Positions 1 through 64,000 of a stretch of DNA of 64,000 bases are shown here, one piece after another (the stretch's first letter is position 1; each line of letters opens with the position of its first letter). This DNA comes from a virus. The notes under the pieces are model-generated. The model was given only the letters and a program-made list of their open reading frames with translations. It did no database searches and was not told where the DNA came from. A program made the position numbers and the translations under genes. The DNA lies in IMG/VR virus record IMGVR_UViG_3300018481_000023, positions 1 through 64,000 of that record. One strand, given 5' to 3'.

Positions 1-319
1 AGCAGAACCCCTCACCATTAACAAGCCCCCACTCAATCCCCGCCCCCAATCCAACCAAGGACTTAAACGCATTGAGCTCGTCGCCGCAGTTGAGGCAGAA
101 TTCCTTTTTGTCATCTCCCTCGCCCGTCACAATGGGCTTAGCAAAGTCCTTCAGGTAGTCGTCGGCCTCCGTAAGAAACTCCTGGATCTCCTGTTCAAGC
201 ACAGGGTCGTCGGGCTCAACACCGTCCTTAGGCTGCATAGTGAACATCTCTGCCCCCGTTAGTGGTACAGCTTCATGAACTGGCCACTTAGCCTGCTCTT
301 CCTTACTCGGCCTACTCAT
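1..319 (-). CDS. Zinc-ribbon-like protein, 3' end beyond window edge
   Basis: The frame opens at an ATG at 319 and has no stop before the window edge, so at least 106 residues are present and the gene is partial. An acidic N-terminal part is followed by a CLNCG pair (C75, C78) and a further Cys at 106, the last complete codon, which suggests a four-Cys zinc ribbon completed outside the window. The start overlaps the stop of the upstream gene by 8 bases, which supports translational coupling in the leftward operon. The family is not recognised; a small zinc-binding accessory protein is all that can be said. Confidence 0.7.
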   Translation of the reverse strand, partial: MSRPSKEEQAKWPVHEAVPLTGAEMFTMQPKDGVEPDDPVLEQEIQEFLTEADDYLKDFAKPIVTGEGDDKKEFCLNCGDELNAFKSLVGLGAGIEWGLVNGEGFC

Positions 320-632
320 AGACGTCGAACAGTCGATGCTGTCCATCTCCATGTAGGGTCTCAACCTGGATGGGCGACCTACGGGTCAGCAGCAGGCGAC
401 GCGGACGTTCCCATTGCATCCACAGGTACATACCCTTCGGTAGTGTGTCAATGTGGGAGTTGATGATGTCGATGGCGGCACAGACCTCTCTAAGGGCCTT
501 CCGCTCCTTCGCGCCCCGATCGCGCATTATCTCGTCAGCATCAAATGGCGTTCCCCCAAACGCCAGATCGTCGTCTTCGAGTCCCTCGAAGGGATCCTCC
601 CTACCTTTACCCCGTCTAAACCAACCCATCAC
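312..632 (-). CDS. Hypothetical protein, 106 aa
   Basis: This leftward gene has a basic start (MMGWFRRGKG) followed by an acidic stretch (EGLEDDDLAF). The middle, around residues 35-65, is probably helical. No family is recognised and there is no signal peptide or membrane segment. The stop overlaps the start of the next gene leftwards, and the start touches the stop of the 55-residue gene upstream, so it is one cistron of a tightly packed operon. Confidence 0.7.
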   Translation of the reverse strand: MMGWFRRGKGREDPFEGLEDDDLAFGGTPFDADEIMRDRGAKERKALREVCAAIDIINSHIDTLPKGMYLWMQWERPRRLLLTRRSPIQVETLHGDGQHRLFDVYE

Positions 633-799
633 TATTCCCCTTTCTTCAGGTTCTCTGACACCATGTGAACGATACCCATTGCCTCCAACGGATGTAGCTT
701 CCTGTTGAAGACCATCAGGATGGCGTTATTCGTCCCTTCAGGACTAGTATCTTCCTCCCGACGTTCGTAGCACACCAATGCCAATTTCCTCTTACTCAT
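632..799 (-). CDS. Hypothetical small protein, 55 aa
   Basis: The frame can be opened further upstream, but the internal ATG at 799 (MSKRKLALVCYE) is preferred. It lies one base after the stop of the HTH gene at 801-1124, and the longer version would overlap that gene by about 100 bases. The protein is mixed alpha/beta in character with a basic start and no recognisable motif. Confidence 0.6.
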   Translation of the reverse strand: MSKRKLALVCYERREEDTSPEGTNNAILMVFNRKLHPLEAMGIVHMVSENLKKGE

Positions 800-800
800 G

Positions 801-1124
801 TTATGCCCTCCTCCGCTGCTTGAACATTGTGACATTACCGTAGGAGTGTGTGCTCCGGTATTGCTGGGCATCCAGCGTGGGCATTGCCACCAGATCATAA
901 TCGAGCGCCTGCATGAGAGCCCGAATGGAATCCATCCTGGGAAAGCGGGTCTCTTTGTACAGCCACTTGGAAATGGTATGTGGCGTAGGACCCCCGCGTG
1001 CGTGGACCTCCTTCATTGTGAGGCCGGAATTGATGAATAGGGCAACGCAGTCATCTCGTAGATCCTCCAACGACGTGATCGGATCTCGTGCCCAAGCCTT
1101 CTTCCTCTCCTTACGTCCAAACAT
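801..1124 (-). CDS. XRE-type helix-turn-helix DNA-binding protein
   Basis: This 107-residue protein has a lambda-repressor-like HTH at about residues 30-85. The segment GLTMKEVHARGGPTPHTISKW reads as helices 2 and 3, and a later segment SIRALMQALDYDL matches the closing helix of XRE domains. A basic tail (KQRRRA) follows. It probably binds DNA as a phage regulator and is a candidate reader of the repeated promoter elements in this window (inference). The start codon overlaps the stop of the upstream gene as TAATG. Confidence 0.75.
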   Translation of the reverse strand: MFGRKERKKAWARDPITSLEDLRDDCVALFINSGLTMKEVHARGGPTPHTISKWLYKETRFPRMDSIRALMQALDYDLVAMPTLDAQQYRSTHSYGNVTMFKQRRRA

Positions 1125-1327
1125 TACATACTCCCTCGGTCAATTGCTTCCTGTAACAGGATAGCCCCTGCATGTTGCATACAATACACCCTTCCGTCCA
1201 ACAAAATGCGCCCATACCTTCGGCACGATACGCGCTTCTCGACATAGGAGACATCATGCGTACAACACCGTGCGTCACTGTTAGGTAGGAGTTCTACTTT
1301 GGTGACCGGCTTATTCCCCAGGATCAT
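1124..1327 (-). CDS. Cysteine-rich small protein, 67 aa
   Basis: The protein has Cys residues at about 21, 22, 35 and 49 and a His at 52 (RCCTHD, SCRRYG, YCMQHAG), a spacing compatible with one zinc site. No family is recognised. It overlaps the upstream membrane-protein gene by 17 bases and the downstream HTH gene by one base, which shows operon packing. Confidence 0.65.
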   Translation of the reverse strand: MILGNKPVTKVELLPNSDARCCTHDVSYVEKRVSCRRYGRILLDGRVYCMQHAGAILLQEAIDRGSM

Positions 1328-1559
1328 TGTTGTACTCCTGAACTGACTCTAGCTGCCTCAGGCTCTCAACCGCAGTCCGACGACCGTTGATGACTATGCG
1401 GCAGCCTTCGTAGATCCCCCAAGTCGGATTGTAGTCCTCCCATTTGGAGAGGCACGACGGTCGCTCGATAAAGTAGATCCCTAGGGCGATCAGCACCCCA
1501 AAGAGGGCTGTAAAAGCCGCCGTGATGATTCCCAGAATTTTCCACGAGTCCGTATCCAC
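1311..1559 (-). CDS. Small membrane protein, 82 aa
   Basis: One strong hydrophobic segment lies at about residues 8-30 (ILGIITAAFTALFGVLIALG), followed by a polar domain with two Cys. The arrangement suggests a single-pass inner-membrane protein. It lies in the early leftward operon, two bases after the stop of the upstream HTH gene. A host-takeover or superinfection role is possible but there is no direct evidence. It is too far from the endolysin to be an obvious holin. Confidence 0.65.
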   Translation of the reverse strand: MDTDSWKILGIITAAFTALFGVLIALGIYFIERPSCLSKWEDYNPTWGIYEGCRIVINGRRTAVESLRQLESVQEYNNDPGE

Positions 1560-1561
1560 CC

Positions 1562-1987
1562 TTATCTCCCCTCGACATAGTTCTCGTCATCAAGCTCCTC
1601 GTTCCCGGTATCATCCGGTGTGAGTACCTTGAGTTCCCGACGTTTCTGATTTGTAGCCTTCCGCTCCCTCCGATGCGAGGTGCGCGACGCTGCCAACTGC
1701 TCAAGCATGGCGTGTTGGTCCATTAGCTCCAGGTTATCGTCGGATATCTCCAATACCTCAACTACCAAAGGGGGCACATCTTCTCGTGCCGCTCTCTTTG
1801 GAGGGTTGGACATAACATTGCGCACCTGTTGATACCGAACCCCTAAATAGGGAGCGATCTCTCGAGCCAAGTACCCGATGGCTGTCAACCACCGGATCTT
1901 GGTTGAAACTATCTTCATCTCGGGCATCTTTATACGCCCTATAGGAGGTAATCCCCTCTTGTCTACTTGTACCCCCTCATCGTCCAT
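1562..1987 (-). CDS. Helix-turn-helix-containing protein, 141 aa
   Basis: The frame extends upstream to 2215, but the start at 1987 (MDDEGVQVDK) is preferred. It follows a GAGAGGAA ribosome binding site and lies just downstream of a good promoter at 2021-2049. Residues about 45-70 (YLAREIAPYLGVRYQQVRN) fit a homeodomain-like HTH. The C-terminal half is strongly charged, with a Lys/Arg-rich stretch followed by an acidic tail. It is probably a DNA-binding regulator and is first in its transcription unit. Confidence 0.7.
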   Translation of the reverse strand: MDDEGVQVDKRGLPPIGRIKMPEMKIVSTKIRWLTAIGYLAREIAPYLGVRYQQVRNVMSNPPKRAAREDVPPLVVEVLEISDDNLELMDQHAMLEQLAASRTSHRRERKATNQKRRELKVLTPDDTGNEELDDENYVEGR

Positions 1988-2020
1988 TCCAGTTCCTCTC
2001 TTTCTGGCGCCTACCCATCT

Positions 2021-2049
2021 ATTATATAGAATTCTTGAGGTCAAATCAA
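2021..2049 (-). promoter_or_regulatory. Leftward promoter P1
   Basis: On the minus strand TTGATT (2049-2044), a 17-base spacer and TATAAT (2026-2021) form a near-consensus sigma70-type promoter. Transcription would start near 2014, ahead of the 141-residue HTH gene. The GACC element found upstream of most other promoters in this window is absent at the usual distance. Confidence 0.75.
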
Positions 2050-2167
2050 GAGTCCTCAAGGGGAGGAGCAACAAATAATTTTGGGAGTCTGTGGCTCTAG
2101 TCTTTTGCCCTGGCACCAGGCCCCACCCAGCAGCTGCACCGAGCCCCAGAGCCCGATCGGCGGTGTG

Positions 2168-2200
2168 CAAAGAAAGTAGGCCCCGTACGGATACGGAGCC
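2168..2200 (-). terminator. Rho-independent terminator of the 2208-2743 operon
   Basis: On the minus strand a 9-bp stem (2200-2192 with 2187-2179, one G-U pair) encloses the loop TCCG. A T-rich run, TTTCTTT, follows after three bases. It sits directly after the stop of the winged-helix gene and before promoter P1, so it separates two leftward units. Confidence 0.7.
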
Positions 2201-2207
2201 CACCATT

Positions 2208-2411
2208 CTAGGCAACGTAGTAATGGAACTTCCGCCTGCCAGTAGTTTGCTCGCGGGGAGCCTGAGTCACGCGTAGGACTCCTGCGTCGTGTAGGGCCCA
2301 CAAGAACTGCTTAGCTCCTGCACGTGTTATGCCAAGTTCATGAGCAATTTCGTCACCGGTAAGCCCTGGTTTCGAGCGGAGTAACGCCATGATCTCTCGG
2401 GGCGCGGCCAT
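2208..2411 (-). CDS. Winged-helix DNA-binding protein, 67 aa
   Basis: The whole protein reads as one winged helix-turn-helix domain. The segment LTGDEIAHELGITRAGAKQF gives helices 2 and 3, and a basic wing (REQTTGRRKFHYYV) closes the chain. It resembles MarR/ArsR-type small regulators. Its start shares a base with the upstream stop, and the unit is driven by P2, whose start region carries an inverted repeat, so autoregulation is plausible (inference). Confidence 0.75.
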   Translation of the reverse strand: MAAPREIMALLRSKPGLTGDEIAHELGITRAGAKQFLWALHDAGVLRVTQAPREQTTGRRKFHYYVA

Positions 2412-2743
2412 TACTGCATACCGGCGCAGACCGTGAGAACCTTGCGATTGAAGATTCCCAAGGACTCGTAGTATGCATCGTACACTGGAGTATCTTCCAT
2501 CTCCTCCGCAGCGACATACTTGATCGTCAGGCGAAAGCCGTAGTCGTCGGTCTTCTCACGGATCTGGCGCTCGAAGCCCATTTCCCTGAGCCTCACAAGA
2601 GCCCACGCATCAGCGCATTCGGCGTACATGCCATACGCTGCCCCAATGTTATCTTCGCGCAGGGCGCCCATGAAGAAGTCATTCAGGATCGCTGCCGCTT
2701 TGGCGGTAGGCGTCTCGGAGGTAGGCTGATAGTCTCTGTTCAT
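2411..2743 (-). CDS. Hypothetical protein, 110 aa
   Basis: This is the first gene after promoter P2 and its inverted repeat. The chain is mostly helical and acidic overall, with a Tyr-rich C-terminal half (PVYDAYYESLG). No domain is recognised. It is co-transcribed with the winged-helix gene at 2208-2411. Confidence 0.7.
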   Translation of the reverse strand: MNRDYQPTSETPTAKAAAILNDFFMGALREDNIGAAYGMYAECADAWALVRLREMGFERQIREKTDDYGFRLTIKYVAAEEMEDTPVYDAYYESLGIFNRKVLTVCAGMQ

Positions 2744-2761
2744 TGCGTTATCCTTACCAAT

Positions 2762-2782
2762 GCATAGAGCCTCTCTCTATGC
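2762..2782. promoter_or_regulatory. Inverted repeat (candidate operator) at the P2 start site
   Basis: GCATAGAG and CTCTATGC form a perfect 8-bp inverted repeat separated by five bases. It starts about six bases downstream of the P2 -10 box, so it covers the expected transcription start and early leader. The position suits an operator; a leader hairpin in the RNA is the alternative reading. Confidence 0.5.
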
Positions 2783-2788
2783 TCCTTA

Positions 2789-2834
2789 AGTATAGCGCAT
2801 CCACTTTCGGAAATCTAGTGCCAAAATATGGGTC
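2789..2834 (-). promoter_or_regulatory. Leftward promoter P2 with upstream GACC element
   Basis: On the minus strand GACC (2834-2831) is followed 17 bases later by TAGATT (2817-2812), a 17-base spacer and TATACT (2794-2789). The stretch TTTTGGCACTAGATTT is shared with promoters P3 and P11. It drives the 110-residue and winged-helix genes. Confidence 0.7.
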
Positions 2835-3101
2835 CTAAAGACCGATGCGCTGGACTACGCCTTCCTCGGCTGCCTCATCAATAACCGTGTTGATACAGCC
2901 CATAATCAGGGCATCGAAATTGTCTCCGTGAGGAACAGCAAAGTTCTGGATCCCCATCTGACGTGACAGCTCAAGGTATATAGACCACTGCGATGATCCG
3001 CCCCCAGAGCGTGACGTTGCCCAAAGGGCCGCCAATACCTTATGCGCCCTCTCTTCGGTCAGCATAAGCACAACGACCGGATGCTTCTGTTCAATTGTCA
3101 T
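2835..3101 (-). CDS. Hypothetical protein, 88 aa
   Basis: The ATG at 3101 (MTIEQKHPVV) is chosen because it overlaps the upstream stop as ATGA; a longer version would overlap the SWIM gene by over 100 bases. The protein looks alpha/beta with a C-terminal acidic helix (NTVIDEAAEEG). No family is recognised. It is last in the P3 unit and its stop abuts the GACC element of P2. Confidence 0.65.
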   Translation of the reverse strand: MTIEQKHPVVVLMLTEERAHKVLAALWATSRSGGGSSQWSIYLELSRQMGIQNFAVPHGDNFDALIMGCINTVIDEAAEEGVVQRIGL

Positions 3102-3376
3102 AGTTCTGCCTCTTCCCAACCATTCTCTGCCGTCCACTTTAATCCGGGGAGCTGGCTTTCTCGCCCGGCCGTTAAAATCTCGTCCAGTGCCTTTAGATGT
3201 TTGCACCGTTTGAACGCTGGACATCCGCATGATCCACGGTTACCAGGACCTCCAAAGGGAAAGACCTGATATGTGACCGAGGGAACATCGGCGAACTCTT
3301 CCCATTTATGACACTCGTAGATGCTCCTAGTCAACTGTTTGAACGTGTAGTAGTAGTCTAGGTGTGCCTTGACCAT
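3098..3376 (-). CDS. SWIM-type zinc-finger protein, 92 aa
   Basis: Residues about 50-60 (CGCPAFKRCKH) match the SWIM pattern CxC-xn-CxH, a zinc-binding module found with helicases, transposases and other nucleic-acid enzymes. The rest is short, with an N-terminal Tyr-rich helix, so this would be a stand-alone SWIM protein. It lies between two small genes of the P3 unit. The function is unknown; nucleic-acid or protein binding is the likely mode. Confidence 0.65.
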   Translation of the reverse strand: MVKAHLDYYYTFKQLTRSIYECHKWEEFADVPSVTYQVFPFGGPGNRGSCGCPAFKRCKHLKALDEILTAGRESQLPGLKWTAENGWEEAEL

Positions 3377-3377
3377 G

Positions 3378-3794
3378 TCAATGGACCTTCTTCCATACCC
3401 GGCAGACGCCGTCCTCGGGGATGTTGAAGGCCATGATCAGCTTACGGATATTGCGAGGTACATCTGGCCCATTCGGAAAGAGGAGCATCGCAACATCCCC
3501 ATCTTCCGGTTCGTCCCCTTCCTCCCACTGTTTTTGCCCACCAATGGTAGCGGAGACAATCCCGTTACGGAGGATTTCGATATCGAACCGGAAGCCCGCA
3601 TCAAGAATGGCTTGAGCCTTCTCGGCCAGATCGTCACCGTAACAAGGGAAGTCCATATCGACCTGACGGCCATTGGGGAGTTTATATTCCGTGAACGGAA
3701 TGAGGTATTGGCGCATATGACCAATTTTAATGGTCACAACGTGTCGGCGATCGGATAGTTCGTTCAGGGTCAGTTCGGATCTCAATTCGGTCAT
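3378..3794 (-). CDS. Hypothetical protein, 138 aa
   Basis: This is the first gene after promoter P3. The second in-frame ATG (3794, MTELRSELTL) is preferred because it lies seven bases after a strong GAGAGGAG site; an ATG two codons earlier is too close to that site. The chain appears alpha/beta with an acidic stretch (EEGDEPEDGD). No domain is recognised. Confidence 0.7.
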   Translation of the reverse strand: MTELRSELTLNELSDRRHVVTIKIGHMRQYLIPFTEYKLPNGRQVDMDFPCYGDDLAEKAQAILDAGFRFDIEILRNGIVSATIGGQKQWEEGDEPEDGDVAMLLFPNGPDVPRNIRKLIMAFNIPEDGVCRVWKKVH

Positions 3795-3822
3795 GTTCAT
3801 GCTCCTCTCTTCGCAATACCCC

Positions 3823-3868
3823 ATTATACCACACAAAGATGGGCAAATCTAGTGCCAAAATGATGGTC
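3823..3868 (-). promoter_or_regulatory. Leftward promoter P3 with upstream GACC element
   Basis: On the minus strand GACC (3868-3865), TAGATT (3851-3846), a 17-base spacer and TATAAT (3828-3823) are arranged as in P2, including the TTTTGGCAC stretch. It drives the three genes at 2835-3794 and is divergent to P4. Confidence 0.75.
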
Positions 3869-3920
3869 CACTAAACACACACCTACACCTCGCTGCCCTA
3901 TGTCTCAGTCAAATATAATA

Positions 3921-3966
3921 GACCCAAAGATTCCCTCTTGCTATCCCCACAAGACTTCTATATAAT
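3921..3966 (+). promoter_or_regulatory. Rightward promoter P4 with upstream GACC element
   Basis: GACC at 3921 is followed by CAAAGATTCCCTC, then TTGCTA (3938-3943), a 17-base spacer and TATAAT (3961-3966). It is the first rightward promoter of the early block. The bases between P3 and P4 (about 3869-3920) hold no gene. Confidence 0.8.
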
Positions 3967-3998
3967 AGTGGGATAGCGTCAACACAAGAGGGACAGCG

Positions 3999-4289
3999 AT
4001 GCCAACACCCTGGGAATTAGTCGATCAAGGCGCCACGATGGAAGACATGTGGAAGGGGTTTGCTATGATCTCCATCCCCATTCTAAAGGCCGGCGACATT
4101 CAGTACGACGAGATGAAGAAGGCGTTCTACTCAGGCGCGCTGTGTCTCTTCAACTGGATCATGGTGCAAATGGATCCCCAAGCAGAAGTCACCGCAGGAG
4201 ACATCAACAAGGTCACCGTGATCGACGCTGAGATCCGGGCTTTCTTCGACTCTCTCCCTCAACAACCTGAATTCGACAGGACACACTGA
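3999..4289 (+). CDS. Hypothetical protein, 96 aa
   Basis: This is the first gene of the rightward block, directly behind P4 and an AGAGGGACAGCG leader. It looks mostly helical, with a hydrophobic stretch (SGALCLFNWIMVQM) that is probably a buried helix rather than a membrane span. The stop and the next start share one base. No family is recognised. Confidence 0.75.
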   Translation: MPTPWELVDQGATMEDMWKGFAMISIPILKAGDIQYDEMKKAFYSGALCLFNWIMVQMDPQAEVTAGDINKVTVIDAEIRAFFDSLPQQPEFDRTH

Positions 4290-4756
4290 TGGTACGACAG
4301 ACCTCTGAGCCCGATGGCCGGGAAGAAGAAATGCGGGAAGACCAGGATGATGTAGCCCTAGAAAACCTTCTGCGGTCTACTCTGTTCACACCGGAGGGGC
4401 TGCGCAATGGGCTAGCAGGCATTCTAGAGAGGGGTCACAGGTTTGTCGGCTCTCCTAGCATCCCCACTTTGGACGAAGACGCATTCAACCGAGCAAAGAA
4501 GATGGCTACTGCCATGGTGGACGCCCTCTTGGCCAACGACGATAAGTACAGTTCACAAACAGTGTTCCAGGCAATCTCGTCCGTGATCGCTGCAGTATGC
4601 TTCGCGTCACTAGACCCCAGGCAGTTAAAGGTGTTCGCTGGTCAACTTCAGGGTACCGCGGAGGGGATGCTAATGATGGCTCTCGTCCAAACCGTACAGA
4701 AGACCATGGATACCCTCATGGACCCCAACCCAAAACCCAAACCCAGAGTCAACTAG
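4289..4756 (+). CDS. Hypothetical protein, 155 aa
   Basis: A charged N-terminus (residues 1-25, rich in Glu/Asp) is followed by a helical body and a Pro/Lys tail (NPKPKPRVN). The start overlaps the previous stop as TGATG. No domain is recognised. Position suggests an early protein. Confidence 0.7.
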   Translation: MVRQTSEPDGREEEMREDQDDVALENLLRSTLFTPEGLRNGLAGILERGHRFVGSPSIPTLDEDAFNRAKKMATAMVDALLANDDKYSSQTVFQAISSVIAAVCFASLDPRQLKVFAGQLQGTAEGMLMMALVQTVQKTMDTLMDPNPKPKPRVN

Positions 4757-4773
4757 GATAAAAGGAACATAGC

Positions 4774-5160
4774 ATGGCCAGTAAGAACCTAACCAACGTC
4801 CAGAAGAAGATTCAACGGGCGATTGACAACGCCACCTCAACTACCCTTGCCTACTCAGCTCCCGAAGTTCCCCCTCTGGAGAACCTCACTGTCCAGGGGA
4901 TGGTGGAAGAACTCGGTTATATCAACGAGGCGCGCAAGGCCATCGAGAAGACGGAGAAGACCATCAAGGAGAGGCTCAAGAGCCGGCTCAATGGGCAAAC
5001 GGAAGTGCGCTCCGACAACTTCCAGATGAAGCTGGAAAACCGTGGGCGTACGGCACTTGATCAGACCCGTGCGAAAGAGTACCTTGACTCTCAGGGCATT
5101 CTCCCCGAGTACATGGTCACCACTGAAGTTCCAACCATGACCATTAAGGCGCTCGGGTAA
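4774..5160 (+). CDS. Hypothetical helical protein, 128 aa
   Basis: Residues about 50-72 (EARKAIEKTEKTIKERLKSR) form a charged amphipathic helix, probably a coiled coil, followed by beta-like segments ending VTTEVPTMTIKAL. The arrangement loosely recalls small phage proteins that pair with recombination enzymes, but I cannot assign a family. A AAAGGAACATAGC leader provides the ribosome binding site. Confidence 0.7.
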   Translation: MASKNLTNVQKKIQRAIDNATSTTLAYSAPEVPPLENLTVQGMVEELGYINEARKAIEKTEKTIKERLKSRLNGQTEVRSDNFQMKLENRGRTALDQTRAKEYLDSQGILPEYMVTTEVPTMTIKALG

Positions 5161-5177
5161 TGAAGAGGAAGAACAAG

Positions 5178-5297
5178 ATGAAGTACGACGACTATAAAGA
5201 CATGGAGGAGTACTACCCGACCTGCGCTCTCCTATGCGTGATCGGGGTTCTCGTAGTCATAGGAGCAATCGTGTACGAAGCATTCATAGGATTTTGA
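5178..5297 (+). CDS. Very small membrane protein, 39 aa
   Basis: This gene codes for a polar, acidic N-terminus (MKYDDYKDMEEYYPT) and one hydrophobic span (ALLCVIGVLVVIGAIVYEAF). An upstream in-frame ATG at 5160 overlaps the previous stop, but the ATG at 5178 has the better AGAGGAA spacing. A single-span protein of this size could be a membrane effector; its function is unknown. Confidence 0.6.
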   Translation: MKYDDYKDMEEYYPTCALLCVIGVLVVIGAIVYEAFIGF

Positions 5298-5298
5298 C

Positions 5299-5637
5299 AT
5301 GGACAACAATCGGGACAAAGGAGCAACTCTTGGCGTTGGCGACGAGGACGACAACCTCTTTGTCCACGGCTCTGTTACGGCTATTCAACGTGTCCAAGGG
5401 TATATCGCCAAGGCCGAGGCTCTTGACAGGTTCCTAGCCTGGCTCGAGAAGGATCAGGAGGTCCAGGACATCTTCTGGGACGCTATTTCCAGCTCATTCG
5501 ACGTCGACTGGAATGCCACTACTGGTGGGCGGGTCTGTAAAGAGGCCCTCCTCAAGGAGCTCCGTGAACTGCAGGTGATCCCCGATGAAGAAGCCAAAGA
5601 AGACGACAACGTACCGAACATGTCCGGAGTGCGGTAG
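5299..5637 (+). CDS. Hypothetical acidic protein, 112 aa
   Basis: The start lies one base after the stop of the 39-residue membrane protein. The chain is acidic and mostly helical (IAKAEALDRFLAWLEKDQEV) and contains one Cys. No family is recognised. Its last 50 bases overlap the start of the small zinc-ribbon gene in another frame. Confidence 0.65.
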   Translation: MDNNRDKGATLGVGDEDDNLFVHGSVTAIQRVQGYIAKAEALDRFLAWLEKDQEVQDIFWDAISSSFDVDWNATTGGRVCKEALLKELRELQVIPDEEAKEDDNVPNMSGVR

Positions 5638-5743
5638 CCGTGGAACCAAAATCTGGAACCTCAACACCGGCAAGTACAGATGCCAAGCCTGCGGACATAC
5701 TTACGCTTTCGGAGTCCCCGCAGCCATTGCGTTCCTGCGCTGA
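5585..5743 (+). CDS. Zinc-ribbon protein, 52 aa
   Basis: The short frame has a basic start (MKKPKKTTTYRT) and two CxxC knuckles, CPEC and CQAC, separated by 16 residues with aromatic and basic residues between. This is a textbook zinc ribbon, so the gene is convincing despite overlapping both neighbours (53 bases with the 5299 gene, about 100 with the 5640 gene). Nucleic-acid binding or a transcription-factor role is likely for such ribbons (family knowledge). Confidence 0.7.
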   Translation: MKKPKKTTTYRTCPECGSRGTKIWNLNTGKYRCQACGHTYAFGVPAAIAFLR

Positions 5744-5996
5744 CACACTAGCCGGACTCACGTGTGACGTCTGTCAACGCAAGCCAGTCATTGGGGTTGC
5801 TTCGAGCAGTCTAGGCCCTATCTCCCTAGCGTACTGTCGAGAATGTGCCAACAAGCCTGCTGAGCCGCTGTGGCTATTCGAGTTCACCTATGAACAGTGC
5901 GGTACCGAAGTACGGGAGGACATCAAGTCCATGTTCGCATGGATGGGTGATGAGTACATTTCGTGGGACGAGTTCGTCAAGACCAAAACAGAATAA
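5640..5996 (+). CDS. Zinc-ribbon-containing hypothetical protein, 118 aa
   Basis: Two Cys pairs (CDVC near residue 42 and CREC near 66) frame a likely zinc ribbon, followed by an aromatic, acidic C-terminal half. The start is uncertain. The GTG at 5640 has a GGAG ten bases upstream but lies inside the 52-residue ribbon gene; a TTG at 5727 would reduce the overlap. The body from about residue 35 onwards looks genuine. Confidence 0.6.
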   Translation: MEPKSGTSTPASTDAKPADILTLSESPQPLRSCADTLAGLTCDVCQRKPVIGVASSSLGPISLAYCRECANKPAEPLWLFEFTYEQCGTEVREDIKSMFAWMGDEYISWDEFVKTKTE

Positions 5997-5999
5997 GGC

Positions 6000-6045
6000 G
6001 ACCAAAAGATTCCCTATTGATTGCCCATCAACTATTCTATATAAT
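6000..6045 (+). promoter_or_regulatory. Rightward promoter P5 with upstream GACC element
   Basis: GACC (6000) plus AAAAGATTCCC, TTGATT (6017-6022), a 17-base spacer and TATAAT (6040-6045) match the P4 arrangement exactly. It drives the wHTH-like gene at 6080 and probably the primase-helicase. Confidence 0.8.
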
Positions 6046-6079
6046 GGACACAGATATGACAGAGAGCGAGGACGTTATA

Positions 6080-6433
6080 ATGCAAGCCTCTTCCAATGCC
6101 GCATCCGTCGACGAAATCGACGACGGCGTTTACAGGGAGCTCCAGTTGCTGCGGGAACGGATCCTGCACTCGCTCGAAATCTTTCCCTTCCTCTCCAGCT
6201 CAATGATTCATATGAGCATCGGCACCTCTACTCCTAGAGGGCTGTGGAAACCTGTCCTAGAGCGCCTAGTCGAAGATGGCGTAGTCCTTGTGACTGAAAT
6301 CTTCGCCACAACCCCAAACAACCGCACACAGACCTATACAATCTTCCATTTAGCATCGCGCACATACCAACCCGCCAACGAGCAAATCCGCATTAGAGCC
6401 CCGGCTAACAACCACAATTCTGACGACGAATAA
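6080..6433 (+). CDS. Winged-helix-like protein, 117 aa
   Basis: Longer in-frame starts exist upstream, but they precede or touch the P5 -10 box. The ATG at 6080 follows the expected transcript start and a GAGG site. Residues about 20-90 could form a winged helix (a helix pair, then a strand-rich segment with Asn/Thr). The Asn-rich tail ends NNHNSDDE. The protein may be a regulator of the replication genes behind it (inference). Confidence 0.6.
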   Translation: MQASSNAASVDEIDDGVYRELQLLRERILHSLEIFPFLSSSMIHMSIGTSTPRGLWKPVLERLVEDGVVLVTEIFATTPNNRTQTYTIFHLASRTYQPANEQIRIRAPANNHNSDDE

Positions 6434-6484
6434 GCGCGGACGCAATAGACGCGTCAAGCGTCTAGCCTGGGGAATTGCTGACCT

Positions 6485-8896
6485 ATGTCTGTTGTGGACA
6501 TTTACTCTGCTGAGGTTAAAGCCGATCTGGCCGGTTCGGGGGTAGAGCCAGGGCAAATGAGAGTACGACCCCTCGGACCCAACGAGAGGTACGCCACAAA
6601 TACTCCAGCCCAAGTCGAAGGCTTCGTAATACCGTACTTCGACATGCGAGGCCGTCCATTACCATTCTATCGGGTCAAGCTTTATAACGTAGAGCCTAAA
6701 TACAAACAGCTCATCAACCAACCAAACCATATCTACTACCCACCTGGTTTCTTCGAGCTGGTCACAGACCCTAAGTGCCCATATATCATGCTGACCGAAG
6801 GCGAAAAGAAGGCTGCCTGTGCAGTCTCTCGTGGTATAGCCTGTGTGGGTGTAGGTGGGGTCGATTCGTGGCGCAACCGCACTATATTCATTCCCAAAGG
6901 GTCAAATCTCGTCCAAGGGAACCGCAACTCCGTCGTCGCCAAACTGCCGTCGGGTACCGAGGCCGTCGAACGACTGGATTCCCTTGCAGTCGGTATGCAG
7001 GACCTCATTGAACTCTGTATCCACCGCAAGATCCCCCTAATCATCTGCTACGACGGAGATGAGAAGGGTCGCATCAAGCAAGATGTCCAGTCTGCCGCTG
7101 CAGCTCTAGGGTTCGAACTTCGATTCCGTGGAATGAAGGCCGTTCAGGTTAAACAACTGATCCTGAAACCGAACCCCTCTTTCACAGGGGACAAGATCGG
7201 TCTAGACGACTTTCTTACCCACCCGAAGATGGGAATGGAAGCGTTCGAAACCCAAATGGGCGCCCTCCTAGCCAAACGAGCCGCTTTCCCGCGCCATCCC
7301 AACCCCAAGGCATTCATCAACAAGAGACTACAGCGGACGCGCATGCCCAGAAATGAACTGCATGCCCTGTCGATGTCGGTACTCTGCGACCTGGATTCCA
7401 ATGGCGCCCGCCTTCGTTGTCCAGACGATGACCGCCTGTACTACTTCCACACCCCATCACACGAACTCATCCCGGTCGGCTTTAACCTGCACAGAGGGTT
7501 CGCCAATACGGCCTTCGGTGTCCATCTCTATAGGGCCTACAATTTGGGTGGCGGCGATCACCGTCTTATGGAATGCCTAGAGACGATGTTCACTGGCGAA
7601 GAACCAATTACCTCGGTAGATCCGGAGCGTGTGCTGACAGTCCGCAAGGATGACATCTATTACCAGATGTCCGGCGGTAGGATGTTACGCATCAATAGAC
7701 ATGGCGTCACCGTTCTCGATAATGGTACGGAGGACATCCTTTTTGAGGCGGGTACAGTAGAAGACCTCGACGAGAGCGTGCTCACCCAGAAAATCGACGC
7801 CCTAATGAAGCAACCAACTATCCAGCCATATTGGTACGAGACCCTTAAAGAGTCCCGTGTCACCGCGGACAATGAGAACGACTACGAAAGGAAGGCATTA
7901 GCATTACTCTACTCGATCAGTCCTTGGTTCTACAGGTGGCGGGGAACGCAGTTGCCCATTGAGATGATGATTGCCGAGCCGGGAGCAGGTAAGTCTACTA
8001 TGTTTACCCTGCGGCTCGATATCCTCACTGGCCAACCGCGTCTCCGTAATGCACCACGTGATCTGCGCGATTGGACTGCGTCCGTCGCGTCAACAGGAGG
8101 CCTCCATGTTACGGACAACGTGAACCTATCCAATTCACAACTGCGTCAGGAGTTATCCGATGAAATATGTCGAGTCATCACAGAACCCAACCCCACAATC
8201 GAAGCCCGGAAACTGTACACCGATAACGAACTCATCCAGGTTCCTGTCAAGACAGTATTCGCTCTTACCGCTGTTCGACAGCCTTTCAACAATCCCGACA
8301 TCTTGCAGCGGGCAATCATCACCTACCTTGACAAAGGAGACGACAAGGTTACCTACGAGGCAGACTGGGAAGCCAGGCAGCTAAGAAGGTTCGGAGGGCG
8401 TGAAGGGTGGGTCGCATACCACGCAGTTGTGGCTCACCGCGTTCTTAAACTCGTCCATGAAAAGTGGGACCCGAGTTTTCAGGCCAAGTTTCGTCTTATC
8501 AATGTGGAACAGCTTCTAGGGTTAGTAGCCGAAGTGTACGGTTGGGAATCCGACTGGATTGCGGAGCATCTGGAAAGTGTGCGCGACAAGAGCGTTGCCA
8601 CGTCAGACTGGGCCCTCGAAGGTCTGGTCGCCTATGCCAATGAGCAACGGGGCCAGGGGGTCAATAATAACAAGCGGGCATACTTCTCTGCGGCGCAAGT
8701 TACGGACTGGGTGATGATGGAAGAGGACTTCAATAAGTGTCAGATCCTTATCGCGCCCCGTCAATTAGGGAAGTACATCGCTCAGCACAAGAATCTGGTG
8801 AGTCGCATCGCAGGTATATCACCTCTCCCAGAAACAGTGGGCAATCGGGTAGTCTATTATATTCACGATCCCCTGGCTCCCAGTGCCCAAAATTAG
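6485..8896 (+). CDS. TOPRIM primase / P-loop helicase (DUF3854-type)
   Basis: This 803-residue protein combines a TOPRIM-like domain with a P-loop ATPase. Near residue 104 TEGEKKA gives the conserved Glu, and CYDGDEKG near 188-195 supplies the acidic pair. The Walker A motif AEPGAGKST lies at 497-505, followed by a conserved TDNVN element. The architecture fits phage primase-helicases that open and prime the replication fork. An intervening region of about 250 residues carries no motif I can name. It is the first large replication gene and probably shares the P5 transcript. Confidence 0.85.
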   Translation: MSVVDIYSAEVKADLAGSGVEPGQMRVRPLGPNERYATNTPAQVEGFVIPYFDMRGRPLPFYRVKLYNVEPKYKQLINQPNHIYYPPGFFELVTDPKCPYIMLTEGEKKAACAVSRGIACVGVGGVDSWRNRTIFIPKGSNLVQGNRNSVVAKLPSGTEAVERLDSLAVGMQDLIELCIHRKIPLIICYDGDEKGRIKQDVQSAAAALGFELRFRGMKAVQVKQLILKPNPSFTGDKIGLDDFLTHPKMGMEAFETQMGALLAKRAAFPRHPNPKAFINKRLQRTRMPRNELHALSMSVLCDLDSNGARLRCPDDDRLYYFHTPSHELIPVGFNLHRGFANTAFGVHLYRAYNLGGGDHRLMECLETMFTGEEPITSVDPERVLTVRKDDIYYQMSGGRMLRINRHGVTVLDNGTEDILFEAGTVEDLDESVLTQKIDALMKQPTIQPYWYETLKESRVTADNENDYERKALALLYSISPWFYRWRGTQLPIEMMIAEPGAGKSTMFTLRLDILTGQPRLRNAPRDLRDWTASVASTGGLHVTDNVNLSNSQLRQELSDEICRVITEPNPTIEARKLYTDNELIQVPVKTVFALTAVRQPFNNPDILQRAIITYLDKGDDKVTYEADWEARQLRRFGGREGWVAYHAVVAHRVLKLVHEKWDPSFQAKFRLINVEQLLGLVAEVYGWESDWIAEHLESVRDKSVATSDWALEGLVAYANEQRGQGVNNNKRAYFSAAQVTDWVMMEEDFNKCQILIAPRQLGKYIAQHKNLVSRIAGISPLPETVGNRVVYYIHDPLAPSAQN

Positions 8897-8929
8897 GGAC
8901 CAAAATGCTACCCAAAGATTTTTATGGGT

Positions 8930-8975
8930 GACCATAAGATACCCTCTTGCTTTGACCACTGGAAACCCTTATAAT
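8930..8975 (+). promoter_or_regulatory. Rightward promoter P6 with upstream GACC element
   Basis: GACC (8930) plus ATAAGATACCC, TTGCTT (8947-8952), a 17-base spacer and TATAAT (8970-8975) repeat the common pattern. An ACCCA/TGGGT inverted repeat about 25 bases upstream could end the primase transcript. It drives the 103-residue gene and possibly the secreted proteins behind it. Confidence 0.8.
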
Positions 8976-9055
8976 GAGAGAGTAAGCACACCAACCTCAG
9001 GAAGAGGTGGGCGTATTTGCAATCCCGCCCAGAAGGGCATCATAAGGAGGCCACA

Positions 9056-9367
9056 ATGGCGAAACAAGAACCAGCGGTCGAGGCTCCCGAAGAGCAGCCA
9101 GCCGCGGAAGCAGCTGATAAGCGCGCAATCGTCCTACCAAACGGCGAGCGTCGTGCCGACTACATCCGTCGGCGTTGGAAAGAGGGCGCGAGCCGCTCGG
9201 AGATTACTGCCGAGCTGAATACGAAGGAACTTTACAGCGGCAAGCCCGGTGGCAAGATTCCTTACCAGATTGTGTTCCAGGCTACCAAGGGTCAACCTGG
9301 TGGTCCGGCGCCCAAGACCGAGGAACCGGCTTCTGAAGAGCAGCCGGCCGAGGAACCTGCCGAGTAA
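9056..9367 (+). CDS. Small HTH-like protein with acidic Pro/Ala tails, 103 aa
   Basis: The ATG at 9056 sits five bases after a strong AAGGAGG site, which suggests high expression. The centre (RRADYIRRRWKEGASRSEIT) is basic and fits a short HTH; it is flanked by Glu/Pro/Ala-rich linkers at both ends (EEQPAEEPAE at the C-terminus). It may be an abundant DNA-binding or linker protein; the family is not recognised. Confidence 0.7.
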   Translation: MAKQEPAVEAPEEQPAAEAADKRAIVLPNGERRADYIRRRWKEGASRSEITAELNTKELYSGKPGGKIPYQIVFQATKGQPGGPAPKTEEPASEEQPAEEPAE

Positions 9368-9439
9368 TCGGTAACCGTTGATCCTGGTGGGGGGCAACCC
9401 TCACTGGGATTGACACCACATCCTGAAAAGGGGGGGAAT

Positions 9440-10372
9440 ATGAACAAAAGTGTATTCATTGCACTGCTTCTCTGCAGTGCGACGCCTGTGTTCGCTCAGG
9501 ACACAAACGTCAACGTCAACGATCTCGCCAGCCAAAGCGCCTCTGACGCCAACGCCAACTCGGGTTCAGTCTCGGGCGCGAGCTCTGACAACCAGAACGC
9601 CAACATCCAACAGGGTAACATCGGCGTTTCGGAGAACACCAACACCTCGGAGAGCGTCTCAGGCGCCATCTCGGGTTCCAACTCTGAGTCCGTATCGGGA
9701 TCCACTTCCGATCAAGCTCAGGGCCAAGCTCAGGATCAAGGCCAAGCTCAAGATCAGGGTCAGTCCCAGGGTCAAGAGCAGAACCTCGACTCCAATCAGG
9801 CGAACCAGCAGGGTGTGACGGTCAATCAGACCTGGAACACCAAGAATCGCCGGCAGACGGAAGTCCGCACTAACAACGCGGTTCCGCTGGCAGCGAGCAG
9901 CAGCTTCTCGTCCGATTACTGTGGTGGTACAGTATCGGGTGGTGCTTCCGCGGCTCCGCTTGGTATCTCGATCGGTGCCTCGACTAATAAGTTCGACAAG
10001 TCCTGCCAAAGCCTGCGTCGCGCTGAGAAGTTCGGCATGGCTGCGGTCAATGCTAGCAACATGGGACAGCTTGAGCTGAGTGGACGCCTTATGTCCATGA
10101 TGATCTGGTCCATCTGTACCTCCGATTCCGGTGGTACTGAGGGTAGTCACGACACAGCTCAGGCTTGTGACAAGCTTCTGCTGCTAGGTGCAGGTTCGAG
10201 TTCGTCAGTTGCATCGGCGCAGCCAGCTCCTGGAATTACGCCACAACCACGGGTTGCAGCGAAGGGCAAGGTTACGCCTGAAGCATCCTATCGTGCCTTG
10301 GCACAGAACACGTCTGGATCAACTCCGATTCAGGCGGCACAAGTTACGGCTGCAAAAACCCCACGGCCGTAA
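9440..10372 (+). CDS. Secreted Ser/Asn/Gln-rich protein, 310 aa
   Basis: The ATG at 9440 follows a GGGGGG site. A clear signal peptide (MNKSVFIALLLCSATPVFA) ends in a VFA/Q cleavage site. Residues about 20-120 are low complexity, rich in Ser, Asn, Gln and Gly, with a QAQDQG repeat near 95-110. The second half is more globular and has four Cys (in DYCGG, SCQS, SICTS, QACDK), which could form two disulfides in the periplasm. No family is recognised. It is followed by a second small exported protein and then the endolysin, so an envelope role is plausible. Amyloid-like (curlin-style) assembly is a speculation based on composition only. Confidence 0.75.
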   Translation: MNKSVFIALLLCSATPVFAQDTNVNVNDLASQSASDANANSGSVSGASSDNQNANIQQGNIGVSENTNTSESVSGAISGSNSESVSGSTSDQAQGQAQDQGQAQDQGQSQGQEQNLDSNQANQQGVTVNQTWNTKNRRQTEVRTNNAVPLAASSSFSSDYCGGTVSGGASAAPLGISIGASTNKFDKSCQSLRRAEKFGMAAVNASNMGQLELSGRLMSMMIWSICTSDSGGTEGSHDTAQACDKLLLLGAGSSSSVASAQPAPGITPQPRVAAKGKVTPEASYRALAQNTSGSTPIQAAQVTAAKTPRP

Positions 10373-10427
10373 CACCCGATGCAAGGGAAGGCTTGAAGGG
10401 GAAGCCTGTCCACACCTTGCATCACCC

Positions 10428-10467
10428 GGAGAGGCGGCTTCCGCGCTGTAGGTCGCCTCTCCTTTCT
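10428..10467 (+). terminator. Rho-independent terminator
   Basis: GGAGAGGCG (10428-10436) pairs perfectly with CGCCTCTCC (10454-10462) and is followed by TTTCT. It closes the unit holding the 310-residue secreted protein. Confidence 0.75.
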
Positions 10468-10555
10468 ACTCTACCACGGCGTACCAGATTCGAATAGGGG
10501 GGGAGCCGGGCGACCCTATCTAGCATAGTCCGGCTATTGCAATAAGGAGAATACC

Positions 10556-10945
10556 ATGAAGAAACTGTTCCTTCTCGCCGGTGCCGCTCTCGCATTCGTT
10601 GCGACGCCGGCGATGGCTGTCGACTTCGGCATCGCGTTGGGTCAGGGCTCATCGAGCTCGACCTCACTCGCAGTTGCCGGTAGCCAGGGTTCGTCTGCCA
10701 GCCTGATCGCCGGCGCGACGACTCAGACCAGCCAGAGCCTTGCGGCTTCGGGTGGTTCGGCTGTGTCGATCATGGACGGCAATGATCAGTCCTCGACGTC
10801 GGTCCATCAGTCCGAGACGCTCCAGACGGGTTCGTCTGCTTCTCTCGGCCTCGCTGGCTCGCAGAATAGCAACTTCGCCTTTGGCGCTGGTGGCTCGTCT
10901 GCGCAGAACAGCCTCGTCGGCGTCTGGCTCTTCGTCCAGCCGTAA
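10556..10945 (+). CDS. Secreted Ser/Gly/Ala-rich protein, 129 aa
   Basis: AAGGAGAATACC precedes the ATG. A signal peptide (residues 1-21, ending TPAMA) is followed by a low-complexity chain of short strands rich in Ser, Gly, Ala, Gln and Thr without Cys. Motifs such as GSQGSSASL and GSSASLGLAGSQNS recur. The product should be exported to the periplasm or beyond. It lies alone between two terminators and ends in a very stable hairpin, so it may be a separately controlled, abundant transcript. I cannot assign a family. Confidence 0.75.
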   Translation: MKKLFLLAGAALAFVATPAMAVDFGIALGQGSSSSTSLAVAGSQGSSASLIAGATTQTSQSLAASGGSAVSIMDGNDQSSTSVHQSETLQTGSSASLGLAGSQNSNFAFGAGGSSAQNSLVGVWLFVQP

Positions 10946-10960
10946 GTCTTCGGACTTACG
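10941..10960 (+). other. UUCG-tetraloop hairpin over the stop codon
   Basis: CGTAAGTC and GACTTACG form a perfect 8-bp stem around TTCG, the extra-stable C(UUCG)G tetraloop. The stem contains the TAA stop codon of the secreted protein gene and has no T run behind it. It is more likely an mRNA-stabilising 3' structure than a terminator. Confidence 0.6.
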
Positions 10961-10996
10961 AGGTTCCTAGGGTTCACTCCCCCCAGGAGCCGAAAA

Positions 10997-11031
10997 GGAG
11001 AGAGTCGCGTCAAACCGGCTCTCTCCCCAGT
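10997..11031 (+). terminator. Possible terminator hairpin
   Basis: GGAGAGAG (10997-11004) pairs with CTCTCTCC (11019-11026). The T content behind it is poor (CCAGTTTC), so termination may be weak. Confidence 0.4.
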
Positions 11032-11117
11032 TTCAAGGGCTAAGCTTAGCGGGAAACACTCCCCAGTCCGTACCGCGAAGCTCTCGGTGGAGGTTTGATC
11101 CTCTCTTTTCTCCACCA

Positions 11118-11164
11118 GCGACCCCACCACCAACGGATTGCCCTCCGGGTGGGGTCGCACTTTT
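11118..11164 (+). terminator. Rho-independent terminator before the endolysin
   Basis: GCGACCCCACC (11118-11128) pairs perfectly over 11 bp with GGTGGGGTCGC (11148-11158) and is followed by ACTTTT. It closes the unit of the small secreted protein. The endolysin start lies 23 bases behind it, with no obvious promoter between, so some read-through or a hidden promoter is needed. Confidence 0.75.
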
Positions 11165-11186
11165 CAAAGGACAAGGGAGACGTGCC

Positions 11187-11870
11187 GTGTATATGGAAGA
11201 CTACCAGACCTGGCTAAACTCTAAAGGCCAGAACCTCGTTGTGGACGGGCACTGCGGGCAGACTACTCGTGAAGCTACCGAAGCGGTCTTCACCAACCTG
11301 AACGCTAAAGCGGTTACCGACGAACAGATGCATACGCTCGCAGACTACATGGAGGTCAGCTACAACCAGCTGACGGCTGTGTCCAACGTAGAATCAGCGG
11401 GTGCAGGCTACGACAAGTATGGTCGGCCGAAAATCCTGTACGAGCGGCACAAGTTCTCTGACTTCACCTACGGAATGTTCGACATCGAATCCTGGTCGAA
11501 TCCTGATCCGGGTGGCTACAACGAGGACTCGTGGGACAAGCTGGAATACGCCATCGGCGCAGACCTTAGATCGGCTTTTAAGTCCTGCTCCTGGGGCAAG
11601 TTCCAAGTCATGGGGTTCTGGTTCCCCAACATGGAGTTCTGCTCCGCACTCGAGTTAGCCTACAGCACGGTTATCTCGGAGTTCCACCAGTACAAACTAT
11701 TCGTCGAATACATCAGGATGAACCACCTGACGGACGAGCTCCAAATGGTATCAACCGATCCTGATGACTGCCGCCCCTTCGCTAAGGGGTATAACGGACC
11801 TGCATACGAGGATGGCAACTACCACGTGAAGATTGCCGACGAGATGAAGCGTCTGGAAGCCGGCGGTTAG
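11187..11870 (+). CDS. Endolysin: peptidoglycan-binding plus N-acetylmuramidase
   Basis: The 227-residue protein carries an N-terminal module resembling a peptidoglycan-binding domain (about residues 4-40, YQTWLNSKG and VDGHCGQTT). A domain matching the N-acetylmuramidase family (DUF3380) follows. E69 in VESAGAGYD is the likely catalytic Glu; GRPKILYERHKF, SWGKFQVMGF and YNGPAY are family hallmarks. It would cleave the glycan backbone of peptidoglycan at lysis. There is no signal peptide, so a holin or similar is expected, but none is obvious next to it. The start is a GTG behind AAGGGAG. Confidence 0.9.
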   Translation: MYMEDYQTWLNSKGQNLVVDGHCGQTTREATEAVFTNLNAKAVTDEQMHTLADYMEVSYNQLTAVSNVESAGAGYDKYGRPKILYERHKFSDFTYGMFDIESWSNPDPGGYNEDSWDKLEYAIGADLRSAFKSCSWGKFQVMGFWFPNMEFCSALELAYSTVISEFHQYKLFVEYIRMNHLTDELQMVSTDPDDCRPFAKGYNGPAYEDGNYHVKIADEMKRLEAGG

Positions 11871-11874
11871 TCAC

Positions 11875-12426
11875 ATGAACGCTTCGGACGAGAATAGGGT
11901 AGACGTTCTCGTCCCAGAGGAGATGTTCTGGAGAGTCCTCTCGGCGATGACTAAGAAGTCTGTTGCCGACCTTAAAACAGAAGCCCTCCATCGTACCATT
12001 GTGGCGATTGACCCCGGTGAAACTACGGGCATAGCCGTCTGGAACACCAGTTCCTATGGTAAGATGCAGATCAAGCTGTTCCAAGTGGAGACCAAAGATG
12101 TTGGTTCTGGTTTCGATACCCTACTAGGGGGTATCAAGACCATCGCTCCAGATCACATCCGCTGCGAGGAATACCGCGTCTATAACTGGATGGCCGACTC
12201 CCACTCCTGGTCAGTACTCCATACGCCACAGCTCATTGGCGCGGTCAAGGTGCTTGCCCATATGCTCAACATCCCCCTTAGTTTCAAGCTCGCCCAACAG
12301 CCGAAGGCGGTTTTTAACGACTCCAACCTAAAGATGATGGGGGTCTACTCTCCGGGCCTCAAGCATGCCCGCGACGCCGAGCGTCACCTACTGTACCACA
12401 TGGCCTTCCCAGAAAAGACAGACTAA
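11875..12426 (+). CDS. RuvC-like Holliday-junction resolvase
   Basis: Residues 42-56 (IVAIDPGETTGIAVW) carry the first acidic residue of the RNase H/RuvC fold (D46). CEEYRVY near 97 offers the second acidic site and HARDAERHLLYH near 163 the last acidic/His cluster. At 183 residues it has the size of phage RuvC-like resolvases, which resolve branched DNA before packaging. It starts five bases after the endolysin stop and ends the unit before promoter P7. Confidence 0.8.
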   Translation: MNASDENRVDVLVPEEMFWRVLSAMTKKSVADLKTEALHRTIVAIDPGETTGIAVWNTSSYGKMQIKLFQVETKDVGSGFDTLLGGIKTIAPDHIRCEEYRVYNWMADSHSWSVLHTPQLIGAVKVLAHMLNIPLSFKLAQQPKAVFNDSNLKMMGVYSPGLKHARDAERHLLYHMAFPEKTD

Positions 12427-12451
12427 CCCAAACACATCCATAAATATAGGC

Positions 12452-12496
12452 GACCATCAGATTTTCGTTGCTATGATTTAACGTTTGAGCTATTAT
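12452..12496 (+). promoter_or_regulatory. Rightward promoter P7 with upstream GACC element
   Basis: GACC (12452) precedes TTGCTA (12468-12473) by 16 bases. A 17-base spacer leads to TATTAT (12491-12496), with TATAAT three bases further on. The leader contains the inverted repeat CTAAAC/GTTTAG (12503-12522) and two direct copies of CACGTGT (12523-12536), possible regulator sites. Confidence 0.7.
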
Positions 12497-12557
12497 AATC
12501 ATCTAAACATTTATTCGTTTAGCACGTGTCACGTGTCATAGCAATGGAGAATAGTCA

Positions 12558-12959
12558 ATGGTTACGTTCACTGCAGTAGATCCCGCCACTCTCGAGACCA
12601 ATAGGCTCGGAAGACGAGGGCGCGTCAGTTACCCTCTCATCAAGTCGTTCCTGGAGGCCAACATCAAGCTGGCCAAGCTGGATCTGGATGGACTCGACAA
12701 GAATCCCCAGTATCTACGCTCAGTGCTCACGTCGTACATCAAGAACCACGATCTCCCGATCAAGCTGTTCTCGGTGCAGGGCGATATGCATCTGATGCGT
12801 CTGGACATCGACAACGACGGCAAAGCTATCCCGGATTGGAAGAGCACCCAAACCACCGAAGGCGCAGCCGGCCACCTGGAACATCTCGAACCGAAGCCGA
12901 TCGATGACTCGGAGGTCGAAGAGCGTTTCGTCCAGGAAAAGGATAAGTCAACCAAGTAA
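12558..12959 (+). CDS. Hypothetical protein, 133 aa
   Basis: This is the first gene behind P7. A basic N-terminal part (GRRGRVSYPLIKSFLEANIK) precedes a segment with alternating strands and an acidic tail (DDSEVEERFVQEKDKSTK). The pattern of basic core and acidic tail would suit a nucleic-acid-binding protein, but no family is recognised. Confidence 0.7.
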   Translation: MVTFTAVDPATLETNRLGRRGRVSYPLIKSFLEANIKLAKLDLDGLDKNPQYLRSVLTSYIKNHDLPIKLFSVQGDMHLMRLDIDNDGKAIPDWKSTQTTEGAAGHLEHLEPKPIDDSEVEERFVQEKDKSTK

Positions 12960-12968
12960 GGAGGTTCC

Positions 12969-13577
12969 ATGGCTCGCCTACTCGTCATTTGTGCCAAACG
13001 GTACAACGGACATGAACTCTGGACCCTCTTGGGGGTCCTCAAGCAAAGGGGCCATACCTTCGAGGTGGTATCTCAAGCCACCCTAATCCGCGACGAGCTC
13101 ACATTACGGCCGAACACCATCGACCGTACCGTCTACGAAGTCCATCCAGACAAGACGGGTGAGTTCGACGCGGTAGTAGTTGTCTCTGGGAACATGCAGG
13201 ACACAGAGGCCTACTGGACCGATAAGCACGTGGAGGCCCTCTTGCACGAGTTCCGGGGTGCAGGAAAAGTGGTTGGGGCTATATGTTGTTCCGTTCCTAC
13301 TCTCGCCCCGGTCGCAAAAGGCGTCCACGTGTCCTATTTCCCCTTGGTCCGATCAAAGCAACGGCTACGTAACTACGGGGCCATTCTGGAGCCCGTCTCC
13401 CTCACGGTCGATGTGGAAGCCCGTATGGCTACAGCGGAGAACCAGATGATATCCCAGATGTGGGCAGAGGAGCTCTCTAACCTCCTCGAAGACCTGCCTC
13501 CAAAGTATCACCTGCAGCCTTCCGGGTTCGTACCTAAAGGGAGCCCTCGAATTCTGCAGGCGAGATCCACGAGATGA
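12969..13577 (+). CDS. DJ-1/PfpI-like (class I amidotransferase fold) protein
   Basis: The 202-residue chain follows the DJ-1/PfpI plan. There is an N-terminal strand and helix with a conserved Glu (E16 in GHELWT), a FDAVVVVSG strand-turn near 66-74, and the nucleophile elbow KVVGAICCSVPTLAPVAKG near 100-117 with Cys 106/107. The family includes peptidases, deglycases and chaperones, so the reaction cannot be fixed. A link to the amidotransferase chemistry of some 7-deazaguanine pathways is possible but unproven. It starts behind an AAGGAGG site, nine bases after the previous gene. Confidence 0.7.
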   Translation: MARLLVICAKRYNGHELWTLLGVLKQRGHTFEVVSQATLIRDELTLRPNTIDRTVYEVHPDKTGEFDAVVVVSGNMQDTEAYWTDKHVEALLHEFRGAGKVVGAICCSVPTLAPVAKGVHVSYFPLVRSKQRLRNYGAILEPVSLTVDVEARMATAENQMISQMWAEELSNLLEDLPPKYHLQPSGFVPKGSPRILQARSTR

Positions 13578-13661
13578 TTGCGAGTGCACGCACGGCACAG
13601 GGACTAGAGGTGATTCCTAACGAGCGACCGCAAAGGAAGGACCCACAAAAACTTTAGGGGC

Positions 13662-13707
13662 GACCAGAGGAAGGACTCTTGCTTTTAGCCCCGAAATTGT
13701 GTATAAT
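13662..13707 (+). promoter_or_regulatory. Rightward promoter P8 with upstream GACC element
   Basis: GACC (13662), TTGCTT (13679-13684), a 17-base spacer and TATAAT (13702-13707) repeat the pattern. A second GACCCA lies about 25 bases further upstream. It drives the genes from 13733 on. Confidence 0.8.
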
Positions 13708-13732
13708 AGAAGATCAGCAGGGAGATTGAGCG

Positions 13733-14011
13733 GTGCAGCCTGAGGAGTGGAATTCGGAGAAGTATCCAGTGCTAGCTGGTTATCCTCCTAGAGACGTCCA
13801 GGAGCATTGTGTACGACATGAAGGTTGGCAAGCGTGTAGGCGTTCGATGAAGGGTGTTCCAACGAAGGACAAGTTGTTCATACTGGAGTGCTGGTGGGAT
13901 CGTCATCAGAACACGCCTTATGCGACGGAAGTACAGGTAGGGAATTATCTAGGTGCGCTACGCCGCGGAGGACAGTTAGACGAACATAACCGAATCAGGA
14001 AGTACATCTGA
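13733..14011 (+). CDS. Hypothetical protein, 92 aa
   Basis: It starts with GTG eight bases after GGGAG, right behind P8. The C-terminal half (ATEVQVGNYLGALRRGGQLDE) reads like a small helical DNA-binding element, but no family is recognised. Its last base is shared with the start of the HNH gene. Confidence 0.65.
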   Translation: MQPEEWNSEKYPVLAGYPPRDVQEHCVRHEGWQACRRSMKGVPTKDKLFILECWWDRHQNTPYATEVQVGNYLGALRRGGQLDEHNRIRKYI

Positions 14012-14709
14012 TGCCCCAAGTCAAACGTCGGGGTAAGGATAGGGTCAAGTATAAATTGATGACCCGACGGAGAAAGAGCCGCGTTCGTTCGGGGAAGCAA
14101 TTCGGCGACCTTGAGGTTATGCGGCGTGTGGCTACTCGAAGTGGATCAAGCGGAGGACAAAAATGGCTAGTCCGTTGTTCCTGTGGCGTCCAGTTCACTG
14201 TGCCGCAATTCTATTTGGTACGGAGAGAGTTCCCGAAGACCCACTGCGGGTGTAAGAAGCGTGTGGGGAATGCGCATACGCGCGAACGCGGCATCTTTTA
14301 CATGATGCATAGGAGGTGTTATGTTTCGACCCACGTGGCGTACTCCCATTACGGTGGGGCAACTCCGCCAATCGGGGTTTGTGACGCCTGGAACAAGGAT
14401 ATTGTCGGCAACGAATCGGCGTGGGGGAGTTTTATTAAGGATATGGGACCCGCACCGACGAGAAAGCACACCCTCGATCGTATTAACCCATATAAAGGGT
14501 ACGGATGGTTTCCGGATGCGAGTGGTGCCCCACGGCTTAATTGCAGGTGGGCCACGGCTAAGGAACAAGCTAATAACCTACGTCGACATTGGGCTACTCC
14601 GACAGAGGTTGAAGCAGTCATTAAGCTCGAGGAGTTCTCGGACGTCGACACCGGCGACGAAGAGGAAGAAGAAGCGGACGCCACCGAAAACGAAACTGCA
14701 ACCCAATGA
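14011..14709 (+). CDS. HNH-type (homing-like) endonuclease
   Basis: A basic N-terminus (RRGKDRVKYKLMTRRRKSR) precedes a zinc-like segment (CSCGVQF, HCGCKK) and then the nuclease-like domain. RKHTLDRINPYKGYG followed by LNCRWATAKEQANN matches phage HNH proteins of the HSLDRI-NCRWAT type. The protein ends in a Glu-rich tail. Such genes usually act as mobile endonucleases (family knowledge), so it may be an inserted selfish gene in the P8 unit. Confidence 0.8.
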   Translation: MPQVKRRGKDRVKYKLMTRRRKSRVRSGKQFGDLEVMRRVATRSGSSGGQKWLVRCSCGVQFTVPQFYLVRREFPKTHCGCKKRVGNAHTRERGIFYMMHRRCYVSTHVAYSHYGGATPPIGVCDAWNKDIVGNESAWGSFIKDMGPAPTRKHTLDRINPYKGYGWFPDASGAPRLNCRWATAKEQANNLRRHWATPTEVEAVIKLEEFSDVDTGDEEEEEADATENETATQ

Positions 14710-14733
14710 GGCCACAGACTAAGGAGATATACA

Positions 14734-15264
14734 GTGATCCTTCTACTTTTAGCCGCTCAGTTGGGCTCATACACTAGTGGGGGCTTGGTTTCAGGGTGCC
14801 ATGCTCCAAATGGCGAATCCATTCGATGCATTGACATCTACACGCATCGTACTACTCATATCCGTCTGAACGGTATCGAAGCCCCAACGCACTACTGCAA
14901 CCAGAACCGGTGGTCTTATACCAGGTGCGGTCGCAGGGCAGTTGAGAACTCCCAGCGTTCCCTCAATCGGTATGTCCATGGGCAGACGCTCCACTACACC
15001 CCCCTTTCGCGCGAGAACATGCGCGAGGTGATCGCTAAGGTCATTTCCAATGGACGGGATCTTTCATGCACACAGGTGACGAACGGATCGGCCGAATACT
15101 CTCGCGTACGGGATATCGGGAAAGACCTGTATCGTACCTGTTCATATGTACGCCGCAACTACCGATGGAATGGAGAACGTGCCCATGACCGACGAGACGA
15201 CCGACGAGATGAACGGCGAGACGACCGCCGGGATGAACACTACGACGACAACGGCCCCCGCTAA
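14734..15264 (+). CDS. Secreted SNase-like (thermonuclease fold) protein
   Basis: GTG follows AAGGAGATATACA. A short hydrophobic leader (MILLLLAAQLGSYTSGG) suggests export. Residues about 26-75 follow the staphylococcal nuclease pattern: GESIRCIDIY, then IRLNGIEAPT. The position normally occupied by the catalytic Glu (DAPE) is Thr here (T52), so activity is uncertain. Several Cys fit a periplasmic fold. The C-terminus is a run of Arg/Asp repeats (RRDDRRDERRD) that overlaps the next gene. A role against extracellular or periplasmic DNA is possible. Confidence 0.7.
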   Translation: MILLLLAAQLGSYTSGGLVSGCHAPNGESIRCIDIYTHRTTHIRLNGIEAPTHYCNQNRWSYTRCGRRAVENSQRSLNRYVHGQTLHYTPLSRENMREVIAKVISNGRDLSCTQVTNGSAEYSRVRDIGKDLYRTCSYVRRNYRWNGERAHDRRDDRRDERRDDRRDEHYDDNGPR

Positions 15265-15514
15265 ATACAGTGCCGATTGGATAAAAGAACAGACCGTCGG
15301 CAAACGTCGGCTCGAGGTCCGTGGCTGTAGCATCTGCTGCTATCCATTGGCATACCTATTTATCGGAGGCGCGGTCTACTTCGATCCAGGCTGCCATTGT
15401 TCACGTATGGGGCCAGCCAACTACGAGCTCCGGGATTATCAGGCAATAGCCGATTGGCTCGCTATGCAGAAGGACGACGCCACACGGGATAAAATTCTAG
15501 AACGGGTCGAGTAG
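15185..15514 (+). CDS. Hypothetical Cys-containing protein, 109 aa
   Basis: The ATG at 15185 has a GGAGA eight bases upstream, inside the SNase-like gene. The first 25 residues are Thr-rich (DETTDEMNGETTAGMNTTTT) because the DNA there is repetitive and also codes for the Arg/Asp tail of the upstream gene in another frame. The remainder has C-x2-C-C and C-x-C groups around a short hydrophobic stretch (YPLAYLFIGGAVYF), so a zinc or membrane-associated domain is possible. Unassigned. Confidence 0.6.
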   Translation: MTDETTDEMNGETTAGMNTTTTTAPAKYSADWIKEQTVGKRRLEVRGCSICCYPLAYLFIGGAVYFDPGCHCSRMGPANYELRDYQAIADWLAMQKDDATRDKILERVE

Positions 15515-15525
15515 GCGCCACAGTT

Positions 15526-15572
15526 GACCCAAAGAAAGTCCCTAGATTGACCAATGGGCAATGCTATATAAT
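15526..15572 (+). promoter_or_regulatory. Rightward promoter P9 with upstream GACC element
   Basis: GACC (15526), TAGATT (15543-15548), an 18-base spacer and TATAAT (15567-15572) are present. The -35 box is the TAGATT variant seen in P2, P3 and P11. It drives the DNA ligase. Confidence 0.75.
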
Positions 15573-15600
15573 ATAGGGACAAGCAAAGAGGGGAGAATGC

Positions 15601-16557
15601 ATGGTATTCCGGGTAATGTTGGCTGACAATAAGCCATACAATGAGGGTGCTGTCATCAAGCACCTGGAAGAACAAGACTACCTCATCATGCAGCCCAAAA
15701 TTGATGGGATGCGTGCGGCTATCGATGAAGAAGCCAAGGCCCGAACTCGCTCAGGAAAGCTGCACAGAAACAGGTTCCTACAGAAGTGGGCTATGCAACA
15801 CCCGTCTTTGCGCGGACTAGATGGGGAGGTAGTTTCTGGACACCAGATGCATGCTAATGTCTTTAGGGACTGCATGTCAGGCATCCGTAGCGAAGAAGGC
15901 TCACCCGAATTCACCTTCTACGCGTTCGACTACTTCCTGTATAACATTGCCCAAGCGGAATATGCCATACGGCGTGAGTGCCTCGCGGCCATCATCGAGA
16001 ACATCGGAGGTGAGCAGATTGGGGACGAATATCACGCCAAGCTTATCCTCTGCCCTCAGCGCATCGTGCGCAGCCTAGAAGAGATCGCCGACTACGAACA
16101 GGAGCTATTGACTGCGGGATGGGAAGGAGCAATGCTACGGCATCCTTTCAAACCGTACAAGTTTAACCGTTCTACGTGGCTCGGTGGGGAGCTGATGAAG
16201 CTGAAGAGGTTCGAGGACGATGAGGCTGAGATTACCGGAACCTTCGCAAGGGAACGAAACGACAACGCCCCAATCGTGGACGTCAGAGGCTATACTACCC
16301 GTAGCGCTCACCAGGACAACAAGGTGGCGCTCGAGATGCTCGGGGGTGTCAATTGCAGACTACTTCGAGATCCCTCCATTACCTTCGACATCGGAGTATT
16401 TAGGGGATGGAATCACAGTGATCTCATTGCCCTCTGGAAGATTCGGGAAGAGCTTCCTGGCAGAATCCTTAAGTTCAAGCATCAGGGCTATGGAGGTGGG
16501 TATGATAAACCTAGGACTCCAGTCGGCCTTGGTTGGAGAGACCCTTTCGACCTTTAA
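15601..16557 (+). CDS. ATP-dependent DNA ligase (T7-like)
   Basis: The nucleotidyltransferase motifs are readable in order: KIDG at residues 33-36 with the adenylated Lys33, DGEVV near 74, FYAFDY, WEGAMLR and LMKLKRF. At 318 residues it is slightly shorter than T7 ligase (359). An OB-like C-terminal domain (EITGTFARERN and following) is present. It seals nicks in replicated phage DNA. It follows GAGGGGAGAATGC directly behind P9. Confidence 0.9.
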   Translation: MVFRVMLADNKPYNEGAVIKHLEEQDYLIMQPKIDGMRAAIDEEAKARTRSGKLHRNRFLQKWAMQHPSLRGLDGEVVSGHQMHANVFRDCMSGIRSEEGSPEFTFYAFDYFLYNIAQAEYAIRRECLAAIIENIGGEQIGDEYHAKLILCPQRIVRSLEEIADYEQELLTAGWEGAMLRHPFKPYKFNRSTWLGGELMKLKRFEDDEAEITGTFARERNDNAPIVDVRGYTTRSAHQDNKVALEMLGGVNCRLLRDPSITFDIGVFRGWNHSDLIALWKIREELPGRILKFKHQGYGGGYDKPRTPVGLGWRDPFDL

Positions 16558-16601
16558 CGGACAACTACTCGAACTGAAGACACACCAAAGGAGACTACGT
16601 C

Positions 16602-16787
16602 ATGGGAATAGGTAGTGCAAAAGTTCCGGAGCCAGAACTCACGTCTTGGCTGGAAGAAATGATCAACGCAGGGGATAGGACTCTCATCTCCATCGCGCCC
16701 TGGAATCTAATGGCCATCAGCGATGGGCAGGAGCAGTCTGAATACAGGGTGCAGTCCTATCTGGTTGTCTACAGCTTCAAGCAGTAG
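16602..16787 (+). CDS. Hypothetical protein, 61 aa
   Basis: The gene follows an AAGGAGACTACGTC site 44 bases after the ligase. A helical N-terminus precedes strands ending YRVQSYLVVYSFKQ. No family is recognised. Confidence 0.65.
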   Translation: MGIGSAKVPEPELTSWLEEMINAGDRTLISIAPWNLMAISDGQEQSEYRVQSYLVVYSFKQ

Positions 16788-16852
16788 CGCCATGGATCTA
16801 GGAGAGGACAATCACAGGTGCGTAAATGCCTGCTGTGACATAAGGACGTCCT

Positions 16853-17137
16853 GTGCACGAGCGAATGATGAAGATTACAGCGGACACGACCGCCTCTTTA
16901 ATGGAGGGGATGGAGATGGCCAGAACTGTGGGCACTTCGTGGTGCGGAAAGCCTTGGGCAGAGGGAACCCCGATACGGTGTTCGATCGTCGTCGGGGAAA
17001 ACACGGGCGCATTCATAATGCACACGCAGGAGTGCGTACAAGCTATAGTGGCTCGGAGGCTCTATTCGGCTGCGTTCTTGGCACATTGCGACCCAAGTAT
17101 CCGGGTGGCTCTAGGCCTTCCAGACCCAGTCCAATGA
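16853..17137 (+). CDS. Hypothetical protein, 94 aa
   Basis: It starts with GTG seven bases after AAGGA. It contains three Cys and a His (SWCGKPW, IRCSIVVG, HTQECVQ) and an Ala-rich helix near the end. A longer frame in the same region (from about 16723) is judged to be a shadow. No family is recognised. Confidence 0.6.
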   Translation: MHERMMKITADTTASLMEGMEMARTVGTSWCGKPWAEGTPIRCSIVVGENTGAFIMHTQECVQAIVARRLYSAAFLAHCDPSIRVALGLPDPVQ

Positions 17138-17190
17138 CTAAACGTCACATCCGTGACGGTGTGGATATCAACGAAGGAGAAGACCAGTGA
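17134..17190 (+). CDS. Possible 18-aa peptide
   Basis: A very short frame (MTKRHIRDGVDINEGEDQ) overlaps the previous stop as ATGA and the next start as GTGA, the coupling pattern seen throughout this operon. It may only serve to couple translation; no independent support. Confidence 0.3.
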   Translation: MTKRHIRDGVDINEGEDQ

Positions 17191-17387
17191 GTCATGTAAA
17201 GCGTTTCAAGGAGCCCCTTACCGCCATCCAGAGCAACCACCCAGCTACGGCGCGGGTGCTGGTCGAGGTACGGGTGAATGGCGAGTTCCTGATCACCAGT
17301 ACGCTAGGGGAGCCTGAGACTGTCGACCTTTTGGATAAGGCAATGGAGGCAATCGATGGCCAACGACTGCCCCCAGAAGGGAAGTAG
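17187..17387 (+). CDS. Hypothetical protein, 66 aa
   Basis: GTG start with GAAGGAGAAGACCA upstream. A compact alpha/beta pattern (ARVLVEVRVNGEFLITSTLG, then a helix DLLDKAMEAID) suggests a small folded domain. No family is recognised. Confidence 0.65.
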   Translation: MSHVKRFKEPLTAIQSNHPATARVLVEVRVNGEFLITSTLGEPETVDLLDKAMEAIDGQRLPPEGK

Positions 17388-17580
17388 TTTCAGTGACCTT
17401 CGGAGGCTAAGATACCAATGGTGGTGTCTCCGCGAGAGGAAGAAAATTCCGGACCAACTTTGGCTGGCCTTAGAACCCTTTATGACGTTCATGGCCCGAC
17501 ATCACCGGAGGATGCCTCACATCTCGTGGAGACACCGCTTGTTCATCCTATGGAATGGATACCTACCAGATGACTTCTGA
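17356..17580 (+). CDS. Hypothetical basic protein, 74 aa
   Basis: It overlaps the previous gene by 32 bases. The chain is rich in Trp, Arg and His (YQWWCLRERKK, RHHRRMPHISWRHRLFIL) and looks helical and basic. It may bind nucleic acid; unassigned. Confidence 0.55.
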   Translation: MANDCPQKGSSFSDLRRLRYQWWCLRERKKIPDQLWLALEPFMTFMARHHRRMPHISWRHRLFILWNGYLPDDF

Positions 17581-18139
17581 TTCCACACCCAATCTAGACC
17601 CAGACTCCCCGACCCTTCTAGCGGAGCTGGAGAAGTGGTTGAAGGACAACAAGATAGCAGGGTCAGCCCTCGGTAAGTACCTATGTCAAGATGCTAGCCT
17701 ACTTTCAAGGTGGCGACGATCCGGAAGCAATGGTGTCGCCCCGAACAAACGTGTACAGGTAATAGTATTCATCCGGGACCACCCTAAAGGTCACCGGGAC
17801 CTAAAGAAAACTGTTCGGCGAATTCGGCCGAGCCACAGCTACTCCCCAGGGTCTCACAGCCGTGTAGATGAAGTAAAACCCTCTCAAACATATCCTGTTC
17901 CTAGTATAAGCCATCTCGAGGTGAGAGCCGACGTAGAATGGGTTAGGCTCCAAGCCATGCATCGTGGAGTCCCAATTGTTCGGGTCCTCGCAGAGATGGT
18001 GCAGATAGGAATAGCGATTGCCAAGGAGCATGAACATGCCACTGAAACGCCCACCAACCCCTCGCCTCAGAGTACAGGCCAAGGAACGGGCCAAAGGCCG
18101 TACCGTGAGCCTAGTCCCCGAGGTGTGGCTCGCCAATAA
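17555..18139 (+). CDS. HTH-like protein, 194 aa
   Basis: Residues about 35-65 (AGSALGKYLCQDASLLSRW) resemble the second and third helices of an XRE-type HTH. A basic, Ser/Pro-rich linker follows, then a second helical segment (ADVEWVRLQAMHRGVPIVRV) that may be a ribbon-helix-type element. The Pro/Thr tail overlaps the next gene by about 100 bases. An alternative start is the ATG five codons on (MTSDST). Confidence 0.6.
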   Translation: MDTYQMTSDSTPNLDPDSPTLLAELEKWLKDNKIAGSALGKYLCQDASLLSRWRRSGSNGVAPNKRVQVIVFIRDHPKGHRDLKKTVRRIRPSHSYSPGSHSRVDEVKPSQTYPVPSISHLEVRADVEWVRLQAMHRGVPIVRVLAEMVQIGIAIAKEHEHATETPTNPSPQSTGQGTGQRPYREPSPRGVARQ

Positions 18140-18215
18140 CCTCGGCAAGCTGATAGGAGGCCTCGGCATTCTCATCATTGTCATCACCTCCTTAATGATC
18201 GGTCCCAACGTATGA
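18036..18215 (+). CDS. Small membrane protein, 59 aa
   Basis: ATG at 18036 lies seven bases after AAGGAG. A basic N-terminal half (KRPPTPRLRVQAKERAKGR) precedes one hydrophobic span (LIGGLGILIIVITSLMIG). The orientation rule predicts a cytoplasmic N-terminus. It overlaps the HTH-like gene upstream. A holin-like or other membrane role cannot be excluded. Confidence 0.6.
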   Translation: MPLKRPPTPRLRVQAKERAKGRTVSLVPEVWLANNLGKLIGGLGILIIVITSLMIGPNV

Positions 18216-19195
18216 ACGCCGAGGAAGATTTCAAGGCCATAGTAATCGCCGACTCCATCTCGCCATACGGCATCCGAATGGTCACGTTCCAGCTTCACTA
18301 CCCGAGGTTCATCCACGCGGAGTTTATGACCCACCGAGTGTTCAGTCGCAATGCTCGCTCATCAAGGGCAGTACCGGTCAAGAAGCTTCTGAAGGAGAAG
18401 CCGTACCTACCTAAGTTCATGAAGAATCAGCCTGGCATGCAGTCCTTCGAAGAATTGGACCCCCGCGAACAAATTAGTGCCCGGGATGAGTGGAACGAAG
18501 CAGCGTGGTTCTGCCAGGCTACAGCAGGGGAACTCAACACCCTTGGGGTACACAAGCAGTGGGCGAACCGGATGCTTGAGTGGTTCGGCTTTATTGACGT
18601 GGTTGTCTCGAGTACCGACTGGGCTAACTTCTTCAACCTCCGTGATCACCCAGCTGCGATGCCCGAGATCCAACTCCTGGCCCAAGCCATGCGGGACGCA
18701 ATGGACAGAAGCGTCCCCATACTCCGCTCGGATACTTGGCACCTTCCATATATCACCGAAGAAGACCGGGAATCTCACGAAAGCGGTGACCTTCTGCTGG
18801 CATCTACAGCACGTTGTGCACGGGTCTCCTACGCGCCCTTTGACGCAGAGCATCCTGACTTTGGTAAAGACCTTGAACTTGCCCATAAGCTCATTGGCTC
18901 TGACCCACTTCACGCAAGCCCCGCTGAACACCAAGCCTTTCCCGACTCCATCAAAGAGGACGCATGGGTTGATCTAGCTTTGCACGGAAACCTATACGGA
19001 TGGGTTCAGTTCCGCAAAACCCTCGTCGGTGAGCAGGTGGCCGATAGAGGGAGAACAATTAAGCAATGCCTAGACTACTACGAAAGGTACAGAAATGCCG
19101 AAGAACAAAGACAAGGCGAAGCCGAAGACCCTAGCGCCCTCAAAGGACCCGAAGACAAGCACGGAAACCTCCAAGGCTGGGATTCGCGTCTATAG
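18212..19195 (+). CDS. thyX: ThyX-like flavin-dependent thymidylate synthase
   Basis: Residues 36-56 (FMTHRVFSRNARSSRAVPV) align with the ThyX signature RHRxxSxNxxSxR, but with the first Arg replaced and a longer spacing. The length (327) is above the usual 220-260. The enzyme would methylate dUMP, or carry out a related pyrimidine C5 reaction, using folate and FAD. A later HASPAEHQAF segment fits another conserved ThyX region. The start overlaps the membrane-protein stop as ATGA. A changed substrate is possible because of the altered signature. Confidence 0.7.
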   Translation: MNAEEDFKAIVIADSISPYGIRMVTFQLHYPRFIHAEFMTHRVFSRNARSSRAVPVKKLLKEKPYLPKFMKNQPGMQSFEELDPREQISARDEWNEAAWFCQATAGELNTLGVHKQWANRMLEWFGFIDVVVSSTDWANFFNLRDHPAAMPEIQLLAQAMRDAMDRSVPILRSDTWHLPYITEEDRESHESGDLLLASTARCARVSYAPFDAEHPDFGKDLELAHKLIGSDPLHASPAEHQAFPDSIKEDAWVDLALHGNLYGWVQFRKTLVGEQVADRGRTIKQCLDYYERYRNAEEQRQGEAEDPSALKGPEDKHGNLQGWDSRL

Positions 19196-19334
19196 AGGCA
19201 GAGAGCGTCATGCTCCTCCGAACATGGAGCGTTTCTATGCTAAAACGTGGGGCATGCACATGGCTGTCTCTGGACAGGCAGAGCGTAATCTCCTTCGGCG
19301 TCAACGCCAAAACTTCTCAGGCACTAGTCGGTGA
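19095..19334 (+). CDS. Hypothetical basic protein, 79 aa
   Basis: It begins inside the ThyX-like gene (101-base overlap) and ends coupled to the helicase start as GTGA. The N-terminus is Lys/Pro-rich (MPKNKDKAKPKTLAPSKD) and the rest Arg-rich. Unassigned; the arrangement suggests translational coupling to the helicase. Confidence 0.5.
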   Translation: MPKNKDKAKPKTLAPSKDPKTSTETSKAGIRVYRGRERHAPPNMERFYAKTWGMHMAVSGQAERNLLRRQRQNFSGTSR

Positions 19335-20830
19335 CCCAAATGCCAATGCCGAAGCTGGACCGTAGTCACTCCTTCCCCGCCAACAACGATGACGAGGTCT
19401 TGGTAGAAGAGTTAGGGCTGCACCAGCCCATGCTCGAACGGGGTGTTACCCTGAAGAACCCACAGCTGCTGGCGGTCCAGTTCGGCAAACAATCTCCCCG
19501 CTTTATCCTCTCCTTCGATAAGGGGATGGGCAAGACACTTACGTACCTCAGGATCGCCGAAGAATCAGGGGTAGAACAGATCCTCCTGCTGTGCACCCGT
19601 GGTGCAATGCTTCGGCAGTTCGAAGAGGTCAAGAAGTACTTTCCCCAATGGCTGGACCAGATAGTGTTCATCCGTGGGAGCGCAACTCAGAGGGCCAAAG
19701 CCTGGCATACGAAAGGTAAAATCTATGTCTGCACATACGCAACCTTCTTGGCCGACATGGGCAAACGTAAAATGCCTCGTGAGGGAGTCTCTTCTCGTAT
19801 CGCCCCTGACTGGTGTAATTCACCCGAGCTGGTCATTGCCGACGAGTACCACCGCGTCATGCGTAACCGAAGCCAACAACGGAAGAAGAATGCTACCCTT
19901 GATCTGCTTAAGCAGACCGCCAAAAAGAGACTAATTCTCAGTTCAGGTAGCGCAGCCAACAAAGGGCCCCATTCAATGTGGGCCGCCCTGAACCTGATTG
20001 AGCCCCGTTTGTTCTCCTCGTACTGGAAGTATGTGGGGACCTATTGTGTGGTGGACGATACTCCGTTCGGGAAGCAGATCATAGGGGTCAAGAACGTAGA
20101 AGGGTGGCGCAACTTTATCGCCCCTTACGTGTTCCATAGGAAGAAGGACCTTAAAGACTATCCTCCAAAGACTCGTCAGGCGCTCCCCGTCCAGATGGAA
20201 GGGTGGCAACAGAAGATCCACGATGACCTAAAGAAGAAGCTGATCACCATCCTACCTAACGACGCTATATACTTTGCGCCTAACACCCTTGCAGCCCTGA
20301 CAAGAATTCGGCAGATGATGATCTGTCCCAAGTTTCTCGACCCCAGCCTAGACTACGGGGCTGGTCTCCAGGGAATATGGGACGATGTGGAGGACTCCGA
20401 GCTGACCCACTGGGTTATCTCGACCCCATATGTTGGTCCAATGCCCTACATCGCAGAGTTCTTCGCCTCCAAGGGGTTCGATACCGAATTCCTGAGGGGC
20501 GGCATGGATATGGACCAAATGGCCCTTGCTATACGGAGGTGGACCGAAAAAGGTGGTCCTATGGTCCAGTCGATAGAATTTGCAGAGTCCTACGAGCTAC
20601 CAGCCGCCAACGTGATGTACATGCTAGGATACAGTCATGACCCAGAGCGAAACTCCCAAGCAGAGGACCGAATCCATCGTGACCTCCGTGTTACTCCACA
20701 TCCTGTTGATATTTACTACGTCAAACACCTTGGCGCTGTGGACGAACTCATCATTGACACAATGTCCATGCACGCCGACAACGTGCATGCCCTTCTCAAC
20801 GCCCCGATCCACCGCGTCCTAAACCTGTAG
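19331..20830 (+). CDS. SNF2-type superfamily 2 DNA helicase
   Basis: This 499-residue protein shows Walker A DKGMGKT (63-69), a DEYH box at 171-174, SSGSAANKG as motif III, and a motif VI-like QAEDRIHRDL near 446. The order is that of SNF2/DEAH helicases such as phage UvsW-like enzymes. It probably remodels or unwinds branched DNA during replication and recombination. It ends the unit before P10. Confidence 0.85.
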   Translation: MTQMPMPKLDRSHSFPANNDDEVLVEELGLHQPMLERGVTLKNPQLLAVQFGKQSPRFILSFDKGMGKTLTYLRIAEESGVEQILLLCTRGAMLRQFEEVKKYFPQWLDQIVFIRGSATQRAKAWHTKGKIYVCTYATFLADMGKRKMPREGVSSRIAPDWCNSPELVIADEYHRVMRNRSQQRKKNATLDLLKQTAKKRLILSSGSAANKGPHSMWAALNLIEPRLFSSYWKYVGTYCVVDDTPFGKQIIGVKNVEGWRNFIAPYVFHRKKDLKDYPPKTRQALPVQMEGWQQKIHDDLKKKLITILPNDAIYFAPNTLAALTRIRQMMICPKFLDPSLDYGAGLQGIWDDVEDSELTHWVISTPYVGPMPYIAEFFASKGFDTEFLRGGMDMDQMALAIRRWTEKGGPMVQSIEFAESYELPAANVMYMLGYSHDPERNSQAEDRIHRDLRVTPHPVDIYYVKHLGAVDELIIDTMSMHADNVHALLNAPIHRVLNL

Positions 20831-20850
20831 GCCCACTTTATTTTATGGTC

Positions 20851-20895
20851 TACCAAAAGATTCCTCTTGATTGACCAGTCGAAATGTGCTATAAT
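20851..20895 (+). promoter_or_regulatory. Rightward promoter P10
   Basis: TACCAAAAGATTCC (20851) stands where other promoters have GACC. TTGATT (20867-20872), a 17-base spacer and TATAAT (20890-20895) follow. It drives the nuclease, recombination and probably the modification genes. Confidence 0.8.
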
Positions 20896-20948
20896 AATGG
20901 AACAAGCACAGCATCAACAACTCCGCATTAAGCAAAGAGCCTAACCGC

Positions 20949-22244
20949 ATGAACGTTTTGAACCTTGCAACGCTGAAGGATGGGCGCAAAGCCATTATCA
21001 TCCGGACAAGCGACCGCATCACGTTCAAGCAGTGTCGTCGGAAGTGGGCTTGGAGTTCTCACCTTAAAGGGAACTATGGATCAACCTCGCTGGCGGGCCC
21101 ATTATGGTTCGGCTCTGGGGTTCACTACGGTCTTGAAGACTATCACGGGTATAACTATTTTGGGTCCGCTGCAGATGCGTTCCGGGCATATTGCATAGCT
21201 ACCAGTAAACAGTACCAACGGGATCTTCCTCCAGATGCACAAGAACTCTTCAAGCTTGGAACAGCCCTCCTCGACTACTACTGTAATGTCTGGCTCGCCC
21301 ATCCGGGACGTCCCCTCAATCCTACCTTTTACTATCCTGATGCAGATACTGGAGAAAGCCGACCGCAAGTCGAGGTCAACTTCGAAATCCAAGTACCATT
21401 GGAGTCGTGTCCTCGCTTGGCAGCTTTGGCAGAGGCGCAAGGTGCTGATTGTGTTCTCTACCGTGGAACAATTGACCGTATGGGTGAGGACCGTGATGGT
21501 AACCTATGGGTCTATGAATACAAGACAGCGAAGCGGGCTGAGCATATGCATTACGAAACCGACCCGCAGGTTACTGTTTACCAATGGGCCGCCCAACATA
21601 TCTATGGACGACCTATTGCTGGAGTTGTCTATCTTCAGCTCGTCAAGAATGAGCCTAAGGTGCCGACTCCACTGTCGACAGGCAAAATCTCAACGGCGTC
21701 AAACCTTGTCACATCCGCTCCTCTATATCGACGAGGCCTTGAGCTTATGTACGGAAGCGCATCCAACGCTCCCGAGCCTAATCAAAAATTCCTGACCGAT
21801 CTCCAGCTCAAGGAAAACGAGAACAAGGATCGGTTCATCATCCGGGAATATATCACTCGGAACGAGACCCAGTTGCATATGGAGTCGCAGAAGATCCTCC
21901 TCGAACTGGAAGACATGTTGAATCCGGATCTAGCATTATACCCCAATCCTACTCGCGAGTGTTCGCGCATGTGCGGTTTCTTGAGCCCATGTGTAGCGTT
22001 TGACGCCGGAGCAGATTGGGAAGGAATGATCGGGGCACGTTTTGGACAGCGTGATTCCGATCCGGACACGTTCTGGAGACGTAGGCTACCTTCCGTCGAG
22101 AAGATGAAAGCCCTACGCGGGACTAAGCTTATTCCAGACTTGGAAGAGATGCAATTACGTCTCCAGGACATGTCAGAAGCAGACCGCGATTCCATCGTTC
22201 GCGGGGAGCAGGAGGTCGAGTTCACAATGATGGAAACCTACTAA
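20949..22244 (+). CDS. PD-(D/E)XK nuclease, Cas4/RecB-like
   Basis: The 431-residue protein begins with a TFKQCRRKW element (Cys near 28) and GSGVHYGLEDY. It has the nuclease core YRGTIDRMGEDRDG then VYEYKTAKR, i.e. D-xn-E-x-K, and ends with a Cys cluster (RECSRMCGFLSPC). Cas4/AddB-like enzymes bind an Fe-S cluster with such Cys. It probably processes DNA ends in recombination together with the Sak4-type ATPase downstream. Confidence 0.8.
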   Translation: MNVLNLATLKDGRKAIIIRTSDRITFKQCRRKWAWSSHLKGNYGSTSLAGPLWFGSGVHYGLEDYHGYNYFGSAADAFRAYCIATSKQYQRDLPPDAQELFKLGTALLDYYCNVWLAHPGRPLNPTFYYPDADTGESRPQVEVNFEIQVPLESCPRLAALAEAQGADCVLYRGTIDRMGEDRDGNLWVYEYKTAKRAEHMHYETDPQVTVYQWAAQHIYGRPIAGVVYLQLVKNEPKVPTPLSTGKISTASNLVTSAPLYRRGLELMYGSASNAPEPNQKFLTDLQLKENENKDRFIIREYITRNETQLHMESQKILLELEDMLNPDLALYPNPTRECSRMCGFLSPCVAFDAGADWEGMIGARFGQRDSDPDTFWRRRLPSVEKMKALRGTKLIPDLEEMQLRLQDMSEADRDSIVRGEQEVEFTMMETY

Positions 22245-22280
22245 GTCCAAGCAGTTCAACACGTGAGAAAGGAAGAAGAC

Positions 22281-22688
22281 ATGGGTGTTACCGTTGGAGC
22301 AATCTACAACTACAACGACTCGAACTACAAGGTGACCCGTTACCAACCGGGCAACCTTCTGGTTCTCGGAATGGACGATGCCTGGGAAGACGGTGTCGAA
22401 TTCGTCGACGAGCCGAATGCCGGCGTTACGTATGTCTGCGAGGTCGATGACTTCGAGCAGAACTACAACGAAGGTTCAGTCGGCGACCAAGAAGGCGAAG
22501 AGCATCCTCCGGAAGAAGGCGAAATCGACAACACGCTGCCGGGTGAACAGCCGGAAGTTGATAACGAGCTGCCCGAACAGCAACCCGAAGTCGACAACAC
22601 GCTTCCCGAACACGGCGGGGACGTCAACCTTGATCCCGATCTCGATCCCGACAAAGACGATCCGCGGCCGACTCCCTACAAGAAGTAG
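22281..22688 (+). CDS. Acidic protein with internal repeats, 135 aa
   Basis: The ATG at 22281 follows AAAGGAAGAAGAC. Residues 1-60 look like a small beta-rich domain. The rest is disordered and very acidic, with tandem units of the type EQPEVDNELP / EQQPEVDNTLP, then DPDLDPDKD. An acidic tail of this kind may mimic DNA or bind basic partners; it sits directly before the Sak4-type ATPase. Confidence 0.65.
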   Translation: MGVTVGAIYNYNDSNYKVTRYQPGNLLVLGMDDAWEDGVEFVDEPNAGVTYVCEVDDFEQNYNEGSVGDQEGEEHPPEEGEIDNTLPGEQPEVDNELPEQQPEVDNTLPEHGGDVNLDPDLDPDKDDPRPTPYKK

Positions 22689-22730
22689 GTTTCGCGCAAG
22701 TTACCTACGACTCATAAGTGAGGGAAGACT

Positions 22731-23693
22731 ATGGCGACCGAAGCACCTGTACAGGCCGAAGAAGTAATACCTACCGCTAACGCGGGTCCAGCCTTTACGG
22801 GTGCTTCGGCTCCCTTGCGGCCAAAATCTGATTCCCCCTCCGCCTTCATTGGTTCGTCCATGATGGGCAGGGGGCACTCACGATTCCTCAACGCCCTTTT
22901 CTATGGGCGGCATGGATCGGGCAAATCGACTCTAGCGGGGTCTGCCATTGACGTAAAGGAAATGGCGGATGTGTTGGTTGTCACCGCAGAAGGCGGAGAC
23001 GTCGTCTTCGAGGGCAACCCACGCATCAAGAACTGGGAGGGATTAGATGTCATTAAAGTCGACCGCGTCGAGCAGTTTCAAAAGGTTTACGAGTGGCTTA
23101 GGGCGCATGTTCAGTGGCGGGATAAGCCAGAGCATGAAGAGAAGCTTCGTGGCCTTCAAGACATGGCTTTTCCGCCGGAAATCATCCCCAACCCAGAAAA
23201 ACTCCGACGATACCGAACCGTCGTCGTAGATTCTCTGACCGAGATTGAAGCCCTCAACCTCACAAAGATCCTTGACCTAGACAACATCGGATTCGATGCC
23301 GGTGATGAGATGGCTGTGGCAGGATATCCGCAGTTCCGCAAGAACATGCACATGATCCAGAAGATTGTGCGGCAGTTCCGCGACCTGGATATTAACTTCA
23401 TCGCCATATGTTCGGAAACCTGGATTCAGGACGAGCGCAAAGCCTACCACTACTCCCCCCGTCTAACGGGCCAGCTCAAGGACATCATCCAAGGATTCTT
23501 CGATATTGTAGGCTGGCTCGTACCCAGTTCTACTACAGATGCAACCGGCGTTTCACCCAGACGCCTGTTCGTGCAGCCTCAGACTGCACCGAGGGCAGAC
23601 GCAAAGTGTCGTCTGGCCACGTTCAAGGCCCCAAGCTTTGATGATCCCGTTATGCAGGATATTATGCTGCAGACGGGTTTCATCAGGCGTTAA
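22731..23693 (+). CDS. Sak4-type RecA-like single-strand annealing ATPase
   Basis: A disordered N-terminus precedes Walker A GRHGSGKST (59-67), a strand VVVTAEGGDV, and Walker B RTVVVDSLTE near 162-171. At 320 residues it fits phage Sak4/RecA-like ATPases that work with an ssDNA-binding protein in recombination. The gene behind it has the expected place of that partner. Confidence 0.8.
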   Translation: MATEAPVQAEEVIPTANAGPAFTGASAPLRPKSDSPSAFIGSSMMGRGHSRFLNALFYGRHGSGKSTLAGSAIDVKEMADVLVVTAEGGDVVFEGNPRIKNWEGLDVIKVDRVEQFQKVYEWLRAHVQWRDKPEHEEKLRGLQDMAFPPEIIPNPEKLRRYRTVVVDSLTEIEALNLTKILDLDNIGFDAGDEMAVAGYPQFRKNMHMIQKIVRQFRDLDINFIAICSETWIQDERKAYHYSPRLTGQLKDIIQGFFDIVGWLVPSSTTDATGVSPRRLFVQPQTAPRADAKCRLATFKAPSFDDPVMQDIMLQTGFIRR

Positions 23694-23761
23694 TTAAGGC
23701 TAAGATCTGAGAGGTATCCGTGGCCTCTACACGGACAACTGCAAACAAGCAAGGAAGCAAC

Positions 23762-24298
23762 ATGGCAAAGAATCAAGCCAATACAGCGGAAGCTGGTGAT
23801 ACCGAAGTCCTCGAGCAGGAAACTCAGGGCATCCTGGACGAATCTGGCGAAGGCTTTACCTTCGACATGGAGTCTCAGGAAGCTGACGAAGGCTTTCCTA
23901 CCGCGGACGCTGGCATCTATGACCTGTCTTTGGACCAGTGCGAGTATAAGAACTCGCAGTCGTCCGGTCATCCGATGTGGGCAATGCGCTGGGTAATCGT
24001 TGGGCCTGACCCTGCGATTGCCGAGAAGAAGATCGGTGTTCGTCACTTCCAGTCGTTCAAGCCGGAGCAGATGGGTCGTGCGAAATTCATGATCCAGCGT
24101 ATCGGCCGTGAAGACCTCCTGACGAAGGACTTCAATCCCAAGAAGATTGCGGATGACGCTCTCCTCACCGGGACTGTTGCTCGCGCTCGTCTGGGCGTCA
24201 GGGACGACCCCCAGTACGGGAAGTCGAATGAGATCAAGCAGTTCCTGCCCTTGAACGCCGAAGGCGTGAAAGCTGGGGCCGGCAACTTCCAGATGTAA
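23762..24298 (+). CDS. Probable ssDNA-binding partner of the Sak4-type ATPase
   Basis: The 178-residue version starts at 23762 behind AAGGA; a GTG at 23720 would add 14 residues. After an acidic N-terminus comes a beta-rich region (MWAMRWVIVGP, KIGVRHFQSF) that fits an OB-type fold, and a tail ending GAGNFQM. Position next to the Sak4-type gene and size resemble DUF669-type proteins (inference). No catalytic motif is visible. Confidence 0.6.
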   Translation: MAKNQANTAEAGDTEVLEQETQGILDESGEGFTFDMESQEADEGFPTADAGIYDLSLDQCEYKNSQSSGHPMWAMRWVIVGPDPAIAEKKIGVRHFQSFKPEQMGRAKFMIQRIGREDLLTKDFNPKKIADDALLTGTVARARLGVRDDPQYGKSNEIKQFLPLNAEGVKAGAGNFQM

Positions 24299-24308
24299 TC
24301 GACTACTC

Positions 24309-24554
24309 GTGCGTTCGGCGGCTGAACATCGTGGAGATGCACTCAACCAATTGTCCAGTTTGGGAAGGGCAAGTATTCCTAATGCGGCGGTGTTGATGGG
24401 AATCCATCACCACACACTACGTGTATACATCGAACTGGGGCTGGTACAGCCCTTCTGGATCGGTGAAAGGGCGTGGATAACCGCAAAGGAAATTACCCGC
24501 TTCAAGAGGGACGAGGAGTACATCAAGAGTCAACGACGGAAGCTCGCCGGATAG
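24309..24554 (+). CDS. MerR/excisionase-like HTH protein, 81 aa
   Basis: GTG start. Residues 22-60 (IPNAAVLMGIHHHTLRVYIELGLV then AWITAKEITRFKR) follow the winged-helix pattern of MerR-type DNA-binding domains. There is no effector domain. It is the last gene before a terminator and the modification genes. Confidence 0.7.
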   Translation: MRSAAEHRGDALNQLSSLGRASIPNAAVLMGIHHHTLRVYIELGLVQPFWIGERAWITAKEITRFKRDEEYIKSQRRKLAG

Positions 24555-24562
24555 AGGCCAAC

Positions 24563-24597
24563 GGGAGAGAGTGTTGCACGGCGCTCTCTCCCAACTT
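24563..24597 (+). terminator. Terminator hairpin before queC
   Basis: GGGAGAGAG (24563-24571) pairs perfectly with CTCTCTCCC (24584-24592), followed by AACTTT. The stem is strong but the T run is short, so partial termination ahead of the modification genes is likely. Confidence 0.6.
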
Positions 24598-24616
24598 TCC
24601 GGAATTGAGGCCAAAA

Positions 24617-25330
24617 ATGGATCACAAGGTATTCGTCCTCCTCTCAGGAGGTGTCGACAGTACTACCACACTCGCCATCGCGGGGAAAGAATTCCCCGCC
24701 GATATCATCGAAACCGTTACCATTGATTATGGGCAACGTCACATTCGCGAGAAGGAATGTGCACATTTCCAGTCAGTGGTCTATGCCAACATTTCCCACA
24801 CCATTGATGCCAAAGGTCTACTGACCGGCATGTTGGTTGAAAAGGGTGCAGCCAACGAGGACATCCCTAATGCTTCCTACGCCGATCTTCCCAAGGGAAT
24901 TTCCCCTACTTATGTTTCGTTCCGCAACGGAACTATGCTTAGCCTACTGGCTGCACGCGCGCAATCCTGGATTATGGACCAGCAAAAAGTTCAGCCCGAC
25001 GAAGAGTTCAACGCTACCCTCTACATCGGAGTCCACGCCGACGACGGAGTCAACTGGGCTTACCCCGATTGTACTCCGGAGTTCATCGGAGCTATGGCCA
25101 ATGCCATTTTTGTGGGCACCTATAATCGCGTACGCCTACGCGCTCCGCTTCAGTACGACAACAAGATCGAAGTAGTCGCGAAAGGCCTCAGGCTAGGCGT
25201 GAATTACCAAGAAACTTGGTCCTGTTACCGTGGTGAAGACGCTCACTGCGGTACCTGCCCGACTTGTCGCTCCCGCAAGGAAGCGTTCGAGATGAATAGC
25301 GTCCCAGATCCGACGAGGTACGCAGCATGA
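24617..25330 (+). CDS. queC: 7-cyano-7-deazaguanine (preQ0) synthase
   Basis: The ATG at 24617 lies six bases after GAGG. The PP-loop SGGVDS (residues 10-15) binds ATP, and the C-terminal CYRGEDAHCGTCPTC gives the four zinc-ligating Cys of QueC. The 237 residues are typical for the family. It converts 7-carboxy-7-deazaguanine to preQ0 with ATP and ammonia. QueD follows with an ATGA overlap, so they are translated together. No glutamine amidotransferase domain is fused, which argues for preQ0 as end product rather than an amidated base. Confidence 0.95.
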   Translation: MDHKVFVLLSGGVDSTTTLAIAGKEFPADIIETVTIDYGQRHIREKECAHFQSVVYANISHTIDAKGLLTGMLVEKGAANEDIPNASYADLPKGISPTYVSFRNGTMLSLLAARAQSWIMDQQKVQPDEEFNATLYIGVHADDGVNWAYPDCTPEFIGAMANAIFVGTYNRVRLRAPLQYDNKIEVVAKGLRLGVNYQETWSCYRGEDAHCGTCPTCRSRKEAFEMNSVPDPTRYAA

Positions 25331-25782
25331 TGCAAGTAATTAAGACGTATGGCCACGAGCGAGGACTCTCCGCTACTTTCCGCCAGCATAGGTGCAACAC
25401 GCACTGCAGGTTTATCCACGGCTATGCACTAGCCTTCACTCTTACCTTCGAATGTCCCGAAGACGAGGTAGATGATAACGGTTGGGTAATCGACTTCGGC
25501 GGGCTTAAGAAGGTGGAGCAGTTCCTTAAGGATAACTTCGACCACAAGTACCTTGCCGCTGGAGACGACCCCCTGCTCTCCAATCTGGAGCGTGATGAGG
25601 AAGAGGGTCTTATCCAGTTAATCGTTCTTCCCGACGGAGTAGGCTGTGAGGCTTTCACGAAGTACGTGGCCATGCAGGTCGAGGAGATGCTTGCCTGCGG
25701 TGACTTCGGTGATACGCAGGCTCAGCTGGTGAGCGTGGAAGTACGGGAACACGGATCGAATGGAGCTCGCTATGTCCTCTAA
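25327..25782 (+). CDS. queD: 6-carboxytetrahydropterin synthase
   Basis: The protein (151 residues) has the QueD core: FRQHRCNTHC followed by C27-RFI-H31-G-Y33. The usual motif is CxxxHGH, with three His binding zinc; here the last His is Tyr, so the metal site must be completed otherwise. It acts after FolE on 7,8-dihydroneopterin triphosphate. It sits between queC and queE. Confidence 0.85.
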   Translation: MMQVIKTYGHERGLSATFRQHRCNTHCRFIHGYALAFTLTFECPEDEVDDNGWVIDFGGLKKVEQFLKDNFDHKYLAAGDDPLLSNLERDEEEGLIQLIVLPDGVGCEAFTKYVAMQVEEMLACGDFGDTQAQLVSVEVREHGSNGARYVL

Positions 25783-26674
25783 CCCCGATGAGACAATCCG
25801 CAAGGGCATAGACGATCTTCCGGCTGACCTCGAAGAGCCGCCTATCTCTCAGGAGGACAAGAAGGAGAAGAAGCTCGCCATAGTCGAGATCTTCGGACCC
25901 ACGATTCAAGGCGAGGGGCCTCATGCTGGGATGAAGACAATGTTCATCCGCTTTGGTGGATGTGACTATCGTTGTGTCAAATGTGATTCCCTACATGCTG
26001 TTCTCCCCACCGCAGTCAGAGCCCATGCGCGCTACATGACTCCGGACGAAATTATCGACGAGCTGGTCGAGAAGCGAGGTAATTCGGGAACACACTGGGT
26101 AGTGTTTTCAGGAGGCAACCCATGCATGTGGGATCTCAACCGCCTCATCTCCTACGTTCACGGAGCCGGCTTCGGGATAGCCGTAGAAACCCAGGGTACC
26201 ATCCTACCAGACTGGCTTATTCGTTGCCAACAGGTTACCATTTCCCCAAAATCACCTGGCATGGGAGAAAAGTTCGAGCCGGACAAATATGTCGCCATGA
26301 TCACTCGGCTCTACGACGCGGGGACACCATTTGCTACCAAGGTGGTTGTGTTCTCGGCCCTGGACATTGAGTTTGCCGTCGAGGTCTGGAACATTATGAA
26401 TACGGTGGTGCCTATCAATCTCGAACCATTCATGATGTTGAGCCTCGGCAATCCTTACCCCCCTATCATAACGCAGGAGGGTGTGCTACGTGAGAACCCC
26501 TCTCTGACAGGGGAATCAAAGCTGGACGATCACAGTGACCGCGATCACAGACTGATCCTTCTAGACAACTACCGCCAGCTGCTGGAAGAGTACGTGCAGG
26601 ATCCTCGTATCCACCACATGCGCTTCCTTCCACAGCTTCACGTCTTAGCTTGGGGCAACGAAACGGGGAGATGA
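25772..26674 (+). CDS. queE: 7-carboxy-7-deazaguanine synthase (radical SAM)
   Basis: The ATG at 25772 lies six bases after GGAG. After a charged extension of about 33 residues comes the QueE domain with FGPTIQGEG and the cluster motif CDYRCVKC (C64, C68, C71, the CX3CX2C radical-SAM pattern). SGGNPC and later QVTISPK elements fit the family. It turns 6-carboxytetrahydropterin into CDG. At 300 residues it is longer than the usual 210-250, mainly through the N-terminal extension and a later loop. Confidence 0.9.
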   Translation: MSSNPDETIRKGIDDLPADLEEPPISQEDKKEKKLAIVEIFGPTIQGEGPHAGMKTMFIRFGGCDYRCVKCDSLHAVLPTAVRAHARYMTPDEIIDELVEKRGNSGTHWVVFSGGNPCMWDLNRLISYVHGAGFGIAVETQGTILPDWLIRCQQVTISPKSPGMGEKFEPDKYVAMITRLYDAGTPFATKVVVFSALDIEFAVEVWNIMNTVVPINLEPFMMLSLGNPYPPIITQEGVLRENPSLTGESKLDDHSDRDHRLILLDNYRQLLEEYVQDPRIHHMRFLPQLHVLAWGNETGR

Positions 26675-26678
26675 CTCA

Positions 26679-27488
26679 ATGGCCCACTTTATGCCTGTCG
26701 CACCTATCCAGGTCTTGGAACAACTTTACGATCACGATCCTGCTGTGTTCGGGAACTACCATCTACTGCTTGCTCATCACACCGTACAGTACGCAGATCG
26801 CTTCCATGCACTATTCTCGCGGATTGCTGCGGATGGGCTTCTTACGCCGACTATCATCATGGATAACTCGGTGGTCGAACAAGGCGGCTCGGTTGACATC
26901 GGGGTAATGAAGAACGCAGTTGCGGCATGCTTGCCTGACACCAACGAGGTCATTTCCGTTCTCCCCGATGTCATGGGTGATGGGCTTGAGACCCGTAAGG
27001 CAACGGAAGCAGCCTACGAACGGTGGGTAGCAGAGATCCCAGGACCTCCGAATTTCATGGCTGTCTGCCAGGGCAATGACATGCCTGACTTCGAGCAAAG
27101 TGTTCAATTCTTTGCCGATCGGGACTACTTCCCAGACGTCAACTATCTAGGGGTGCCCCGATACCTCGTCTATCTGATTCACACGCGTACGTGGGCCATG
27201 GATTTCATCGGCCCCTACGTCGAGGACTACAAAACCAACCACATGATCCACCTGCTGGGGTATTCGGACCTTACTCTCGATGACCTCGAAGTCTCCAACT
27301 ACCCAACAGCCTTTAGCATCGACTCTGCAGTTCCCCTGCGGACCGAAGGATCATTCCGTTTCGGCGACCGTACTATGCCACGCCCCAAAGACTGGTTCGA
27401 TACCGCTTCCATCGGAGGCAACATGATTGCCAACCTCTCCTATGCACGTCAGATGCACTCGTCAGGGGGCCATGATCCAGAGGTGTGA
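26679..27488 (+). CDS. dpdA: DpdA-like DNA guanine transglycosylase
   Basis: The 269 residues follow the tRNA-guanine-transglycosylase barrel: PTIIMDNSVVEQGG (D62), VLPDVMGDGLET (D97, D101), FMAVCQGND and YLGVPRYLVY. The Cys-rich zinc site of bacterial TGT is absent and the protein is shorter, as in phage DpdA enzymes that insert 7-deazaguanines into DNA (established for related phages). Its place directly behind queE supports the role. D62, D97 or D101 would supply the nucleophile and base acid (inference). Confidence 0.85.
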   Translation: MAHFMPVAPIQVLEQLYDHDPAVFGNYHLLLAHHTVQYADRFHALFSRIAADGLLTPTIIMDNSVVEQGGSVDIGVMKNAVAACLPDTNEVISVLPDVMGDGLETRKATEAAYERWVAEIPGPPNFMAVCQGNDMPDFEQSVQFFADRDYFPDVNYLGVPRYLVYLIHTRTWAMDFIGPYVEDYKTNHMIHLLGYSDLTLDDLEVSNYPTAFSIDSAVPLRTEGSFRFGDRTMPRPKDWFDTASIGGNMIANLSYARQMHSSGGHDPEV

Positions 27489-29982
27489 GCATTGTCCCTT
27501 TAGGACAGGCCTTGTAGGGTCCAAGGGTCCAGAGGACTCCCCTTTTGTTATCGTGGGCGAAAGTCCTGGCACCTCTGAACTAAGGGCCGGGCTACCCTTC
27601 GTAGGCGAGTCGGGAAAACTCTTAAACGCCGTCCTAGAACAGGTTGGACTCAACTCCCTCGAGCCCAAGTGCGCCCCATACTACGTGAACGCGCTTCAAT
27701 GCTATCCTCCGCCGAAAGCCAAGGAGAATGGCGCCACAAAGATGACGGAGGCTACCAAAGCATGCCAACAACGCCTAATCGAGCAGATAGGAAAGTACCC
27801 CCGCAAGGTGATCCTCTGCCTAGGAGCAGCCGCTTCTTGGAGCGTGACGAACAGCTTTGGCATCAAGATCACACAGGAACGAGGACGTGTACTGCCTTCC
27901 CCATATGCCTCAGAGGGCGTCGTATTAGCTGTACATCCAGCCTTTCTAATGCGTCAAGGTGGTGGCTTGCCCTTCTGGAAGAAAGACCTTGCCAGTGCTA
28001 TCAAGCTGCTACGGGGTGAGGCTCTCTCAACATGGCGACCACCAACTTGGGGCCTTATCCAAACACCTACGCAACTTATCGACCTAGCTACGGAGTGCTG
28101 GAATGCCCCATATAACACGGCGGATCTGGAGACGGATCAACTTCACTGGTACGGCGGCCGCATACTCTGTGCTGGTCTTACTCGCGGTGCTGGGGATCAT
28201 GTCGATATTATACCAGAAGAGGTTTTTTACCGAAACATTGGGCTTATCCGAAGACTGTTCAGTCGAGGACACTGGAGTTTTCACAACGCGCTGTTCGATG
28301 CCACCTGGCTAGGAGCTCCCCAACACGAGATCCCTATCGAGGTAGGCGACGACACCATGTTGATGTCGTACTCTCTAAACGAGAACCGAGGCTTCCATGA
28401 CTTGGACCAAGTTGCTCAAGCGCGCATTGGGGCTCCGCCGCATAAGAAGTCCATCGAGAAGTACCTCCCCAAGAAGGGTGCCTCCTATCGCAACATTCCC
28501 CTTCCGGAGCTGTACAAATACAACGCTTACGACCTTTCCAAACAACACCTTATCCACCCCTCTCTCAAAGAAGACATCCTGGCAGATCCCCACTCGAAGA
28601 AGCTGTACTACGGACTCCTCGTACCCGCCATTCCCGAGTTCGTAAAGATGCGCCTCAGGGGTGTGCATGTCGACCGTGATATCGTCATCCGCAACCAGGG
28701 CATTCTACAAGGACAGATTGATGAGCTGGACAGGCAGATCAACGTCTATGCGCACAAGCATATTGGTCGTGCAATCAACGTTGGATCCCCAATCCAGATG
28801 GCGGATCTATTGTATGACAGGATGGGGCTACGAATACCTGGAACCCGTTCCACGGACAAAGACACCATCATCCAGATCCAACGCCGATACGACCATCCCA
28901 TTTGTAACATCCTCCTCAACCGGCGTGAGCTCGCCAAGACCAAGGGTACCTACGTCGACAATCTTCTCTGGAGGAAGGAGAACAACAAGATCATCCTCGG
29001 AGCGGGACATCTTAAACCCGACGGAAAGGTATATCCAGATTTCAAACTACACGGGACCACTACGGGTAGACCTGCAGGGTCAGCCCCAAACCTCCTAAAC
29101 CAACCTAGAGGCCCCCTCATCAGGGGACAGTATAGAGCTGCCCCCAAGAAGCTCTTCGTAGAGGTCGATGAGAACCAAGCCGAGCTGCGTTCCCTAGCCA
29201 TTATGTCCAACGACGCGGTGCTCCTCGACATCTACACGAAGAACGAGGTATCCATTCACGACACTACTACCGCTGCCTTCTACGGCTCCATAGAACAGAT
29301 GAGGGAGAACAAGTTCATCCTGGATAAGGTGATCATGCAGCTCCAATACCACAAAGAAGACCGGAGCCCAGAGGCCCTGTATAAGGAAGCGAAGATGCGC
29401 GGTAAGGCCGTGAACTTCGGAGTCGTGTATGGTCGAGAAGCCTACTCCTTGGCAATGGAGTTCAACATCTCCGTTCACGAAGCCCAAAGGTGGATCGATA
29501 CCTGGTTTGAGACTTATCCAGGGGCTGCGAAGTTTATCCGGTGGTGTCGATCTCGTCCTCGTCTCCGCAGAGACCTTATCACCAACTTCGGGCGTAAGAA
29601 GCGTCATGGTGTTGTGTCCCGCGAAGCACTCCATGCTATAGAGAACGAGGCCGCGAATTTCCCCCACCAGTCGACAGCCAGTGACATCATGGTAGAGACT
29701 CTAATACGGGCTGGCCCAGTGCTCCGCGAGAGGTGGGATGCACATCCGTGGCTCGAACTGTACGACGCCGTGTACTATGAGATTGACATTGACGAGGTCA
29801 AGGTTCGAGAGTCAATCGAATATGTCCAGAGCGTCATAACTCAGGTGCCCAAAGATTATGGTCTTACTCGAGTACCGTTCATTGGGGATGCAAAGATTGG
29901 GTTAGACTGGGGACATATGAAGGATTGGAAAGGGTCGATCGAACTTACCCTCGGTGAGGAAATACTAAGGCTAGCAGCATAG
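27472..29982 (+). CDS. Family A DNA polymerase with N-terminal UDG-like and 3'-5' exonuclease domains
   Basis: The 836-residue protein has three parts. Residues 1-190 resemble family 4 uracil-DNA glycosylases: CEHC, GESPGTSELRAGLPFVGESG, YYVNALQCYPPP and VHPAFLMR, with further Cys that could hold an Fe-S cluster. Residues about 205-370 carry exonuclease motifs: DLE, NALFD and YNAYD. The polymerase part has motif A VDENQAELR, motif B RGKAVNFGVVYG and motif C-like LYDAVYYE. It is the replicative polymerase. The start overlaps dpdA by 17 bases. A UDG-like domain on PolA is known from SPO1-like phages, but its use here is open. Confidence 0.9.
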   Translation: MIQRCEHCPFRTGLVGSKGPEDSPFVIVGESPGTSELRAGLPFVGESGKLLNAVLEQVGLNSLEPKCAPYYVNALQCYPPPKAKENGATKMTEATKACQQRLIEQIGKYPRKVILCLGAAASWSVTNSFGIKITQERGRVLPSPYASEGVVLAVHPAFLMRQGGGLPFWKKDLASAIKLLRGEALSTWRPPTWGLIQTPTQLIDLATECWNAPYNTADLETDQLHWYGGRILCAGLTRGAGDHVDIIPEEVFYRNIGLIRRLFSRGHWSFHNALFDATWLGAPQHEIPIEVGDDTMLMSYSLNENRGFHDLDQVAQARIGAPPHKKSIEKYLPKKGASYRNIPLPELYKYNAYDLSKQHLIHPSLKEDILADPHSKKLYYGLLVPAIPEFVKMRLRGVHVDRDIVIRNQGILQGQIDELDRQINVYAHKHIGRAINVGSPIQMADLLYDRMGLRIPGTRSTDKDTIIQIQRRYDHPICNILLNRRELAKTKGTYVDNLLWRKENNKIILGAGHLKPDGKVYPDFKLHGTTTGRPAGSAPNLLNQPRGPLIRGQYRAAPKKLFVEVDENQAELRSLAIMSNDAVLLDIYTKNEVSIHDTTTAAFYGSIEQMRENKFILDKVIMQLQYHKEDRSPEALYKEAKMRGKAVNFGVVYGREAYSLAMEFNISVHEAQRWIDTWFETYPGAAKFIRWCRSRPRLRRDLITNFGRKKRHGVVSREALHAIENEAANFPHQSTASDIMVETLIRAGPVLRERWDAHPWLELYDAVYYEIDIDEVKVRESIEYVQSVITQVPKDYGLTRVPFIGDAKIGLDWGHMKDWKGSIELTLGEEILRLAA

Positions 29983-29986
29983 GACG

Positions 29987-30007
29987 GACCCAAAAAATCT
30001 TTGGGTC
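29987..30007. repeat. Inverted repeat after the polymerase gene
   Basis: GACCCAAA and TTTGGGTC form a perfect 8-bp inverted repeat with five bases between. It contains the GACCCAAA sequence seen upstream of P4, P9 and P12, here in both orientations, and sits between the polymerase stop and P11. It could be a terminator-like hairpin or a symmetric version of the binding site. Confidence 0.5.
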
Positions 30008-30053
30008 GCCTATAATTTTGGCACTAGATTTCCACCACGAAGTATGTTATAAT
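30008..30053 (+). promoter_or_regulatory. Rightward promoter P11
   Basis: TTTTGGCAC leads into TAGATT (30025-30030), a 17-base spacer and TATAAT (30048-30053), as in P2 and P3. GACC is replaced by GCC at the expected place. It drives the nucleotide-metabolism genes up to 33736. Confidence 0.75.
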
Positions 30054-30081
30054 GGGGTATAAGCAAAAGAGAGGACAGCGT

Positions 30082-30348
30082 GTGGACACTGACGACGATC
30101 GACCTGGTGCAATCATCCCATCTATCACGATGAGGAACTCGTTAGAGGAAGCGGCTAATAGATATTGGCGCGCTGCCCTCATGTGGAACTCACGTATTCC
30201 TACCAACTGGACGACTGGGGATATGATCCACGAGTGCGTGGATATGCAGCGGTACAGAGGGGCAGTGATCCCTCTTGTCAATAAGCTCCTGGGCGAAGTA
30301 ATCCAGGGTAATTTCGTTGTTCATCGTGAGCACGAAGTAGGAGGCTAA
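30082..30348 (+). CDS. Hypothetical protein, 88 aa
   Basis: A longer frame starts inside the P11 -10 box, so the GTG at 30082 behind AGAGGACAGCGT is preferred. The chain looks helical (SLEEAANRYWRAALMWNSR). No family is recognised. Confidence 0.65.
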   Translation: MDTDDDRPGAIIPSITMRNSLEEAANRYWRAALMWNSRIPTNWTTGDMIHECVDMQRYRGAVIPLVNKLLGEVIQGNFVVHREHEVGG

Positions 30349-30349
30349 T

Positions 30350-31030
30350 ATGGTTTTGCACTCGTATGTACCCCCGGAAGATTCTCTATTGACTACTCGG
30401 GCCCTAGCTAATGAACTCGTGGCCCTTATTCCTGATAAAGACACACAGCGCATATGCGAGAAGTCCCTTCTGCTAGCCCCTGACATTGTTCTCTGCGTGA
30501 AGGCCTTTCACAAGCTCTACGGCTTGCCTGTTTTACGTCCTTCCCAAGCGCGAGAGGATTTCTCCCATATTGCGCCAGAACGCCTGGCCATGAGGTTCGC
30601 ACTTATCGAGGAGGAGTACATAGAACTCTGCGAGGCTATGGACTTCAAGGTCGAACTGAGTTACTCCTACATGAACGAGGACGAAGAGTGGGTGCCGGCC
30701 GAAGATCTGCAGGACGCGATCGTTAACACAGAGAACCGTGACATGGGTGGTGTGGGCGATGCGTGTGAGGATCTCAAATACGTTATCACCGGCTTCGAGC
30801 TGGAGATGGGCATCGATCCGCATGCGTGCCTGGAGGAGGTGCAGGCTTCTAACCTCACGAAGATGGGGGACGATGGTTTGCCACTATTGAGGGAAGACGG
30901 CAAAGTGCTTAAGGGGCCGATGTATCAGGAAGCAGACTGTGACGATGCACTTCGTACGCGTGGTATGATGTGTGCCCGTCCTGGTCCGCTCTCTACTGCT
31001 CCCTATACAGAACCGGTGCTGACGGAATAG
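30350..31030 (+). CDS. MazG-like NTP pyrophosphohydrolase
   Basis: The region RLAMRFALIEEEYIELCEAMD (about 77-97) and DACEDLKYVITGFELEMG (about 138-155) give the ExxE and ExxD acidic pairs of all-alpha NTP pyrophosphatases. The KMGDDGLPLLREDGKVLKGP segment matches phage phosphoribosyl-ATP-pyrophosphohydrolase-like proteins. It would hydrolyse (d)NTPs to adjust pools or remove unwanted nucleotides. An AGGAGG site precedes the start. Confidence 0.8.
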   Translation: MVLHSYVPPEDSLLTTRALANELVALIPDKDTQRICEKSLLLAPDIVLCVKAFHKLYGLPVLRPSQAREDFSHIAPERLAMRFALIEEEYIELCEAMDFKVELSYSYMNEDEEWVPAEDLQDAIVNTENRDMGGVGDACEDLKYVITGFELEMGIDPHACLEEVQASNLTKMGDDGLPLLREDGKVLKGPMYQEADCDDALRTRGMMCARPGPLSTAPYTEPVLTE

Positions 31031-31108
31031 CTCTTCACCATAGCACCCGGCCCGCTAGGCTGCGGCCCTGTGGACCAAATTGACCAGGAGGCCAAAAGGA
31101 GAAGAAAG

Positions 31109-31261
31109 ATGGACGTACCTACACTGATAGTGCTAGCAGTTATTATCTGCCTAGCCGTTGTGTTAGCCCGGGTGTACAAGGGCGATACGACTACGACAGC
31201 AGCGGCTGCGGTGGGGCTGGTGTTGAGTATCATCCTGCTGTTCGCACCTAACATCTACTAG
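31109..31261 (+). CDS. Small membrane protein with two spans, 50 aa
   Basis: The ATG at 31109 follows AAAGGAGAAGAAAG. Two hydrophobic segments (TLIVLAVIICLAVVLARVY and AAAVGLVLSIILLFAPNIY) are joined by a short polar turn (KGDTTTT). Two spans in 50 residues is a holin-like arrangement, although it is far from the endolysin. A longer GTG-started version from 31070 is less likely. Confidence 0.6.
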   Translation: MDVPTLIVLAVIICLAVVLARVYKGDTTTTAAAAVGLVLSIILLFAPNIY

Positions 31262-31271
31262 GAGTACCCGC

Positions 31272-32006
31272 ATGTCAATTGACCTGGATCACGTCTACAA
31301 GGACAGCAATGGCCGTGCCGTTCGTATTATAGGCTTGTGCGGACCTAAGTACTGCGGCAAGGATACAGCTGCTAGTAGGCTGATCCAGGTCAATGATGAC
31401 TACGAGAAGCTTGTATTCCGGCGAGCTCCAATGGCCGAAGGGGTCAAGAAGATCTGCTCAGAAGTCTTCGGATGGTCCTGGGAGCTTCTAGAAGACCCTG
31501 TGCTCAAGGAAACGAAGCTGGACGCATGGCCTCACATCGAACCTCGTTGGCCTATGATGGATATTGCCAACTGGATGAGGGCGAAGTATGGGGGAGATGT
31601 CTGGTGCCGCAGATGGGCTAGAATTATGCATCAGCTTAACCATGCTTGGGGTGCACACGTTATTACCGACGTGAGATTCCCTGAGGAGGTCGATATGATC
31701 TCTTCCTACGGTGGGCTGCTTATCTATATCAACCGACCCGAAGCGGAGGAAGCTCTGGCTAAGGGGAAAGCGGCCGGCAGCGAGATGGCTAAGAACCAAT
31801 CGGAGTCTCACTATGACTTCCTGCGTAAGCAGGCGCACTTCGAAGTGAACAATACGGCTTCGGTATACTACCTTCAGATGCAGATGATGACCTGTGTCCG
31901 CAAGCACTATGACCACTGGGCCTACTGGCCTGACCTTGTTGAACGTTACGCACTTGGAGGCCCTAATGACGAATCCGCACCACTCGCACACCCAGTACGT
32001 GCGTGA
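31272..32006 (+). CDS. Deoxynucleoside monophosphate kinase
   Basis: The P-loop GPKYCGKDTAAS (24-35) and the overall 244-residue plan match the phage dNMP kinase family (T4 gp1-like). TDVRFPEEVDMI near residue 137 is the conserved segment after the phosphate-binding core. It phosphorylates dNMPs for phage DNA synthesis. It overlaps folE by 41 bases. Confidence 0.85.
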   Translation: MSIDLDHVYKDSNGRAVRIIGLCGPKYCGKDTAASRLIQVNDDYEKLVFRRAPMAEGVKKICSEVFGWSWELLEDPVLKETKLDAWPHIEPRWPMMDIANWMRAKYGGDVWCRRWARIMHQLNHAWGAHVITDVRFPEEVDMISSYGGLLIYINRPEAEEALAKGKAAGSEMAKNQSESHYDFLRKQAHFEVNNTASVYYLQMQMMTCVRKHYDHWAYWPDLVERYALGGPNDESAPLAHPVRA

Positions 32007-32703
32007 GTTAGCCGACGACAAAACCGACCCGGCCCTTGGAAAGAAGGTACGCAACTACCTAATCGAAAAAGGCCTAGTCAAGCTTCCACTACCCTCTCCG
32101 AATCCTCAGTATAATCCTCGTGCAGCGGTGCAGCAGATCTCCCAGGGCATATCTTCGGGGCTCGGCTTCCTGGGGCTCGACATGGAAGACCCGTCTCTGC
32201 GCGAAACACCGTTGCGCTATGCCAAGATGTTGGTGGGAGAATTGACGGTAGGGCTAAACTTCGATTTCTTCCCTAAGATGACCGTCATCCCTAACGGCGA
32301 TGCGGAGGGTGTGGGTAGATATGACCAGATGATCCTGGAGAAGAAGATTGAGGTCATGTCACTTTGTGAACACCATCTCCAGACCATCGATGGGTATGCT
32401 CATGTAGCTTATATCCCAGACGAGAAGGTGTTAGGCCTCTCGAAGATGGCACGTGTGACGGAGTTCTTCTGCCGCCGGCCACAGATCCAGGAGCGCCTAA
32501 CCGAACAAATCTACCACGCACTGGCGTTCTGTGTAGGCACACCTGATGTGGCTGTGGTCATTGAGGCTACGCACTACTGTATGAAGGCCCGCGGCGCTTT
32601 GCAGCACACTGCTTCGACGATTACCGACAAGCTTGGTGGTCGCTTCTTGACGGTCCCCTCTCTGCGGCAGGAATTCTTCGATAGGGTGAACAATGGCCGA
32701 TAA
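31966..32703 (+). CDS. folE: GTP cyclohydrolase I
   Basis: The ATG at 31966 follows GGAGG. The zinc site is seen in SLCEHH (C134, H136-H137) and HYCMKARG (C205), and IPDEKVLGLSKMARV is diagnostic of FolE. The 245 residues include an N-terminal extension of about 50. It opens the 7-deazaguanine pathway by making dihydroneopterin triphosphate from GTP, although it lies 5 kb away from the que genes. Confidence 0.95.
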   Translation: MTNPHHSHTQYVRELADDKTDPALGKKVRNYLIEKGLVKLPLPSPNPQYNPRAAVQQISQGISSGLGFLGLDMEDPSLRETPLRYAKMLVGELTVGLNFDFFPKMTVIPNGDAEGVGRYDQMILEKKIEVMSLCEHHLQTIDGYAHVAYIPDEKVLGLSKMARVTEFFCRRPQIQERLTEQIYHALAFCVGTPDVAVVIEATHYCMKARGALQHTASTITDKLGGRFLTVPSLRQEFFDRVNNGR

Positions 32704-33163
32704 AGTCATAGAGTATAAGCATCTCACCTGGCAGGAAATAGCCTGGATGATTGACATAACCATCGCCGAGATGCACCGCAACAACTATGTGCCTTCATAC
32801 ATTGTGCCCATCGGATATGGGGGTATTATTCCAGCGGCGATGTTTACGTACAGGTACTGCAAGACTAGGCACGTTCCGCTTCCTATGCTGCCTCCAGTGC
32901 TTTGTACCTCGTACGACTCGGACAATAGGCGTTCCGAGGTTAGATCTGTTTGGCCCAGAGAAGTTGGTTCTCACATCGATACCGAGGTGACCCTGTTCAT
33001 CGACGACATCTGTGACTCCGGATCAACTATACGCCACATTAAGCAGACTATGCCCAAGTCCAAGTTCTTCTGCCTGGTTACGAAGGACGACGACACCCCA
33101 GATTGGTACGCCACATACGACTCAGCGCCTGTGTGGTGGGTGTTTCCGTGGGAGAAAGGATAG
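32693..33163 (+). CDS. Purine-type phosphoribosyltransferase
   Basis: The PRPP-binding signature VTLFIDDICDSGST (99-112) and the IVPIGYGGIIPA strand-turn (38-49) identify a type I phosphoribosyltransferase near the xanthine-guanine/hypoxanthine group. It overlaps folE by 11 bases. It could salvage guanine, including the guanine released by DpdA exchange (inference). Confidence 0.8.
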   Translation: MADKVIEYKHLTWQEIAWMIDITIAEMHRNNYVPSYIVPIGYGGIIPAAMFTYRYCKTRHVPLPMLPPVLCTSYDSDNRRSEVRSVWPREVGSHIDTEVTLFIDDICDSGSTIRHIKQTMPKSKFFCLVTKDDDTPDWYATYDSAPVWWVFPWEKG

Positions 33164-33168
33164 CGTTC

Positions 33169-33468
33169 ATGTCGTCGGCAGTGGAGCGGGCCGGTTGTGC
33201 TGGTGAGAAGACGGTTCTTCCGATAGCCGGGCATTCTGGGTACTTCGTGACTAATTCGGGAGAAGTGTGGGGACCTAGAGGGCCGCGCAGACTGTTTAAG
33301 AGCGCCTATGGCTATCTACGGGTATATATCCAGCGTAAGAACTATTCCGTGCACAGACTGGTATGTGAGGCCTTTCATGGCCCACCACCTGAAGAGGATT
33401 CTCCTGCCTTGCATCGGGATAAGAATAGATTGAACAACGTCGCCTCCAACCTGTACTGGGGACTTTGA
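33169..33468 (+). CDS. Small HNH-type endonuclease
   Basis: ATG behind AAAGGA. The chain has a NUMOD4-like start (GYFVTNSGEVWG), then YGYLRVYIQRKNYSVHRLVCEAFHG and ALHRDKNRLNNVASNLYWG, the HNH core of phage homing-type nucleases. At 99 residues it is short, and it may be a mobile gene at the end of the early block. Confidence 0.75.
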   Translation: MSSAVERAGCAGEKTVLPIAGHSGYFVTNSGEVWGPRGPRRLFKSAYGYLRVYIQRKNYSVHRLVCEAFHGPPPEEDSPALHRDKNRLNNVASNLYWGL

Positions 33469-33469
33469 G

Positions 33470-33736
33470 ATGACACTGCCTAGGGACGAATTCTTTGGGG
33501 GCGATAGGACCTGCGGACGATGTTCGTACCATCGGGCTACAGAAGACGAGGAAGAGGACTTCGTGGCTTGTGTCTGTCCCGTGGAGGAGAATCCTATTTG
33601 GGCGATCCGCAAGTTCTCCCGGATTGGAATGAGAGACGCAGAAGCGTATAAGGGAACTCACGAATACCTAGGACAGGATCCTGGCAAGATGCGCAGTGAC
33701 GACGGAGTAGCCTGTGAGGCCTTTGTTAAGGATTAG
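33470..33736 (+). CDS. Cys-containing hypothetical protein, 88 aa
   Basis: CGRC near residue 15 and CVC near 34 form a possible zinc site in the N-terminal half. The C-terminal half is helical and acidic and has a further Cys. It is the last rightward gene, directly before the convergent hairpins. Confidence 0.65.
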   Translation: MTLPRDEFFGGDRTCGRCSYHRATEDEEEDFVACVCPVEENPIWAIRKFSRIGMRDAEAYKGTHEYLGQDPGKMRSDDGVACEAFVKD

Positions 33737-33747
33737 GTGGAAATGAA

Positions 33748-33774
33748 GCGGGCCAGGAGGCCATTCCAACCCGC
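33748..33774. terminator. Convergent terminator, hairpin 1
   Basis: GCGGG and CCCGC enclose 17 bases. With hairpin 2 it lies between the converging early and virion blocks. T runs are poor on both strands, so Rho or RNA-polymerase collision may contribute. Confidence 0.4.
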
Positions 33775-33785
33775 TCCACCCTCTC

Positions 33786-33801
33786 ATCCGGCTAACCGGA
33801 T
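33786..33801. terminator. Convergent terminator, hairpin 2
   Basis: ATCCGG and CCGGAT form a perfect 6-bp stem around CTAA. On the minus strand the loop contains the TAG stop of the last virion gene. Confidence 0.45.
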
Positions 33802-34145
33802 TCGATCCTGTCCTGCCTCTCCTTAAGGATAAGCTCCTTAACCTCCCGCATAATTAGGTCGTACAGCTCGGAGTTGGAGGACATATCAAGCGATGCCTCC
33901 CTAGCACGCCGGGCACGAAACTCCTCGTCTGGAACAAAGACTCGGTTTTTGGGATCCCAGAATTCATGTCCCTGAGGGAACTGCTCTACCCGAATCTCTT
34001 CCCAGCCCTCTGAGTTTGAACCGTTCTCCGTTGGAGTTTCACCCGCAGTAGTAATCCCTGCACGGAATTTCCCCTGGTGGTCAATCAACACCCAGTGGAA
34101 TAAGGGCTGCGTGAGCGATTTAGGAGGAGGAGTCATACGGGCCAC
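33792..34145 (-). CDS. Tail-associated hypothetical protein, 117 aa
   Basis: It starts with GTG overlapping the stop of the tip protein (TAGTG); an ATG three codons on is an alternative. The segment WVLIDHQGKFRAG and a helical C-terminal part (YDLIMREVKELILKERQDR) suggest a small fibre-chaperone-like or tail-assembly protein, as often found after the tip gene (inference from position). Confidence 0.65.
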   Translation of the reverse strand: MARMTPPPKSLTQPLFHWVLIDHQGKFRAGITTAGETPTENGSNSEGWEEIRVEQFPQGHEFWDPKNRVFVPDEEFRARRAREASLDMSSNSELYDLIMREVKELILKERQDRIESG

Positions 34146-36832
34146 TAGTTCACCGCCTTCGCTATCATGCCACCGACCACTACAGCGAGGCCCCAGGTTC
34201 CAGACGTGGCATCGTGCTTACCCACTAGTTGCACGTCGTAGTTGCCTGCAGCAAGAGCCCCCGTAGTCTGATTTACGGTGACTTCTCCAATCACCTTTTC
34301 TTCGAATACGGGCTCTCCGTCCATCCCTCCTCCTTGTTGAATACCTCCCCTAGACGCCATTGAGCCCGTGACCTGAGACCCGACGTCAACCCACGTGTTG
34401 GCCCCTGCAACCGAGTACTGCAGCTTGACGGTCAGATACCGGGCAATAAACTTCGTACCATCGTAGACTGAATAGCTAAGTGTGCCCTCTGCTTTGATCT
34501 TCTGGTTGGCAGTTAGAGTGATCGTTCCTATCGGAGTAGGCTCGAGGCTAAATGGGTCAAAGGCGTTTGTGGTGACTGTTTCAAAACCTGTCCAGACGAA
34601 CTGGGTTCCACTACTGCCTCCTCCACCCCCTCCAGTGGGAGGAGGAACCGCTGCATCCTGACGTTGGAAAGCAGTCTCCGCTTGGGCTGTTACCCCAGAG
34701 TTGGTCACGGTAAGAACTACCCTGCCCGCTGCAGCTCCAATAGTGTTAATTGTGATCATGCCTTTGTCGGGACTTCCGTTGGTATTATTGACGGTACCCG
34801 TACAGGTAATGAAGTTTGCTGAGTAGGTAGTTCCATTATCGAGACGGACGTCGACTGCACCCTTTTTGACTGACGGAAGGAACTCTCTGGGCAGCTGCCC
34901 AGCGTTAGGAACCCCGAGGTAGTTCGCGGTGATGACCACCATCACAGGAAGGGTCACGATCAGGGAATAGATTGGCTGCGCCGTGGTAAAGTTTTTCCAG
35001 GCTGTCCAGGAGCTAGTGCTAGGTCCTCTAACTGAACGAGCACGGACTGAGTAGGCTGTGGCTGCGTTTAGCCCGTAGTATTCAAGAGTCTGATTCTGCC
35101 CAGAAGCTGAGGGGAGATCACTAACCGGAGTCTTTGTGGCCTGGGGAGCAATTTGAACGTGCATAGAGGTGGGCGCAATCGTGTTGGGCGCATCCATGCC
35201 GGTTACCTCCAACTGGACTCCGAAGGACTCAGTCTTCGTAGTGGCGTTGGAGGAATAGAGTGCCTCAACATCAATGATCGGGATGGGCAGTTGGACTTGT
35301 GGAGCGTTCCAAGTAGTATCAGTCCGAGGCTTCTCATGGACTGCCGGATCCCATCCGTCGATGGTTAGCGAGGTCTCACGGCCAATGACCATTACGTGCA
35401 TGGTGTCAACGACATCCACCGTCATGGCGTCGAAGTACTTGGTCGTGAAGCCGAAGCGTGCAGAAGTCAGAGTAAACCAGTCGTTCTGCTCCATCTCCAA
35501 TCCCCAGAGGGGAAGATAGAACGCGACAGTGCCTTGAAAGCGTGAGTGGTCATGAATCCGTTTGCTAATACGTTGGACACGAGACCAGTCGTTGACCGCT
35601 GCGAAGGAGACTTGGTAGTTAAAGCGTTCTCCTCCGTCGTCTATTTCCCACTGGGCATTGGTTAGAGGCGGATAGCCTTTCTCACTCCAGACCTCATACT
35701 CCTCAACATATACGCCTGCCACGGAGTTGTAGATCTCCGACAGGGTAGCTAGCGGTTGCCAAGACGATTCACGTGTCCAGATGATGTCTGCATCAGTCAG
35801 GTTGAAGACCGGTGTATGCGTAGCGCCGGGCCTAATGGTGATGGCCCCTCCGCGATCGATAACACGTCCATCCATCCCTGATTGTAGCTCTAGAAGGAGG
35901 TTGGCTAGAGGCTCAGCGGAGTTAGCCATGATACCCGATTCGTATCGCTTCTGAGTGCCGAAGATCCCACCCTGTACAATTTCGTCACAGGTAGCGTAGG
36001 CGGAAAATAGCATGGCGGTATCTAGATCCCGCTCTTCTGCTCCGGCCCCGACGATTAGCTGTCCCTTACTATACCATCCACGCATCGCCTGAGCAACTAG
36101 GATGGCAGTATTCCTCGTGAACTCCCAAGTTGAGGGGGTGGCAAGGCGATGAGAGCCAGAGCCTCCGGGCTTAGTAGAATCTTTCCTGTCGTCGTAACAC
36201 TTCACTCCATCCATGACAAAAGTCAGAACTGGCTCGCCGCTCGGGAATGCATCGCCCTCGATATCGAATTGATACCGGAAGGCGGCATAGCACATATTCG
36301 TGCCCTTGTGCTGACTAGACCAACCGCCTCCTGACCAGGATATGAGGTTAGAGTCGGCGATAGGGCTTTCACTTCCGAGCCACACGCGGCCCATCATTCT
36401 GGGGTTGTGAGCATCTGTGTAGTGACCACCATTCATTGTACGCCAACCAGTTGTAACATCACCGTCCCAGGTTAGAGAGTTCATGCCCTCGAAGATGAAG
36501 GCAAGTGCCGTGCATGGAAGATCGCTGATTGCGATAATGCGGACTAGATAAAGGCCACCAGGCGCATTTGACGAACTACCATAGGTGAACGCCCATACGA
36601 CAGATCCTCCCGTTGCCATCCGCCCAAGCATAAGCTGCCTGGGCATAGTTGGGTCAAGTTTTAACTTGAGCTCCATCCCCTGATTGGTCTTGCCGGCAGG
36701 CCGTCTCATTAAGAGGGCAGCGGCAACGTTGATGGCAATGATTAGGATCGCGGCAATAATAATGTTCGTGACCGTGTAGTAAACTACGGCCGTAGCTACT
36801 GCGGCAACGACGGCGACGATTGCAGGAGGCAT
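34145..36832 (-). CDS. Tail tip / host-specificity protein (lambda J-like)
   Basis: The 895-residue protein begins with hydrophobic stretches (AVVAAVATAVVYYTVTNIII), a feature of tail-tip proteins of this type. The central part (about 60-500) fits the baseplate hub. A fibronectin type III-like domain (LEYYGLNAATAYSVRARSVRG) is followed by Ig-like strands, a short Gly linker (PPTGGGGGGSSG) and a final beta domain. It should contact the receptor. Gene order after the NlpC/P60-like protein supports the call. Confidence 0.8.
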   Translation of the reverse strand: MPPAIVAVVAAVATAVVYYTVTNIIIAAILIIAINVAAALLMRRPAGKTNQGMELKLKLDPTMPRQLMLGRMATGGSVVWAFTYGSSSNAPGGLYLVRIIAISDLPCTALAFIFEGMNSLTWDGDVTTGWRTMNGGHYTDAHNPRMMGRVWLGSESPIADSNLISWSGGGWSSQHKGTNMCYAAFRYQFDIEGDAFPSGEPVLTFVMDGVKCYDDRKDSTKPGGSGSHRLATPSTWEFTRNTAILVAQAMRGWYSKGQLIVGAGAEERDLDTAMLFSAYATCDEIVQGGIFGTQKRYESGIMANSAEPLANLLLELQSGMDGRVIDRGGAITIRPGATHTPVFNLTDADIIWTRESSWQPLATLSEIYNSVAGVYVEEYEVWSEKGYPPLTNAQWEIDDGGERFNYQVSFAAVNDWSRVQRISKRIHDHSRFQGTVAFYLPLWGLEMEQNDWFTLTSARFGFTTKYFDAMTVDVVDTMHVMVIGRETSLTIDGWDPAVHEKPRTDTTWNAPQVQLPIPIIDVEALYSSNATTKTESFGVQLEVTGMDAPNTIAPTSMHVQIAPQATKTPVSDLPSASGQNQTLEYYGLNAATAYSVRARSVRGPSTSSWTAWKNFTTAQPIYSLIVTLPVMVVITANYLGVPNAGQLPREFLPSVKKGAVDVRLDNGTTYSANFITCTGTVNNTNGSPDKGMITINTIGAAAGRVVLTVTNSGVTAQAETAFQRQDAAVPPPTGGGGGGSSGTQFVWTGFETVTTNAFDPFSLEPTPIGTITLTANQKIKAEGTLSYSVYDGTKFIARYLTVKLQYSVAGANTWVDVGSQVTGSMASRGGIQQGGGMDGEPVFEEKVIGEVTVNQTTGALAAGNYDVQLVGKHDATSGTWGLAVVVGGMIAKAVN

Positions 36833-37317
36833 TATGCAACCTCCTCAGGTGGAGGCTCGTCGTCGGGCTCACGTTCAATGTCAAAGCATGCTACTGCGTC
36901 TAGGATAAGCCCACGACCAATACCTGCAGTGCCTAATGCGTGAAAAATGGGTGGCTCCGCGATTCCGAGGGCGTGTGCCATTCCAAGACCTTCCCACTGG
37001 TCTCCTTCTGCCCGCACAAAAACGATATCACCCCGATGAGCAAAGGCTATAGGCTTTTTCCGGAAGTTCTTCCGAATAAGATCCTCCAAGTCATCATAGC
37101 CGGCACGTTTGATCTCCATGTACGCGGTGTACGGGTCTTTGATGTCGCGGAGGCGGCCGTATACGTCACGTCCAGTTTGTTCTCTAACGGCACCGGATAC
37201 CCACTTCCCGCAGTTCTGATTCTCCCAGTCACACGAAGTCCCTGCCTGCATAGAGGCAACGATATACTCCGTGAGCTTCTGTGCCCAATCCCAACGCCGT
37301 GGGTAACGTGACTTCAT
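36832..37317 (-). CDS. NlpC/P60-like tail peptidase (DUF6950-like)
   Basis: CDWENQNCGKWVSGAVREQTG (about 35-55) matches the catalytic Cys region of DUF6950/NlpC-P60 proteins, with HRGDIVFV and GMAHALGI as the following strands (candidate catalytic His in the latter). Such proteins sit next to the tail tip and open peptidoglycan at infection. The C-terminus is Pro/Glu-rich. The stop and the tip start share a base. Confidence 0.7.
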   Translation of the reverse strand: MKSRYPRRWDWAQKLTEYIVASMQAGTSCDWENQNCGKWVSGAVREQTGRDVYGRLRDIKDPYTAYMEIKRAGYDDLEDLIRKNFRKKPIAFAHRGDIVFVRAEGDQWEGLGMAHALGIAEPPIFHALGTAGIGRGLILDAVACFDIEREPDDEPPPEEVA

Positions 37318-37341
37318 CCTATTAATTGTGGCCTCCTTGTA

Positions 37342-38064
37342 CTATGTTGCTAGGTTCATGTTGTATCCGCCGCCACTATCAATGGGGCTTCCGCCTGAGG
37401 TTCCATAGCCCCCACCGCTGTACGACCCGCTGCCCCCAGCCGCAGTTGACTTTTTACCCCAGTAGAGCCTACGCTCATTGGCTACAGCCCCCGTGACATA
37501 AGAGAAGAAGTTATCCGTGGGGTCAAGCTGGAGTTGGTCAGCGTGGCAGCGCGTGCGGTACGGAGCGCGAGAGTAACGCCCAGCCAGGGAATCAAGGACT
37601 ATCTCCAGCTTGGCAATAACCTCCTGGTTGGGGTTCGAGATATCTGCCTGTTCATCGATGAGGCGGCAGTAGTTAATTTTCAGTGCTGCCATGGGCATAA
37701 CCATATTGATCTGCTGCTGCTCTGGGTAACCGAAGCCAAAAGCTATGTCCACACGCCTTTGCTGATGGAGATAACCCATAATGTCACGAAGGACTCTAGC
37801 GGGATCCTGAATCCCAGCCTGCGTCATTCTGTTACCGTCCAAGATGAGTGTGATGGGCTCAGCCGACAGATCTCGTCCTGAACGAATCTCGACCCCAGCG
37901 GCTAATGGCTGCGCGCCAATCCATGTGTACGTACCATCGAATTTGTTCATGATGTCGTCACAGAACCGGTAGGTACCCTGATCGAGCCAGAAGGTCATAA
38001 GGACGTTTAGCTTCAGGCTAGCTGCCCGAAGAAGATCCTTTTGTGCCTGGGTAAATTGTCGCAT
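37342..38064 (-). CDS. Minor tail protein, 240 aa (hub-type)
   Basis: Beta-rich chain with a Gly/Ser-rich C-terminal tail (GGSGSYSGGGYGTSGGSP). It lies between the distal tail protein and the NlpC/P60-like protein, the place of the hub protein in the lambda and gene-transfer-agent order. FWLDQGTYRFCDD and ALKINYCRLIDEQAD resemble DUF2163-like hub proteins, but the match is weak. Confidence 0.6.
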   Translation of the reverse strand: MRQFTQAQKDLLRAASLKLNVLMTFWLDQGTYRFCDDIMNKFDGTYTWIGAQPLAAGVEIRSGRDLSAEPITLILDGNRMTQAGIQDPARVLRDIMGYLHQQRRVDIAFGFGYPEQQQINMVMPMAALKINYCRLIDEQADISNPNQEVIAKLEIVLDSLAGRYSRAPYRTRCHADQLQLDPTDNFFSYVTGAVANERRLYWGKKSTAAGGSGSYSGGGYGTSGGSPIDSGGGYNMNLAT

Positions 38065-38068
38065 GATG

Positions 38069-38731
38069 CTAACTCGTTGACCTGTCCATGAGCTGTATTG
38101 CTTTGAAGGTGAAGCTTGGGTAAGTCTCCACAGTATCCTCCTCTTGGTATCCGCCCATCATTTTCATCTGCGCACTTGCCTTGCGGTAACGGATGTTGAC
38201 GGGAAGTCCCGTGGTAACATCGGGCCGCGGACGTACATGAACGACGATAGTGTTAGTGCCTGACACCACTCCTCCGGCTACAACGCGGTGCAGATACCAG
38301 AGCAGGCCTAGCTTGTAGGAGATGTAGTCTCCCATGGTGACGATAGCGCCTGTTGCCATCCGGTCGAGGGTGAGAGTGCCGACATTGAATGAAACGGCAG
38401 TAACTCGCGGAGCACTTTGACCCGCGAGGGTCCAGGGGTCAGCAGCCACAGTGAGATGCTGATAAGCACGAGGCATAATACGGCGAGGATCGTACGCAAG
38501 GAAGGACTCCATTGAACCTTCGAGTTTCATGAGGAACGCGATAGACTCGTCGTAGCGGTCATCGCGCAGTGGAGGGGTTGAATATTCTGCAACCCAAACA
38601 GGAGTACCACGTTCGATCGTCTGGATCATGCCGCCTCCACCAGGAGAAATCTGTTGGAAGCGTCCAAGCTCAAACTTCTTAGACGTGAATCCCATCACCA
38701 GTGGGATCTCTAGGGGAGCATTAAGAGCCAT
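38069..38731 (-). CDS. Distal/minor tail protein, 220 aa
   Basis: This beta-rich protein follows the tape measure gene with one base between. ERGTPVWVAEYSTPPLRDD and SFLAYDPRR resemble minor tail proteins that cap the tube end. The role is inferred from order; no catalytic motif. Confidence 0.6.
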   Translation of the reverse strand: MALNAPLEIPLVMGFTSKKFELGRFQQISPGGGGMIQTIERGTPVWVAEYSTPPLRDDRYDESIAFLMKLEGSMESFLAYDPRRIMPRAYQHLTVAADPWTLAGQSAPRVTAVSFNVGTLTLDRMATGAIVTMGDYISYKLGLLWYLHRVVAGGVVSGTNTIVVHVRPRPDVTTGLPVNIRYRKASAQMKMMGGYQEEDTVETYPSFTFKAIQLMDRSTS

Positions 38732-38732
38732 A

Positions 38733-41700
38733 CTACTGCCTTAGCCTCTGTCTGTTCTCCCTTGTGCGGGAATCGATGATGTAGGGAAGATGAGAGCGTA
38801 TGCGTTCATCACGTGCAGCCATCTCTGCCCTAAGCTGTTTAATAGCGTCCTCGGTAGCTCCACGTGCATCGATCTGGGTGGACATGTCGTAGACAGTAGG
38901 CCCGCCCTTTGAACGTTTGTCTTGCCCGATGAAGCCTGAGGTACCTGGAATGAAGACTTCGTCTCCAGCGCCTTGTTCACGTACCTGATATGCCCAGCCT
39001 TTGGTGACCGGCCCACCCATTGCACGTCCAGGCATCGTGGTGATGTTGTCGGTATAGGTGGCGCTCGTCATGGTAGTAGACCCACCAAACATTTGTCCGC
39101 CGTACATACCTACTATCTGGCCTGCAGATTGGACGACGGCTCCTGCTATCGTAGCCCAGATGCTCTGGCCTCCACCTGACAGCATAGCACCGATGCTATT
39201 GAGGATACCTGCTGCCCCCTGAGCGAAGGCCTCCAACCCTATCTTGGACTTCTCGGTAGCTGTTCTCATGTCCCTCAGGCTGAGAGTCATATCATCTTCT
39301 ACGGTGGTGCTGAGGGTCTCAAAGGAAGTGGTGACTCCACCGGAAGTCCCGGCTGCTAAGGCCATAGTCTGTAGGGAAGTTGCAGCTAAGGTAGCAGCAG
39401 TGGCCAAGGAGGTAACGGCTATACTGGCCGAACTTGAAGCCGCGGCGGCCACAGAAGCGCCAGCCTGTGCGTTTACATCTACTCCGCCTTCCTTACCTCC
39501 ACCGAACAGGCCTCCGAAGGTCGTATCGGATAGTCTACCCAAGGCCTTCTCGGTGATGTTGTGCATTATGTCTAGGGCGACGTCCTTGATAGCTTCGCCG
39601 AAGGACTTCGTCCCATCGGCTAGTGCCATTAGGTTGTCGTACAGGGAGTTGAAGGCGTTGTCCCAGGTATCCTTCATGTCGGCGATATGCGCCTTCGTCT
39701 TGTCAATTGCCACGGTATAGGCATCTTGCGCAGTCAGCAGACGTGCATAGTCGGCAACCATCTTCTCGACGTCTACGTTCGACCCAGGAACCGCGGCAAC
39801 AATTTCAGTGTCCTTACGGAAGGCCTGGATCTTCCTGGCCATCTCCAACTGCTTCTCGGCGGCCCTACCAACATTCTCGCCCTTGCCGTATGCGTCGAGG
39901 AGAACCTTAGACTCGTAGATACTGGTAGAGAGTTCCTCTGCGGCCTTCTTCATATCCTTGAAGGCTTCTATCGCACTCTTCGTATTGGCCAGCGCCAGGT
40001 TAAATTGAGTCAGGCGTTCTTCTGCTGTACCGGTAGTAAACCCAAACGCTGCCATCTTCCTTTCGAGAGCCGCTAGAGCGTCCTGCCCTGCTTGACCCAT
40101 CTTGGCAAAATCGGCTAGTGTCTCCTTAGCCTGGTTGAGAGCCTCGATGCCCTGCATCTTGTCAGGATCGCCTCCACCCAGCAAGTGGTCGAGAATACTT
40201 TGTTCACCTGCCATCTCACGGGCCATGCCCTCAATTTCTTCGACCACGCTACGATACTTCTGGACGGCATCAGTTGCCTCGTTAGTCTTGAGGATAATAC
40301 CGGAGACTGCCTGCTCAATGTTCGTGGTATCAACGCCTGCAGCTTGCAAAGCGGTACGGAAGGCGGCGAGCTCTTCACCCGACATGCCTTGGAGAAGTTC
40401 ACGTGCCTCCATGATAGCGTCGACGGATTCAAAGCTCAGATCCTGGTTGAATAGAAGATCCATGGCGGAGTAGGCGTTCTCAAGGGCGTCCATAAGCTCC
40501 CGGACAGCCTCCGCCGCACGCTCTGCAGCCTTCTTAGCCTTATCAGCTCCGTCTCCAGATTCAAGGGGAGCCATCGGGTTCGGTGCTGCGCCTGGCAGAT
40601 CGAAGCCCTTCTGCAACTCGAAGTAATTCCTGAGAGCCGCTGCGGATTCTTGTTGAGCTGTACCTAGTCTTCCCCGAGCACCTTGTTCACGTCCCTGACG
40701 GAAGGACTCAGGAGATACGGCACGTCCGTGGCGCGCAGCGCCGCCAGATCCTAAGACGTCTCCAAGGCTGACTCGACCAGCATAGTAGAGTTCACTCTTA
40801 GCCTGTTCAATACGCGCAGCTGCCCCTGCCACCTCGAGAGCCGCCTTCTGGAGCATCAGCTTGTGGGTTACGTCACTGACTCGATAGCCTAATTCCTTCT
40901 GCTGGTTAATGTATTCCTTGATGGCAGAGTTGTTCGCCATGGAGTCGTTGGCGCCACTGACTGCTCCCTCAAGGGCCTTATAGCCGAAGATAGCTCCGGC
41001 AATCGCAGTGACGATGAGACTGAGTACCGTCAGGAGACGTCCCCACGGAGTGACAGCCATCACAGCGTACAATGTCATCTGTGCCGCAGTTAAAGAGACT
41101 GTTGCCGCTCGGACAACTGAAAGTGCAGTGCCTATGGCTCCCCAAGCCGTTGCAAGTCCTGCCAATACAGTGGGGGCAATCATTGCAAGACCCAGTGCGA
41201 CCATGGCTCCGACAAGGGCGCCGATGTACTGAATAACCTGCGGCATAGAGGACGCTAGGCCATTGAGTGCTCCTGTTACCGCTTTGAGAAGACCGATCCA
41301 CGCGTCGGTAATTCCAAATGCTTCGTCCGCAGCCTGCCCAAAGAACAACCAGGAATTGGACAGACGATTCATGTTTGCCTGCAGGGTTTCGACGTTCTTC
41401 GAAGTATCCAACCCGAAGGCAATTTTGACCTGCTCGGCAAACTTGGGCAAGAAGTCGGCGGAGAGAAGTTTCCCCTCCTTCATCATCTTGTTCAGTTCCG
41501 CTGTGGTTTTACCCATAGCAACAGCGGCAATGGAGAAAGCACCTGGCAGACGATCACCCAACTGGCCTCGAAGTTCCTCGGCCTGCACAGTGCCCTTGGA
41601 CATCATCTGGTCGAGAGCCCTGAAGACACCTTGGGCATCTTCTGCCGACAGTGCCAGCGTGCCCGATGCCTGGGCGAAGGTTTGGAAGATGTCATTGGTT

Positions 41701-42797
41701 TGCTTGGCGGTATAGCCTGCAGCTTTACCAGATGCGGATAGACGCATGTAGGAACTAGCAATAGACTCAACCGAGAGACCTGTTCGATCGGCTGTCTGCC
41801 TGACGTTCTGGAGAGCTGCCTCTGCTGCAACGGTGCTACCCTCCACAGCTGTGAGGGCATAGGTCATCTTCTCGAGGACAAGACGGCTCTTAATAGCAGC
41901 TTGACCCATCGTAGTGAGAGCGGCACCAAACCCAATAACACCTGCAGCGGCTAGGCCAAACGCAAGGCCGTTGTTCTTGACGATAGTTGAGAGGGCATAC
42001 ATGCGGGTGGACATACCACCTAAGTGGCCCTGCATCACCAACGCAGCTGCGCCTAGAGACTGAAACCCCTCACGCCACGCACCGAGTCCACCTGCAGAGG
42101 GCATGCCTCCCATATCTTGGAAACGACGCCTAACGTCGTTAATCGCCACCTCCCACTGACGCTTCCAAGCTTGCGCCTGCGCATTGGTGGCGCCAGGAGC
42201 ACTAAGCTGTGTCCGGAGACGTTGAGTAGCCCTCTCAATCTCATCCGTCAGCCCGGAACGCGTAGCTCCTCCAGCAACACCAAGACCCCCAACCTTCGAT
42301 CTGTCGATGGCGCGGGAAAGATTCTCTGCAGCTTGGTGTGCCCGATGGAGCATTGCCACCTGGCGCTCAGTAGATGACTCCGCTGCACGAGCCCCTCGTA
42401 CCATCTCACCGTAGGTGCGGTTGACGTTGTTGGCCATCTGGCCAAAGGCTTGAGAAGCACGGTCGATCTTCGTAGGATCAAGACCAGCTGCAGTAGAGGT
42501 TACACGTCGAGATAATTGCTCGTACGCCTGGTTGAGCTGGTTGATCATCCCCATCTTGACAGTGGGAGATAGAGACGAGGAGTTAATCTTCTCCTGAATG
42601 CCTCGGACCTTTTCCAGCCCTTGCAACAGGGTATTCTCTTGACGTCGTAGGGTAGCAATAGAGGTAGCGAAGCCACGGTTAGCTGCGGTCTGTGCCCCTT
42701 GGACTGTGCGTCCAAAGGATTCCACACGAGACATGGCAGCAGTAAGGCCGCTTGTATCGACGCCAATCCCGAACTGGAGTGTACCCAGGTTTAACAT
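38733..42797 (-). CDS. Tape measure protein
   Basis: At 1,354 residues it would fit a tail of roughly 200 nm at 1.5 angstrom per residue. The chain is helical and Ala/Gln-rich, with a tape-measure N-terminal domain at about 290-460 (SVESIASSYMRLSAS, DAQGVFRALDQMMSKG, EELRGQLGDRLPGA), hydrophobic segments near 520-615, and a Gly/Ala/Thr-rich C-terminal third. It spans the tail lumen and is released at infection. The chaperone genes precede it, as expected. Confidence 0.95.
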   Translation of the reverse strand: MLNLGTLQFGIGVDTSGLTAAMSRVESFGRTVQGAQTAANRGFATSIATLRRQENTLLQGLEKVRGIQEKINSSSLSPTVKMGMINQLNQAYEQLSRRVTSTAAGLDPTKIDRASQAFGQMANNVNRTYGEMVRGARAAESSTERQVAMLHRAHQAAENLSRAIDRSKVGGLGVAGGATRSGLTDEIERATQRLRTQLSAPGATNAQAQAWKRQWEVAINDVRRRFQDMGGMPSAGGLGAWREGFQSLGAAALVMQGHLGGMSTRMYALSTIVKNNGLAFGLAAAGVIGFGAALTTMGQAAIKSRLVLEKMTYALTAVEGSTVAAEAALQNVRQTADRTGLSVESIASSYMRLSASGKAAGYTAKQTNDIFQTFAQASGTLALSAEDAQGVFRALDQMMSKGTVQAEELRGQLGDRLPGAFSIAAVAMGKTTAELNKMMKEGKLLSADFLPKFAEQVKIAFGLDTSKNVETLQANMNRLSNSWLFFGQAADEAFGITDAWIGLLKAVTGALNGLASSMPQVIQYIGALVGAMVALGLAMIAPTVLAGLATAWGAIGTALSVVRAATVSLTAAQMTLYAVMAVTPWGRLLTVLSLIVTAIAGAIFGYKALEGAVSGANDSMANNSAIKEYINQQKELGYRVSDVTHKLMLQKAALEVAGAAARIEQAKSELYYAGRVSLGDVLGSGGAARHGRAVSPESFRQGREQGARGRLGTAQQESAAALRNYFELQKGFDLPGAAPNPMAPLESGDGADKAKKAAERAAEAVRELMDALENAYSAMDLLFNQDLSFESVDAIMEARELLQGMSGEELAAFRTALQAAGVDTTNIEQAVSGIILKTNEATDAVQKYRSVVEEIEGMAREMAGEQSILDHLLGGGDPDKMQGIEALNQAKETLADFAKMGQAGQDALAALERKMAAFGFTTGTAEERLTQFNLALANTKSAIEAFKDMKKAAEELSTSIYESKVLLDAYGKGENVGRAAEKQLEMARKIQAFRKDTEIVAAVPGSNVDVEKMVADYARLLTAQDAYTVAIDKTKAHIADMKDTWDNAFNSLYDNLMALADGTKSFGEAIKDVALDIMHNITEKALGRLSDTTFGGLFGGGKEGGVDVNAQAGASVAAAASSSASIAVTSLATAATLAATSLQTMALAAGTSGGVTTSFETLSTTVEDDMTLSLRDMRTATEKSKIGLEAFAQGAAGILNSIGAMLSGGGQSIWATIAGAVVQSAGQIVGMYGGQMFGGSTTMTSATYTDNITTMPGRAMGGPVTKGWAYQVREQGAGDEVFIPGTSGFIGQDKRSKGGPTVYDMSTQIDARGATEDAIKQLRAEMAARDERIRSHLPYIIDSRTRENRQRLRQ

Positions 42798-42834
42798 CTA
42801 CAGGCGGCCCTCTCTACTGCCTTTACTGCCCTGA

Positions 42835-43026
42835 CTAGTCGTGGATAACGCGCATCCCTCGTTTGACCTTTGGAGGAGCAGGCATTGAACTCTTCATCTG
42901 CTCGTTCCTTAGTCGGAAGAATGCTGCCCACCTGACTATATCTTCAAGTGGCCAGTGGGCTACGTCCTCCTCAGCCTTCCCCAGCTCCACCGCTATCGAC
43001 ATCGTCAGCACTCTCAGATAGTCCAT
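42835..43026 (-). CDS. Tail assembly chaperone, T part
   Basis: The frame overlaps the G part by 56 bases and is offset by +1. From KAEEDVAHWPLEDIVRWAAF on it looks conserved, while the part before the overlap end reads poorly as an independent N-terminus. It is probably made as a G-T fusion by a programmed frameshift; a separate start at 43026 or 43002 is the alternative. Confidence 0.7.
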   Translation of the reverse strand: MDYLRVLTMSIAVELGKAEEDVAHWPLEDIVRWAAFFRLRNEQMKSSMPAPPKVKRGMRVIHD

Positions 43027-43450
43027 CCTTAGGACTTTTCATGGCATTCTTCACCTGCTTTTCCAGAGCCTCCGTATCCACTCCGAGGAGCTTGTTGCAG
43101 GCACCGTATAGACGTTGAAGGTCGGGGCCCATGGGGATCTCACGAATAGAGTCCTCATCGGCAACCTCGAACACCTTCTCTTCTGTTCCGGGAACAAAGG
43201 CGAAGTTCAGGAGCATCTGAACCGACGCTTCTTCGATAGACGCATTCCGGGCTTCAAGCATAACACCGAGTGACGGCTGGCGAAGTTCAACCCGCGTGCC
43301 GAAGAAGTCGATAGTTTCCTTTTCGGGCTTGGCACCGAAGATTTTGGCGCGCATGGCGTCGCGTGAGAGGGGAACCTGCGCGGCTTGGGTAGCCTCGGCT
43401 GATCCCAGCTTGGCGTCTACTTTGGCTTCTGCTACTTTCGTCCCTGACAT
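42971..43450 (-). CDS. Tail assembly chaperone, G part
   Basis: The ATG at 43450 follows ACAGGAGGCCAAA. The 159 residues have a disordered Ala/Lys-rich start, a beta core (TIDFFGTRVELRQPSLGVML) and an acidic tail (ADDVDSGGAGEG). It lies between tail tube and tape measure, the standard place of gpG. It would hold the tape measure protein during tail assembly. Confidence 0.8.
   Translation of the reverse strand: MSGTKVAEAKVDAKLGSAEATQAAQVPLSRDAMRAKIFGAKPEKETIDFFGTRVELRQPSLGVMLEARNASIEEASVQMLLNFAFVPGTEEKVFEVADEDSIREIPMGPDLQRLYGACNKLLGVDTEALEKQVKNAMKSPKDGLSESADDVDSGGAGEG
42979..42982 (-). other. Candidate +1 frameshift site (GGGG)
   Basis: On the minus strand the G frame reads GCT GGG GAA GGC TGA. 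A tRNA-Gly on GGG could slip one base onto the overlapping GGG and continue with AAG GCT GAG in the T frame, two codons before the G stop. The fused product would join DSGGAG to KAEEDVAHW. Confidence 0.45.
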
Positions 43451-43481
43451 TTTGGCCTCCTGTCTGGGTGGTTGTGAGTGC

Positions 43482-43525
43482 CCGGCGGGTTTTGCTGGCT
43501 CAAGAGTGGCCAAACGGCCCGCCGG
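43482..43525 (-). other. Hairpin between tail tube and chaperone genes
   Basis: CCGGCGGG and CCCGCCGG form a perfect 8-bp stem with a 28-base loop, right after the tail tube gene. No T run follows. It may lower read-through from the abundant tail tube mRNA into the chaperone gene. Confidence 0.4.
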
Positions 43526-43553
43526 ACGAGCGGATAAGCGTTACTCGATTAAC

Positions 43554-44588
43554 CTATGGTACCACTGCCGGAGATCCCGAGCCGCGGAGGCTGAACCTGA
43601 ATTCGTTCAGGCCTTCCAGCGTGTTGGCGAGGGTGGCCTCCGTGACAATGCAGTCACCCACGTAGCCGGTGACTCCATCAGGAAGATACTGCACCTTGAT
43701 GGGGAGAGCAGTCTGCCATGCCCCCAGGCATTTCTTGATGGCAGTGTTGAGGGTCGAGCCGGCGCTGAGATACCAGCCGAACGGACGTTCGACAAGGTTC
43801 CCGTCGGGCACGAAGAGGTTTAGAGTGAGGGTACTTTCCTCTAGTGCCCCGACATCACCTGACTGGCCGAAGTTCGAACGCTTGAAGAACCCACGGAAGA
43901 GGGTATCAGGTGTATTAGCCGGCGAAATCTCCACGTACATAATGGAGCGGCTAGCAAGAGCAGCCTGAAGGCCTAGAGACTCGTTGTAGATGCCTCCGAT
44001 TTCGAGGCCCACAGTGCGAAGGCCGATAATGAACGTACGCCAGCCACCATTGGACTGTGCCGTCTCATAGTCGGTCGTATCGATTTCGGCCGCTGTTTGC
44101 GTGAGCGTGAAGTTCCGACTCTTGCCGATAACAGTGGTCGGAACATAACTGCCAGTGAGTGCGACGGCGCCGAGTACCGTATAGGTGGGCTTGAAGGTCA
44201 CCGAACCATTCAGGTAGTCGACTGATAGCACCTGAACGGTAACATCAGTCGCGCCGTCCTTCACGATGAGAGGCGTGTTATAGTCGATCATGCGCTTGGC
44301 TGTGGCAACGACCTGGTAGGTTTTACCCGTTACCAGCGCCGTTGGTTCGGAGGTCATAGCAATAGGGGTACCGCCCTGCTTCAGGGTGGCAATGTAACCG
44401 GCGACACCTTTGTAGAAGGAGTTAGCCGTAATCATCCACTGACCAATGCTCATGTCTTCGGACTGGAAATCCTGTCCGAAGATGGTGTCATTGACAGCGG
44501 CCATTTCACGACGCATATCACCGGTATTGCCGGGAAGCGTATAATAGGTGGTGCCATTATCGTCCGAGATGCGAATACGCTTGGCCAT
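43554..44588 (-). CDS. Major tail tube protein
   Basis: A 344-residue beta-rich protein with TTDYETAQSNGGW, a pattern common in tail tube subunits, and a Thr/Val-rich Ig-like region. It lies between the tail terminator and the chaperones. Its length exceeds common tube proteins (about 200-250), so an extra surface domain is likely. Confidence 0.75.
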   Translation of the reverse strand: MAKRIRISDDNGTTYYTLPGNTGDMRREMAAVNDTIFGQDFQSEDMSIGQWMITANSFYKGVAGYIATLKQGGTPIAMTSEPTALVTGKTYQVVATAKRMIDYNTPLIVKDGATDVTVQVLSVDYLNGSVTFKPTYTVLGAVALTGSYVPTTVIGKSRNFTLTQTAAEIDTTDYETAQSNGGWRTFIIGLRTVGLEIGGIYNESLGLQAALASRSIMYVEISPANTPDTLFRGFFKRSNFGQSGDVGALEESTLTLNLFVPDGNLVERPFGWYLSAGSTLNTAIKKCLGAWQTALPIKVQYLPDGVTGYVGDCIVTEATLANTLEGLNEFRFSLRGSGSPAVVP

Positions 44589-44602
44589 CGTCCCGTTCCT
44601 TT

Positions 44603-45025
44603 CTAGAGATCCCTATGCCCCTCAGGGGGTTTGGAGATGATGAGGTTGAAATTCACCGACCACACGGGAAGATCTTCCTCGTCATACCCAACAAATATGG
44701 GCTGGGTAACTGCTACTGCCGAAGTGAGCTCTGGATATGCTGGAGGCTCAGAGGGGATTGCCTGCAGAATCTGCCATATCTCTTCGGCCTTTGCCCGTGC
44801 GACAATGTAGTTTTGCGGCATCGACCGGATAAGTATTTGCATACTCGGGTAGTCGATGGCAATGCGTACTTCTGGCTGCCGTCCCCCGGTGACCTTGACC
44901 AGTATACACTGATTGGTCTGATCGGGAAAGGTAGCTTCGAAGATTGGCCATAGTCCAGGGGAAGGAGCTGCTACACCCGCACCTTCTGCGACTAGGATCG
45001 CGGTGACGCCTTCTTCTGGACTCAT
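44603..45025 (-). CDS. Tail terminator protein
   Basis: The ATG at 45025 overlaps the upstream stop as ATGA. The 140-residue alpha/beta chain (EGVTAILVAEGAG, CILVKVTGGRQPEVRIAIDY) sits between the gp10-like protein and the tail tube, the place of tail terminator or completion proteins. Assigned by order. Confidence 0.65.
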   Translation of the reverse strand: MSPEEGVTAILVAEGAGVAAPSPGLWPIFEATFPDQTNQCILVKVTGGRQPEVRIAIDYPSMQILIRSMPQNYIVARAKAEEIWQILQAIPSEPPAYPELTSAVAVTQPIFVGYDEEDLPVWSVNFNLIISKPPEGHRDL

Positions 45026-45492
45026 GTGCCTGCCCACTCCCTAATCATACGGGGAATGGAATTGAGGATGGTGTAGTAATCCTCATCGACCGCAGCCCGA
45101 AGGAATTGAGAACGAGTGGGAGGCTGCCGTGGAATGGGCATTTCGTGGACGAAGACCGCATAGTGTGGATGTCCTCCACGACCGAAACCAATCTCTACCT
45201 CGGATCGTCCGCGAAAGCGACGTGCTTCGAGATAGGCTGATTTACGGAGATCGCCCGTATCAATTGGGCAATACTCTATTGCCTTGCCTAGAGTAGGCTC
45301 AAGGGCTTCGACAAGAATCGCGGGGGAGACCGCATCTAGTTCGTCGATAAATGCCTTCAGGTTGCCGAGTACGTCGCGCATAGAGGCTTGGAACTGTTGA
45401 TTAAGAGCCTGCCTCGAAGCAGAAGAAGACATCGTGGCCTTTATCTGCTTGTGCCCCATAAAGGACGATATGCGGGTACCCGACGCGGCCAT
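45022..45492 (-). CDS. HK97 gp10-like head-tail protein
   Basis: EALEPTLGKAIEYCPIDTGDLRKSAYLE and HPHYAVFVHEM are hallmarks of the HK97 gp10 family (P-x-D-TG-LR-S and Y-A-x-x-V-H). It acts in head-tail joining or tail completion. The first few residues are uncertain (several Met at the start). Confidence 0.8.
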   Translation of the reverse strand: MAASGTRISSFMGHKQIKATMSSSASRQALNQQFQASMRDVLGNLKAFIDELDAVSPAILVEALEPTLGKAIEYCPIDTGDLRKSAYLEARRFRGRSEVEIGFGRGGHPHYAVFVHEMPIPRQPPTRSQFLRAAVDEDYYTILNSIPRMIREWAGT

Positions 45493-45824
45493 TACAACAC
45501 CGCCTTCCGATCGGCGGATACATTCCGCAGGTCAGGGATATGTTGAAAGGCTTGAATGGGAGCAGCCCTATCCGGTAGGAGGGTTGGGTTCTGCGCAGCA
45601 GTGACGTCACCTAACGCAAGGTATCCGTCGACGGCTAGATCACGGTCACAATAGACGATGGCCGCGGAGACAATGGCTTCACCACCAATTGTGGTTACTT
45701 CCTCGTTCCTGTCTTCCCAGCGGCCTTTGATGATGATAGGGGGAGCATAGGTTTGCTGGCCGTACTGATCCTCACCAGTTGGGGCCCAGTAGGTGATGTC
45801 TTGAGGTAGTCCGAACTCTCGCAT
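45492..45824 (-). CDS. Head-tail stopper-like connector
   Basis: The 110 residues look beta-rich (ITYWAPTGEDQYGQQTY, IKGRWEDRNEEV), as in head-closure proteins of the gp16/gpFII type. The assignment rests on this pattern and its place between connector and gp10-like gene. Confidence 0.65.
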   Translation of the reverse strand: MREFGLPQDITYWAPTGEDQYGQQTYAPPIIIKGRWEDRNEEVTTIGGEAIVSAAIVYCDRDLAVDGYLALGDVTAAQNPTLLPDRAAPIQAFQHIPDLRNVSADRKAVL

Positions 45825-45826
45825 GT

Positions 45827-46195
45827 CTATACCAACCTGAACTCTGCCTTTTTCGAAGCACTCCCCATCACCTTTTCCAGTTCGCCGGTAGAATCAAAAT
45901 CTATGACCTGCTGGCCGAACCGTGTACCAGCAAGTCCATTCCCTTCGAACTTGGCGTAGGTAAGAGAAGCATCACCTCTGGTTTCCCCAGTATGCCCGCC
46001 CTTCTCTTCCGCCAATACCCAAAGATGCGCCGCCAGGTACTTTTCAATGAGCTTGAGGCGCTCATTCGTTAGACCTGAATCTGTGCCCAGGGTTTCGTCA
46101 ACGAGCAAATGTGCGTCGTCGATATACGGGGTTAGCAGTTCGCCTTCCGCCGCCTCAACGAGTAACCTAAGCTCGCTATCCGCAACCCTGGACAC
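45827..46195 (-). CDS. Head-tail adaptor-like connector
   Basis: The 122-residue helical protein (LTNERLKLIEKYLAAHLWVLA) followed by a short beta segment (KFEGNGLAGTRFGQQVIDFD) fits the gp6/gp15-type adaptor that docks on the portal. Supported by position behind the capsid genes. Confidence 0.7.
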   Translation of the reverse strand: MSRVADSELRLLVEAAEGELLTPYIDDAHLLVDETLGTDSGLTNERLKLIEKYLAAHLWVLAEEKGGHTGETRGDASLTYAKFEGNGLAGTRFGQQVIDFDSTGELEKVMGSASKKAEFRLV

Positions 46196-46209
46196 ATCTC
46201 ACCCCCGTG

Positions 46210-46710
46210 CTAGTTCCGCTTGGGCTGATCAGCCGCCTTGGAGGCAACAGCAGCTTTACCGGCCGGGCCACGTACCTCGTCCTTCGGCGCCGGATTTGCA
46301 TCCGACGTTGGATGAAGCTCCGGCTCATCAGATGGCGAGGCTTTGACGTCATCGCCTTCGGCCGGAGGAGTTTCACCCTCGAGGCCTTGGGCGCTGCCGA
46401 TCTTGGCATTGGCTTCGACGATCGTGGTCGTATCCCCGATCGTTTCACCCACAGGCCACGTAGCCACGTCCTCATGAGGAGGGGCTTCCTCGATGGTTGC
46501 GTCGTTGAACGAAGCGGCCTGGTCGGGCGTCAACTCGACCGTGCCGCCACCGGACACGACTTTCACCACGCCCTTGTCGATCACCTCGATCTGATACCCT
46601 TCCTTTACCGTATAGGTCGAGGTCTCAGCAGGAGCGGCCTGCTCTTCGGCCCCACGGCCTTCTGCACGCGCAGGAGCGGCTGCTCGGCCTTCGTCTTTGA
46701 CTTCAGTCAT
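46210..46710 (-). CDS. Ala/Glu/Pro-rich capsid-module protein, 166 aa
   Basis: Mostly disordered and acidic, with one short folded segment (TYTVKEGYQIEVIDKGVVKVVSGG). It lies directly after the major capsid gene. It may be a head decoration or assembly factor; no family is recognised. Confidence 0.6.
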   Translation of the reverse strand: MTEVKDEGRAAAPARAEGRGAEEQAAPAETSTYTVKEGYQIEVIDKGVVKVVSGGGTVELTPDQAASFNDATIEEAPPHEDVATWPVGETIGDTTTIVEANAKIGSAQGLEGETPPAEGDDVKASPSDEPELHPTSDANPAPKDEVRGPAGKAAVASKAADQPKRN

Positions 46711-46739
46711 TACCTGTCTCCTAGGAGCATACCGGCTCC

Positions 46740-47843
46740 TTAACTGATGTGGGCGATACCCGTCTGACCATCACCGTTTGCACGGATCCGCGGCAGTTGG
46801 ATAGCGAACAGCTTGAAGTTGTGCTGGAACCCGGCATGCGAATCCCACTCAACCAACGTCGGCGGAAGGCCGTCGATGATCTCGATCACGTCCGAGGTCA
46901 TCTGCACCAAGAGGGCGCCGGCAACGAGCTTCGTGGTGAAGACCACTCGCGCGATGCCATCAACAGCCTCGATCCTCTGCAGGATCGTATCGTCCGATTC
47001 CACCTTGTAGTCTTCCGCGAAGTGCGAAGCGTACTGCCGAGCAACAAAGAGGGTGTATGGACCCTCCATGAAGTTCGGAGACAACGCCAAGGCGTCGACC
47101 ATGCGACGAACGTCGGAAACGATAACCGACCCCGCTGCAGTAAGCCAACCCGGGGCAGTCATCGTCAGGAGCTTACGACTTGGATGATTCGTAAGTCCAT
47201 AGATGGTGCCGCCGGCAATCGTGAGGCCGGTGAAGATCGTCCGTTCGACCAGTTCCGCCACCTTGCGAGTAGCGACCTGTGCGTGCGTCGTCTCGATGTT
47301 ACGACCACTGCGACGTGCAGCTTCCAGATGCCGGAGGTTGTAGAAGAACTCCTTGTGGAAGATCGGAATCGGCATGGAAGTCGAAACGAACTCCAGTCGA
47401 TCCTTGGTCGCTTCGACGAGTCCGGACATCGTGACCTCGGCGTCAACCAGGTCGCCCTTCTCCATTTCCCAATCAAGGGTCATGGTGCCAAGAGCATTCG
47501 GTAGTTCATACCGAAGTCCTGCCGAGAGGAGCATCTGGGTGATCGCCAGACGTTCACGAGCCGTCTGCATGACGACGCGGTCGAATTGAACCCATTCGTC
47601 ACGCATAAGCGTTCCGTAAGGGTTGATGCGCAGACCATCTCCGAAATGGCCGTTGACGGACAGATGTGGTTCCGCAGGATTCGCAGGACCGTCAAGCGTC
47701 TGCCGAAGCACGGAAACGTTGAAGTTCCCCTGAATCAGTCGTTTGCCTGCAGATCCACCGAGGACCGACTGAGCACCATTGGCGCCAGCAAAACCAATCT
47801 GGGCGGGACCCATTTCGAGGCCGCCGGTAGGTTCGTAGTTCAT
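46740..47843 (-). CDS. Major capsid protein
   Basis: The 367-residue protein lies between cement protein and connectors. A long N-arm-like part, helices near 185-215 (HLEAARRSGRNIETTHAQVATRKVAELV) and an A-domain-like end (DVIEIIDGLPPTLVEWDSHAG) fit an HK97-fold or encapsulin-like coat protein. No cleavage site could be read with confidence. Confidence 0.8.
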   Translation of the reverse strand: MNYEPTGGLEMGPAQIGFAGANGAQSVLGGSAGKRLIQGNFNVSVLRQTLDGPANPAEPHLSVNGHFGDGLRINPYGTLMRDEWVQFDRVVMQTARERLAITQMLLSAGLRYELPNALGTMTLDWEMEKGDLVDAEVTMSGLVEATKDRLEFVSTSMPIPIFHKEFFYNLRHLEAARRSGRNIETTHAQVATRKVAELVERTIFTGLTIAGGTIYGLTNHPSRKLLTMTAPGWLTAAGSVIVSDVRRMVDALALSPNFMEGPYTLFVARQYASHFAEDYKVESDDTILQRIEAVDGIARVVFTTKLVAGALLVQMTSDVIEIIDGLPPTLVEWDSHAGFQHNFKLFAIQLPRIRANGDGQTGIAHIS

Positions 47844-47856
47844 GGCGTACCCCTTT

Positions 47857-48279
47857 CTATGCTACGAGGACACGCAGGCGAACGGCTGAGCCACCACCTG
47901 AGTTGTCCACGGCTTGGCGAGCCTTGCCGATTGCAGTCGCCAGCGTGCCTTTTGCGACACATCCGCCAGTGACCAGGGAAATCGGATCGCCGAATGCAAT
48001 GGCTGGTGCCGCTGCCGGAACCAGAGCCATAAATTCGCAACCCGCGCGGAGATGCTGGTAGATGACACGATCGTTGATGGCATAGGCATCATCGAGGCCT
48101 TTGCCGAAAATGTCATTTTCCACAGCCACCGTGATGGGCGTAACGATGTCCACCGCGGTGTTCTTGATTGCCTTAGCCAAGTTGTTGAGTGCAACAACGT
48201 GACCAGGCGTAATAGCCTCTGCTGCGTCCGCCTCATTATAGACGGGTTTGTCAGGGCCGATGACTACGACGCGAAGCAT
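47857..48279 (-). CDS. Capsid cement / decoration protein
   Basis: The 140-residue beta-rich chain (PGHVVALNN, DRVIYQHLRAGCEFMAL, GDPISLVTGGCVAKG) resembles small DUF2190-like structural cement proteins. It sits between the protease/scaffold and the major capsid protein, the usual place. Confidence 0.75.
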   Translation of the reverse strand: MLRVVVIGPDKPVYNEADAAEAITPGHVVALNNLAKAIKNTAVDIVTPITVAVENDIFGKGLDDAYAINDRVIYQHLRAGCEFMALVPAAAPAIAFGDPISLVTGGCVAKGTLATAIGKARQAVDNSGGGSAVRLRVLVA

Positions 48280-48303
48280 GCTTCGTCTCCTTCTAGCCTA
48301 GCC

Positions 48304-49953
48304 TTAGGCGTTGCCTGCCGGCGCGGGCATGAGGTAGTTGCGATCGACGCTCATATATGGCGACGGAGGCGTACCACCCGCGTTGATGGAAAGGGGCTCA
48401 AAGCCTGCACCCTGACCTTCGTAGGTCGGGACATCGGCAAGAGCGGCGAGATTCTCCAGCACCGGAATGTCGAAGCCGTTCAGCTCTTCTTCGCTGAACT
48501 TGTTCCGCGCATTCGCCTTTATGCTGTTCACCAGAACGGTCTTCTTCTGGTCGCGGAGCCCGATGGCTTCCGTCAACACGCCACGGAGAGCATCCGGAAC
48601 GGATTTAAGGAACACGTCGAGCGTCGGGGCCGCTTCAACAGTGGGAGCAGGGGCCGACTGACCGGATTCCTGCGTGCCTTCTGCCGGCGCGGCGGCGGAG
48701 GGAGCGAGCCCCTCCTGACCGGATTTTGCGGTCATAGCACCTACCTCTTCAGTTGTGGGACCCGAATTTACATCGACCGCCTGACGAGGAAGAATCTTCG
48801 TCATTAGGTTCACCGGCTCGGGGTCACCGGTGAAAGTAACCTTGCCCTCATCGGACACGGAATACTTGATCTGGTTGAATCCTTTGAACGCGTCATTGCC
48901 GTAGCAATAGAACACCGCGGAATCGGTCGTCATCGCCATAACGTCGACCTGCCACGATTCGACGCCCAACCTTTCAGGAAGGGCCTGATACACAGCCCGG
49001 CGGGCGTCATCAAGTGTAACCTCACCGCCCAACGCCTGGGCCGCTAGACCTTGGAGAGTTGTCAACCTCTCCCCGGCGATCTCTTCTTGATGAGCGGCCA
49101 CTAACGCGAGGGCGGCCGGCTCACTAGCCTCTGCAGCAATCGGCGGTGTCGTGCCCGGCGACGGGGCCGGATCTGAGGGCACTGGATTGCTGGGCGCCGG
49201 TGAAGGCGTTGGAGTTGGTGTCGGCGTGGGCGTAGGGGTGCCCTGAGCTGCCGTTGGTTCTGCGGAGGTGTTCATGCAAGGATCTCCTTGTGCACATGCG
49301 TCGCAGCAAGGAGGAGTACCCACGAGACGGATCTCTGGATGGGCTTCCAAAACCTGGAGACTGGATTGTGCGACGCGGTTCGTACCACACCCGTCAGCTA
49401 TTGTGCACGCACCTTGCTGATTGGGCAGGATGGCGAGATGGTCGGGAACAACATTCTCCCAACGCTGTGAAAAAGCTTTGCCTGCGTGGACACCTGGATT
49501 GAACCTAGTGTCCATAAAAATACCGACGGAGACATCAATGACTTCGCCGGAGTTGATGCGGTCTAGCGTTTCCTGGAACCTACCGTTGAGGGTAGCGACT
49601 CTGGCGTTATCGATCCACGCCTCCGTCTTGAGCTTCTTGTCCTCCACCTTGGTGTTGAACATGTAGCCCATGTTCCAGTCTTCAAAAATCTGCGGGTGAT
49701 TCGCCGAGACGAATATACCGGACACTTGGGGATGTCCCAGGACGATAGGGCGGCCGTCCCACGCAGATGGGTATTTGCCGAACTCGTTCGCCGCAGCAAA
49801 CTCAGGCTCGGTGGAATTGACTCCTTGGAGCACGCCTTCAACAATGGCGATGACCGGTACAACAGTGTACTCACGACCCTGCATGGTCTCGGTGCGGACT
49901 TTAGCGGTATCCGCAGCCCCCACCATCAAAGTCATGACACGGTTGAGGTCCAT
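48304..49953 (-). CDS. Prohead protease/scaffold protein (DUF2213)
   Basis: Promoter P12 lies inside the longer frame, so the ATG at 49953 (MDLNRVMTLM) is preferred, giving 549 residues. The N-terminal DUF2213 domain has GRPIVLGHPQ and DVSVGIFMD, in which His 74 and Ser 142 may be catalytic. A CDACAQGDPC cluster and a Pro/Thr/Ser linker (about 237-275) follow. A second domain and an acidic C-terminal scaffold-like part come next. It would drive capsid assembly and maturation. Confidence 0.8.
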   Translation of the reverse strand: MDLNRVMTLMVGAADTAKVRTETMQGREYTVVPVIAIVEGVLQGVNSTEPEFAAANEFGKYPSAWDGRPIVLGHPQVSGIFVSANHPQIFEDWNMGYMFNTKVEDKKLKTEAWIDNARVATLNGRFQETLDRINSGEVIDVSVGIFMDTRFNPGVHAGKAFSQRWENVVPDHLAILPNQQGACTIADGCGTNRVAQSSLQVLEAHPEIRLVGTPPCCDACAQGDPCMNTSAEPTAAQGTPTPTPTPTPTPSPAPSNPVPSDPAPSPGTTPPIAAEASEPAALALVAAHQEEIAGERLTTLQGLAAQALGGEVTLDDARRAVYQALPERLGVESWQVDVMAMTTDSAVFYCYGNDAFKGFNQIKYSVSDEGKVTFTGDPEPVNLMTKILPRQAVDVNSGPTTEEVGAMTAKSGQEGLAPSAAAPAEGTQESGQSAPAPTVEAAPTLDVFLKSVPDALRGVLTEAIGLRDQKKTVLVNSIKANARNKFSEEELNGFDIPVLENLAALADVPTYEGQGAGFEPLSINAGGTPPSPYMSVDRNYLMPAPAGNA

Positions 49954-49984
49954 TGCGCTCGCGAAATCCTTTCCTATATGACCC

Positions 49985-50039
49985 ATTATATTGGTAACTC
50001 TATGGACAGTCAAGTGGTCCATCAAGGAATCTTTGGGTC
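49985..50039 (-). promoter_or_regulatory. Leftward promoter P12 of the capsid genes
   Basis: On the minus strand TTGACT (50013-50008), a 17-base spacer and TATAAT (49990-49985) follow a GACCCAAAGATTCC element (from 50039). Here the element is 26 bases from the -35 box rather than 16-17. It is the only promoter found inside the virion block and gives the capsid genes their own start. Confidence 0.75.
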
Positions 50040-50372
50040 CTAATTGAGCTCCCTAATGTTCAGGTATCTCACAGTGACTAGTGTACGCGGAGGAGCTGAA
50101 GTAGTAACAACCTTGTTCTCCAGCTTATATTGGCTCCCGAGGGTACCCCCTTCAAGCCAGACCGACGTAAACTCACCACCCTCGGCAATACCTGGAACCG
50201 AATCAACTAGGGTCTCATCGGGACCAAAGATCTCCCACACAGACGTTGATACCATTTCACCTTCCGAGAGTGAGGAGCGCCAATCGAGGGTATAAAGCCT
50301 CTTCTCCTCCGGATGCTTGTTCGGAAAAGTATCCATGTGTCGCTGGGGAAGTACATTCGGGAACGGATCCAT
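50040..50372 (-). CDS. Hypothetical beta-rich virion protein, 110 aa
   Basis: The protein pattern (TSVWEIFGPDETLVDSVPG, LENKVVTTSAPPRTLVTVRYLN) looks like one Ig-like beta domain. It follows the large repeat adhesin by ten bases and closes the adhesion module before P12. Probably a virion component. Confidence 0.65.
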   Translation of the reverse strand: MDPFPNVLPQRHMDTFPNKHPEEKRLYTLDWRSSLSEGEMVSTSVWEIFGPDETLVDSVPGIAEGGEFTSVWLEGGTLGSQYKLENKVVTTSAPPRTLVTVRYLNIRELN

Positions 50373-50381
50373 TGGGGCCTC

Positions 50382-53300
50382 CTAATGCGCGTGAGTGGTT
50401 GTGTTTTGTCTGGGAGCGATGAGGGTATCGTCTCGTCCTCCACCGCTTCCAAGAACATCCGCCGATATCGTAACAGGGGCGTCGTCTGCTTCTAAGAACG
50501 CGGGCATCTTGATAACCTCTAGTATCTCCGGGATCCGATTCGCGAATAATCCCAATCCAGGATCAGTAGCGGTCTGTGGTCCTTGACCAGTAGCCAGAAG
50601 CAGCACATTACCGAAGTTAGTGTCGACACTGCCGTAGATCTCACCCATGATGGCTGAGACGGATGTGGCCTCCTCTAGGGTTACGTTCAGCGTGGCTCTA
50701 ATCTCTGTGGCCGAAGCCGTGACTAGTGTTAGCTCACCTAGGGTGGCGGTGAGGCCAGCGCCGAGTGCAAGCTTGGCAGAGGAAGATACCAACAACTCCT
50801 GCAGGGTCGCAGGCACCTGAGCTGTCAGTGCTAGGGTGGCACTGGCAATAGAGGTAGCCATGTCCAGCGTAGTATTGGTCTGCCCCGAGACTTGAGCACC
50901 ACTTGATGCGGCAAGAGTTAGGGGGGCTAGTGTGGCAGAGCCCGTAGCAGTGAGGGCTAGATAGCTTACACCTGCAGACAGCAGTGTCCCTAGCTGGGCA
51001 TTTACTGTAGCCGAACCTGCTAGTTGAGTTAACGTGCCGTTGGCGGTAGCCGTTAGAGCATCTAACGAGGGGGCAGCACTTCCCTTGATAGAAGAGGTCC
51101 CTGTACCCGTTGCAGTTAGGGCACTCAGCGTTTGGGAGAGAGTACTCTTCAGCGCCAGCTTGGCACCTGAGGAGAGCAGCATCTCTGCAAGGGTTTGAGT
51201 AGTGGAGGCCTTGAGCGCCAGCGTAGCTATGGAGGCTGAGGTTAGCGGCTCTAGTGTCGCCGCTAGGGTGCTACCGATCTTTATCGTGGCCGTAGAAGTA
51301 GAAGTCAACGTTCCTAGGGTTGCAGAGACAACACCTGAGCCCTCTACCAATATGGGGACTAGTACGCTCGTGGCATCTAGGACTAGTACTCCTAGTGTCT
51401 GTGCCGAAGACCCTGCAAGGGCTATCTTAGCCTGTGAAGCTGCAGTAAGAGGATCAAGCGAGACCCCCAGTGTTCCCGATAGAGGCGGACGAGTAGTTGT
51501 TGACGCCGCTGTGAGAGGGTCTAGAGCCTTGGAGAGGGTGCCTACAAGAGGTAGCTTACCAACACCGGCTCCAGTGAACGGATCGAGAGTAACCCCTAAC
51601 GTGCCCCCGATTGGCGGGCGTGTTGTAGTCGACGCCAGAACGAGTGGATCTAGGGTCTTAGAGAAAGTGCCTACTAGAGGCAGCTTGCCAACGCCAGCTC
51701 CGGTAAGCAGGTCTAACGTTTGTGCGAGAGTGCCCTTAACCTCCAGTTTGCTCTGCCCGGCACCTGTTAGAGTGCCCAGAGTCTGTGCGAGTGTGCCCTT
51801 GACGAGTAGGTCGGAGTCTCCTAGGACAGTAAGGGGGTCTAGGGTCTTGGAGAAGGTTGCCACGAGGGCTAGTTTGGATACACCAGCGCCTGTCAGGGGA
51901 TCGAGAGTAACTCCCAAGGACCCTACCACAGGGGGTTGGTCTACTATAGTAGCATTAGCTGCAAGGGTGAGTGGATCTAACGTCTTTGCGGAAGTAGCTA
52001 CTAGGGGCAGCTTGCCTTGGCCCGCTCCAGTAAGGGGATCTAGGGTCTGAGCGAGAGTACCCTTGAGAGGTAGATCAGTATCTCCCAGAGCAGTGAGAGG
52101 ATCTAGGGTTTTAGCGAGGGTAGCAGCGAGGGCCAGCTTGGACTGTGCAGCCCCAGTGAGAGGGTCGAGTGTTTGTGCTGAGGTAGCCTTCAGAGCCAAT
52201 GTGGATGTGCCCGCACCCGTTAAGGCATCGAAGGTAGCGTTCAGAGAGCCTAGGATTGTTACACCTAGCGTAGAGGCTAGGGTCAGGGCGTCAAGGCCAG
52301 TAGTCAATGTACCTACTATGGCAGGTAATGATACGGCCTGGACTTCGACCTGGGGCATAACACTATTTGTGAGAACCCCGATGTCGGAACCGGTCTCAAC
52401 CAGACGGAAGGAGATAATATCGTCGGGACTAGTATCCGCTATCTGAAGCTGGAGGGAAAAGACTAGTTCGGTATACCCATTGACATTGGTGATAGCTGGC
52501 CCAGCTATACCATCACCTTCATCAGCTACGCCGTTGTTAAATGTCCCAGTGCCTCCAGTAAGACGTGCTGCTGTTAGCGCGGCGCCGTCAGTAAAATTCG
52601 CAGAGGCAAAAGGCCGTACCATCGCAGACGAAGCATTGACATCATTCCAGCTTATGCCGTAAAAGTATTGCAACTGTACCGAAGAGGAGGAGAACGTAAC
52701 CCCCGACGTCATCTGCAAACGGTAACGAAGCTGAAAGGTAGGCGCACTCTCATAGCGGAAGATGGGGACCCCTTGAGCCTCGATCGCAGTTGAGCTGGCA
52801 AGTGGCCCATCTTCGTAGAATTGGTAGGCTGCAACGCTTACGGCTGCACCGACAGATACCTCCCAAGTGATACGAAGCTGACCACGCCCGCCTGCACCCG
52901 ATGCACCAGACGAAGAACCTCCGCCGCCTCCTCCTCCTCCAGGAGCGCCACCTACTCCGCCCGCGGCCGCAGAAGCACCTCCTCCTCCGCCTCCTCCGCC
53001 ACCACCTGCTGCAGCAGCACCTCCGGCTCCGCCAGACGGAGACCCTGAAGCCGCCATGCCTGTGCCTGTATCATCAAGGCCGCCCGCGCCACCTCCGCCT
53101 CCCGCGGCACTGCTCCCTTGATTGCCTTGCGGGCCAGCACCGTTAACACCCGGAGCTCCGCTACCTCCTGTGCCTCCTCGGCCGCCGCCGCCACCCTGAG
53201 CTGCTACACCGGCTGTACCCGCCCGAACAATAGTACCTAAACAATTAGCAGCTGCTCCCGCAGTCTGGTTATTAGCGCTGTCTGCGAGACACCCGTCTGT

Positions 53301-54137
53301 TGCCGACGTGGGCGCACTGTTGGTATTCTTCCGAACCCAGCAGTCGGATGGAGCTGCTCCGTTATATGTCTGCCCAGCAGGGACGTTGTAGTAGAAAACA
53401 TCTCCATTGGCACAAGGTATAATGTTAAATGCATGGGCTCCAGAGGCTCCTCCAGCCTTCTGTGCGGCCAAAGTTGCTGTTGAACCGCCTGCGCCCCAAC
53501 ATTCAAACTGTACCGCCGTAGTTCCAGCGGGTGGGTCGTTTCCACCAGCTCCGCCGACTGTAATTGATCCTGCTCCAGTCGCAGTAATCGTCTTGACAGT
53601 CGTGGCGGCTGCCGACTGAACCAAAAGATAGGGGCGATTTGAAGTGGCCTCACTGGCTGCTACTGTAGTGACAACCTGAATGGCGGCGGTATCTGTTCGC
53701 TGGTTTGGGCAATGACACATTAGCCCCCAAGAGGAAGATACTGGGACACTGGTTATCGAGCCTGATGCATATCCATTTCCCGGCATCGAGATAGTAGTGA
53801 CCAATGGTAGAGAAGCAAGTGCAGAACCTGCCCGGAAGTTATTGCTGCCAGAACCGCTCCAAGAAAATTCGCGTACCTCAACAATACTGGCACCAGACTT
53901 GACCGACGAGTAGAAGAGAGTCCCAGCTCCCTCGCCAACGAGCGACGACGTGTTGTAGTGTTGAAACGTCTGGTGAATAAGCCACGGAGCGGAGGAGGCT
54001 ATGCCGATATTAAAACCTGTGCCTCCAGTGAAAACCTGCAGGGTTCCCGCACCCTCACGCGCAGTGGCGAAGACAGTGTCCGAGCAGCTGACCCAGTAGT
54101 CGTCCGTGTTTGGGTAGAAGATATACTTCAGACCCAT
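50382..54137 (-). CDS. Repeat adhesin with Gly-rich and 21-residue repeat domains
   Basis: The 1,251-residue protein has an N-terminal beta region (1-200), a Gly-rich phage domain (about 205-425) with long Gly runs that resemble polyglycine-II adhesins such as gp38-like tips, a further beta domain (430-600), and then about 26 tandem units of 21 residues with consensus GTLAxTLDPLTGAGxxKLxL (605-1145). The rest is a short C-terminal part. No signal or membrane segment is seen. It is likely a surface fibre; its place between portal and capsid genes leaves open whether it is on tail or head. Confidence 0.75.
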   Translation of the reverse strand: MGLKYIFYPNTDDYWVSCSDTVFATAREGAGTLQVFTGGTGFNIGIASSAPWLIHQTFQHYNTSSLVGEGAGTLFYSSVKSGASIVEVREFSWSGSGSNNFRAGSALASLPLVTTISMPGNGYASGSITSVPVSSSWGLMCHCPNQRTDTAAIQVVTTVAASEATSNRPYLLVQSAAATTVKTITATGAGSITVGGAGGNDPPAGTTAVQFECWGAGGSTATLAAQKAGGASGAHAFNIIPCANGDVFYYNVPAGQTYNGAAPSDCWVRKNTNSAPTSATDGCLADSANNQTAGAAANCLGTIVRAGTAGVAAQGGGGGRGGTGGSGAPGVNGAGPQGNQGSSAAGGGGGAGGLDDTGTGMAASGSPSGGAGGAAAAGGGGGGGGGGASAAAGGVGGAPGGGGGGGGSSSGASGAGGRGQLRITWEVSVGAAVSVAAYQFYEDGPLASSTAIEAQGVPIFRYESAPTFQLRYRLQMTSGVTFSSSSVQLQYFYGISWNDVNASSAMVRPFASANFTDGAALTAARLTGGTGTFNNGVADEGDGIAGPAITNVNGYTELVFSLQLQIADTSPDDIISFRLVETGSDIGVLTNSVMPQVEVQAVSLPAIVGTLTTGLDALTLASTLGVTILGSLNATFDALTGAGTSTLALKATSAQTLDPLTGAAQSKLALAATLAKTLDPLTALGDTDLPLKGTLAQTLDPLTGAGQGKLPLVATSAKTLDPLTLAANATIVDQPPVVGSLGVTLDPLTGAGVSKLALVATFSKTLDPLTVLGDSDLLVKGTLAQTLGTLTGAGQSKLEVKGTLAQTLDLLTGAGVGKLPLVGTFSKTLDPLVLASTTTRPPIGGTLGVTLDPFTGAGVGKLPLVGTLSKALDPLTAASTTTRPPLSGTLGVSLDPLTAASQAKIALAGSSAQTLGVLVLDATSVLVPILVEGSGVVSATLGTLTSTSTATIKIGSTLAATLEPLTSASIATLALKASTTQTLAEMLLSSGAKLALKSTLSQTLSALTATGTGTSSIKGSAAPSLDALTATANGTLTQLAGSATVNAQLGTLLSAGVSYLALTATGSATLAPLTLAASSGAQVSGQTNTTLDMATSIASATLALTAQVPATLQELLVSSSAKLALGAGLTATLGELTLVTASATEIRATLNVTLEEATSVSAIMGEIYGSVDTNFGNVLLLATGQGPQTATDPGLGLFANRIPEILEVIKMPAFLEADDAPVTISADVLGSGGGRDDTLIAPRQNTTTHAH
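50700..52320 (-). repeat. Array of ~26 coding repeats of about 63 bp
   Basis: The repeat unit at protein level is about 21 residues (TLDPLT core). At DNA level the copies are diverged but many share a GATCTAGGGT-like core on the plus strand, which fits unit duplication followed by drift. Confidence 0.75.
52880..53225 (-). repeat. Gly-rich low-complexity coding segment
   Basis: The stretch codes for long runs of Gly with Ala and Ser (about residues 303-418 of the adhesin). Such runs form polyglycine-II helices in known phage adhesins (family knowledge). Confidence 0.7.
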
Positions 54138-54484
54138 TATCTTGGCTCACGTGCCATATCTGGCATTCCTCTGTCCTCCGAGAAGGAGTAGAAACCAAAC
54201 CCGGTGTAGAACTTTAGTAACTGTCTCCCTTCCAAAACAAGACCGTTAAACCCGTCTACTGGAGAAGCCAGCAGCTTCAGTATGACTCCATGACGATCAG
54301 CAGCCTCGCATAGAGCAGCCATCGCTTCGCGTCCTGCACCACGCTGTTCCGCTATGACACGATCAATTACAACAGCGTCCGGAGACTCCTTGAGAACTAC
54401 CTTGCATTTCCCAAGGGATGTCTTCATAGAATCTCCATCCCCGAAGAACTGCCAGAACTCTGAAAAGAAGCCAGCATAGCTCAC
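54137..54484 (-). CDS. GNAT-like N-acetyltransferase
   Basis: VVIDRVIAEQRGAGREAMAAL (about residues 38-58) matches the acetyl-CoA-binding motif of GNAT enzymes (R/Q-x-x-G-x-G/A), and LLKFYTGFGFYSF is the closing motif. The 115 residues are short for the family, but similar small GNAT proteins occur among phage virion genes. The substrate is unknown. The stop overlaps the adhesin start as TAATG. Confidence 0.7.
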   Translation of the reverse strand: MSYAGFFSEFWQFFGDGDSMKTSLGKCKVVLKESPDAVVIDRVIAEQRGAGREAMAALCEAADRHGVILKLLASPVDGFNGLVLEGRQLLKFYTGFGFYSFSEDRGMPDMAREPR

Positions 54485-54831
54485 CGACGGGCATTTTCAA
54501 GAAGCATCTTGACCTCTTCCAAGAGTTGTGCAGCGGTCACATCCTCGGGAAGTTCAATAGATCCCAACACGAGAACATCCCGCTCTGCATCAACTCTAGG
54601 ACGACTACCGAAAGCCGGACAAGAATAGCGAACAACAAGTGCCGAATGGCCTTCTTTCACCACCTCTCTCATGTCATAGAAGCCATCGACCTCGCAGAGC
54701 TCATAGTGAGGCCCTGTGACACTTTCACACTGGGTCAGGACATACTTGATGCCCGCACGCTTGTAAGAGAGGTCAAGCAGACCCTTCCCCGCCTCAGCAA
54801 GCCTGTCGAATACTGCCCTGCCCTTCAGCAT
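54481..54831 (-). CDS. Hypothetical protein, 116 aa
   Basis: An alpha/beta chain with three Cys (TQCESV, ELCEVD, SCPAF) and a C-terminal helix (AQLLEEVKMLLENARR). It overlaps the GNAT start as ATGA. No family is recognised. Confidence 0.6.
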   Translation of the reverse strand: MLKGRAVFDRLAEAGKGLLDLSYKRAGIKYVLTQCESVTGPHYELCEVDGFYDMREVVKEGHSALVVRYSCPAFGSRPRVDAERDVLVLGSIELPEDVTAAQLLEEVKMLLENARR

Positions 54832-54841
54832 GGTCTACCCC

Positions 54842-55243
54842 CTAGGCGTTGGCATCCGTTAGGGTGAAGGACGTGATCGAGAACGCTTGGCCGAGGGCGA
54901 AGTTGGTGTTGTCCACGATCATATCTGCGCCAGACGTTCCGACAGTACCCTGAAGGTGCTGGGTCGTGCCGTCAGTAGCATAGATCCGGAAGTGCTGTGC
55001 AACACCGGCCGCATCGGCAGAGTTGTCTGCCCATGAACCAAGCATTGTCTTTGCGCCGGCAGCGGCATCGTTCATCCAGTTCGCCGGAAGAGCGAGTGTT
55101 GCAAGCACAGTACCCGCATCAGCAGCGGCTACGTTAGCAGGCGCTGCTCCTGACCGAATCTTGAGAACAGCCGAAGCGCCGATGGCAACCTCGATGGCAT
55201 CGAGGCGCGCATTACGGACAGCAGTGGATAGTTGAATAGCCAT
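54842..55243 (-). CDS. Virion-type protein, paralogue A, 133 aa
   Basis: It starts with VRNARLDAIEVAIGASAVLKI and continues with GTVLATLALPANWM, a pattern found in many phage structural loci. It aligns over its length with the neighbour at 55280-55681, so the pair arose by tandem duplication. Probably a small virion or decoration protein (inference from context). Confidence 0.7.
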   Translation of the reverse strand: MAIQLSTAVRNARLDAIEVAIGASAVLKIRSGAAPANVAAADAGTVLATLALPANWMNDAAAGAKTMLGSWADNSADAAGVAQHFRIYATDGTTQHLQGTVGTSGADMIVDNTNFALGQAFSITSFTLTDANA

Positions 55244-55279
55244 GGTAATCCTTTCCTTCTACCTAGTTTCTATACCTAA

Positions 55280-55681
55280 TTAGCCGTTGGGCTCGTTAAT
55301 GGTGAACGCAGTCACTGCGAACTGCTGTCCAACGGAGAAGTTGACGTTGTCAACGGTCATGTCGCCGCCACCACCAGTGGCTGTGACTGAGCCTTGCACG
55401 TGACAAGTCGCTCCCTGATGGATGCGAAAGTGCCCAGCAGCGCCAGCTGCATCAGCAGCGTTGTCCTGCCAGGAACCCAGCATTCCCTTCGAGGCGTTAG
55501 CCGCAACGGCCATCCAGTCCGAGGGCATAGCGATGGTAGCCAACACCGTTCCAGAGTTCGCTGCTGCGCAGTCAGCCGGTTTCACTCCCGTACGGATAGT
55601 CATGGTTGGTGAAGCGGCAATTGTGGCCTCGATAACATCGAGTCGTGCGTTACGCACCGTCATTGAGAATTGTAGAGCCAT
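55280..55681 (-). CDS. Virion-type protein, paralogue B, 133 aa
   Basis: It shares with paralogue A the VRNARLD start, SGTVLATIAMPSDWM, the MLGSWQDNAADAAG motif and the FSVGQQFAVTAFTI end. It differs mainly in an extra Gly stretch (TGGGGDMTV) and two Cys. Same length as paralogue A. Confidence 0.7.
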   Translation of the reverse strand: MALQFSMTVRNARLDVIEATIAASPTMTIRTGVKPADCAAANSGTVLATIAMPSDWMAVAANASKGMLGSWQDNAADAAGAAGHFRIHQGATCHVQGSVTATGGGGDMTVDNVNFSVGQQFAVTAFTINEPNG

Positions 55682-55717
55682 ATGTGCCTCCTGTAAGTGT
55701 TATGGTACTGTAGTATC

Positions 55718-56395
55718 CTAGGTTGTGTCGAGTTCCCAACAACAAGCGCCCCACGGCTGCTGTCCTGGAGAAGCGCCCCAGTTGATGCCTGTTGCTGTCT
55801 CACCTCCATTACGGTACATGAGTTCCCACATCAGGCTCGGTGTGGTGATATTTGCTTCAACATCCTCGGTGTAACCCGCACGGGCTGAGATAACACCAGC
55901 CTGTTGAGCCACAAACCCACCGAAGATAATACTTGCTGGTAGCGGTGAGCTGCTTAGCACCGGACCTGGAACACTGGCAGCAGATGTGTTGTTGACCTGT
56001 TGCCCTTCAGAACGGTTGGCAAGTGCCCCAACTTTAGTCACTCCCGTAATCCGCCACACAGCAATACCACTGCCCTGGTGGCTGCTTGCAGTAGATGTAA
56101 TCGTGATAGATCCTGATCCAGTAACAAAGCTGTCACGGATGTGGAATATGAGTGCCATAGTAGCAGAGGCGTCAGGCCAGGTCGCGACAGTCGCTGTGTA
56201 GGTACCTCCTGCGCTGTCAGTGACAACCTGGTTAGCGGAGACTGTCGAAATCGTGGCTACAACATACGTCTCACCAATCACACGACTTGATATAACCAGG
56301 GTCTTATCTGTGTCGTTCGTGTCAAAGGTAGTACCAGCGAAAGTAACTACCGCTGGAGCTTTCTGCTTACCGAACAAGGCTTTGAATGGCATCAT
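55718..56395 (-). CDS. Beta-sandwich virion protein, 225 aa
   Basis: The chain has the alternating pattern of a jelly-roll or lectin-like domain (TITSTASSHQGSGIAVWRITG, SSPLPASIIFGGFVAQQAGV, WGACCWELD). It lies right behind the large fibre gene. Probably an accessory or adhesive virion protein. Confidence 0.65.
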   Translation of the reverse strand: MMPFKALFGKQKAPAVVTFAGTTFDTNDTDKTLVISSRVIGETYVVATISTVSANQVVTDSAGGTYTATVATWPDASATMALIFHIRDSFVTGSGSITITSTASSHQGSGIAVWRITGVTKVGALANRSEGQQVNNTSAASVPGPVLSSSPLPASIIFGGFVAQQAGVISARAGYTEDVEANITTPSLMWELMYRNGGETATGINWGASPGQQPWGACCWELDTT

Positions 56396-56399
56396 CTGC

Positions 56400-59240
56400 T
56401 TATGCTTCCGTCATTATTGAGGTAATGTCCCACTTGGTATCGAGCGAGTTGTAGATCATGCCGATGTAGGTTGTCTTGCCACTGACCAACGCTGTCGGCA
56501 AGGTCACACCTATGGCGCGGTAGATTGCAGCAAAGCCGATCGAGACTGCGGCAGTCGCTTTAATCCTGATAACGTGGCCGAGGCCGTCAGATACTGTACC
56601 GGTCGGTGCATTGACAGTCAGGCCAACCGTTTGAGTTGTACGGACGGATATATCGTTGGCAATGTTAGGCGTGATGCCTGCGTTGCTGGTTGTAGAACCA
56701 ACGACCGGCGTCCTCAAGGACTCGATCTTGTCGTAGACCGCGTCCTTGGTCGGCACTGCGTTCGACCCGTTCCAGCCAGCCGCATAGGCGTCAGCTGCTA
56801 CTGTAAGGACACCAGCCGAGGATATGGTGACGACATCAGCGGTACCATTGTAGAACCGGAGCGTGTCGGTGTTGTTGTAGATAGAGAATGTACCTGAACC
56901 ATCCCGGTCGACGCATTGGAATGCGCCCGACGCCCCGGTTACAGAAACGATCCCAGTTACCGAGCCGCCTGTCAGAGGGAAGAAGAGTTGCAGAGCGTCA
57001 TACACAGCATTCCTAGATGGAGCAGTTGTGCCATCGCCATTCCAGCCAGTAGGATAAGCGCCATCGCTAGGAGCGCCTCCAATCGCAACGCCGTTGATCT
57101 TGTATGTCTCGCCGGTTGGCAGGTTAATGCCGGTGCTATCGATGGTAGCTCGCGTCGTGCCCGTCGAGCTTAAATGAATAGGCCCGTCGAGTTCCTCGAT
57201 GAATAGCGCGTTGCTGCCTGTCCGATAAACTTGGGCGCGAACCATACCGCCATTGTCGATGATCCGAAACGCGCCTTGCGCCAGCCCGCCCGCGCCGTCC
57301 GTGTCCCAGCAATCAACCGCAGGATTGGCCGATTGCACCCTGATAAGTGCTCCGGTCGAGGTGATGTTGCCCGTCGCAGTGACAACGCCAGTAACTTCTA
57401 AGCCAGTCGCTCCGAGTGTCGCATAAGTAACGGTCTGCGCCGTATTTTTGAAGGCGAAAGCGTCCCAACAGAGCCAACCATGACTGCCGAGAATTGACCC
57501 GGTATCCTGCATTGTCCCGCCGCCGAAGGCGCTTTGAAACCTTAAGGAAGAGTAATAATTGGTCGCTCGGATTGTGACGCTGCAGTCGGCGTCGGCAAGT
57601 GCAATGCCTGGCCCAAAAAAGTTTGCGCCGCCGTTAACACTTAATCCGTTTGTATCGAGTCCGGCGCAGTTGATCGACCTGTCCAAGTTGTCGAACGCAT
57701 GACTCGCTGCACAATGAACAAAGCCACCACCATGAACGAGCAGCCGCCCACGCGAAGTCATCGCTCCGCCAGCGGTGATGTAATAGTCGTGGAACTGATA
57801 ATAATTAGTCGAGTAGTAGTTCATTGTCAAATCGGTAGGCGCGCCGACCTGAGGACCGAACGAATGGTAGTTTCCGTAGGCACCAATGTTTCCAGTAACA
57901 TTCACAATGCCTGTAACGTTTAGACCAGTGCTGCTAAACGTCGCCCAATCCGTGAAGTCTGCTTGTGCGGCTGAAGGAGGAGTAACGCCACCAATGATGA
58001 CGTTTTGCGTATACTGTGAAAACAGGCGGGTCGCATATTTGCCACCAGCATAGCCGAGTTCAATGCCGTTTTCGGCAACCCCCGCATTGTCATAAACAGA
58101 AACGCCGGGATTGCGGTTTGTGCCGCTGGCGGCAAGCGCCAAATTGGCGTTGACTCCATTTAACACGGACAATCTGCCCGCGTTGGTTAGGGTCATGCGG
58201 TCCGCGCCAGCGGAATAGAAACGGAGCGTATCGGTATACGCCATAAGCAAAAAATTGGCGGTATAGTCGCGAGCGGTTACATTGATAGTCGCGCTTGCTC
58301 CTTGGGTGCCAACAGGGCCATCAACCATTAGCCCTGCGCTGCTGATCGTGGCAAAGGCGACGCTATTGGCACGGTTCTTAAAGGTCTGGGTGTCGCCGCA
58401 GTAAGTCACCGTCGCGCCGGAGGCTCGAAGACTGAGGCCATCGTTGGTAGAAGCGGTACCCCTCAAGTCGATGGTCGAGATCCCCGAGGTGGGGTTGAAC
58501 GTCAACGCAGGACTGGCCGCCGAGATGGTGACGTTGCCTGTGATGGTTCCACCCGCTTTGGCAAAGCGCAGCTCCATTTCGTCATACACGGCGTTTTGGC
58601 TAGGAGCTGTAGTAGTTGTGCCATTCCAACCGGTAGGATATGCAGTATCAGAGACTACGCCCGAACCCATCGACTGGATTTTGGTGTAAAGCGCCCCCTT
58701 GGTGGGGACTTGCAGTGAGCCACTCCAGCCTGCGCCATAGATTTCGTCTGTGACCGTAACGTAGCCGGTTACAGCAACGCCAAGCGAGGAGAAGACTGCA
58801 CGCGTGCCACTACCTGCCCGATTACGGACAGAGAATGTATCACAGTCGAGAAAGCCGGTGTTAGCACTGGCTTGCATACGAATGCCGTCGGATCCGGCGT
58901 TGGTGCCTCGTAGGGAGAGATAACTATCACCCGTCGTCGGGTTGATAACGATTGCCGCAGTCGCGTAGGAAACCGTTAGGGAACCAGTCATGGTCCCGCC
59001 GGCTTTAGGCAGTCGTAGTTCCATCTCGTCATAGACGGCATTCTTGGAAGGTGCAACCGCAGTAGCTCCATCCCATGATACGGCGTAGGGGGTGTTATCA
59101 GCAGAAGCGGGGGCTAGGGCCGCCTTGATCGTTGAGCCTTTGGCCTTCATGCCGTCGCCGTTTGCTTTGACGACGTACATCCAGTCAAGATCGGCAAGGG
59201 CCAGAGTTTCAAGGTGGCCGGTTAGTGCCTTATTAGTCAT
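56400..59240 (-). CDS. Large fibre protein with repeated YPTGWNG modules
   Basis: The 946-residue protein holds several copies of a module with YPTGWNGTTTTAPSQNAVYD and GGTITGNVTI (at about residues 50, 205, 730 and degenerate copies). This is a common design of phage side fibres. Long beta stretches follow each module, and the C-terminus ends in an Ig-like region. The start overlaps the upstream stop as ATGA. The plain copies at both ends and an unusual composition in the middle suggest mosaic assembly. Receptor binding is the likely role. Confidence 0.8.
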   Translation of the reverse strand: MTNKALTGHLETLALADLDWMYVVKANGDGMKAKGSTIKAALAPASADNTPYAVSWDGATAVAPSKNAVYDEMELRLPKAGGTMTGSLTVSYATAAIVINPTTGDSYLSLRGTNAGSDGIRMQASANTGFLDCDTFSVRNRAGSGTRAVFSSLGVAVTGYVTVTDEIYGAGWSGSLQVPTKGALYTKIQSMGSGVVSDTAYPTGWNGTTTTAPSQNAVYDEMELRFAKAGGTITGNVTISAASPALTFNPTSGISTIDLRGTASTNDGLSLRASGATVTYCGDTQTFKNRANSVAFATISSAGLMVDGPVGTQGASATINVTARDYTANFLLMAYTDTLRFYSAGADRMTLTNAGRLSVLNGVNANLALAASGTNRNPGVSVYDNAGVAENGIELGYAGGKYATRLFSQYTQNVIIGGVTPPSAAQADFTDWATFSSTGLNVTGIVNVTGNIGAYGNYHSFGPQVGAPTDLTMNYYSTNYYQFHDYYITAGGAMTSRGRLLVHGGGFVHCAASHAFDNLDRSINCAGLDTNGLSVNGGANFFGPGIALADADCSVTIRATNYYSSLRFQSAFGGGTMQDTGSILGSHGWLCWDAFAFKNTAQTVTYATLGATGLEVTGVVTATGNITSTGALIRVQSANPAVDCWDTDGAGGLAQGAFRIIDNGGMVRAQVYRTGSNALFIEELDGPIHLSSTGTTRATIDSTGINLPTGETYKINGVAIGGAPSDGAYPTGWNGDGTTAPSRNAVYDALQLFFPLTGGSVTGIVSVTGASGAFQCVDRDGSGTFSIYNNTDTLRFYNGTADVVTISSAGVLTVAADAYAAGWNGSNAVPTKDAVYDKIESLRTPVVGSTTSNAGITPNIANDISVRTTQTVGLTVNAPTGTVSDGLGHVIRIKATAAVSIGFAAIYRAIGVTLPTALVSGKTTYIGMIYNSLDTKWDITSIMTEA

Positions 59241-59794
59241 AGAACCTCCTCGCTCAGGAATAGATCCGTGGCGATGTCTTGCATATTGGGTTCGAGCAGC
59301 ATTAAGTCTGTACCAGACTGTATAGCGCCCTCAAGTAGTAATCCGAAGTATTCGATGGTCAAACTCGATGTCTGAGTGGTAGCCGGATCGAGCGTAGCAA
59401 TGACTAGACCCACACGTCCAAGCTCGGTTGTCTGATCCAAGGTGACAGGAGCAAGTGTAATCGTCATTGCCGCGAGGATCTCTCGGCTGATTACACTGAG
59501 CGTGTCGGCTGGGGCCAGAGTCGCTACGACCACGCCCTCCTTGCCATGCTCACCAGCAGCCACCGAGCTGGCGAAGCCCAGTGTTTCGTTGGTTACGGCC
59601 TCGATACCTATCGATAGGACGGCAATGAGGAAGGCCTCGTCGAGAGTAGTAAAGGAGACCCCCACTCTCTCCAGCATACCTGTGATGGTAGCAGTGACTG
59701 GAGCTAGCGTATTAAGGGTAGCTCCGTAGCGACCCCGCGGCGATACATAATCGCCTTCCAAAATGGCAGTCTCATCCGGTATAAGGATGGGCAC
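59237..59794 (-). CDS. Portal-proximal protein with 21-residue repeats, 185 aa
   Basis: The protein contains units such as VVATLAPADTLSVISREILAA and MTITLAPVTLDQTTELGRVGL, the same 21-residue type as in the large adhesin (TLDPLT core). The start is uncertain. The GTG at 59794 has no clear ribosome binding site, and the frame stays open and protein-like upstream (ending at a TAG at 59893) without a standard start codon. A frameshift or unusual start near 59880 is possible. Confidence 0.6.
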   Translation of the reverse strand: MPILIPDETAILEGDYVSPRGRYGATLNTLAPVTATITGMLERVGVSFTTLDEAFLIAVLSIGIEAVTNETLGFASSVAAGEHGKEGVVVATLAPADTLSVISREILAAMTITLAPVTLDQTTELGRVGLVIATLDPATTQTSSLTIEYFGLLLEGAIQSGTDLMLLEPNMQDIATDLFLSEEVL

Positions 59795-59929
59795 TCCGAT
59801 GCTGGAATCGAACGTATATCGAGGCGGGGTGTACTTCGTGGTCCGATCCTTTCGCTCGTACTGGTCGTCCGCAGCTAAGCGGGGCGGGTGCTACGGTGAT
59901 GGCAATTCTACCGCACTTCGGTTCTACGC

Positions 59930-61444
59930 TTAGGAACCATCTTCCGGGAACTCCGCAAGGAGTTTCTGATCGGTTGAGAGCCCGATAATACGGCGTGCTT
60001 CGTCTCGAGTAATAAGAGCCTCCTCCGTAACCGCCTCCTTTCCCTCCTGTCCCTCACTCCCAGGAACAACCGTGCCGTCAGGTAGAGAGCTTTCAGGAGT
60101 AGCAGGAATTGCATCGACGCCCTCCTCGATGATGATGGGCTGCATTCCTTTCTGGATGTTGGCGAGACTCCTTGCAGTTTGAGCCGCCGTTTGGCCTCGC
60201 TCCAGGGGAGACATACGGTACGCGTCAGGCCATAGGCAGCGGGCCGACTTAATGTCGGTATCGGCTGGCAATGGGGTAATTCCGTTATTGATAGCCCACA
60301 TGACGAATGGCCAGATTATTCTAGGTTCAGCATGTAGCTCTCGGTACTCTTCGATTCGTTCTGCCCAGGAGGCCTTGTCCTGAGACGAGGCCAATTGTCC
60401 TGCTTCGGAACCCAGGAGAATGCGCTTGGGGATTCCCGAGGTACCGGAGATGAGGGTAAGGAGGACGTCGAATGCGCCCCTGGGGTCTGCCACCTTCGCC
60501 ATGAGATTCTCAATCTCAACCCCACGGGTCCGCATTGCACGTCGGAAGCCATGCTCATACTCGTCCACCTCAGCAGTAAGGTTGAGTTCATCTTCCTCGT
60601 CGAGATCCATATCCTTGTCGACATTGATGTGCAGGCCGGGATAGCTTTGCTTCCAGTAGGATTCGCTGGAGGCACCCACAACCTTCATCAGGTCGGTCAG
60701 GTAGTTCCAAACCGGAGCATATTCGGGGATACCGAAGACGTTGGATGTAAGGATGCCACGACTAATGTGAAGAACCCGACTGTGGTGAACATCGAAGGCC
60801 GAACCTTGGGGACGTGTGTCCGTATCGACTAGGCCCATACGATCTTCGCCGGCATTACGAGTAGTAGAGACCGGAGAGATGGTATACATCGTAGGCTGGC
60901 CGAAACGGGGATTCATAGGATCCCGTTCCCAATCCTTGATCTTGACCTGCGTTTCGCCATAGGGCTGAAGGTAGGTGATTTGAAGAGTGCCGGCGCCACC
61001 TTTGGGAATAGGCAAATCGATACGTCCACGGTTAGTGCCAATGAGAACAATGGCAAAACGTCCTAGACCGGCAAGGATGTCGGCACGACGGAGTACGGAC
61101 CAGAGATCACTGTCCCATGCCAGGCGGGCAAATTCTTGACTCCACTCAACCTGATCCGGAAGGTAGATCCTGGGGGGCCGTCCCCATGTTGAATCGGGTT
61201 TGGCCTCGACTAGGCGCTTGGCGATTCCACCTCGGGTGTACATGTCGTACATCTGCTGGACGTTGAGTTGGAGATCCCAACCGAACGCCTCGTATAGATC
61301 ACGTTTCCCGCCAAATTGGACGCCCATTTGCCGAGCCCAGCCGGCTCTTTCGAGCATAAGGTAGACCCGATTCATGAATCCGCCACGAAGTTGCCCTTTA
61401 TCAGGGTTATTGGCTGCTTCTGTGATCCGAGGCCGCGTAGCCAT
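59930..61444 (-). CDS. Portal protein (DUF1073-type)
   Basis: The 504-residue sequence begins RVYLMLERAGWARQMG and includes FGWDLQLNVQQMYDMYTRGG and YEHGFRRAMRTRGVEIENL, as in the DUF1073 portal family. It builds the dodecameric vertex for DNA entry and exit. It follows the large terminase with a TAATG overlap. Confidence 0.9.
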   Translation of the reverse strand: MATRPRITEAANNPDKGQLRGGFMNRVYLMLERAGWARQMGVQFGGKRDLYEAFGWDLQLNVQQMYDMYTRGGIAKRLVEAKPDSTWGRPPRIYLPDQVEWSQEFARLAWDSDLWSVLRRADILAGLGRFAIVLIGTNRGRIDLPIPKGGAGTLQITYLQPYGETQVKIKDWERDPMNPRFGQPTMYTISPVSTTRNAGEDRMGLVDTDTRPQGSAFDVHHSRVLHISRGILTSNVFGIPEYAPVWNYLTDLMKVVGASSESYWKQSYPGLHINVDKDMDLDEEDELNLTAEVDEYEHGFRRAMRTRGVEIENLMAKVADPRGAFDVLLTLISGTSGIPKRILLGSEAGQLASSQDKASWAERIEEYRELHAEPRIIWPFVMWAINNGITPLPADTDIKSARCLWPDAYRMSPLERGQTAAQTARSLANIQKGMQPIIIEEGVDAIPATPESSLPDGTVVPGSEGQEGKEAVTEEALITRDEARRIIGLSTDQKLLAEFPEDGS

Positions 61445-63186
61445 TATAAACTCCTCATTGGTCTGCCACGGGAGTCAGTTATGGTCGTTTTAGGGACCAA
61501 AAGTCCCTTACGGCGCCCAAATGTCGCTCCCCGACGATGAGATTGTACCGGTCCATCCCCAGCTTCTAGCGTAGACAGGGGCGTGTGGGCTGTGTTTCTG
61601 CCCAAGTGGCGCCCAATAGAGGCCTTGAGGCCAAGTTTACCCGTCAACATCTGGTATGTGATGGTTACGCCGTCGATCTGGTCATCATGATCTCCCTCTG
61701 GGAAGACCTCCGCCTCGATGAACAATTCCCTCACCCACACCGTCCGCAACTCGTTCTTGTCCTCTACCAGCAGATCGTGATCCTCGTCGACGACCACATA
61801 AACCTTCCCATGCTCGAGGGCCGAGAGGAAACTTGCCGCCCTCAACAGCTTAGAGGTTACGGCTGGGAACTCTTTGACCTTCGCTCCCTTGACCTGTTCG
61901 CGCGCCAGCTTCTCGAAGTACCGGATGGAGTATTTGCCACTGGAACCAGGCTCTTGTTCCATGCCAACATTAAAGTCCGGGTCCAGATCGTAATCTGACC
62001 GGGTAGCCTTGCAGAACTCCAATTCGGCCGTCGCCGCACTCCACTGTCCCCTTTTCATGCCTTCGATAAAGAATAGGTCGTCGTCCTTCTGATACATGCA
62101 CCGTGGGCCCGAGGTATAGTCCCCGGCTTCCTTGGTGGAGGCCATGTCCCAGCCCCTGCCCCACTTCATCTGCTTCTGGCTCTTACGCCAATCTTCAATG
62201 CGAGCAATGAAGTCCTTACGGGTAATCTTCCTAAACCACTTCAGGTTGACAACCACGTTTTCGTCGGACAGGGGGTTCTGTTGGAACATCGCCTCGAACC
62301 ACCTCGAGGTCAGGTCGATCTTGATGTTGTTCACGGTCTCTGCGTCGTAACGCTCGGGAAACAGTACGTCGCCGTACTTCCGACCAAGGATGTCTCGAGC
62401 TTGGTAATCGGGCACTTGAATTAGACGCCCATCTTCTCCCTGTTGGGTGAGACTGGGCTCGTAGATGGCTGGCAGTCGGATGTACTTGAAGAAATTGCGT
62501 CCCGTGCGCTTCTGCGCAGCTTCGATGCGGCCATGGAGATCATTAGCGACCCACCGCGTGGCAAGGATGATAACGATGGCGCCAGGCTCTAAACGAGTCC
62601 GCGCAACTGTTAGCCACCAGGTCCAGAGGTCCTCGAGGTAGGTGGGGGACATGGCTTCTTTCGGTTCTTTGATGTAGTCGTCCAGGACAAATACATCTGC
62701 ACCTCTTCCTGTGATAGCACCGCGGAGCCCCACAGCCTTAAGACCTCCGCCTTTGGTGGTAAGGAAGTTTTGGACACGCATAGTGTCAGATCGGAGCCGG
62801 ACATTGAGCAACTCCTGGTTCTGGAGGATGGTGTCACGGATCTCACGAGAGAAGTCGGTTGACAGGTCTTCGCCGTATGTAGCGACGACTACGTTTTTCT
62901 GGGGGAAATTCTCCAGAACCCAAAGGGGAGTAGCCACGGTGGAGAGCTTCGACTTACCGTGACGCGGGGGAGCTGAGATCAGAAGGCCACAGTTGCCTTG
63001 CATGATACAGCGGGCAATTTCCATGGAGAGGTATTGAAGCCACTTGGCAGGGATCCACCAAGGGTTGAGTCGGGACATGAGAGTTGCAGGAGTAAGACGC
63101 CAATCGGCAAGAACAGCCGCTGCCCTAGCTTCTCGGAGAGAGGTTTGTACGCCCCCTCCTACGCCCTGGGCGGGTGCGGTGGCCAT
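61444..63186 (-). CDS. Large terminase subunit
   Basis: The ATPase part has Walker A APPRHGKSK (72-80), LRGAITGRGADVFVLDD with Walker B Asp at 169-170, and LATRW as coupling motif. The nuclease domain shows GWDMASTKEAGDYT and a final DDQIDGVTI. At 580 residues the length is normal for TerL. It pumps DNA into proheads and cuts the concatemer. Confidence 0.95.
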   Translation of the reverse strand: MATAPAQGVGGGVQTSLREARAAAVLADWRLTPATLMSRLNPWWIPAKWLQYLSMEIARCIMQGNCGLLISAPPRHGKSKLSTVATPLWVLENFPQKNVVVATYGEDLSTDFSREIRDTILQNQELLNVRLRSDTMRVQNFLTTKGGGLKAVGLRGAITGRGADVFVLDDYIKEPKEAMSPTYLEDLWTWWLTVARTRLEPGAIVIILATRWVANDLHGRIEAAQKRTGRNFFKYIRLPAIYEPSLTQQGEDGRLIQVPDYQARDILGRKYGDVLFPERYDAETVNNIKIDLTSRWFEAMFQQNPLSDENVVVNLKWFRKITRKDFIARIEDWRKSQKQMKWGRGWDMASTKEAGDYTSGPRCMYQKDDDLFFIEGMKRGQWSAATAELEFCKATRSDYDLDPDFNVGMEQEPGSSGKYSIRYFEKLAREQVKGAKVKEFPAVTSKLLRAASFLSALEHGKVYVVVDEDHDLLVEDKNELRTVWVRELFIEAEVFPEGDHDDQIDGVTITYQMLTGKLGLKASIGRHLGRNTAHTPLSTLEAGDGPVQSHRRGATFGRRKGLLVPKTTITDSRGRPMRSL

Positions 63187-64000
63187 TACATGTGATCCCC
63201 GAGGGTAGCGTCATGGTTTTGGGAGGAGGTCATATCCGTGCGGGATATCTTAAGGATGGCTTCCTGCAGCACCATGCCAGAGTCTTCGTCACTAAGCAGG
63301 GCTTGCAGCTTCGCCGTGAAGTTGTCGGAGCCTTCTTGAGACAGGTTGGCACCGCGGGTTATGTGCTCCATGATCGATTGGACACTGGCCCCGTCAGGGA
63401 GACGATCCTTCGGGAGACTTGAAGCATATTGTCCCGTGAGGCCGACAGAGAGCCGCATCAGCTTGATAAGGGTGTCCATGGCCTCGATGGCTTCCTTGGC
63501 ATCGAGCTCTTCGATCCACTCCGGATCCTTGAAGCGGGTCTCAAGGGTCGCCAGCAGAGTCTCGGCACGTGTGTAATGGTCTGATTCCATCTTACGCGTC
63601 CGGAGCTGGCGTTTGCGCTCCTCCGCAGCCACAATGAACAAGTCGTATGCTCGCGCACGGGAACTCCAGTAGAATTCGAGGTAACATTGGCGGAGGACTT
63701 CGAGACCGGTACCTTCTTGGGCCGAGAGAAGGTCAAGTTGCCTAATCCCATGTTCCTCCGCCTGATCGATGTACCTTTGGAATAGGTTGTGTGAGGATTG
63801 CGGCTCGTGTGGAAGCTGATTCCAGAAAGGGGTTCCAGAGGCGAGGGTTGGGTACCCTTCGTTGTAGAATAGGCCTACCGACGCAGAGTCCACTTCATCC
63901 TGAGCGACAGACCCCGTGAGTAGGGAAGGCAAGAGGTCGGAGCGAATGAAGTGCGTCGGTAGACCAAACTGGTTCTGTTCAATGTTCTTTGACAGAATGG
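63186..64000 (-). CDS. Probable small terminase subunit, 5' end beyond window edge
   Basis: The frame has no stop up to base 64000 and no convincing start inside the window (the first TTG at 63932 lies in continuous coding sequence), so the gene continues to the right. At least 271 residues are present, with a helical central region (EVLRQCYLEFYWSSRARAYD, MDTLIKLMRLSVGLTG). It ends one base into the TerL start. Its place upstream of TerL suggests TerS; an alternative is a terminase-linked structural protein. Confidence 0.65.
   Translation of the reverse strand, partial: ILSKNIEQNQFGLPTHFIRSDLLPSLLTGSVAQDEVDSASVGLFYNEGYPTLASGTPFWNQLPHEPQSSHNLFQRYIDQAEEHGIRQLDLLSAQEGTGLEVLRQCYLEFYWSSRARAYDLFIVAAEERKRQLRTRKMESDHYTRAETLLATLETRFKDPEWIEELDAKEAIEAMDTLIKLMRLSVGLTGQYASSLPKDRLPDGASVQSIMEHITRGANLSQEGSDNFTAKLQALLSDEDSGMVLQEAILKISRTDMTSSQNHDATLGDHM

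Follow-up and report, generated by a model that had tools for sequence, protein, structure and literature searches.

What does a repeat common to two neighbouring phage proteins tell us about their fold, and do the proteins act together? We analysed a window of 64,000 nucleotides (positions 1 to 64,000 of IMG/VR record IMGVR_UViG_3300018481_000023), for which a sequence-only reading had proposed about 26 units of a 21-residue repeat in an adhesin and several units of the same period in a 185-residue protein next to the portal. Here, the adhesin is called A and the shorter protein B.

50382..54137, minus strand: protein A, 1251 aa (open reading frame and repeat count), composed from N to C terminus of a non-repeat region, a glycine-rich stretch, a beta-type region, an array of 26 units of 21 residues and a short C-terminal tail
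52863..53240, minus strand: glycine-rich part of A, approximately residues 300-425 (translation)
50628..52307, minus strand: array of A, residues 611-1170, 26 units (repeat count; AF2 all-beta model of residues 602-911)
59237..59794, minus strand: protein B, 185 aa from a GTG start, adjoining the portal gene (open reading frame)
59342..59719, minus strand: six units of B, residues 26-151, with an exact period of 21 (register scoring and profile)

Both estimates were accurate: we counted 26 units in A and six in exact register in B. The units of A start at residues 611, 632, 653 and so on to 1150, and their consensus is L-x-x-T-L-D-P-L-T-x-A-x-x-x-K-L-x-L-x-[GA]-T. Their spacing is mostly exactly 21, with a few units of 22-26 residues, and the lag-21 autocorrelation of A lies 16 s.d. 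above that of shuffled sequences (identity 0.326 versus 0.117). At identical residues, codons agreed between units in 0.298 of the pairs, compared to 0.275 expected from codon usage. As the codons are about as diverse as random draws, the likeness among the units is kept at the protein level and the units are old; a recent tandem DNA duplication was thus ruled out as their origin. Codon diversity in most other arrays resembled that of A, with some excess in the loci L018 and L030. No Pfam family matched A, including the Gly_rich_2 and LamG adhesin heads that are matched in its relatives, and the N-terminal 600 residues gave no match to a known binding domain. The composition of the glycine-rich part resembles the Gly_rich_2 head of the relative L050, which matches PF21722 (E=1.4e-14).

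In B, TL dipeptides recur at residues 29, 50, 71, 92, 113 and 134, and the autocorrelation reached z=7.5 at lag 42 and z=4.4 at lag 21. Pairwise BLASTP of A versus B was not significant (E 0.35), so the likeness between the two proteins is visible through the repeat alone. Scored against a matrix derived from A only, the six in-register units of B exceeded all 3000 shuffles of B as well as all 5000 column permutations, and just one of the 21 rotations fitted. B was also detected among all ORFs of 35 loci and the window (E=2e-6) by a profile that combined 192 units of A and of twelve relatives and left B out. When the 64,484-base record was searched with another B-free alignment (A2), A and B were retrieved and no other ORF (E=1.1e-9 for B). 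Zero matches were obtained among 7837 shuffled ORFs, while the control with reversed sequences was uninformative because reversed repeat proteins themselves match the profile. The repeat likeness of A and B is genuine and exceeds chance, and the earlier proposal of a repeat common to both is strongly supported.

B is, however, not a recent offshoot of A. When arrays were ranked by their similarity to B, those of other phages included, A took only rank 12 of 54, which rules out such an origin and makes the common repeat alone weak evidence for a partnership of the two proteins. Charged residues occupy 3.1% of the core positions in A and 10% in B. Position 18 of B's unit is charged in four of the six units, so the last third of the unit departs from the repeat family (positions 18-21).

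The GTG start of B is not accompanied by a ribosome-binding site (59837-59852 region, minus strand). An in-frame ACG at 59839, located 7 nt after AAAGGA (59852-59847), is possibly the better start and would add 15 residues; the open frame around B comprises 217 codons. Such an ACG may represent a non-canonical start codon or else a base difference in the record.

Judged by their sequences, A and B are members of one widespread, unnamed phage family built on the 21-residue repeat. We collected 68 non-redundant proteins with 709 distinct units and 3-32 units per protein, nearly all from IMG/VR and some from cultured phages. Of about 630 intervals between units, 467 measure 21 residues, 22-25 being the commonest departures from this period; the family-wide consensus reads L-x-x-T-L-D-x-L-T-L-A-x-x-G-x-V-x-V-x-G-T. 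Unit flavours vary (TLDPLT, TLGALT, TEANDT, TQDDQT, KTMSSM), but the 21-residue frame is constant. A designed query consisting of the repeat consensus only retrieved 27 IMG/VR loci. Scans of IMG/VR with single proteins (B, the array of A, the portal) confirmed nothing, and nothing came up when A's array, B or the designed repeat was compared directly with named phages by tblastn. In GTDB genomes, none of the 593 pattern matches of the designed query was confirmed, hence there is no sign of common prophage carriage.

Among cultured phages, profile searches identified gp39 of Caulobacter phage Seuss (YP_009785549, 1e-17), P26059A_0007 of Curvibacter phage P26059A (ASJ79159, 7e-8) and, weakly, the 'minor tail protein' gp32 of Mycobacterium phage Papyrus (0.004); the autocorrelation of all three peaks at 21. 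Microcystis phage Mwe-JY26 encodes a variant of 23 residues, immediately ahead of its Gp77-type gene. The Seuss and P26059A proteins, both annotated as 'hypothetical protein', carry 21-residue arrays like A and B, but lack the large N-terminal adhesin region of A and show other unit flavours (KTMSSM..., TEVNDS...). That the repeat belongs to no named family holds for A and B: no Pfam family fits it, PHROG gave no match to either protein at E<=1, and nothing above chance was found in NCBIfam or the PDB. A profile match of A or B to a known different repeat family was looked for, and none was found. Within the wider family, 5 of 20 arrays are matched by PHROG 17035 ('minor tail protein'; best E 2e-10), which recognises neither A nor B.

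Some arrays carry a fused domain, either the lectin-type LamG (L010, L015, L017) or Gly_rich_2 (L050), and the short repeat proteins of the close relatives L101 and L107 differ in length by one unit, so array length varies. In L005 (6959-9103), a fused C-terminal domain resembles Phage_min_tail (PF05939), with a score below cut-off. The C-terminal tails in L007, L045, L054, L075, L083, L090 and L111 fall into few types (a coiled coil ending in acidic-LLLLA, ...AVWARSLP, short Arg-rich repeats, and W-T-P repeats), which probably represent different docking tails.

A and B are encoded together with further genes between those for the portal and a protease-like protein:

48304..50025, minus strand: DUF2213 / head-maturation-protease-like protein, downstream border of the module
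50040..50372, minus strand: Gp77-type fibre-tail adaptor, directly downstream of A (PF23148, E=2.7e-12, 47.5 bits with a curated cut-off of 27; PDB 8jou_D, E=2.6e-4)
54137..54831, minus strand: two small ORFs (116 aa and 115 aa) that separate A from the garland pair and lack a clear match
54842..55243, minus strand: garland-type protein, copy 1, 133 aa (phrog_3758, E=3e-32)
55280..55681, minus strand: garland-type protein, second copy of 133 aa, sharing 57% identity with the first
55718..56395, minus strand: 225-aa protein without a family match (ORF; Pfam and PHROG searches)
56400..59240, minus strand: 946-aa fibre-like protein, translationally coupled to B, its start overlapping the stop of B (ATGA)
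59930..61444, minus strand: portal protein, upstream border of the module (phrog_146, E=1e-57)

The portal, protease, capsid, tail tube, tape-measure and tail-tip proteins of the window are closest to those of Brevundimonas phage StAshley and of the fragment L119 (portal identity 43% and 53%, respectively; tail tube 57% to L119). The whole attachment module is absent from these nearest relatives. The portal-protease junction (48304-61444 region) spans about 9.8 kb in the window versus a gap of 154 bp in L119; StAshley carries an endonuclease gene at this position, L120 a 192-aa glucosaminidase-like gene, and P26059A a set comparable to that of the window (a 133-aa protein, a 302-aa protein and the repeat protein). 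In this phage group the junction is prone to insertions, so A and B belong to one accessory module at such a site. This context suggests that both are virion proteins.

Of 20 non-redundant repeat loci, 14 contained the garland-type gene, the sole recurrent neighbour of the repeat gene; where the repeat gene lay away from a contig edge, the share was 14 of 15 loci. Terminase, the next commonest neighbour, was found in few loci. Scanning in reverse, we detected the repeat in 39 of 50 loci that each extended at least 4 kb downstream of a garland-type gene, at a median distance of 823 bp downstream. Garland-type genes occur on at least 567 IMG/VR contigs, and Seuss and P26059A, like the window, have one in the same genome stretch as the repeat gene.

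The garland-type profile matched PDB 44nx_B (6e-9) and, modestly, 9rkv_A (E 0.0065), a 141-residue chain of PDB 9RKV (7-7-1 tail fibres). It also matched the 7-7-1 structural proteins 7-7-1_000103 (E=1.7e-9), which has 141 aa and whose gene immediately follows the putative tail fibre gene _000102, and 7-7-1_000105 (E=9e-18). From length, chain number and gene position we infer that 9rkv_A is the garland protein of 7-7-1. Agrobacterium phage 7-7-1 has two garland-type genes (L118 3387-3812 and 4334-4765), the second of which (000105) is closer to the family of the window. Garland proteins surround the 7-7-1 tail fibres (PMC12796354), garland dimers are arranged around tail fibres and spikes (PMC12796354, PMC10811340), and the two garland proteins of Milano have a T4 gp8-like connector fold (PMC10811340). 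The two 133-aa proteins of the window are homologues of these garland or BW3TFN connectors (Milano gp125/gp127, 7-7-1, T4 gp8-like), and a pair of paralogues is likewise found in Milano and 7-7-1 (PMC10811340). Milano and 7-7-1 differ from the window in their contractile tails with spikes and fibres; the 21-residue repeat had no match in the parts of 7-7-1 that were searched.

A Gp77-type adaptor gene directly follows the repeat gene in the window, L097, L099, L101, L107, L113 and the L078 group. The ORF at 50040-50372 belongs to the same family (PF23148) as Gp77 of Ralstonia phage GP4 (PDB 8JOU). GP4 is a podophage, whereas the record of the window encodes a 1354-aa tape-measure-like protein, that is, a long tail. 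In L078 (8590-9411), a fusion of Gp77-type and DnaT_2-like domains lies directly downstream of the repeat gene, and relatives of this protein follow repeat genes in six loci.

The sequence-only reading had further suggested that the common repeat points to a coil fold, perhaps a beta-solenoid, and possibly to assembly of the two proteins with each other. Across the 709 units, hydrophobic and polar positions alternate, and charged residues make up 3.5% at ten putative core positions versus 12.3% elsewhere. With a repeat-derived alignment, AF2 (monomer) modelled residues 602-911 of A, with 20 array rows, as a regular all-beta stack (pLDDT 71, pTM 0.63) with one eight-residue and one three-residue strand per unit. 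The model of B was unusable (pLDDT 43) and was left out of the fold search. Foldseek of A's array model found no match among solved structures (best E 0.91). Among viral models, the best match was an uncultured Caudovirales protein (probability 1.00, TM 0.61, E 0.05), and Seuss gp39 was listed as well, independently of the sequence profile. Array profiles had no match at E<1 among PDB sequences; the sole hit, the beta-helix 3LYC, a short-rung beta-solenoid, was not significant by either sequence (E 1.2) or Foldseek (E 7.7). AF2 over-predicts solenoids, with confident false ones for perfect or near-perfect repeats (PMC11795689); this worry is lessened, not removed, because the units of A are imperfect and their core is uncharged. 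Based on the regular all-beta model and the alternating pattern, a beta-solenoid is plausible for the array of A; it is unproven, with no solved Foldseek counterpart and no usable model of B.

Phage fibres are usually trimers, and an alternating hydrophobic pattern with Gly/Pro turns suits trimeric beta shafts too. The repeats might hence build a trimeric fibrous shaft (a triple beta-spiral or beta-prism, as in adenovirus or phage fibres) instead of a monomeric solenoid, with the same role in attachment. AF2 was applied to the monomer only, and no PDB solenoid was matched, both of which are compatible with this arrangement; yet the monomer already folds into a regular beta stack in the model, and the only PDB sequence match, albeit non-significant, is a beta-helix that recurs among the Foldseek matches. 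We consider a trimeric shaft possible, with the odds against it. Far less probable is that B resembles A merely through convergent composition (rich in T, L, A and G) and a chance period. The non-significant BLASTP comparison and the poor AF2 model of B would fit such a coincidence, but the six-fold spacing in B is exact, its score is register-specific, and the B-free profile detects it at E=1e-9 while matching no further ORF of the record and no shuffled ORF.

A and B might also bind each other via the common repeat, for example by end-to-end stacking of rungs, with B capping or extending the rod of A. Both lie in the same module, and L101 and L107 too encode a long (361 aa) and a short (162 and 138 aa) repeat protein with similar C-terminal tails; but B is not specially close to A among the 54 arrays, and most modules contain a single repeat protein, so we judge such binding unlikely. 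Equally doubtful is a role of the module as head or neck fibres rather than tail fibres. Its site among head genes by the portal, the corresponding position in P26059A and the repeat genes that adjoin protease, head-completion or connector genes in L037, L050 and L051 argue for it. However, the garland and repeat genes come after the tail genes in Seuss and Papyrus, Gp77 is a fibre-tail adaptor, and the garland homologue of 7-7-1 is located at the baseplate although it is encoded between terminase genes (PMC12796354).

Our preferred reading, with a probability of roughly 0.62, is that A serves as a receptor-binding adhesin built on a rod of beta-rich repeats, with B as a short companion in the attachment complex, within the family and module described above. 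The array would form an elongated beta-rich rod, perhaps a solenoid, and with one turn per unit that of A would measure about 26 x 0.48 nm = 12 nm. As receptor-binding adhesin, A would carry its N-terminal and glycine-rich domains on this rod, whose end would be tied to the virion via the Gp77-type adaptor encoded beside A, while the two garland-type proteins would hold the fibre network containing A. B, which consists almost entirely of repeat, may serve as cap, spacer or alternative rod in the same attachment complex.

Modular phage fibre repeats are a known kind, and the 21-residue repeats form a large unnamed family among them. A 21-residue repeat protein was found close by in most of the garland-gene loci examined, and nearly all of these proteins are annotated as hypothetical. 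A much broader picture, in which the repeat is a distinct, portable beta-rod that provides a length-adjustable receptor-binding arm across unrelated environmental phages, nearly always with garland connectors and in some cases as a composite rod of two unequally long proteins linked via their repeats, is speculative and in our view improbable. Whether the array is a solenoid or a trimeric shaft, and which partner sits at which end, is testable in the cultured phages Seuss and P26059A. The repeat is a common, unnamed building block, probably a rod of adjustable length, in the host-attachment machinery of many environmental phages, and naming the module would make host attachment easier to approach in many phages that are uncultured.
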